Shown: positions 1-23,324 of the stretch, in pieces
Layout of the letters: each line of letters starts with the position of its first letter
How positions within the stretch are numbered: position 1 is the first letter of the stretch
IMG/VR virus record: IMGVR_UViG_3300036857_000208
Location: 1-23,324 of that record
DNA length: 23,324 bases
Reading direction: 5' to 3' (one strand)
Source of the DNA: a virus
Notes under the pieces: model-generated
Databases searched by the model: none
What the model was told of the DNA's origin: nothing
What the model saw: the letters and a program-made list of their open reading frames with translations, nothing else
Program-made: the position numbers and the translations under genes

Positions 1-110
1 GGCTCCTAGACCAGCGGATCACGTCGTTCGATGTGCCCGGCGCGCCCGGTCCCGTCAGAACGTGTGAGCGGTGCGGCTGCCACGTCGCTTGCCCGGAGGA
101 CGAGTCCTGA
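1..110 (+). CDS. 3' part of small Cys-rich protein (full copy at 23080-23307)
   Basis: This is the C-terminal part of the 75-aa Cys-rich protein that is complete at 23080-23307; it appears here only because the window ends overlap. It encodes the segment ending in TCERCGCHVACPEDES and stops at TGA 108-110. That stop overlaps the ATG of the next gene (TGATG), so the two are translationally coupled. It should not be counted as a second gene. Confidence 0.85.
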   Translation, partial: LLDQRITSFDVPGAPGPVRTCERCGCHVACPEDES

Positions 111-127
111 TGGCGGTTATCAAGCGA
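1..127. repeat. Direct terminal repeat, left copy (circular-assembly overlap)
   Basis: These 127 bases are identical to the last 127 bases of the window (23198-23324). Genes read continuously through the join, so the molecule was assembled as a circle. An exact overlap of 127 nt equals the largest k-mer used by a common short-read assembler, so it is more likely an assembly artefact of a circular or circularly permuted genome than a biological terminal redundancy. Seen: identity of the two ends. Inferred: its cause. Confidence 0.93.
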
Positions 128-313
128 GAGGATGGGCCGATGGATTACGCCAAGATCAAGGTTCGAGAAGGCGAATGGGCGCGTAGCGAATTCCCTCATC
201 CACTGGTAACGCTCGACTTCGACGGCGACGGCCATCTCCTGGCCGTGTCGGCCCCGGCGCGAGCCGTTGAGGAATTCGATGGCCCGGAAGTAAGTGACCC
301 GGACGCCTCATAA
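110..313 (+). CDS. Small DUF2283-like protein
   Basis: The product is 67 aa, starting at ATG 110, which overlaps the upstream TGA; GGAGGA lies about 13 nt upstream. A longer in-frame start at 71 lies inside the previous gene and is less likely. The pattern 'AKIKVREGEWARSE', then 'VTLDFDGDGHLLAVSAPARAV', resembles the small DUF2283 fold (a strand pair followed by a D-x-D-x-D-G turn and a hydrophobic strand), but this is by eye. The first eight residues (MAVIKRED) nearly repeat the starts of the two preceding genes. Function unknown. Acidic C-terminus. Probably the third gene of a small early or accessory operon running 22878 to 313. Confidence 0.7.
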   Translation: MAVIKREDGPMDYAKIKVREGEWARSEFPHPLVTLDFDGDGHLLAVSAPARAVEEFDGPEVSDPDAS

Positions 314-321
314 CGGACGAT

Positions 322-465
322 ATGTCCGCGGCCGCGGGTAGAAGCAAGGGCATGGAAACCCCCGCACCACCCGAGCCGCAGGCGCCGCCCCAGGACCCCT
401 CGCCCCCAGAGCCGGCAGAGCCCGGCAACGGCAACGGCGAGGACGAGGGCGGCACCGGCGCCTAG
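322..465 (+). CDS. Very small proline/glycine-rich acidic protein
   Basis: An ORF of 47 aa from ATG 322, or 37 aa from in-frame ATG 352. The ATG at 352 is preceded by AAGGG, which is too close to be ideal; the ATG at 322 has no clear RBS. The product is almost entirely P, E, Q, then a GNGNGEDEGG tail, so it would be disordered. A similar NGNGG run occurs in the small protein at 8308-8544. It could be a chance ORF in GC-rich DNA, but it fills the gap between two gene blocks in the right orientation. No function can be assigned. Confidence 0.35.
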   Translation: MSAAAGRSKGMETPAPPEPQAPPQDPSPPEPAEPGNGNGEDEGGTGA

Positions 466-501
466 GCGGCCCTCTGCCTGGGGGCAAGTAGCCGCCGAGT
501 G

Positions 502-532
502 CGGCCCCGCCCGAACGCGCCGGGCGGGGCCG
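502..532 (+). terminator. Perfect 11-bp GC hairpin upstream of the lysis genes
   Basis: CGGCCCCGCCC (502-512) pairs exactly with GGGCGGGGCCG (522-532) around a 9-nt loop. No U-run follows, but strong GC hairpins without U-tracts often terminate transcription in high-GC bacteria. It lies between the small-gene block and the first lysin, and argues against the longer GTG 499 start of that lysin. It could instead act as a translation-control structure for the lysin at 559. Confidence 0.5.
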
Positions 533-558
533 ACCGCATCATCGCTCACACTGGCCGC

Positions 559-1227
559 ATGTCGCTCGTCGACGTCTCCGAGTGGCAGGCCCGCCCGCTC
601 GACTTCCGCGCGCTGCACAAGGACGGCGTCGGCGGCGTCTACTTCCGCATCGCCTACGGGCTGCGCCACCGCGACGCCGACACCGCCAAGGCCGAGATCC
701 AGAAGGCGCGCGACGCCGGCCTCAACGTCGGCGGCTACTGGTACGCGCTCCCCAAGCAGGACGGCTGCTCCGGCGGCGGCGCCTGCAACGCCGTCTTCAA
801 CATGGCCGAGCAGCTCGGCCTCTCCATCAAGCCGCCCGACCTACGGCTCGCCTTGGACGTCGAGGACCTCAACGGCCAATCGCCGGCCGCGGCCGCCGAG
901 TGGTACGCCGCCTTCATACGGCACATGCACCACCACCGCGACTACTGGCCCGTCTGGTACGTCTCGCCCGGCTTCATGGGCCAGATCCGCCCCTACCTCG
1001 AGGACGACGACCTCGGCGCCATCAAGCAATGCGGGCTCTGGGAGGCCCACTACACGTCCGCGAGCTCGCCGGCACCGATCGAACCCTGGGGCGGCCGCTG
1101 GCGTCTCTGGCAGTTCACCGACTGCGCCAGCAAGGGCGGCACCTCGCCGCTCGACCTCTCCCGCGTCCGCTCCACCGACGGCGACACCAGCGAGACATGG
1201 TCGAAGCTCCAGATCCCAAAGGCCTGA
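559..1227 (+). CDS. GH25 muramidase endolysin
   Basis: A 222-aa glycoside hydrolase family 25 domain with no extra wall-binding domain. Family features are visible: N-terminal DVSEWQ (D5), the D-V-E catalytic pair (D100, E102), the Y-W-Y segment at 60-62, and a C-terminal WRLWQFTD strand. It would cleave the MurNAc-GlcNAc backbone of peptidoglycan at the end of the lytic cycle. No signal peptide is present, so export needs a holin. ATG 559 was chosen over GTG 499 because the family starts a few residues before the D-x-S motif and the 502-532 hairpin lies in the longer version. No clear Shine-Dalgarno precedes ATG 559. The 3' end overlaps the next gene by 31 nt. Head gene of the first of two lysis sets. 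Confidence 0.9.
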   Translation: MSLVDVSEWQARPLDFRALHKDGVGGVYFRIAYGLRHRDADTAKAEIQKARDAGLNVGGYWYALPKQDGCSGGGACNAVFNMAEQLGLSIKPPDLRLALDVEDLNGQSPAAAAEWYAAFIRHMHHHRDYWPVWYVSPGFMGQIRPYLEDDDLGAIKQCGLWEAHYTSASSPAPIEPWGGRWRLWQFTDCASKGGTSPLDLSRVRSTDGDTSETWSKLQIPKA

Positions 1228-1382
1228 CCCTTGAACGCGTGCGCCAACCGTTCCTCTTCACGGTCGGAGCGGCGGCCCTGATCTATGCGGTCATCCCGCC
1301 GCTCGAACCCGAGTACGTCGCCCTCGCCGGCGGGCTGCTCGGGCTCATCCCGCTCGACCGCGCCCGAAGCGAGCTCCGATGA
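1197..1382 (+). CDS. Small two-helix membrane protein, holin candidate
   Basis: A 61-aa ORF from ATG 1197, inside the end of the GH25 gene in another frame. It has a charged N-terminus, then two hydrophobic stretches (about residues 19-35, FLFTVGAAALIYAVIPP, and 39-53, YVALAGGLLGLIPL) and a short basic tail. Small size, two membrane segments and position directly after a lysin suit a class II-type holin, the pore that releases the lysin. Overlap with both neighbours (31 nt upstream, ATGA downstream) indicates coupled translation. Holin identity is inferred from context, since holins share little sequence. Confidence 0.65.
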   Translation: MVEAPDPKGLTLERVRQPFLFTVGAAALIYAVIPPLEPEYVALAGGLLGLIPLDRARSELR

Positions 1383-1690
1383 CCAAGCGTGCCTACCGGC
1401 TCGTCGTCGGCGCCTACCTGCTGCTCGCGCTCGGCGCCATCGTCACGCTCACGCTGATCGCCAACCAGGCGAGCCAGATCGACAACGAGAACAAGCGCCT
1501 GGCCGCTGCCGCGGCCGTCTACTGCGAGGTCGGCCGCCTGCCCGACCCGCAGGAGACCGTCGCGCTCGACCGGCTCGCCGCGCTGATCGACACCTTCGGC
1601 GGCCACCCGAGCCCCGAGCGCGCCGCGCGCGCGGTCAAGACCCCGGCCTGCCGCACGATCGCCGACTGGCTGCGCGACGGCGATGAGTAG
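1379..1690 (+). CDS. Membrane-anchored small lysis-region protein
   Basis: 103 aa, starting at an ATGA overlap with the preceding gene. One N-terminal membrane segment (about residues 8-28, rich in L, A, V, I) follows a basic start, so the rest (about 75 aa, with an E/N/K-rich helical stretch and two cysteines, C49 and C91) probably lies outside the membrane. The layout resembles an inner-membrane spanin or an antiholin-like accessory, but an actinobacterial host without an outer membrane would not need a classical Rz/Rz1 pair. Precise role unknown. Its end overlaps the start of the M15 lysin by 8 nt. Confidence 0.72.
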   Translation: MTKRAYRLVVGAYLLLALGAIVTLTLIANQASQIDNENKRLAAAAAVYCEVGRLPDPQETVALDRLAALIDTFGGHPSPERAARAVKTPACRTIADWLRDGDE

Positions 1691-2543
1691 CAACGGCAAG
1701 CTCAAGGACGACGAGCTGACCCCGATCAACGGCTCGAGCGGCAGCGCCGACCGGCTCGCCAAGGGCGGCGCGGCCGCCGGCTGGAACGCGATGTGCCAGA
1801 AGGCCAAGCAGAAAGGGTTGGCGATCCCCGCACCCGGTGGCCCCGACTCGAGCTACCGCGACTACGACAGCCAGGTCTACTACTGGAACCTGTACCAGTC
1901 CGGCCAGGGCAACGTCGCCGCCAAGCCCGGCACCTCGAACCACGGCTGGGGTACCGCCGTCGACGTCGCCACCACCGACGGCGTCGCCACCGTCAAGGCG
2001 ATCGGCGGACCCTACGGCTGGGCCTGGGGCGAAGTTTCCAGCGAGTGGTGGCACGTCACCTACTACGGCGGCTACAGCGGCAGCAACCCTGGCCCCGTCG
2101 ACCAGGAGGTCGTGCCGCTTCAGCGAGGCGACAAGGGCTCCGACGTCCACACCCTGCAGGGCCGGCTCAAGCGGCTCGGCTACCACCCACTCAAGGACGA
2201 GTACTCCGACAGCGTGTTCGGGTCACAGACCGAGCAGATCGTCAAGCGCTTCCAGCTCAACAGCGGGCTCGAGGTCGACGGCATCGTCGGCCACCAGACC
2301 TACGACAAGATCAAGAGCCGGCTGCACACCGTCGACCGCAACCACCTGACCGACAACGAGGACCACTGGGTCGATCTCTTCTACCGCCACCACAAAGAGC
2401 AGGACCGCCTGCAGCTGGTCGACCAGCGCCAGAAGATATACGACCTCGCCGACCCCGACGACTGGGACGTGCACGACCGCAAGATCCGCTACGACACGCT
2501 CGGCCAGATCGCCAACAAGCACGACAAGATCCACGTCGAATGA
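1683..2543 (+). CDS. Endolysin: M15 D-Ala/L-Ala peptidase plus peptidoglycan-binding domain
   Basis: 286 aa in three parts. Residues about 10-137 form an M15 (VanY/endolysin-type) zinc peptidase with the SNHGWGTAVDVA motif (H87, D94) and the SSEWWH motif (E121, H124), which together supply the zinc ligands and catalytic acid. Residues about 144-212 are a PG_binding_1 repeat (LQRGDKGSDVHTLQGRL ... DGIVGHQTYDKI). Residues 213-286 are a charged helical tail that I do not recognise. It would cut the peptide stems of peptidoglycan, complementing the GH25 enzyme. No signal peptide. ATG 1683 overlaps the previous stop. Two separate lysins with different bond specificity, rather than one fused protein, is notable. 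Confidence 0.92.
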   Translation: MSSNGKLKDDELTPINGSSGSADRLAKGGAAAGWNAMCQKAKQKGLAIPAPGGPDSSYRDYDSQVYYWNLYQSGQGNVAAKPGTSNHGWGTAVDVATTDGVATVKAIGGPYGWAWGEVSSEWWHVTYYGGYSGSNPGPVDQEVVPLQRGDKGSDVHTLQGRLKRLGYHPLKDEYSDSVFGSQTEQIVKRFQLNSGLEVDGIVGHQTYDKIKSRLHTVDRNHLTDNEDHWVDLFYRHHKEQDRLQLVDQRQKIYDLADPDDWDVHDRKIRYDTLGQIANKHDKIHVE

Positions 2544-2845
2544 GGACCCCGATGCGCAACCCCACCCCGGCCCCGACCCTGATCGTCAGCCTCGCCTTCG
2601 CCGTCGTCCTGCTCGTCGGCGGCGCCGCCACGATCGCCGACCCCGACGCCCTACCGATCTCGGCCTGGCTCGCCCTCGTCGCCATCGCCGCCATCCCCGC
2701 CGGCCTGCTCGCCATCGGCCACGGCATCGAGCAGTACGGCAAACAGAGAGCAGGAGCGCACGCGCTCGGCATCGCCCACGACCTCGGCCACACCCACCGA
2801 CCCCATGATCCCGAGGCCGACATGCCGGCCCCGCCGTACCACTGA
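2540..2845 (+). CDS. Two-helix membrane protein, second holin candidate
   Basis: 101 aa from ATG 2540 (ATGA overlap with the M15 lysin); ATG 2552 is an alternative. Two hydrophobic segments are clear: about residues 14-31 (LIVSLAFAVVLLVGGAAT) and 42-60 (AWLALVAIAAIPAGLLAIG). A hydrophilic histidine-rich tail follows (HALGIAHDLGHTHRPHD). Size and position right after a lysin fit a holin. It repeats the arrangement seen after the GH25 gene, where a two-TM protein also follows. Which of the two is the functional holin cannot be told from sequence. Confidence 0.72.
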   Translation: MRTPMRNPTPAPTLIVSLAFAVVLLVGGAATIADPDALPISAWLALVAIAAIPAGLLAIGHGIEQYGKQRAGAHALGIAHDLGHTHRPHDPEADMPAPPYH

Positions 2846-2856
2846 CAGACGGGGGG

Positions 2857-2928
2857 GTGGTAGGTCTGCTCGCCGCCGCCGCAATCTTCTGCGCGATCCT
2901 CGCGCTCTACCTCGCCGACAAAGCGTGA
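2857..2928 (+). CDS. 23-aa single-span membrane peptide
   Basis: GTG 2857 opens a 23-codon ORF that is almost entirely one hydrophobic helix (VGLLAAAAIFCAILALYLA, then DKA). A run of seven G immediately upstream and overlapping the GTG provides a possible RBS. It lies 11 nt after the two-TM gene and ends 4 nt before the terminator stem. Phage lysis regions do carry peptides this small as pinholin or antiholin partners, but chance cannot be excluded. It completes a second lysin/two-TM/one-TM series. Confidence 0.42.
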   Translation: MVGLLAAAAIFCAILALYLADKA

Positions 2929-2932
2929 CCAC

Positions 2933-2950
2933 AACCGCCCCCGGTTTTTT
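2933..2950 (+). terminator. Intrinsic terminator closing the lysis operon
   Basis: AACCG (2933-2937), loop CCCC, CGGTT (2942-2946), then TTTT. The stem can be extended by a flanking CCACA/TGTGG pair (2929-2933 and 2952-2956). It starts 5 nt after the last small lysis ORF and precedes the terminase, so it separates lysis from packaging transcription. Confidence 0.75.
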
Positions 2951-2970
2951 CTGTGGACCCCCCCGGCGAC

Positions 2971-3038
2971 GCGCCACTTCCGGTGACGTTTCCCCCCGAT
3001 CCGCCTGCTTCGCCGTAGCCTTGGCGGGGTAGTGGCGC
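2971..3038. repeat. 8-bp inverted repeat bracketing the terminase leader; candidate cos/pac region
   Basis: GCGCCACT (2971-2978) and AGTGGCGC (3031-3038) are perfect inverted copies 52 nt apart; the right copy covers the GTG start of the terminase gene. The GC-rich interval between the lysis terminator and the terminase has no ORF and is where cos or pac sites often sit. The packaging role is inferred from position only. It could equally sequester the terminase start codon in mRNA. Confidence 0.35.
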
Positions 3039-4783
3039 ATCGGGCGTACTCGAGCAACTATCGGCGCGCGAAGGCGCTGCTGCTCGACCCGCCGGTGCCG
3101 TGTGCCCACTGTCGCCGCCGGGTCGCGACGACCTTGGATCACGATCCGCCGTTGGCGATGCACGTCCACCGCGGCGACGGCAACTGCTGCCGGCTGGTGC
3201 CGTCGTGCGAGGAATGCAACCGCCGCGGCGGGATCATGGTCCACAACGGCAGCTGGCGGCCCGGCGTCGAGCTCGCCTCGCTCGAGCCCGAGCCCGAGCG
3301 GCCCGGGATCCCGGTCTCGGACAGCTGCTGGCGGGTGCCGTGGCTGAAGGGGCTGCGGCGGCCGCCGAGGGACGCGGTCTGGCCCAGGTTCATGACCGTC
3401 CCGCACCCCAGGGCGGTCGGCTCGCTGGGGCGCGAGTTCTGCCGCTGGGCCGAGCGCAGGTCGGGCCGACCGTTGCGCTGGTGGCAGCGGCTGGTCGCCG
3501 CGCGGTTGCTCGAGGTCGATCGCGACGGCCGGCTTGTCTGGGAGACCGCCGTGATCACGACCGCCCGCCAGGTCGGCAAGTCGTGGCTGCTGCGAGAGCT
3601 CTGCCTGTGGCGCATGCACCAGGGCGAGCGCTTCGGCGAACCCCAGGATGTGCTGCACACCGGCAAGGATCTGGCGATCTGCAAAGAGGTCCAGCGGCCG
3701 GCCCGTATCTGGGCGAAAGCGCGGGCGCCGGACTACCGGGTGCGCGAGGTCAACGGCCAGGAGGAGATCGAGCTGACCGCCGACGGCTCCAGGTGGATGC
3801 TGCGCGCGAAAGAGGCCGTGTACGGCTACTCGGCCGGGCTCGGTGTCGTCGACGAGAGCTGGCGCGTCAGGGCCGCATCGGTTGACGAGGGGTTGACGCC
3901 GACGATGGCCGAGCGCGAGCAGCCGCAGCTGCTGCTGGTCTCGACCGCGCACCGCAAGGCGACGGCGCTGATGCTCGAGCGGCGCCAGATCGCCCTGGCC
4001 GGGCTCGACATTGGTGACGGCGATCTGCTGCTGGAGTGGTCGGCCCCGATCGGGGTCGAGCTCGACGACCCGGCGGGCTGGCGGCAGGCCTCGCCGCACT
4101 GGTCGCCCCGCAGGGAGCGGCTGATCGCCAAGGCGCACCAGAAGATGCTGGCCGGCGAGCTCGAGGACCCGGAAGAGCCGGACCCGGTCGAGAGCTTCAA
4201 GGCGCAGTGGCTAAACATGTGGCCGCGCAAGCTCTCGGAGCCGGCGGGGGCGACGGAGCCGCTGCTGCCGGAGGGTGTCTGGGCCGGGCTGGCCGAGCCG
4301 GGTGTCGGGGGCGACGGGCCGATCTGGGTCGGGCTCGAGGACGACTACGGCATGGGTGCCGCGGTCGCCTGCGCGCGCCGGTTGGATGACGGCCGGCTCG
4401 AGGTTGACGGCTGGCTGCGCGCCGACTGGGACTCGGCGATCGCCGGCGTCGAGCAGCTCGCCCAGATCTGGCCGATCCGCCAGCTCGCCGTCGGCGCCAG
4501 CCTGGTCGACCGCATCCCGCCGGGGTTGCGCGGCATGGCCGAACCGAGGGGCGGCGCCCAGACGCGGGCCGGGCTCGCGCTGCTCAGAGACTTGGCGTTG
4601 TCGGGCCAGGTCGTGCACGACGTGACGACCGCGGAGCTCGACCAGACGCTCGCGCTGGCCACGGTCAGAGAGGCACCCACGGGCCTGTTCCTGTTGGCGA
4701 AGGGGCCGACGCACCTGGTCAGGGCGCTGGTCTGGGCGCTCGCCGGCGCGCACCGGCCGGTCCCGGTGCCGGCGGTCTGGTGA
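3032..4783 (+). CDS. HNH endonuclease - terminase large subunit fusion
   Basis: 583 aa. Residues 24-67 form an HNH nuclease: C24-x2-C27, L-D36-H37-D-P-P, H44, C59-x2-C62-N63. After a linker, residues about 145-330 are the terminase ATPase: Q-motif WWQ (150-152), Walker A TARQVGKS (K183), Walker B GVVDES (D274, E275) and an STA coupling motif near 305. Residues about 430-560 correspond to the RNase H-like nuclease; E436-D437-D438 sits at the first acidic position, while later acidic positions are hard to place (AVGAS at about 486-490, HLVRALVWAL near the end). It should translocate and cut concatemeric DNA into proheads. GTG 3032 follows GGCGGGG. No small terminase gene is evident nearby. HNH genes are known as separate neighbours of terminases in cos phages; here they are one frame. 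Confidence 0.9.
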   Translation: MAHRAYSSNYRRAKALLLDPPVPCAHCRRRVATTLDHDPPLAMHVHRGDGNCCRLVPSCEECNRRGGIMVHNGSWRPGVELASLEPEPERPGIPVSDSCWRVPWLKGLRRPPRDAVWPRFMTVPHPRAVGSLGREFCRWAERRSGRPLRWWQRLVAARLLEVDRDGRLVWETAVITTARQVGKSWLLRELCLWRMHQGERFGEPQDVLHTGKDLAICKEVQRPARIWAKARAPDYRVREVNGQEEIELTADGSRWMLRAKEAVYGYSAGLGVVDESWRVRAASVDEGLTPTMAEREQPQLLLVSTAHRKATALMLERRQIALAGLDIGDGDLLLEWSAPIGVELDDPAGWRQASPHWSPRRERLIAKAHQKMLAGELEDPEEPDPVESFKAQWLNMWPRKLSEPAGATEPLLPEGVWAGLAEPGVGGDGPIWVGLEDDYGMGAAVACARRLDDGRLEVDGWLRADWDSAIAGVEQLAQIWPIRQLAVGASLVDRIPPGLRGMAEPRGGAQTRAGLALLRDLALSGQVVHDVTTAELDQTLALATVREAPTGLFLLAKGPTHLVRALVWALAGAHRPVPVPAVW

Positions 4784-4810
4784 AACCTTTTGGGCCCGCT
4801 GCCGATAGAT

Positions 4811-5107
4811 ATGGGTGTGAGGATCGTCCTGATAGCCGTGCTCGCCCTGCTGGTCGCGGCCCCCGCCGCCATGGCGGCGCCCGGCCCGTACCGCACCGAC
4901 GAGCAGGCCGCCCGCTATCTCGAGCGTGTGCGCGGCGGCTGGGCGTACTGCGTCAACGGCTACTACAGCCACACCGAGCAACGCAGCGGCCGCCACTTCC
5001 CGCGACGCGGCGGCAACCGCTTCCGCAGCTTCGTCTGCTCGACCGGCGGCGGCGATCTCTACGTCCGCACCCGCTTCGGCCGTTGGGCCGTCGTGCGCGA
5101 CCGCTGA
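4811..5107 (+). CDS. Secreted small two-cysteine protein (possible moron)
   Basis: 98 aa from ATG 4811 (GTG 4817 is an alternative). A clear signal peptide is present: basic start MGVR, hydrophobic core IVLIAVLALLVAAPA, and an A-x-A-type site around residues 20-23 (AMAA). The mature part is about 75 aa, basic, with two cysteines (C47, C76) that could form a disulfide outside the cell. It interrupts the packaging genes between terminase and portal, where no morphogenesis function needs a secreted protein, so it may be a cargo gene altering the host surface or blocking superinfection. An AT-richer stretch (4784-4812, containing TTTTGGG and TAGATA) precedes it and may hold its own promoter. Function not recognised. 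Confidence 0.72.
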   Translation: MGVRIVLIAVLALLVAAPAAMAAPGPYRTDEQAARYLERVRGGWAYCVNGYYSHTEQRSGRHFPRRGGNRFRSFVCSTGGGDLYVRTRFGRWAVVRDR

Positions 5108-5124
5108 TCTAGACCGGCCTCCGG

Positions 5125-5139
5125 GTCATACGTCATACT
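5125..5139 (+). promoter_or_regulatory. Tandem GTCATAC and -10-like CATACT before the portal gene
   Basis: GTCATAC occurs twice in tandem, and the second copy contains CATACT (5134-5139), a fair -10 hexamer match, 10 nt before the portal GTG. There is no good -35 or Shine-Dalgarno. A near-leaderless start, common in actinobacteria, is possible. Weak evidence. Confidence 0.3.
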
Positions 5140-5149
5140 CGCCGGTGCC

Positions 5150-6403
5150 GTGCGGTTCCTGGAACGGTCGATTCGCCCGCCGGACGACATAGTCCCCAAC
5201 CCGAACGACCCCGCCAGCGTCCCGCCCTCCACCGTCGGCCCCGACCAGCTGGTCACCCCGGGCGACCCCCACGGCCTCGTCATCGAAGGCCCCGACAACC
5301 CCGCCAGCCCGCCCCCGCGCATCCTCCCCAGCGCCTGGTCGGGCTGGCCGGCCGACTGGTGGCCGCCCGCCTGGGGCAACCGCCGCCAGGCGTTGACCGA
5401 CACCGCCTGGGCCTGCCTCGACCTCAACTCGAGCGTCATGGCGACAATGCCCCCGTACCTCGTCGGCGGCTCGGACCCCGACAGCGGCTGGCTCGCCAAC
5501 CCCGACCCCGACCTCTACACGTCCTGGGAAGAGTTCGCCAAGCAGCTCTTCTGGGACTACCAGCTCGGCGAGGTCTTCGTGATCGCCACCGCCCGCTACG
5601 CGACCGGCTGGCCGGCCCGCTTCCACGTCGTGCCCGCCTGGGCGGTCAACGTCGAGATGGACGGCGGCAGGCGCTTCTACTCCATCGGCAGCGTCAACGT
5701 CACCCCGGACATGCTCCACATCCGCTACCAGTCGAGTGTGGACGACGCCCACGGCCATGGCCCGCTGGAGGTCGGCCGCGCCAGGATGGTCGCCGCCGAC
5801 GTGCTGGTCCGCTACGCCTCGAGCTTCGTCGCCGGCGGCGGCATCCCGACCAGCGTGCTCGCGCACCCGGAAGAGCTGACCGCCAAGCAGGCCGCCGACC
5901 TGCAGGCCCAGTGGGTGCAGGCCAGGTTGTCGAAGCTGGGCGAGCCGGCCGTGCTCTCGGGCGGGGTCACCTTCGAGGCGATCCAGGCGAGCCCGAAGGA
6001 CATGGCGCTGGTCGAGCTCGCCGAGCTGACCGAGGCCCGCATCGCCGTGCTGCTCGGCGTGCCCCCGTTCCTGGTCGGGCTGCCGACCGGCGGCGATTCG
6101 ATGACCTACAGCAACGTCTCGAGCCTGTTCGACTACCACTGGCGGGCAGGGCTTAGGCCGAAGGCCCAAGCTGTCATGGCCGCACTCTCCGGCTGGGCGC
6201 TCCCGCGGGGCACCCAGGTGGAGCTCAACCGCGACAGCTACGTCCAGCCCGAACCCTTGGTGAGGGCCCAGACGGCCGAGATCCTCAACCGCATCCGCGA
6301 CCAGCAGGGCAACCCGGCGCTGACCGTCGAAGAGATCCGGGCCGGCGAGCGTCTCACGGTCGCCGGCGCCGCCGGTCTCACACCCCAGGAGGTAGCCCCA
6401 TGA
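5150..6403 (+). CDS. Portal protein (HK97-like)
   Basis: 417 aa. After a proline-rich, probably flexible N-terminus (residues about 10-65), the sequence follows the phage portal family: 'ALTDTAWACLDLNSSVMATMPPYLV' near 79-103, 'SWEEFAKQLFWDYQLGEVFVIA' in the wing region, 'HIRYQSSVDDAHGHGPLE', and 'LAELTEARIAVLLGVPPFLVG' leading into the long helix. It forms the dodecameric DNA channel at one vertex of the capsid. It precedes the protease with an ATGA overlap, the standard HK97 order. GTG 5150 is the first usable start, with no strong RBS. Confidence 0.93.
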   Translation: MRFLERSIRPPDDIVPNPNDPASVPPSTVGPDQLVTPGDPHGLVIEGPDNPASPPPRILPSAWSGWPADWWPPAWGNRRQALTDTAWACLDLNSSVMATMPPYLVGGSDPDSGWLANPDPDLYTSWEEFAKQLFWDYQLGEVFVIATARYATGWPARFHVVPAWAVNVEMDGGRRFYSIGSVNVTPDMLHIRYQSSVDDAHGHGPLEVGRARMVAADVLVRYASSFVAGGGIPTSVLAHPEELTAKQAADLQAQWVQARLSKLGEPAVLSGGVTFEAIQASPKDMALVELAELTEARIAVLLGVPPFLVGLPTGGDSMTYSNVSSLFDYHWRAGLRPKAQAVMAALSGWALPRGTQVELNRDSYVQPEPLVRAQTAEILNRIRDQQGNPALTVEEIRAGERLTVAGAAGLTPQEVAP

Positions 6404-7011
6404 GCGAAGACGGCCGGCTCGATCTGCGCTCGTTCGAGAACGACCCCGCCTGGCAGCGCAAGGCCGAACTCGTCGGCGTCAACTACCCCGAGCGCATCAT
6501 CGAGGTCGTCGTCATGCCCTACGAGCAGGAGACGCTCGTAGGCTGGGAAGGCCGCATGGTCAAGGAAACGATCGAGCGCGGCTCGTTCGACGGCATCGAA
6601 CGCAGGGCCAACCGCGTCAGGGCCAACCGCGACCACGACGAGGCGCGCACCTTCGGCCGCGCCTGCGCCTTCCACCCCAAACGCGACGAGGGCCTTGTCG
6701 CCGAGATCAAGGTCGCGCGCACCCAGCTCGGCGACGAGACGCTCGAGCTCGCCGAGGACGGCTGCCTCGACGCCTCGGCCGGCTTCGTGCCGATGGCCGG
6801 CGGGCTGCGCTGGCTCAACCGGCAGGCCTACCGCATCACCAAGGCCTGGCTCAGACACATCGCCCTGGTCCCCGAACCCGCCTACCCCGCCGCCCAGGTG
6901 CTCGCCGTCCGCAACGGCCAGCGCGCGAGCTCGGCGACGCCGAACCTGGACGCCTGGCGCGCGACGCTGCTGGAGGACCATGTAGCATCCGACCCGGCTC
7001 TCAACCGCTGA
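6400..7011 (+). CDS. Prohead maturation protease (HK97 U35-type)
   Basis: 203 aa. Landmarks of the S78/U35 herpes-type assemblin fold are present: 'VKETIERGSFDG' near 54-65, the catalytic His in NRDHD (H79), 'RTFGRA', and the catalytic Ser in LDASAGF (S126), then 'HIALVPEPAYPAAQVLAVR'. It would cleave the N-terminal delta domain of the capsid protein after prohead assembly. A strong AGGAGG lies 8 nt before ATG 6400, which overlaps the portal stop by 4 nt. Confidence 0.93.
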   Translation: MSEDGRLDLRSFENDPAWQRKAELVGVNYPERIIEVVVMPYEQETLVGWEGRMVKETIERGSFDGIERRANRVRANRDHDEARTFGRACAFHPKRDEGLVAEIKVARTQLGDETLELAEDGCLDASAGFVPMAGGLRWLNRQAYRITKAWLRHIALVPEPAYPAAQVLAVRNGQRASSATPNLDAWRATLLEDHVASDPALNR

Positions 7012-7058
7012 ACTACCTGCCGTTGTAGACCGCTGGGCGGGCCGGCAGTCGCGGGGGA

Positions 7059-7084
7059 CGCGTAGGGCCTAGATCGACTACGCG
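7059..7084 (+). promoter_or_regulatory. Hairpin in the leader of the capsid gene
   Basis: CGCGTAG (7059-7065) and CTACGCG (7078-7084) form a perfect 7-bp stem with a 12-nt loop, ending just before AAAGGA, the RBS of the capsid gene at 7103. A second inverted pair, CTGCCG (7017-7022) and CGGCAG (7043-7048), lies upstream. Stem-loops here could stabilise capsid mRNA or separate it from the protease message. The role is inferred. Confidence 0.4.
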
Positions 7085-7102
7085 CAGAAAGGACCCCCCG
7101 CC

Positions 7103-8311
7103 ATGGGCGCCACCGATGCCCTCCTCGCCCGCCTCCAAGCCGAGGTCGAGGACCGCACGAAGTTCATGGACGGCCTCGTCGAGGCCGCCCAGAAGGAAGA
7201 GCGCGACCTGACCGAGCAGGAGATGGGGCTGCTCGCGCGCACCAGGGACCGGATCAAGGACATCAACCTGCAGGTCGAACCGTTGCAGTCGGCGGCCCAG
7301 ATCGCGCAGGAGTCCAGGGACCGGACGGCGGCGATCGCGGCCCAGTTCGAGCAGGCACGCAACCCCGAGGCGGCCAAGCCGATCGAGTACCGCTCGGCGG
7401 GCGAGTACATCATCGACGTCTGGCGTGCCCGGCTGGGCAACGTCGAGATCGCCGAGCGCCTGGACCTGTTCAACCGCGCCGCCGCGCACCAGACCACGGC
7501 CGACAACCCCGGCCTGCTGCCCGAGCAGATCCTCGGCCCGGTCGTCAACTTCATCGACGCCGCCCGGCCGGTCGTCAACGCGCTCGGGCCGCGGCAGCTG
7601 CCATCGGGCACCTGGTCGCGCCCGACCGTCACCCAGCACACCCAGGTCGGCGTCCAGTCGGCCGAGAAGGGCGAGCTGGCCTCGCGCAAGATGACCATCG
7701 GCAAGCTGCCGGTCGCGGCCAAGACCTACGGCGGCTACGTCAACGTCTCGCGCCAGGACATCGACTGGTCCCAGCCCGGGATCATGGACATCGTCATCAA
7801 CGACCTGGCCGCGGAGTACGCGCTCGAGACCGAGAACGCCACCGCCGACGACCTCGCCACGGCGGCGACCGCCGGGCCGGTACTGCCGGCGACCCCGACC
7901 GCCGCCGACGTCAGCGCGGCCGTCTGGACCGCCGCCGGCACCGTCTACGCGGCAACCAAGGGCCAGGGCGGCCTGCTGCTGGCCTGCAGCCCGGACATGC
8001 TCGGCCTGATCGGCCCGCTATTCGCCCCCGTCAACCCGCAGAACGCCCAGTCGTCCGGCTTCAACGCCGGCCAGTTCGGCCAGGGCGCGATGGGCGCCAT
8101 CAGCGGCATCGGCGTCGTCGTCTCGGCCGGCCTGAACACCGGCACGATCCTGGTGCTCTCAACCGCCGCCGCCGAAGTCTACGAAGACCGCATCGGCAGT
8201 CTGCAGGTCGTCGAGCCGTCCGTGCTTGGCGTGCAGGTCGCCTACGCCGGCTACTTCGCCGACCTCGTCATCTCGGCGGCCGGCATCGTGAAGATCACGA
8301 AGACGCCATGA
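7103..8311 (+). CDS. Major capsid protein (HK97 fold)
   Basis: 402 aa. Residues 1-about 95 are a charged, heptad-rich helical segment (ALLARLQAEVEDRTKFMDGLVEAA...) typical of the scaffolding delta domain removed by the protease. The remainder has the HK97-type core: 'YIIDVWRARLG', 'AARPVVNALGPRQLPSGTWSRPTVTQ', 'YGGYVNVSRQDIDWSQPGIMDIVINDLAAEYALETENATA' (the spine helix and P-domain region), and 'GVQVAYAGYFADLVISAAGIVKI' at the end. It builds the icosahedral shell. RBS AAAGGA lies 9 nt upstream. The order portal, protease, capsid supports the call. Confidence 0.93.
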   Translation: MGATDALLARLQAEVEDRTKFMDGLVEAAQKEERDLTEQEMGLLARTRDRIKDINLQVEPLQSAAQIAQESRDRTAAIAAQFEQARNPEAAKPIEYRSAGEYIIDVWRARLGNVEIAERLDLFNRAAAHQTTADNPGLLPEQILGPVVNFIDAARPVVNALGPRQLPSGTWSRPTVTQHTQVGVQSAEKGELASRKMTIGKLPVAAKTYGGYVNVSRQDIDWSQPGIMDIVINDLAAEYALETENATADDLATAATAGPVLPATPTAADVSAAVWTAAGTVYAATKGQGGLLLACSPDMLGLIGPLFAPVNPQNAQSSGFNAGQFGQGAMGAISGIGVVVSAGLNTGTILVLSTAAAEVYEDRIGSLQVVEPSVLGVQVAYAGYFADLVISAAGIVKITKTP

Positions 8312-8544
8312 GCGACGAACCGACACGGCTCGACGCACCCAACCAGCAGGTCGTCCGCGCCGACGGCTCCGGCCCCGCCGACGAAGGGGGCGGCGGCACC
8401 GCCGCCCCCGACAACGGCAACGGCGGCACGGAGCTCGAGGCGATGACCAAGGACGAGCTGCTCGCCCTCGCCGAGGAGCGCGGCGTCGAGGCCAACGCCT
8501 CGATGACCAAGGCCGAGATCAAGGAGGCGATCGAGGCCGGCTAG
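8308..8544 (+). CDS. Small head-region protein with C-terminal HeH/LEM-like helical motif
   Basis: 78 aa, ATGA overlap with the capsid gene. Residues 1-about 43 are G/P/N/D-rich and likely disordered. Residues 44-78 (EAMTKDELLALAEERGVEANASMTKAEIKEAIEAG) resemble the short helix-extended-loop-helix (HeH/LEM or Rho-N-like) motif commonly found at the ends of actinophage head proteins. It may be a minor head, decoration or DNA-contacting protein. The 5' part of the coding sequence contains a very strong hairpin (8386-8409). Confidence 0.72.
   Translation: MSDEPTRLDAPNQQVVRADGSGPADEGGGGTAAPDNGNGGTELEAMTKDELLALAEERGVEANASMTKAEIKEAIEAG
8386..8409 (+). promoter_or_regulatory. Intragenic perfect GC hairpin just after the capsid gene
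   Basis: GGGGGCGGCGG (8386-8396) and CCGCCGCCCCC (8399-8409) are perfect inverted copies separated by two bases. The structure sits about 75 nt after the capsid stop, inside the disordered coding region of the next gene. It could trim or protect the capsid transcript so capsid exceeds connector expression, or be a by-product of Gly/Ala-Pro codons in GC-rich DNA. Confidence 0.4.
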
Positions 8545-8548
8545 CCCA

Positions 8549-9250
8549 ATGGAAAGGTTCGAGTTCCAGTTCAACACCGCGACGAGCGAGCCGCCCAGCG
8601 GCTCGCAAGTCCGGCTCGACAACGCCGACCCGGCGCTGGCGACGAAGCTCTGGGCGCGCAACACCACCACGCCGGGCGAGGACGTACACCGGCTGCTCAT
8701 GGCCCTGCCGGCCGGCAGCTACCTCTACCTGCAGGAGTACGACGACTGGGCCAACGCCGTCGGCTACCTGCTGGAGGGCGACCCGGTCGACAAGGGCGAC
8801 TACGTCGAGCTGCCCGTGTCCTGGCTCGGCGGCCCCGGCGGCCTGCCCGGCCAGAAGGTGATGTTGGCCGCCTTCGTGCCGGCCGACGAGCCCGAACCGC
8901 CCGAGCCGTCGCCCCCGATCCCCGTGGTCGCCTACGCGACCGTCGACGAGCTCGCCGCCGCGCTGCGGATCACCGTCACCCAGGCCAACCAGGACAGCCT
9001 GCAGGCCTGCCTCGACGCCGCCGCGATCGAGATCGACGACACGATGGACCGCACCGAGCCGCTCGACCACGACGACCCCCTGGCCAACCGCGTGAACATT
9101 CTGCGCGGCGTCGAATGGTTCAAGGCCAACGACGCCGCCTTCGGCGTCATCGGCGTCTCCGACACCGGCACCCTGCAGGCCCCTAGGAACACCTTCCGCC
9201 GCCACGCCGCCGCGCTGCTGCCACACAAACAACTGTTCGGGGTCGGCTAG
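8549..9250 (+). CDS. Fused head protein: beta-rich N-terminal domain plus head-tail connector
   Basis: 233 aa in two parts joined by a proline-rich linker (about residues 111-126, ADEPEPPEPSPPIPVV). The N-terminal part (FNTATSEPPSGSQVRLDN ... YLYLQEYDDWANAVGYLLEGDPVDKGDYVELPVSW) resembles small beta-rich proteins found as separate genes in actinophage head operons. The C-terminal part (YATVDELAAALRITVTQANQDSLQACLDAAAIEID ... NRVNILRGVEWFKAND) matches the helical gp6-like head-tail adaptor family that docks under the portal. Both families are recognised by eye. No strong RBS; the gene starts 4 nt after the previous stop. Confidence 0.78.
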   Translation: MERFEFQFNTATSEPPSGSQVRLDNADPALATKLWARNTTTPGEDVHRLLMALPAGSYLYLQEYDDWANAVGYLLEGDPVDKGDYVELPVSWLGGPGGLPGQKVMLAAFVPADEPEPPEPSPPIPVVAYATVDELAAALRITVTQANQDSLQACLDAAAIEIDDTMDRTEPLDHDDPLANRVNILRGVEWFKANDAAFGVIGVSDTGTLQAPRNTFRRHAAALLPHKQLFGVG

Positions 9251-9733
9251 ATGCTGGCCGACTTCACCGAGCTACGGAACATGGCCGCCGCCGCGCTCGC
9301 CCCGGCCGGCGACAGCGACCCCTACGTCTTCGCCGACATCGTCGACGCCCTCGAGCCGCCCGCGCTGGTCGTCGACCAGGGCGACCCCTGGCTCGAGCCC
9401 GGCAGCAACGGCCTACCGACCGTCGGCCCCTGCCTCTACACCGCCCGGCTGACCGTGCTCTGCATCGCCGGCCGGCTCGAACCCGGCCCCGGCATCGACG
9501 TGCTCGAACGGCTCGAGACCTACGTGCTCGACCGGCTCCGCGCCGACAGCTACGAGTGGCCGCTCGAAGAGGTCTCGGCCCGCAGCCAACACGACCTCTC
9601 CGGCGTCACCTACCTGGCCGCCACGATCACCTACGCCGTCCCCGTCAGCGTCGAACCCGAACCGGTAGCAGCCGTGGCCGCCGCCGGCGAACTGGACGAC
9701 CAGCCCCTACCGATAGGAGAAGCCGATGGCTGA
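9251..9733 (+). CDS. Head-tail joining / tail terminator-like protein
   Basis: 160 aa, starting the base after the previous stop. The core pattern 'CLYTARLTVLCIAGRLEPGPGIDVLERLETYVLDRLR ... SGVTYLAATITYAVPVSV' (strand, long helix, strand pairs) is typical of the tail terminator/minor tail family in this genome position. It would cap the tail tube and join it to the connector. The last 25 residues are A/D/P-rich. Its end overlaps the tail tube gene by 8 nt. Confidence 0.7.
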   Translation: MLADFTELRNMAAAALAPAGDSDPYVFADIVDALEPPALVVDQGDPWLEPGSNGLPTVGPCLYTARLTVLCIAGRLEPGPGIDVLERLETYVLDRLRADSYEWPLEEVSARSQHDLSGVTYLAATITYAVPVSVEPEPVAAVAAAGELDDQPLPIGEADG

Positions 9734-10187
9734 GCCCATGCCGCTCATCCTCACCGACGCGAGCCTCAAGATCTCGGACGACGGCACCACCGCCGGACTG
9801 AAAGAGCTCGCCTGCCTCGCCAACCACATCGAGCTCTCGCCCGACGTCTCGATCACCACCTTGGACACGATGTGCGGCTCGAAGGACTACCCCGGCGTCG
9901 TCAAGTGGTCGCTGATCGCCACCCTCTACCAGTCCTTCGACACCGATGCCACCGAGGACGTGCTCTCCGGGGCGCTCGACCTCTACGAGGCGGACGGGTC
10001 GACGGCCCCGTTCGAGATCCTGGGCTACAAGTCGAAGGCGATCGGGGCCGACAACCCCGCCTGGCAGGGCGAGCTGATCCCGCAGCCCTACAGCCCGATC
10101 AACGGCGACGCCGGCGACGCCTCGACGGTCGAGCTGGAGTGGTCGCTGGTCGCCGAGCCCGTCAAGGACATCACCCCCGGCCCGTGA
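9726..10187 (+). CDS. Major tail (tube) protein
   Basis: 153 aa. Sequence such as 'LKISDDGTTAGLKELACLANHIELSPDVSITTLDTMCGSKDYPGVVKWSLIATLYQSFD' followed by 'APFEILGYKS' and 'STVELEWSLVAEPVKDI' is characteristic of small siphovirus tail-tube subunits. It polymerises around the tape measure. A strong RBS (AGGAGA) precedes ATG 9726. Position between the terminator-like gene and the chaperones supports it. Confidence 0.88.
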   Translation: MAEPMPLILTDASLKISDDGTTAGLKELACLANHIELSPDVSITTLDTMCGSKDYPGVVKWSLIATLYQSFDTDATEDVLSGALDLYEADGSTAPFEILGYKSKAIGADNPAWQGELIPQPYSPINGDAGDASTVELEWSLVAEPVKDITPGP

Positions 10188-10197
10188 GCCCGCCGCC

Positions 10198-10605
10198 GTG
10201 GCGAGCGAGCCGGTAACGGTCAAGGTCAAGGGCATCCGCCAGCTCGAGTCGGGTGCCGCCCGCCTGTTCGACAACATCGACCAGGCCGCCGACGACGAGG
10301 CCTGCGAGGCGACCGCCGGCCAGACCGCCGCCACCGTCCGCGCCCGTGTGCCGAGGCTGACCGGCCGGCTCGCCGCCAGCGTGCGCGAAACCTCGAGGGT
10401 CGGCGGCGGCCACAGCGTGCAGATGGGCGCCGGGCTGCCGTATGCGCGCTGGATCGAGTACGGCGGCGGCCGCGGCCGCCCCTACCGCGCCCGCGGCCGC
10501 TACCTCTACCCGACCGCCAAGCGCACCGAGCGCGCGCTGCGCAAGCACGCCGAGCAGGTCTGCAAACGCGAGATCAGGAGCATGAGATGGCCGAAACCGA
10601 TGTAG
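10198..10605 (+). CDS. HK97 gp10-like minor tail component
   Basis: 135 aa from GTG 10198. The pattern 'VKVKGIRQLESGAARLFDNI ... ATVRARVPRLTGRLAASVRETS', then 'MGAGLPYARWIEYGG' and a basic C-terminus, is that of the HK97 gp10 family, usually encoded in the connector/tail-completion cluster; here it lies after the tube gene rather than before it. The basic, arginine-rich C-terminus is typical. It overlaps the next gene by 19 nt. Confidence 0.78.
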   Translation: MASEPVTVKVKGIRQLESGAARLFDNIDQAADDEACEATAGQTAATVRARVPRLTGRLAASVRETSRVGGGHSVQMGAGLPYARWIEYGGGRGRPYRARGRYLYPTAKRTERALRKHAEQVCKREIRSMRWPKPM

Positions 10606-10886
10606 CCAGACTGCCGCGCCCGTTGCCCGACAGCATCCGGGTCGCGCAGAACATGACCCCCAACGAGATGCGGCTCTTGAAGGCGCACACCGGGCGGCCG
10701 TTGTCGGAGCTGCTCGGCGGCGACCCCGAGGACATGGACATGGCCCCCGACCGAATCCAGTCGCTGGTCTGGGTGGCGCTCAGACGGGCCGGCTACGAGG
10801 TCTCCTGGGACGACGCCGGCGACGTGCTGCCCGACACCTCGGAGGCGGACGTGGACCCTACGAGCGCCGCGCCCTCGACGGGCTAG
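10587..10886 (+). CDS. Tail assembly chaperone, first frame (gpG-like)
   Basis: 99 aa. Lies between the tail tube/gp10-like genes and the tape measure, where the G/GT chaperone pair is encoded. Sequence 'MTPNEMRLLKAHTGRPLSELLGGDPEDMDMAPDRIQSLVWVALRRAGYEVSWDDAGDV' matches the helical chaperone family that keeps the tape measure soluble. Near its end an alternative -1 frame opens that carries the second chaperone domain, so a longer G-T fusion by frameshift is likely (see 10886-11026). Confidence 0.85.
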   Translation: MAETDVARLPRPLPDSIRVAQNMTPNEMRLLKAHTGRPLSELLGGDPEDMDMAPDRIQSLVWVALRRAGYEVSWDDAGDVLPDTSEADVDPTSAAPSTG

Positions 10887-11026
10887 TGGCCTTCTGCCGC
10901 TTCTGGGCGATGACCCCGCGCGAGGTCGACGAGCTGACCCCGGACGAGTACGAGGCGATGACCCGCTACGCGCTGCGCGAGCAGCGCGAGCAGGCCAAGG
11001 CGGCACGCAAGGCAAGGCGGCGCTGA
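10886..11026 (+). CDS. Tail assembly chaperone, second part (gpT-like, -1 frame)
   Basis: In the -1 frame relative to the first chaperone, an open frame runs from at least 10802 to TGA 11024-11026 and reads 'PYERRALDGLVAFCRFWAMTPREV', then 'DELTPDEYEAMTRYALREQ' and a basic tail. This is the usual second chaperone domain of actinophage tails. Two routes are possible: -1 slippage before the first-frame stop (GGACCCT at 10853-10859 is the likeliest spot, though not a classic heptamer), or re-initiation at GTG 10886, whose G is the last base of the first stop codon (TAGTG). Coordinates given are for re-initiation, 46 aa. Confidence 0.72.
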   Translation: MAFCRFWAMTPREVDELTPDEYEAMTRYALREQREQAKAARKARRR

Positions 11027-11029
11027 GCG

Positions 11030-12811
11030 ATGGCCAATCCCGCCATCGTCGTCGACTTCGTCGCCAACACGAAGGACCTCAACCGGGGGTTCAACCAGGC
11101 GGGCGGCGCCTCGAGCAGCTTCGGGACGAAGCTCAAGAGCCTGGCCAAGACCGGCGCGCTGGCCGCCGGCGCCGCCGGCATCGCCGGCCTCACCGCCGCG
11201 GTCAAGATCGGCATCAGCGAGTACGCCGAGGCCGCCAAGGTCACCGCCCAGACCAACGCGGTCATCAAGTCCACCGGCAAGGCCGCCGGCGTCTCCACCA
11301 AGCAGGTCCAGGACCTGGCCGAATCGCTGATGAAGAAGAGCGGCGTCGACGACGAGGCGATCCAGTCGGGCGAGAACCTCCTGTTGACGTTCACGAACAT
11401 CCGCAACGAGGCGGGCAAGGGCAACGACGTCTTCAACCAGACGACGAAGGCCGCCCTGGACATGTCGGTCGCGCTCGGCACGGACATGCAGTCGGCGGCG
11501 ATGCAGCTCGGCAAGGCCTTGAACGACCCGATCAAGGGTGTCACGAAGCTGCAGCGCTCCGGGGTCACCTTCACCGACGCCCAGAAGAAGCAGATCCAGG
11601 CGCTGCAGGAGTCCGGCAAGACGCTCGAGGCCCAGAAGATCATCCTGGGCGAGGTCAACAAGGAATTCGGCGGCTCGGCGGAGGCGGCCGGCAAGACGCT
11701 GCCCGGCCAGCTCAACATCCTCAAGCAGACCTTCAACAACTTCATGGGCGACCTGGTCGCCAAGGCGATCCCGACGCTGCGGCTGATGATCTCCTGGCTG
11801 CGCGACCACTGGCCCGAGATCCAGGCCGTGATCCTGAACGCCTGGGCGAACATCAAGCCGGCGCTGATCGGCTTCGGCCAGCTCGTCGCCGAAGTCGTCA
11901 AGGTGGTCGCCGACAACTGGTCGCTGATCGGCCCGCTGGTGATGGGCGTCGCCAAGACGATGACGATCGGGCTGCGGATCATGGGCGGCGCGCTGCAGGT
12001 GCTGGCCGCCCTCCTGCGCGGCGACTTCTCGGGCGCCTGGCAGGCCGCCAAGCGCACCGTCGAGGCCGTGCTGGGCGCGATCAAGAGCCTCGTCACCGCC
12101 TACTTCAACATCTTCAAGACTGTCATCACCGCCGCCTGGGGGGTCGTCAGGAACGCGACCGAGAACGCCTGGGACGGCGTCAGGGCCGCGGTCAGGGGCG
12201 CGATCGACGCGGTCAAGAACCTGCTGCGCGGCCTGGTCGACTGGATCGGCGACCTCGGCCGCGGCATCCTCGCCTCGGCGCTCTCCCGCGTCGGCAACGT
12301 CTTCGATCGGATCGCTGACGGCGCCCGCGATGCCTACCAGGCCGTCAGGGGCGTGCTCAACGACATGGTCGGCTTCATCAACGGCATCATCGACCGCGTC
12401 GGCGCCGCGGCGTCACGGGTCGCGAACGCGATCAAGGGACCGATCAACACCGTCCTGGGCGCGATCGACGCGGTCAAGATCACGATCCCCTCGATCAAGC
12501 TGCCGTCGATCAAGATCGGTCCCAAGCGCTTCGGCGGCGGCACCATCGGCGGGTTCACGATCGACCCGTTTCCGAACGTGCCCAGGCTCGCCCGCGGCGG
12601 CATCGTCTCGCAGCCGACGCTGGCGATGGTCGGCGAGGGCGGCGGCCGCGAGATCGTCGCGCCCGAGTCGCTGCTGCGCGAGATCGTCGGCAGCCGCATG
12701 CCGAACGTCAGAGTGTTCATCGGCAACCAGGAGCTGCGGGGCCTGGTCAGGACCGAGATCGACGACAGCGACACCGGCATCGCCCGCACGCTGCTGGCCG
12801 GAAGGGCCTAG
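11030..12811 (+). CDS. Tail tape measure protein
   Basis: 593 aa, the longest reading frame of the window. Starts 'MANPAIVVDFVANTKDL' and follows the tape measure family: 'AAKVTAQTNAVIKSTGKAAGVS', 'GENLLLTFTNIRNEAGKGNDVFNQTTKAALDMSVALGTDMQSAAMQLGKALNDP', and 'LPGQLNILKQTFNNFMGDLV'. Hydrophobic segments around residues 300-335 and amphipathic helices from 340 to 480 follow; the end (ARGGIVSQPTLAMVGEGGGREIVAPESLL) is a typical tape-measure C-terminal motif. By the usual 1.5 Angstrom per residue the tail would be roughly 90 nm. Placed directly after the chaperones. Confidence 0.93.
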   Translation: MANPAIVVDFVANTKDLNRGFNQAGGASSSFGTKLKSLAKTGALAAGAAGIAGLTAAVKIGISEYAEAAKVTAQTNAVIKSTGKAAGVSTKQVQDLAESLMKKSGVDDEAIQSGENLLLTFTNIRNEAGKGNDVFNQTTKAALDMSVALGTDMQSAAMQLGKALNDPIKGVTKLQRSGVTFTDAQKKQIQALQESGKTLEAQKIILGEVNKEFGGSAEAAGKTLPGQLNILKQTFNNFMGDLVAKAIPTLRLMISWLRDHWPEIQAVILNAWANIKPALIGFGQLVAEVVKVVADNWSLIGPLVMGVAKTMTIGLRIMGGALQVLAALLRGDFSGAWQAAKRTVEAVLGAIKSLVTAYFNIFKTVITAAWGVVRNATENAWDGVRAAVRGAIDAVKNLLRGLVDWIGDLGRGILASALSRVGNVFDRIADGARDAYQAVRGVLNDMVGFINGIIDRVGAAASRVANAIKGPINTVLGAIDAVKITIPSIKLPSIKIGPKRFGGGTIGGFTIDPFPNVPRLARGGIVSQPTLAMVGEGGGREIVAPESLLREIVGSRMPNVRVFIGNQELRGLVRTEIDDSDTGIARTLLAGRA

Positions 12812-13645
12812 ATGGCGCTCGTCGCGACCGTCGAGCCGACCGTTAAGAACGTGCGGCTCGACTACGGCGTGCCCGCCACCGCGGCGACGCTGACGATCAC
12901 ACGCACCGGCCCGTCGGGCACGCCGGCGACCGTCAGGGCCTGGGAGTCGGCCGCCGTGGTCGGCGGTTCGGCGGTCGTGGCGCGCGACTTCGAGGCGCCG
13001 ATCGGCGTCCCGCTGACCTACACCGCCCAGCCCTACAACGCCGCCGGCACCGCGCTCGCCGCGGCGACGACCACGATCACGATCCCGTCCGGCGGCTGCT
13101 CTGACACCTGGCTCACCGACCTCGCCAGGTCGGGCAACACTCAGCTCGTCACCCTCCAGGAGCTCGCCGAGCTGACCTACAAGGTGCCGGCGACCGTGCA
13201 CGACATCATCACCCGCCGCGCCCCGATCGTCTCGTCGGACATCGCGCGCACGCCCGAGTTCGAGCTCTCGTTCCTGACCGCCACCGACGACGACCGCGAG
13301 CAGGCCAAGTTCACCTTGGGCAACGGCGTGCCGGTGCTGCTGCGGACGCCGCCCGAGGACGGCATCGGCAACATGTACTTCGCCGTTTTGGAGTACGCCG
13401 AGCAGCGGATCGTCAATCTGGCGACCGAGCAGACCCGCCGCTGGGTCGTCCAGGGCCGCCAGGTCGAACGGCCCGACCCGGCGCTCTACCAGCCCCAGGC
13501 GCCGGTCACCTACGCCTACGTCAAGCAGACGTTCGCCACCTACGCCGCCCTCAAGGCCGGCCGCGCCAGCTACGACGCGCTCGCCTACGACTGGGCCGGC
13601 TCGAGTGCCCAGGACGTCTTTCCCTGGCCGCCCGACGACGTATGA
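12812..13645 (+). CDS. Minor tail protein (distal tail-like)
   Basis: 277 aa, starting immediately after the tape measure stop. The first about 90 residues look like an Ig/fibronectin-type beta sandwich (VRLDYGVPATAATLTITRTGPSGTPATVRAWES ... YTAQPYNAAGTALAAATTTITI). The rest (RRAPIVSSDIARTPEFELSFLTATDDDREQAKFTLGNGVPVLLRTPPEDGIGNMYFAVLEYAEQRI) resembles the distal-tail-type protein encoded after tape measures in actinophages. Probably forms the ring at the tail tip. Confidence 0.75.
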   Translation: MALVATVEPTVKNVRLDYGVPATAATLTITRTGPSGTPATVRAWESAAVVGGSAVVARDFEAPIGVPLTYTAQPYNAAGTALAAATTTITIPSGGCSDTWLTDLARSGNTQLVTLQELAELTYKVPATVHDIITRRAPIVSSDIARTPEFELSFLTATDDDREQAKFTLGNGVPVLLRTPPEDGIGNMYFAVLEYAEQRIVNLATEQTRRWVVQGRQVERPDPALYQPQAPVTYAYVKQTFATYAALKAGRASYDALAYDWAGSSAQDVFPWPPDDV

Positions 13646-14835
13646 GAGCGGCCAGCGACCACTTCCTGCGCTCGCTGCGGCTCTCGCACGTCATCGCCGC
13701 CAGCTGCGAGCTCTACTTCCCCGGCGACCCCGACCCCGTCAACGTGCCCGTGCAGGGCGGCCAGATCACGATCGACCGCACCGCCCAGTCACGCCGCCGC
13801 GGCACCGTCCAGATCCCCTGGAGCCTCGCCGCCGGCGCCGACCTCGGCGTCGACCTACGCACCCTCCCGCTCGGCGGCTACGCGCTCGTTCGGCGCGGGC
13901 TGCGCTATGCCAACGGCCAGACCGAGCTGATGCTGCTCGGCCGCCTACGGGTCGAGTCGGTCACCTGGGGAACCGAGGACGAGTCCGCCTCGCTCGAGCT
14001 CGCCGACCGCATGGCCCAGGTCCGCGACGAGCCCTTCACCAGCCCCTACGCCGCCGGCGGCAAGCGGGCCGCCCAGGCCGCCGTCGAGATCGTCCAAGGG
14101 GTGTTCGGCGCCACGATCGGCTACTCGACGCCGCAGGACCCGCCGACCGTGCTCTCGGATGTCTTCTACTCCGGGGCGCGCAGCGAGGCGCTGACCGAGC
14201 TTGAGCAGTCGGCCAGCGCGGAGAGCTACTTCGACGCCAACGGCGACTTCGTCTTCGCTGCCAAGCCCGGCGACAGCGAGCCCGTCGTCTGGGAGGTCGA
14301 CGCCGGCGAGACCGGTGTGATGATCTCGGCGGGCGAGAATCTCGACCGCACCGGCATCTACAACGGCGTGCTCGTCCAGGGCCAGGACCAGGCGACCAAC
14401 GTCCCCTTCTCGGCGCTCGCGACCTACGACAACCCGGCCAGCCCGATCCGCTGGGGCGGGCCGTTCGGCAAGGTTGCGCTGGTCGCCGACTCGACGGCTG
14501 TGCAGGACACGGCGCAGGCGCTCGCGATGGCCCAGTCGCTGCTGCGGCTGCGCCTTAAGCAGACCCGTTCGCTCGAGCTCTCGGCGGCCCCCAACCCGGC
14601 GCTCGAGGCCGGCGACACGATCCGCGTGCGCTTCCCCGACGGGCGCACCGAGACACACCTGATCGACGCCACCACGATCGCGCTGACGACCGACGCCCAG
14701 GCGATCACGACGCGCACGCTGGCCGACCCGCTCGCATCCGCGCCCCTGGCAGCGGAGGGCGGCGAGATGGCGGACGCCTACCTCGGCCGGCAGGCTTGGC
14801 GCGAGCTCAACGACGCGAGGCTGGTCGGCGCATGA
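13642..14835 (+). CDS. Tail hub / minor tail protein (DUF5047-like)
   Basis: 397 aa, 4-nt overlap with the preceding gene. The opening 'MRAASDHFLRSLRLSHVIAASCELYFPGDPDPVNVPVQGGQITIDRTAQSRRRGTVQIP' matches the DUF5047 start seen in Streptomyces-type phage tail proteins, followed by a hub-like region (LELADRMAQVRDE ... AAQAAVEIVQGVFG ... VVWEVDAGETGVMISAGENLDRTGIYNGVLVQGQ) that recalls gp27-type baseplate hubs. It would sit under the distal tail ring and carry the receptor-binding proteins. Confidence 0.82.
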   Translation: MRAASDHFLRSLRLSHVIAASCELYFPGDPDPVNVPVQGGQITIDRTAQSRRRGTVQIPWSLAAGADLGVDLRTLPLGGYALVRRGLRYANGQTELMLLGRLRVESVTWGTEDESASLELADRMAQVRDEPFTSPYAAGGKRAAQAAVEIVQGVFGATIGYSTPQDPPTVLSDVFYSGARSEALTELEQSASAESYFDANGDFVFAAKPGDSEPVVWEVDAGETGVMISAGENLDRTGIYNGVLVQGQDQATNVPFSALATYDNPASPIRWGGPFGKVALVADSTAVQDTAQALAMAQSLLRLRLKQTRSLELSAAPNPALEAGDTIRVRFPDGRTETHLIDATTIALTTDAQAITTRTLADPLASAPLAAEGGEMADAYLGRQAWRELNDARLVGA

Positions 14836-15455
14836 CCGTCGCCCAGGTGCCCGCCTCGCGCTCGCTGCCGAACGTGCTGCGCGCCATGCTCGACCAGCCC
14901 GGCGGGGTCGAGCTGCTCGTCTGCGAATTCGGCTCGCCGTTGTCGGGTTCGGAGGCGCTCGCTTACGCCAACGTCGTGATCAAGGGCAGTGAGCTCAAGG
15001 TGCCGAAGCTAAACGGCGCCGTCGCCGCGCTCGGCACGCCCGCCTACGTGCTCGCCTCGCGCGACTTCCTGCTCTGCCTCGGCGCCGTCTCGACCGCCGC
15101 TGTCCAGGTCGCCGTCGAGGGCTATCACATGGTCGGCACGGCTGGTCAGCCCGCCTTCGGTGCGGGCTGGTCGAGCTTCAGCGGTCGCCCTGTCGGCTTC
15201 TACAAAGACCCGTTCGGCGTCGTGCGGCTGGTAGGTGCGGCGGCGCTCAGCGGCGGCACGGGCGCGTCGGTTTTCGTTCTGCCCGCTGGCTACCGGCCGA
15301 GCGTCACGCGCGGTTACAACTTCCCGGCTGCAGGTGGCGCGCTGGGGACGCTGGAGGTCGCCGCCAGCGGCGCCGTCGGCGTGACCGGAACGAACCCTGC
15401 GGGCGCGACGGGCTTCGTCGGGCTCGACGCGATCACATTCCGAGCAGACCAATAG
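14832..15455 (+). CDS. Putative receptor-binding / minor tail protein
   Basis: 207 aa from ATG 14832 (ATGA overlap); a longer in-frame ATG at 14796 is less likely. The first half has 'LVCEFGSPLSGSEALAYANVVIKGSELKVPKL', and the second half is a classic tail-fibre tip pattern: 'WSSFSGRPVGFYKDPFGVVRLVGAAALSGGTGASVFVLPAGYRPS ... GALGTLEVAASGAVGVTGTNPAGA', i.e. K-D-x-x-G-V-V-x-L-x-G and L-P-x-G-Y-R-P. Likely trimeric and surface-binding. Host receptor unknown. Confidence 0.78.
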   Translation: MTVAQVPASRSLPNVLRAMLDQPGGVELLVCEFGSPLSGSEALAYANVVIKGSELKVPKLNGAVAALGTPAYVLASRDFLLCLGAVSTAAVQVAVEGYHMVGTAGQPAFGAGWSSFSGRPVGFYKDPFGVVRLVGAAALSGGTGASVFVLPAGYRPSVTRGYNFPAAGGALGTLEVAASGAVGVTGTNPAGATGFVGLDAITFRADQ

Positions 15456-15464
15456 GAGGCAACC

Positions 15465-16103
15465 ATGGGCGCGACACCCAAGCTGCTGCTGCCGTATCCC
15501 GAGGCGACCGACCCCGCGGACGTGCCGCTCGACATGAAAGAGCTGGCCGACCGCATCGAGCTCGTCACCGGCGCCACCCCCGTCTCCGCGTTGCCGGGCA
15601 GCCCCGCCGACGGGCAGACGATCGCCTTCCTGGCCGACGCCGCCAACGGCGTCGTCTGGCAGCTGCGCTACCGCGCCGCCGCGACGGGCGCGTTCAAGTG
15701 GGAGTTCATCGGCGGCGCCGCCCTGCTGTCCGATCTGTTCCCGGGCAGCGACCCCGGCACGGTCAGCATCACGTACACCGATCTGGACACACCCGCGTCG
15801 CCGGGCCCGGCGCTGACGCTGCCGCTGGCGGGCGACTACAAGATCACCAACGGCCAGCAGGCCTACAACACCGGCGCGGGCGCCGCCATTATGAGTTACG
15901 CGATCGGCGCGACAGCCGCCCAAGACGCCGATTCCGTCTATGCCGGGCAGACGGCGGGCAGCACGTTCAGCACGGCGCAGCGCACGCGCGTGAAGACGGG
16001 GCTGGCGGCCGGAACGGTGCTGACGGCGAAGTACAAGTGCAGCGGGTCGCGGGCCAATTGGCGGGCGCGCAGCCTGGAGGCCGTGCCCGTCAGGGTCGGC
16101 TAG
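15465..16103 (+). CDS. Minor tail / tail fibre protein
   Basis: 212 aa. Strong RBS (AGGAGG) 7 nt before ATG 15465. The N-terminus 'PKLLLPYPEATDPADVPLDMKELADRIE' is a common actinophage tail-fibre opening that probably attaches to the tail tip. 'GSPADGQTIAFLADAANGVVWQLRYRAAATGAFKWEFIGG' is a repeated small beta motif in such proteins. The rest is beta-rich. It is the last rightward virion gene; its stop (16101-16103) overlaps the stop of the convergent minus-strand gene by two bases. Confidence 0.78.
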   Translation: MGATPKLLLPYPEATDPADVPLDMKELADRIELVTGATPVSALPGSPADGQTIAFLADAANGVVWQLRYRAAATGAFKWEFIGGAALLSDLFPGSDPGTVSITYTDLDTPASPGPALTLPLAGDYKITNGQQAYNTGAGAAIMSYAIGATAAQDADSVYAGQTAGSTFSTAQRTRVKTGLAAGTVLTAKYKCSGSRANWRARSLEAVPVRVG

Positions 16104-16237
16104 CGCTGGGCCCAGTTCGCGGCGCAGTCGCGGCAGAGCTGGCCGGGCCGGGCGCGGCGGCGGCCGCAGGACGGGCACATCACCCGCCGCCGGCGCCGCC
16201 GAGCGAACGGCCACAGCCGTTTCAACCGGCCCGCCAT
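16100..16237 (-). CDS. 45-aa arginine-rich zinc-ribbon protein coupled to the repressor
   Basis: ATG at 16237 (minus strand), overlapping the end of the repressor gene by 16 nt; stop TAG at 16102-16100. The N-terminal half is strongly basic (MAGRLKRLWPFARRRRRRV) and the second half is a two-knuckle zinc ribbon, C-P-S-C ... C-R-D-C, with 11 residues between the pairs. Being co-transcribed with the repressor it should be made in lysogens. Candidate DNA/RNA-binding co-regulator or lysogeny-expressed accessory protein; function not recognised. The short length makes chance possible, but the paired CxxC motifs and coupling favour a real gene. Confidence 0.58.
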   Translation of the reverse strand: MAGRLKRLWPFARRRRRRVMCPSCGRRRARPGQLCRDCAANWAQR

Positions 16238-16545
16238 GCGTCGATCGCCCTGGCCCAGAGCTCGAGCGGCGCGACCTCGACCTCTTCGGCGTAGGCGGCA
16301 ATCATGCCGTCGGGGTCGCGCGGCCAGCCGAGGCCGCGCTCGAAGCGGTTGACGGTTGCCTCGGAGACGTCGACGGCGGCGGCGATGTGGACCTGCTTGC
16401 GGCCGGCGGCGAGGCGTGCGTCGCGGCAGACGGCGGCGATCCACGGCAGCAGCCGATCGGGGCCATCGAGGGTCGGCGCCATGCCGGGAGCGTAGGGACC
16501 ACCATTCCCCGTTACTTGCGTCCGGTTGGCAATATCGAATGCCAT
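16222..16545 (-). CDS. XRE/Cro-CI-type HTH repressor (candidate immunity repressor)
   Basis: 107 aa, one of two genes on the minus strand and divergent from the early operon, the usual arrangement of a lysogeny repressor. The HTH is at about residues 38-80: 'CRDARLAAGRKQVHIAAAVDVSEATVNRFERGLGWPRD', with the A-A-A-V-D-V-S-E-A-T-V-N-R-F-E recognition region. No protease or dimerisation domain beyond it, so it is short for a CI-type repressor. Start: ATG 16545 has no RBS but a TAGGAT box 9 nt upstream on the minus strand, compatible with a leaderless transcript; in-frame ATG 16482 is an alternative. Likely binds the palindromes between 16644 and 16716. Confidence 0.82.
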   Translation of the reverse strand: MAFDIANRTQVTGNGGPYAPGMAPTLDGPDRLLPWIAAVCRDARLAAGRKQVHIAAAVDVSEATVNRFERGLGWPRDPDGMIAAYAEEVEVAPLELWARAIDAWRAG

Positions 16546-16643
16546 GCACCGGGTATCCTAATCGGGTGCCCTAAGGCCCTCCGGCGGGGAGTGATGCACG
16601 GATGTGTCTACAGCGTCGCCGCGACTGCGAGGCGAGCACCGGA

Positions 16644-16655
16644 TCGGACGTCCGA
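16644..16655. promoter_or_regulatory. Operator-like palindrome TCGGAC-GTCCGA
   Basis: Perfect 12-bp palindrome TCGGACGTCCGA in the switch region. Its half-site TC(G/A)GAC recurs at 16683 and 16701, which suggests repeated binding sites for the repressor, the Cro-like protein or both. Confidence 0.6.
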
Positions 16656-16682
16656 AAAAACCCGCAAAGAGCGACCCCAAAG

Positions 16683-16695
16683 TCAGACAGTCTGA
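16683..16695. promoter_or_regulatory. Operator-like palindrome TCAGAC-A-GTCTGA
   Basis: Perfect 13-bp palindrome with a central A. The half-site differs by one base from the upstream palindrome's TCGGAC. A further TCGGAC half-site follows at 16701-16706, opposite a poor partner GTCAGC (16711-16716), and overlaps the presumed early promoter. Confidence 0.6.
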
Positions 16696-16743
16696 ACCGC
16701 TCGGACTTATGTCAGCGGTGAGGGAGGTCGAAAGTCAACGGCC

Positions 16744-17007
16744 GTGAACGCCGTGACCGCGATCCCCCCAGACCCCGCCGACGACAACCTCTTCGACCAC
16801 CGCGTCGGCCGCAACATCACGCTCGGCCGCAAGCTCGCCGGCATGAGCCAAGAGCACCTCGCCGAACTGATCGGCAAGCGCCGCACCAACGTCTCCGACT
16901 GGGAGACCGGCCGCCACGTCCCCTCACGCACCAACCTGCTGCTGATCGCCCACGCGCTCGACCGCGACCCCGGCTGGTTCTACCAGGACCACGCCGCCAG
17001 CACATGA
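16744..17007 (+). CDS. Cro-like XRE-family HTH protein
   Basis: 87 aa from GTG 16744. Residues about 23-83 are a complete helix-turn-helix of the XRE family: 'VGRNITLGRKLAGMSQEHLAELIGKRRTNVSDWETGRHVPSRTNLLLIAHALDRDPGWFY', including the typical S-Q-x-x-L-A ... V-S-x-W-E-x-G-R-x-x-P. It is the first gene of the rightward early operon and divergent from the repressor, so it may act as Cro. The RBS GGGAGG is somewhat far (about 15 nt). The next gene starts at an ATGA overlap. Confidence 0.85.
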   Translation: MNAVTAIPPDPADDNLFDHRVGRNITLGRKLAGMSQEHLAELIGKRRTNVSDWETGRHVPSRTNLLLIAHALDRDPGWFYQDHAAST

Positions 17008-17204
17008 GCACACTCACCGCGCTACTGCTCGTCGCCGCGCTCGCCTGCCTCGCCTTCGCCGCCTGGCGCACGCTCCGCGTCGAGCGCCGCCAACGCCCCC
17101 AAGCGATGGACGAGCGCCAGGCCGAGGACGACCTCGGCTACCACGACCGCCGCACGATCGACGTCGCCCCGCGGCGCGTGCCACCCCGCCCACCGTCCCG
17201 ATGA
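17004..17204 (+). CDS. Small single-pass membrane protein
   Basis: 66 aa. Hydrophobic residues about 3-20 (TLTALLLVAALACLAFAA) followed by a basic stretch (RTLRVERRQR) predict an N-out, C-in signal anchor with a charged, disordered cytoplasmic tail ending in a proline-arginine run. ATGA overlaps on both sides put it firmly in the early operon. Such early small membrane proteins sometimes act in superinfection exclusion; nothing in the sequence specifies this. Confidence 0.68.
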   Translation: MSTLTALLLVAALACLAFAAWRTLRVERRQRPQAMDERQAEDDLGYHDRRTIDVAPRRVPPRPPSR

Positions 17205-17620
17205 CCTTCCCGGCCGACACGTCGGCCGGCGAGGGCGCAGGGCCGCCGCCTCCCGCCGCACCGCAGGCGGCTCCCCCCGCGGCGGCCCCACGCGCCCCCG
17301 AACTACCCCGCCCCCGAGGCGAGCGCAACTGGCGGCTCGCCAAGGCGCGTGACGCGCTCGCGCGTAACGCCCACCGCCCACCCCCCCCGGCCCCGGTCGA
17401 CCCCGACCGGCGCGACCCCTCGAGCCGCTGGTACCAGCCCACACCGGACGAGCTCGAGGCCGAAGAGCAGTACATGCGCGAGGCCGTCGCCGTCGTCCAC
17501 TTCGACGAGCTCGAACGCCACGCCGATCACGCCAGCTGGGGCGCCGAGCCCCGCTGCCCCAACTGCGGCGCCCACACCGCCGCCGACCCCTGCCCACTCT
17601 GCGGAGGACCAACACCATGA
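17201..17620 (+). CDS. Proline/alanine-rich protein with C-terminal zinc ribbon
   Basis: 139 aa. Residues 1-about 35 are P/A-rich and disordered; 40-75 are basic; 'SSRWYQPTPDELEAEEQYMREAVAVVHFDELERHADHA' forms helices; residues 119-136 are a zinc ribbon, C-P-N-C ... C-P-L-C. The C-terminal pair suggests nucleic-acid or protein binding. Located immediately upstream of the putative annealing protein, overlapping its start by 4 nt, so probably part of the replication/recombination block. Not recognised as a named family. Confidence 0.68.
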   Translation: MTFPADTSAGEGAGPPPPAAPQAAPPAAAPRAPELPRPRGERNWRLAKARDALARNAHRPPPPAPVDPDRRDPSSRWYQPTPDELEAEEQYMREAVAVVHFDELERHADHASWGAEPRCPNCGAHTAADPCPLCGGPTP

Positions 17621-18441
17621 CCACCGACACCACCGGCGTCGCGCTCGAGCCGGCCGCGCGCGCGCTGCTCCCGGTCCCGATCGACGAGGCCGAGCAGGCG
17701 ATGGCCGCCTACCAGGAGCTCACCCGCCGGCTGCTCAAGCCGACCGACTGGATCGGCGAGCCCGGCGCCGAAGGCTCGTTCGTGAAGAAGTCCGGCTGGC
17801 TCACGATCGCCAACTACTACGGCATCTCGACCGAGATCGCCGAGCGCGAGCTCGAGCGCGACGAGGACGGCAAGGTGATCCGCGCCTTCTACCGCGTCGT
17901 CGCGACCGCACCCGGCGGCCGCCACCAGGACGGCGGCGGCGCCTGCGCCATCAACGAGCCCCGCTTCCGCTCCCACGACGGACGCCAGAAGATCGAACAC
18001 GACCTGCCCGGCACCGCCGAGACCAGGGCGCGCAACCGCGCGATCGCCAACCTCGTCGGCTTCGGCGCGGTCTCGGCCGAGGAGGTCGACGCCGACGTCC
18101 GCGCCGGCAGCAGCAACCCGGCCGGCCTGCCCGACTGGGCCCTGCCAGTCGACGACACGGAGCAGTTCGGCGACGCGCTCCGTGACGTGCTGGTCCGCGG
18201 CGGCTGCCAAGACCCCGCCACGCTCGCCACCAAGCTCGCCGACGCCACCGTCGACGACTGCGCAGGAGACCTGCCGTCCTGCGTCGACAGGCTCTCCAGG
18301 CGCCTCCAGTGGGCGCTGACGCCCGGCTCGTCGCCGCTCGGCCCGCCCCCCGAAGACCTCACCGGGGCCGACTTTGGGCTCGAGACCGACGGGGCCGCCG
18401 CTTCGCCTGACGTCCCGCCGGACGAAGGGGGCCAGCCGTGA
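17617..18441 (+). CDS. Putative phage recombination / ssDNA-annealing protein
   Basis: 274 aa; RBS GGAGG 8 nt before ATG 17617. The region 'LKPTDWIGEPGAEGSFVKKSGWLTIANYYGISTEIAERELERDEDGKVIRAFYRVVATAPGGRHQDGGGACAINE', then 'KIEHDLPGTAETRARNRAIANLVGFGAVSAEEV' (about residues 40-160) matches, by eye, a widespread virus family (KxSGW, TAETRAxNRAI motifs) that tends to sit next to SSB genes and is thought to be of the Rad52/Erf annealing type. The C-terminus is acidic and proline-rich. The SSB gene follows directly (GTGA overlap) and RusA lies downstream, supporting a recombination role. Annealing activity is inferred, not shown. Confidence 0.6.
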   Translation: MTTDTTGVALEPAARALLPVPIDEAEQAMAAYQELTRRLLKPTDWIGEPGAEGSFVKKSGWLTIANYYGISTEIAERELERDEDGKVIRAFYRVVATAPGGRHQDGGGACAINEPRFRSHDGRQKIEHDLPGTAETRARNRAIANLVGFGAVSAEEVDADVRAGSSNPAGLPDWALPVDDTEQFGDALRDVLVRGGCQDPATLATKLADATVDDCAGDLPSCVDRLSRRLQWALTPGSSPLGPPPEDLTGADFGLETDGAAASPDVPPDEGGQP

Positions 18442-18935
18442 GCCGCTTCGGCGACGAGATGCGCCGCGCCAATAGGCGCGCCCAGCAGAGCGACGACGGC
18501 TGGGCCCCCGAGGCCGGCGTGCACACCGCCGTCGTCGTCGACGCCGACCTGCGCTACTCCAAGCAGGGCAAGCCGATCGGGTCGCTCAAGCTCGAGCTGC
18601 GCGCCGGCCCGCACACCGGCAAGCGCTGGGAACACGTCCTCTGGTGGACCAGCGACGCCGCCGCCGAGATGGCCTGCGGCCAGCTGCACATCTACGGCAT
18701 CACGCCCGACCAGATCGACGCCTTCGAGGACGAGGACGACCTCGCGCGCGCGCTCGACGGCCTGGTCGGCGTCGAGGCCGACGTCCGCGTCGACCCCAAG
18801 GACGACGGCGACGGCGTCTGGACCAAGGTGCTCGCCTCACGCCGCAACGGCAGCGACATCCCCGCCGACCGCACCGAGCTCGACAGACCCCCACCGCCGT
18901 CCGGCGACCCCGACGACGACGACATCCCCTTCTAG
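18438..18935 (+). CDS. ssb: Single-stranded DNA-binding protein (DUF669-like) with SSB-type tail
   Basis: 165 aa from GTG 18438. The core 'GVHTAVVVDADLRYSKQGKPIGSLKLELRAGPHTGKRWEHVLWWTS' (residues about 27-73) follows the phage DUF669/OB-fold SSB-like pattern. After a proline-rich spacer the protein ends in DDDDIPF (159-165), which is the acidic tip through which bacterial SSBs recruit partner proteins. This tail is strong evidence that it coats ssDNA and contacts host SSB-binding repair or replication enzymes. The annealing protein immediately upstream is a likely partner. Confidence 0.82.
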   Translation: MSRFGDEMRRANRRAQQSDDGWAPEAGVHTAVVVDADLRYSKQGKPIGSLKLELRAGPHTGKRWEHVLWWTSDAAAEMACGQLHIYGITPDQIDAFEDEDDLARALDGLVGVEADVRVDPKDDGDGVWTKVLASRRNGSDIPADRTELDRPPPPSGDPDDDDIPF

Positions 18936-18953
18936 CCCGCGGGCCCCGGTGCG

Positions 18954-19940
18954 GTGCCGACCACCGTCCTGCTGTCCGCGGTCGAGGCCCACCCCGGCCA
19001 CCAGGCGCTCGCCGACGGCGGCCACGCCACCTTCTGCGTCCTCTGCGGTGAACCCGCCGAGCTCGGCGCCGACGGCGCCTGGACCTGCGGCGGCGACTGC
19101 CAAGCCGACCGCGCCACCGGCGCCATGGTCGACTGGTACACCCACGACTGGCTGCCCGCCCAGACCAACGGCCACAAGCCGGCACCGGTCGCCGTCAAAT
19201 GGCCGCGGCTACCCAGCCACGACGCCAGCACCGGCGAGCTGCGCCGCTACCTCACCACCGCCGCCGGGCTGCCCGCCCACCACCAGGTCGACCGCTGCCA
19301 CCGCTGGGGCCCCGAAGCCGCCGACGCGATGACCGTCTTCGTCCGCCGGCCCGGCCAGGCGCACGACCTCGCCGTCCGCTTCGAGCGCCAGGACGACGCC
19401 GGCAAACCCGGCACGCTCAGGGCGGCCTTCGCCCGCTGGACCCACGGCCTCACACGGATGCGCCACCCGACCGTCGCGCAGGCGCTCGACTTCCTGACCA
19501 TCCTCTGCGCGCTCGCGACGGTCACCGAGGAGGCGACCGCCGCCGACGAGACCCGCGCCTGGCTCGAGGAGTTCGAACGCAACACGCGCCCGATCCTCGG
19601 CCACTCGATCGCCGACCCCGAACGCCGCTACGACGCCCTCGAGGTCCTGCGCGCGATCGAGTTCGGCCGCCCCGAGGCGCACGCCTTCATCCGCCGCGAG
19701 CTCGTCCCCGACCGCTGGCCCGCCCTGCTCGTCGACGACCACACGGGCGAGCGCTGGGTCCGCGCCGGCGAACTCGCGACCTACTTGCGCCACGTCTACG
19801 GCGTCAAGGGCGGCATCTCCCAGTCGACGCTGGACTCGAGGCTCGCCGAGATCGGCGTTGCCCGCCTCTACATGGAGGTCCGCCGACCGACCGGGCACCC
19901 CAAGTTGGTGCTCTACCGACTCCAGCCTGGGGACGCGTGA
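18954..19940 (+). CDS. Unrecognised Zn-finger / winged-helix protein, possible replication initiator
   Basis: 328 aa from GTG 18954. Residues about 28-50 form a zinc knuckle (C-V-L-C ... C-G-G-D-C). The middle (about 120-240) is helical, with no Walker, polymerase or Toprim motifs visible. Residues about 262-325 (GERWVRAGELATYLRHVYGVKGGISQSTLDSRLAEIGVARLYMEVRRPTGHPKLVLYRL) look like a winged helix. The gene sits where actinophages keep replication genes, downstream of SSB, and directly before a large inverted repeat. A DNA-binding replication initiator is plausible but unproven; I do not recognise the family. Confidence 0.72.
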   Translation: MPTTVLLSAVEAHPGHQALADGGHATFCVLCGEPAELGADGAWTCGGDCQADRATGAMVDWYTHDWLPAQTNGHKPAPVAVKWPRLPSHDASTGELRRYLTTAAGLPAHHQVDRCHRWGPEAADAMTVFVRRPGQAHDLAVRFERQDDAGKPGTLRAAFARWTHGLTRMRHPTVAQALDFLTILCALATVTEEATAADETRAWLEEFERNTRPILGHSIADPERRYDALEVLRAIEFGRPEAHAFIRRELVPDRWPALLVDDHTGERWVRAGELATYLRHVYGVKGGISQSTLDSRLAEIGVARLYMEVRRPTGHPKLVLYRLQPGDA

Positions 19941-19958
19941 GCTCGCTGGCGCGTCCCA

Positions 19959-20049
19959 CCGTCCCACCGTTTCCCAGCGTTGCTCGCGCATGCGCGCGTC
20001 GCGCGCGCGCGCGCGAGCTCCGCAGGGATTCGCTGGGACGGCGGGACGG
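19959..20049. repeat. Nested GC-rich inverted repeat with alternating CG tracts; origin candidate
   Basis: Outer arms 19959-19979 and 20031-20049 pair over 19 positions with one mismatch and a 2-nt bulge; both contain GTCCC-type repeats, and a further GTCCCAC unit lies just upstream. Inner arms GCTCGCGC (19982-19989) and GCGCGAGC (20011-20018) are exact. Between them are two runs of strictly alternating purine/pyrimidine, about 15 nt each, the classic Z-DNA-prone pattern. It occupies nearly all of the 139-bp gap between the unrecognised replication-region protein and the secreted lysozyme-like gene. It may be an origin, a strong bidirectional terminator or a binding region. Confidence 0.6.
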
Positions 20050-20079
20050 AGTACACCCGACCACCCATAGGGGGGACCG

Positions 20080-20499
20080 ATGCTCTCGACCCTGATCGCC
20101 GTGGTCGTCGCCGCGCTCCCGGGCCCGGCGCCCGACCCGGCGCCGCCGGCGCTCGAGCGCCAGGCCAGGATCCGCGGCGCCCACGCGCGCGCACGGGCCT
20201 GGCACCGCTGGGCGCACCGCCGACCCTGGCGCTTCCGATTTTCGCGCCTCGATCGAGGCTGGCAGTCCTGGGCCCGCGCCGTCTCCTGGTGCGAGAGCCG
20301 CAACCAGCGCTACGCCGTCAGCCCCGGCGGCCACCTCTCCTACTTCCAATGGCTGCCGTCGACCTGGGCCGCGGCGCGCGCCCCGTTCCCCAGGACGCCC
20401 GTCTCGGTGTTCGCCGCGGGCTGGCACAACCAGGCCGTCGTCGCCGTCGCCTGGGCCCAGCGGACGTCGACCTCGCAATGGACCTGCTCGCCATGGTGA
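20080..20499 (+). CDS. Secreted lysozyme / Rpf-like transglycosylase
   Basis: 139 aa. Strong RBS (GGGGGGACC) before ATG 20080. An N-terminal hydrophobic signal (LIAVVVAALPG) followed by a basic arginine-rich stretch, then residues about 62-136 with 'WARAVSWCESRNQRYAVSPGGHLSYFQWLPSTWAAA', 'HNQAVVAVAWAQR' and 'SQWTC', the pattern of resuscitation-promoting-factor/transglycosylase-like domains (catalytic Glu E72, C71-C136 disulfide). It would cut glycan strands outside the membrane. Unusually it lies among replication and recombination genes rather than with lysis or tail genes. The 3' end overlaps RusA by 7 nt. Confidence 0.78.
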   Translation: MLSTLIAVVVAALPGPAPDPAPPALERQARIRGAHARARAWHRWAHRRPWRFRFSRLDRGWQSWARAVSWCESRNQRYAVSPGGHLSYFQWLPSTWAAARAPFPRTPVSVFAAGWHNQAVVAVAWAQRTSTSQWTCSPW

Positions 20500-20975
20500 C
20501 CCTATTCGCCAGCGCACAGATCGAGCTGCGGTTCTTCGTCCACGGCACCCCCGCGGCGGCCGGCAGCAAGCGCGCCGTCCCCACCGCGCGCGGCCCCCGG
20601 GTCATCGACGCGAGCCGCAAGGCCGGGCCCTGGAAGCAGGAGATCGCCGGCGCCTCCGCCGCCGCGCTCTACGACCTCTGGGGCGGCGAGCCCGAACCCG
20701 TCACCGGACCGCTCGAGCTCGACCTCACCTTCTACCTGCGCCGCCCCGTCGGCCACTACGGCTCCGGGCGCAACCGCCACCAGCTAAAGCCATCGGCGCC
20801 CGCCTACCCGGCCGGCCGGCCGGACGCGCTCAAGCTCGCCCGCGCCGTCGAGGACGCCATGACCGGGATCGTCTGGCGCGACGACGCCCAGATCGTCACC
20901 GAGATCCTCCGCAAGCGCTACGCCGACACGCACCCAGAAGGGGTCGACGTCGTCGTCCGCGAGGCCTCGCCGTGA
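20493..20975 (+). CDS. rusA: RusA-like Holliday junction resolvase
   Basis: 160 aa from ATG 20493 (overlaps the previous stop; GTG 20496 and ATG 20478 are alternatives). The fold pattern fits RusA: 'IELRFFVHGTPAAAGSKRAVP', 'PLELDLTFYLRRP', then the catalytic segment GRPDALKLARAVEDAMTGIVWRDDAQI. D111 (P-D), D121 and D130-D131 are kept. The second Asp of the usual P-D-x-D-x-L motif is Leu here (L113), and the usual Lys is Arg (R117). It would resolve branched DNA before packaging and pairs logically with the annealing protein and SSB. Confidence 0.82.
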   Translation: MVTLFASAQIELRFFVHGTPAAAGSKRAVPTARGPRVIDASRKAGPWKQEIAGASAAALYDLWGGEPEPVTGPLELDLTFYLRRPVGHYGSGRNRHQLKPSAPAYPAGRPDALKLARAVEDAMTGIVWRDDAQIVTEILRKRYADTHPEGVDVVVREASP

Positions 20976-21238
20976 ACACCTGCCGGACCTGCGGCGCCCG
21001 CATCCTCTGGGCCATCAGCTCGAACGGCCGGCCGATCCCAGTCGACCTCGACCCCGACGAGCACGGCAACCTGGCCCTGGTCGAGGGCACCGGCGTCGGG
21101 CGGCTCGCGATCGTCCGCACCCGCCGCGAGCTCGACGACGCCCGCCTCGAGGCCTTGGCCGCCGGCGAACCCGAGCCGCTCTACCACCGAGCCCACTTCG
21201 CCAGCTGCCCCGACGCCAACCTCCACCGCCGCCGATGA
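20972..21238 (+). CDS. Small Zn-finger phage protein next to RusA
   Basis: 88 aa from GTG 20972 (GTGA overlap with rusA). The N-terminus 'CRTCGARILWAISSNGRPIPVDLDPDEHGNLALV' and the C-terminal 'RAHFASCPDA' form a recurrent actinophage family with C-x2-C near the start and H-F-x-x-C-P near the end, which probably bind one zinc between them. It is commonly encoded beside RusA and replication genes; function unknown. The end overlaps the next gene by ATGA. Confidence 0.78.
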   Translation: MNTCRTCGARILWAISSNGRPIPVDLDPDEHGNLALVEGTGVGRLAIVRTRRELDDARLEALAAGEPEPLYHRAHFASCPDANLHRRR

Positions 21239-21501
21239 TCGGCGCGCTGCTCACCGCCCGCGAAGTCGCCGGCCACCTCGGCGTCGCCCCCAAGACCGTG
21301 CTCGCCTGGACCCGCCGCGGCCAACTCCCCGCCATCCGCCTCCCCTCCGGCCAGCTGCGCTACCCCGCCGACGAACTCAACGACTGGCTCGAGCAGCGGG
21401 CGACGCCCAGACGGGGAGAGTCACCCACCCCGCACGACGCCGCCCGCCGCGGGCTGACGCTAGCATCGCTTCGGTCACCCACCCCCGAAGACGAGGAGTA
21501 G
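21235..21501 (+). CDS. Excisionase-like HTH protein (candidate recombination directionality factor)
   Basis: 88 aa. Residues 6-53 are a MerR/excisionase-type winged HTH: 'LTAREVAGHLGVAPKTVLAWTRRGQLPAIRLPSGQLRYPADELNDWL', with the usual T-x-x-E-V-A ... V-x-x-W-x-x-x-G-x-L-P ... R-x-x-x-x-E-L-x-x-W. The remaining 35 residues are charged and disordered. It ends 3 nt before the integrase on the same strand, the standard Xis-Int layout. It should bind near attP and favour excision. A general regulator is the alternative. Confidence 0.82.
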   Translation: MIGALLTAREVAGHLGVAPKTVLAWTRRGQLPAIRLPSGQLRYPADELNDWLEQRATPRRGESPTPHDAARRGLTLASLRSPTPEDEE

Positions 21502-21504
21502 CGC

Positions 21505-22641
21505 ATGGCACGCCGTGCGACCGGGTCGCTCTACCAAACCAGGAGCGGCTACGGCATCCGCTGGACCGAAAACGGCGAGCGGCCCCACCAGGACGGATTC
21601 CGCACCAAGACCGAGGCCCGATCCTGGTTCGACGACAACGTCCGGCCCAGGCTCGAGACGGCCGGTCCATCACCCGACATCACGCTCGAAGCCTTCTGCA
21701 ACCTGTGGCTGGCCCGTCACGGCGGCAGCGACCGCACCGTCGAGACACTGCGCGAACGGCTCGGCGGCGGCGAGCGCCGCGACGACGCGCTCCCCGGCGC
21801 GCTCGACCGCTTCGGCGACTTCACCCTGCGCGAGCTCGAGGGCGCCGCCGCCGACATCGCCGGCTGGCGCACCAGCCTCCCCGAGAGTGCCCGCTACAGA
21901 TTGCACGCGAGCCTGCGCCAAGCGCTCGAGGCCGCCGTGCGCTGGGGCTACCTCAAGACCAACCCCGCCGTCCAGGCAGGCCACAACCCGCAGCCGCGCC
22001 GGCCCGAAATCGACCCCTTCACTCGCGACGAGGTCGACGCCCTGGCGGTCGAGCTCGGCAACGTCTACGGGCCACTCGCGATCTTCGCCGCCGAGACAGG
22101 CTTGCGGACCAACGAATGGGTCGGCGCGCACCGCAAGGACATCGACCGTGCCGGGCCCGCGATCGGCGTCCAACGCCGCGTCGCCGACGGCAAGATGACG
22201 CCCTACCCGAAGACCGCCAGATCGCGCCGCCGCGTCCCGCTCTCGGCGCGCGCGCTCGAGGCCGCCGACAGCCTGCCGCCAAGGATCGACACCCCGGTCC
22301 TGTTCCCCGCCGTCCAGGGCGGCTACATCGGCCTCGACACGTGGCGCAGCCGCGAGTGGTATCCGGCGCTCGAGGCCGCCGGCATCCGCCAGCGCGGCCC
22401 CTACCACCTGCGCCACACTTTCGCCACCGAGGCCCTGGCCGCCGGCGTCTCGATCTTCCAGCTCTCCCGTCTCATGGGCGCCAGCGTCAAGACGATCGAG
22501 GACCACTACGGCCACCTGGCCAGGGACAGCGAGGACACGATCAGGGCGCTGCTCGACGTGCGCGCCGATCGAAAAGGCGATGAAAAGGCGACGGGGCGGG
22601 GCGGCGATCGTCCGGCGGGAGGCCCGAAAAGTGCCGGTTAG
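21505..22641 (+). CDS. int: Tyrosine integrase
   Basis: 378 aa. RBS GAGGAG before ATG 21505. Residues about 1-50 look like an arm-binding AP2-type domain (GSLYQTRSGYGIRWTENGERPHQDGFRTKTEARSWF), about 55-165 the core-binding SAM-like domain, and about 175-345 the catalytic domain. Catalytic residues seen: R201 (TGLR), K236 (PYPKTARSRRRVPL), R303 in P-Y-H-L-R-H-T-F, and the nucleophile Y335 (HYGHL). The first His of HxxR is Tyr (Y300) and the usual His before the nucleophile is Ala (A326), a variation also known in actinobacterial relatives (GTS in place of GHS). The last 30 residues are charged. It lies directly beside the tRNA-derived attP. Confidence 0.93.
   Translation: MARRATGSLYQTRSGYGIRWTENGERPHQDGFRTKTEARSWFDDNVRPRLETAGPSPDITLEAFCNLWLARHGGSDRTVETLRERLGGGERRDDALPGALDRFGDFTLRELEGAAADIAGWRTSLPESARYRLHASLRQALEAAVRWGYLKTNPAVQAGHNPQPRRPEIDPFTRDEVDALAVELGNVYGPLAIFAAETGLRTNEWVGAHRKDIDRAGPAIGVQRRVADGKMTPYPKTARSRRRVPLSARALEAADSLPPRIDTPVLFPAVQGGYIGLDTWRSREWYPALEAAGIRQRGPYHLRHTFATEALAAGVSIFQLSRLMGASVKTIEDHYGHLARDSEDTIRALLDVRADRKGDEKATGRGGDRPAGGPKSAG
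22565..22595. repeat. Phased AAAAGGCGA repeat, left of attP
   Basis: A 31-bp sequence with two AAAAGGCGA units 11 bp apart, inside the last codons of the integrase gene. It is matched at 22822-22863 on the other side of the tRNA-like core, where there are three units. Same orientation, helical phasing and placement on both sides of the core suit arm-type integrase or excisionase binding sites. A partial duplication of the integrase 3' end is the alternative. Confidence 0.6.
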
Positions 22642-22658
22642 CAGGCCATTCCCGGTGA

Positions 22659-22704
22659 TGGGCCGTACTGGGCTCGAACCAGTGACCTCCGGCTTGTCGA
22701 GCCG
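22659..22704 (-). other. attP: Candidate attP core: tRNA 3' half (minus strand)
   Basis: On the minus strand this reads as the 3' half of a tRNA: anticodon arm remnant (22705-22689, loop TCGACAA, 4 of 5 stem pairs intact), variable loop, a perfect T-arm (ACTGG TTCGAGC CCAGT, 22683-22667) and the acceptor strand ACGGCCC plus A (22666-22659). No matching GGGCCGT acceptor 5' half or D-arm follows on the minus strand, so it is not a tRNA gene. It lies 18 bp after the integrase, the classic place for an attP that rebuilds the host tRNA 3' end on integration. GAC at the anticodon position would suggest tRNA-Val, but C at position 33 is unusual, so the host tRNA identity is uncertain. Confidence 0.8.
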
Positions 22705-22720
22705 CTACCCGGGAAAACCC

Positions 22721-22738
22721 GTTCGATCCCGATCGAAC
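22721..22738. repeat. Perfect 8-bp-arm palindrome beside attP
   Basis: GTTCGATC-CC-GATCGAAC, immediately preceded by a small CGGG-AAAA-CCCG hairpin (22710-22721). Located 17 bp from the tRNA-like core, between it and the right-hand phased repeats. Likely a protein-binding site for integrase, excisionase or a host factor; it could also terminate integrase transcription. Confidence 0.55.
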
Positions 22739-22821
22739 CGTGAAACACCGGAACGTCGCTCTGCAAGCGGGATTGCGGCCGATCGCGTGGCTCTGGGCCG
22801 CCAGCCCCGATTTCCCCGGAT

Positions 22822-22863
22822 CCGATCGAAAAGGCGATGAAAAGGCGATGAAAAGGCGACGGG
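22822..22863. repeat. Phased AAAAGGCGA repeat, right of attP
   Basis: Shares its opening CCGATCGAAAAGGCGATGAA and its end with the left copy at 22565 but carries one extra 11-bp unit (GATGAAAAGGC), giving three AAAAGGCGA boxes in helical phase. Ends 14 nt before the GTG of the next gene, so it also forms that gene's leader. Confidence 0.65.
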
Positions 22864-22877
22864 AGAGAGGGGACAGA

Positions 22878-23078
22878 GTGGCGGTTACGAGGCGTGAAGA
22901 ACGGGGCGCTATGAACCGATGGTGGATGTGGCGGCGGCTGTGTCGGACGTGCGGCGGGGATGGTCTTGTGCTTGGCCCCGGGAGGCACGACGTGAATTGC
23001 GATTCGTGCAAGGGCTGTGGGTGGGAGTTCCGACGCATGATCAAGTACACCGGCGCCGACGAGAGCGAGGCGGGCTGA
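22878..23078 (+). CDS. Small DnaJ-type zinc-finger protein
   Basis: 66 aa from GTG 22878, chosen because its opening GTGGCGGTTA matches the starts of the next two genes and a purine-rich GAGAGAGGGGA precedes it; ATG 22911 is an alternative. Residues about 22-49 contain C-R-T-C-G-G-D-G ... C-D-S-C-K-G-C-G, the CxxCxGxG knuckle pair of the DnaJ zinc domain, without any J-domain. Such stand-alone zinc knuckles are frequent in actinophage accessory regions; partner and function unknown. It ends one base before the next ATG. Confidence 0.72.
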   Translation: MAVTRREERGAMNRWWMWRRLCRTCGGDGLVLGPGRHDVNCDSCKGCGWEFRRMIKYTGADESEAG

Positions 23079-23079
23079 C

Positions 23080-23307
23080 ATGGCGGTTATCAGGCCCGAA
23101 GACATCCCGCGAACCTACTGGCGCGAGGTTCCTTGCGGCCACCCGCCCGACCCCGTGGCGGTCGTGACCGAGGACGGCGCGATCTGCCATTGCGGTTGGC
23201 TCCTAGACCAGCGGATCACGTCGTTCGATGTGCCCGGCGCGCCCGGTCCCGTCAGAACGTGTGAGCGGTGCGGCTGCCACGTCGCTTGCCCGGAGGACGA
23301 GTCCTGA
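23080..23307 (+). CDS. Small Cys-rich (zinc-binding) protein
   Basis: 75 aa from ATG 23080; RBS-like GAGGCGGGC precedes it. Cysteine and histidine pairs are spread through it: CGHP (19-22), CHCGW (36-40), CERCGCHVAC (61-70), so one or two zinc sites are likely. The N-terminus MAVIRPED nearly equals that of the following gene (MAVIKRED). Its stop overlaps the next ATG (TGATG). The 3' 110 nt appear again at the window start because of the circular overlap. No family recognised. Confidence 0.72.
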   Translation: MAVIRPEDIPRTYWREVPCGHPPDPVAVVTEDGAICHCGWLLDQRITSFDVPGAPGPVRTCERCGCHVACPEDES

Positions 23308-23324
23308 TGGCGGTTATCAAGCGA
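23198..23324. repeat. Direct terminal repeat, right copy
   Basis: Exact copy of bases 1-127. Joining the ends at this repeat gives a continuous circle in which the gene at 23080 runs into the gene at 110. The first 18 bases of that next gene are visible again at 23307-23324. Confidence 0.93.

Follow-up and report, generated by a model that had tools for sequence, protein, structure and literature searches.

The window, an IMG/VR record of 23,324 bases, encodes a large terminase (TerL) with a nuclease-like domain built into the same polypeptide, an arrangement shared by a large group of small viruses of soil actinobacteria. A single 583-residue chain consists of an N-terminal His-Me finger (HNH/endonuclease VII-like) domain followed by a TerL of the HK97 type. 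Endolysins, portal, protease, capsid and tail genes and an integrase are recognised in the record, which is a small temperate siphophage-like genome. The fused gene is best explained as the TerL gene of a small, temperate cos phage of actinobacteria, and its HNH domain is probably the main nuclease that acts at cos. The features of the fused gene and of the region before it are listed in Table 1.

Table 1. Features of the HNH-TerL gene and the upstream region (window positions).
Feature	Position	Strand	Description
T6 element (GGTTTTTTCTG)	2945-2950	+	conserved; lies about 40-45 nt before the pyrimidine tract
Inferred cos end	2977-2997	+	left terminus with its predicted 5' end near 2977 (CTTCCGGTGACG), followed by the TTTCCCCCC tract at 2989-2997
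HNH-TerL fusion	3032-4783	+	single frame, 583 aa, GTG start
Type-A His-Me finger (HNH/endonuclease VII-like) domain	3089-3229	+	aa ~20-66; C24xxC27, D36-H37, H44, H46, C59xxC62-N63
Linker	3230-3325	+	aa ~67-98; partly low-confidence in the model; HNH types exchanged here between close relatives
TerL ATPase	3326-4231	+	Walker A R179-G182-K183-S184, Walker B D274-E275, S304-T305-A306; no variation across the 78 rows
TerL RNase H-fold nuclease domain	4304-4756	+	aa ~425-575; lacks the canonical D/D/D set (E436; V487/G488; H561)

The frame is open from position 2987, and GTG at 3032 is the earliest start codon in it. The original prediction placed a set of HNH motifs and a set of terminase motifs in this one frame, and translation bears out every residue named, with AVGAS at residues 486-490 and HLVRALVWAL at residues 561-570. 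A Pfam scan of the whole protein returned no match at E values up to 1; the two parts are therefore assigned to HNH and TerL from motifs, from the profiles of relatives and from structure. The large-terminase family phrog_9 of PHROG matches residues 118-458 (E=3e-33). Weak and local matches to dUTPases in a PDB sequence search were taken as chance. A short ORF with a signal-peptide-like start, judged by eye, directly follows TerL at about 4812-5107.

Relatives were collected through an IMG/VR protein search, which gave 16, and an alignment search, which gave 258, of which 80 were kept; some contigs occur in both, and the counts are of distinct proteins. Bacterial genomes were also searched and contain prophage relatives in Nostocoides and Nocardioides. 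A long N-terminal part is present in 86 distinct proteins, two of which (L068 and L094) are cut by the contig end, leaving 84 complete N-termini. The HNH motif lies in frame in 82 of these 84 by pattern, and in L013 also, by eye. Single-frame fusions of the kind originally proposed therefore occur beyond the window, in environmental contigs and actinobacterial prophages. The exception is L104, a prophage of Nocardioides alcanivorans (4474-6461), in which the HNH (4474-4971) is read in a different phase from the TerL gene that it overlaps; this is the clade's only unfused, or else frameshifted, member. Among 392 genomes sampled from the order to which Nocardioides belongs, 18 have a relative, most with the HNH motif in the same frame. 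A lost stop or sequencing error between the two domains, a doubt attached to the original prediction, is rejected because the uninterrupted fused frame recurs in many independent contigs and in bacterial genomes. Among INPHARED isolates, none matched the window protein or the L016 protein at 80% cover, and neither the L102 protein nor the type-A HNH had a match; these searches used fusion proteins and an HNH domain of this clade, and fusions on unrelated TerL families lie outside their scope. No description of an HNH-TerL fusion was found in the literature searched, which did not include Kala et al. 2014.

The fused HNH domains are of two types. Type A, found in the window, reads C..C-DHxPP-MHxH-CCRLxPSCxxCN, and type B reads CxRC-WDLGH-GPEHxxCN. 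C24, C27, D36, H37, P39, P40, H44, H46, C59 and C62 are invariant in the 32 type-A relatives, and N63 is nearly so. The closest Pfam model for type A is Endonuclease_7, likewise a His-Me finger nuclease family, which matches 10 of the 32 members (best E=0.0015); a Pfam HNH model matches one of 17 relatives (best 0.0028), and the N-terminus of the window protein itself has no Pfam HNH match. In the structural model the domain consists of two strands and a helix, with pLDDT of about 78-89. The structure search listed no solved HNH structure for this domain, ATPase and TerL folds dominating the matches, and a PDB sequence search with HNH profiles gave nothing convincing. Profile similarity of type A is weak both to stand-alone HNHs and to type B. 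Type B shares about 51-62% identity with the stand-alone HNHs encoded last in cos-phage genomes such as Redi (42100-42318 of 42594) and QueenHazel (47640-47819 of 48053), and is closest to the stand-alone HNH genes of mycobacteriophages and Arthrobacter phages at the right, cos-side genome end.

Both HNH types are found on the same TerL. A maximum-likelihood tree of the TerL core needs nine changes between A and B, compared with 24-26 in shuffles, and five or six of the nine are forced by well-supported branches. The genes of the sister TerLs L047 (type A) and L073 (type B) share 79% DNA identity downstream from the start of the linker, whereas the parts before it do not align. The HNH module is thus replaced or exchanged at the linker, not lost. 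In 14 pairs the dN/dS of the HNH codons is 0.06-0.75, mostly below 0.35, and these codons are mostly under purifying selection. Searches of 11 fused records, several of them fragments, with the type-A and type-B domains found exactly one HNH in each, the fused one. A PF01844 search of the same records returned nothing, and this model misses the fused domains too.

Structure prediction from the single sequence was unusable (pLDDT 43), and an AlphaFold model built with a 78-row alignment has a mean pLDDT of 90.9. As the original prediction proposed to check, the full-chain model was compared with solved structures, and its best match is the HK97 TerL, 6z6d (Foldseek E 3.6e-21). VIA-align superposes residues 130-573 of the model on residues 1-483 of that chain with a Z of 25.2 and an rmsd of 9.6 over 410 residues. 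The large whole-chain rmsd probably reflects domain orientation, since the isolated nuclease domains match at an rmsd near 3 over about 160 residues. The model has the two-domain TerL fold with an RNase H-like C-terminal domain, and K183, D274 and E275, invariant in the 78 rows, mark an ASCE ATPase with Walker A and B motifs.

The catalytic residues of HK97 TerL are D302, D388 and D471 (PMC9410871). Alignment places D302 at E436. D388 falls at V487/G488, a column left open by one gapped alignment and placed by the model strand 482-488 and the motif VGAS. D471 is predicted to fall at H561 from the end-to-end offset of the structural match; prophage kin have D at position 561 in the motif GRADAIKAA, comparable to GRIDGMVAM in HK97. 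These positions are based on alignment and strand order, not on residue-level superposition. In the 78 rows, position 436 is E in 75, position 488 is G in 74, and position 561 is H in 67, D in five and E in one. The canonical triad is thus absent, the window lacking two of its three acids and the kin lacking one or two, in agreement with the original remark that the later acidic positions are hard to match. Basal kin keep D at 561, and prophage kin keep E and D at the first and third positions. Further acids, D437 (73 of 78), D520, D530 and D537, are well conserved in the nuclease domain, and E436, D437 and H561 could still hold a metal.

The state of the triad was also read in isolated phages, every one of which has an HNH gene detected by PF01844, by the type-B query or by annotation; in three the HNH was detected with the type-B query only, and each of the first six isolates searched has a separate HNH. 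Several of these genes are remote from the genome end and may be of the homing kind. All three acids are kept in HK97, phiBT1, phi_D3, Mcat15 and Faja, one or two in Cambiare, SM1, Redi, Sephiroth and others, and only the first in phi673, BFK20, Santhid and others. By eye, the TerLs of QueenHazel (L159) and Hannaconda (L167) have none of the three, with an HNH gene in the genome. In Arthrobacter phage Faja (L158, 599-2258) the annotation splits TerL into two ORFs that overlap, 599-1678 and 1647-2258; the intact D/D/D nuclease lies in the latter. The idea that the fusion freed the TerL triad to disappear is not supported: the cos isolates phi673, BFK20, Santhid, QueenHazel and Hannaconda lack most or all of it with a separate HNH, and other HNH-bearing phages (the five named as keeping all three acids) retain it. 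Because actinophages with a separate HNH have also lost the triad, its loss is not special to the fusion and does not appear to have been caused by it. The isolate pattern, in a sample where every phage has an HNH and none offers an HNH-free TerL for contrast, fits an HNH that makes the TerL acids dispensable.

The ends of contigs point to a cos end at about 2977, some 55 bp upstream of the HNH-TerL start codon. Among contigs whose start is no more than 260 nt from the first HNH cysteine, 38 have a recognisable pyrimidine tract (TTTCCCCCC or TCTCTC), and 26 of the 38 start 6-15 nt upstream of it; the p-value for this clustering is based on a uniform null and serves as an indication only. The right ends of four near-complete contigs (L031, L064, L066 and L078) lie about 20-22 nt past the conserved T6 element. 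The same layout is seen at the deposited left ends of several isolated cos actinophages, among them Redi (GTCAGGAATCTCTCCC), Santhid (GTCGGGCATCCCCC) and Schmidt (CCGATCCTCTCCCCCC). The spacing from contig start to tract has a median of 11.5 for type A (n=18) versus 7 for type B (n=13), with a Mann-Whitney p of 1.2e-4 that ignores kinship; seven rough A/B neighbour contrasts, hand-chosen from the tree, give 3, 0, 3, 0, 5, 6 and 0, four favouring a spacing difference and three being zero. Six contigs (L030, L032, L052, L061, L063 and L101) begin 18-28 nt before the tract, and several of them have a run rich in purines; such starts would mark the opposite side of a staggered cut or be artefacts of the contig end. 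Two differing predicted endolysins lie near each other just upstream of the inferred cos, at 499-1227 and 1683-2543.

In the mechanism that we favour on balance, a packaging HNH nuclease that is normally encoded by a separate cos-adjacent gene would here form the N-terminal domain of TerL, so that an HNH would arrive at cos with every TerL subunit in the motor. The HNH domain would make the staggered cos cut about 55 bp upstream of its own gene as the main or only cos nuclease, and the C-terminal RNase H fold would be retained mainly as a structural part of the motor. This reading is preferred because the fusion is near-universal, the module is replaced and not lost, mostly under purifying selection and single-copy in the records searched, the triad is absent, the inferred cos adjoins the gene and the spacing from contig end to tract varies with HNH type. 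It is weakened by HK97, where an HNH coexists with an intact TerL nuclease site (PMC9410871), by the capacity that E436, D437 and H561 could have to hold a metal and the D kept at 561 in basal kin, and by the facts that triad loss is not tied to fusion, that the spacing difference ignores kinship and that cos is placed by contig ends. The single chain and the missing triad of the original prediction both stand, and its further step, that this chain took over the cut, fits all the findings and is what we infer. A stronger form is possible but doubtful: the TerL RNase H would be dead and the HNH, as the sole packaging nuclease and with no small terminase adjacent, would also help to choose the cut, so that a swap of HNH type would shift the cut relative to the pyrimidine tract. 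Such a replacement of the TerL nuclease by an HNH may extend to many isolated actinophages with a separate HNH.

A rather unlikely alternative is that the HNH is an accessory that stimulates the cut, while the TerL RNase H still cuts through E436, D437, H561 or other acids. GP74, the HNH protein of HK97, stimulates cos cleavage by TerL in this manner (PMC9410871), and the high conservation of E436, D437, D520, D530 and D537, the E and D kept at triad positions 1 and 3 in prophage kin, and purifying selection on the RNase H domain all agree with retained activity. However, there is no acid at V487/G488 in nearly all members, and the third position is mostly H. The middle acid of the triad is essential in TerLs studied elsewhere, which also counts against an accessory HNH.

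It is improbable that the N-terminal domain mainly recognises DNA in place of a missing adjacent small terminase (TerS), with nuclease chemistry secondary. No small-terminase gene adjoining TerL was recognised, and none lies between the inferred cos end and TerL (2977-3032); the sole TerS-like match among the scanned ORFs, an HTH protein at 21235-21501, fits an excisionase better, and the HNH type goes with cos spacing. Yet a diverged TerS could have escaped recognition, and in type A the conservation of D36, H37 and N63, which presumably serve as metal and base residues, equals that of the zinc ligands. Least credible is a homing-type nuclease inserted in frame, even though homing-endonuclease-like genes are reported to have a hot spot just before the terminase (PMC10448857): near-universal presence, in-frame replacement in place of loss, purifying selection and the lack of free copies in the searched records all speak against it.

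In HK97 cos cleavage is stimulated by the HNH protein, and the active site that does the cutting is difficult to identify. A single chain that combines an intact HNH motif with a TerL lacking the canonical triad opens this question to a direct test, and the HNH swaps that nature has made on one TerL backbone supply matched pairs for asking whether the HNH sets the cut site. The results also suggest that the default annotation of TerL as a nuclease may be wrong in many actinophages.

The original prediction of a distinct packaging nuclease design holds for the single-chain form and not for an unrelated design, as the window protein is a variant of the known HNH-assisted cos terminase. Kala et al. 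2014 (doi 10.1073/pnas.1320952111) reportedly described phage HNH packaging proteins that work with terminase at cos; such proteins are encoded by separate genes in the isolated phages examined here, whereas the HNH is fused to TerL in the window clade. HK97 TerL (gp2) with GP74 resembles the window in its TerL fold, an HNH encoded at the cos-side genome end and cos packaging, but its HNH is a separate gene (39054-39413) and D302, D388 and D471 are kept, unlike the one chain of the window with its lack of the triad. The TerLs of phi673, BFK20, Schmidt, Quenya, Litotes, Santhid, QueenHazel and Hannaconda are distant homologues that lack most of the canonical acids, with an HNH gene elsewhere in the genome; in these eight actinophages, however, HNH and TerL are separate, and a small-terminase or hypothetical gene usually precedes TerL. 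The cohesive ends of phi673 are 3' overhangs of 13 nt (PMC6132909), and the annotation of BFK20 gives the same. Small-genome actinobacterial siphophages are described with structural gene fusions, protease-scaffold-capsid and similar, and resemble the window in fusing functions in small genomes, the sections consulted noting no HNH-TerL fusion (PMC7302621). In HNH-assisted cos packaging systems the HNH gene is separate and stands beside the terminase, whereas in the window clade the HNH is part of TerL itself and the only copy found in the 11 records searched.
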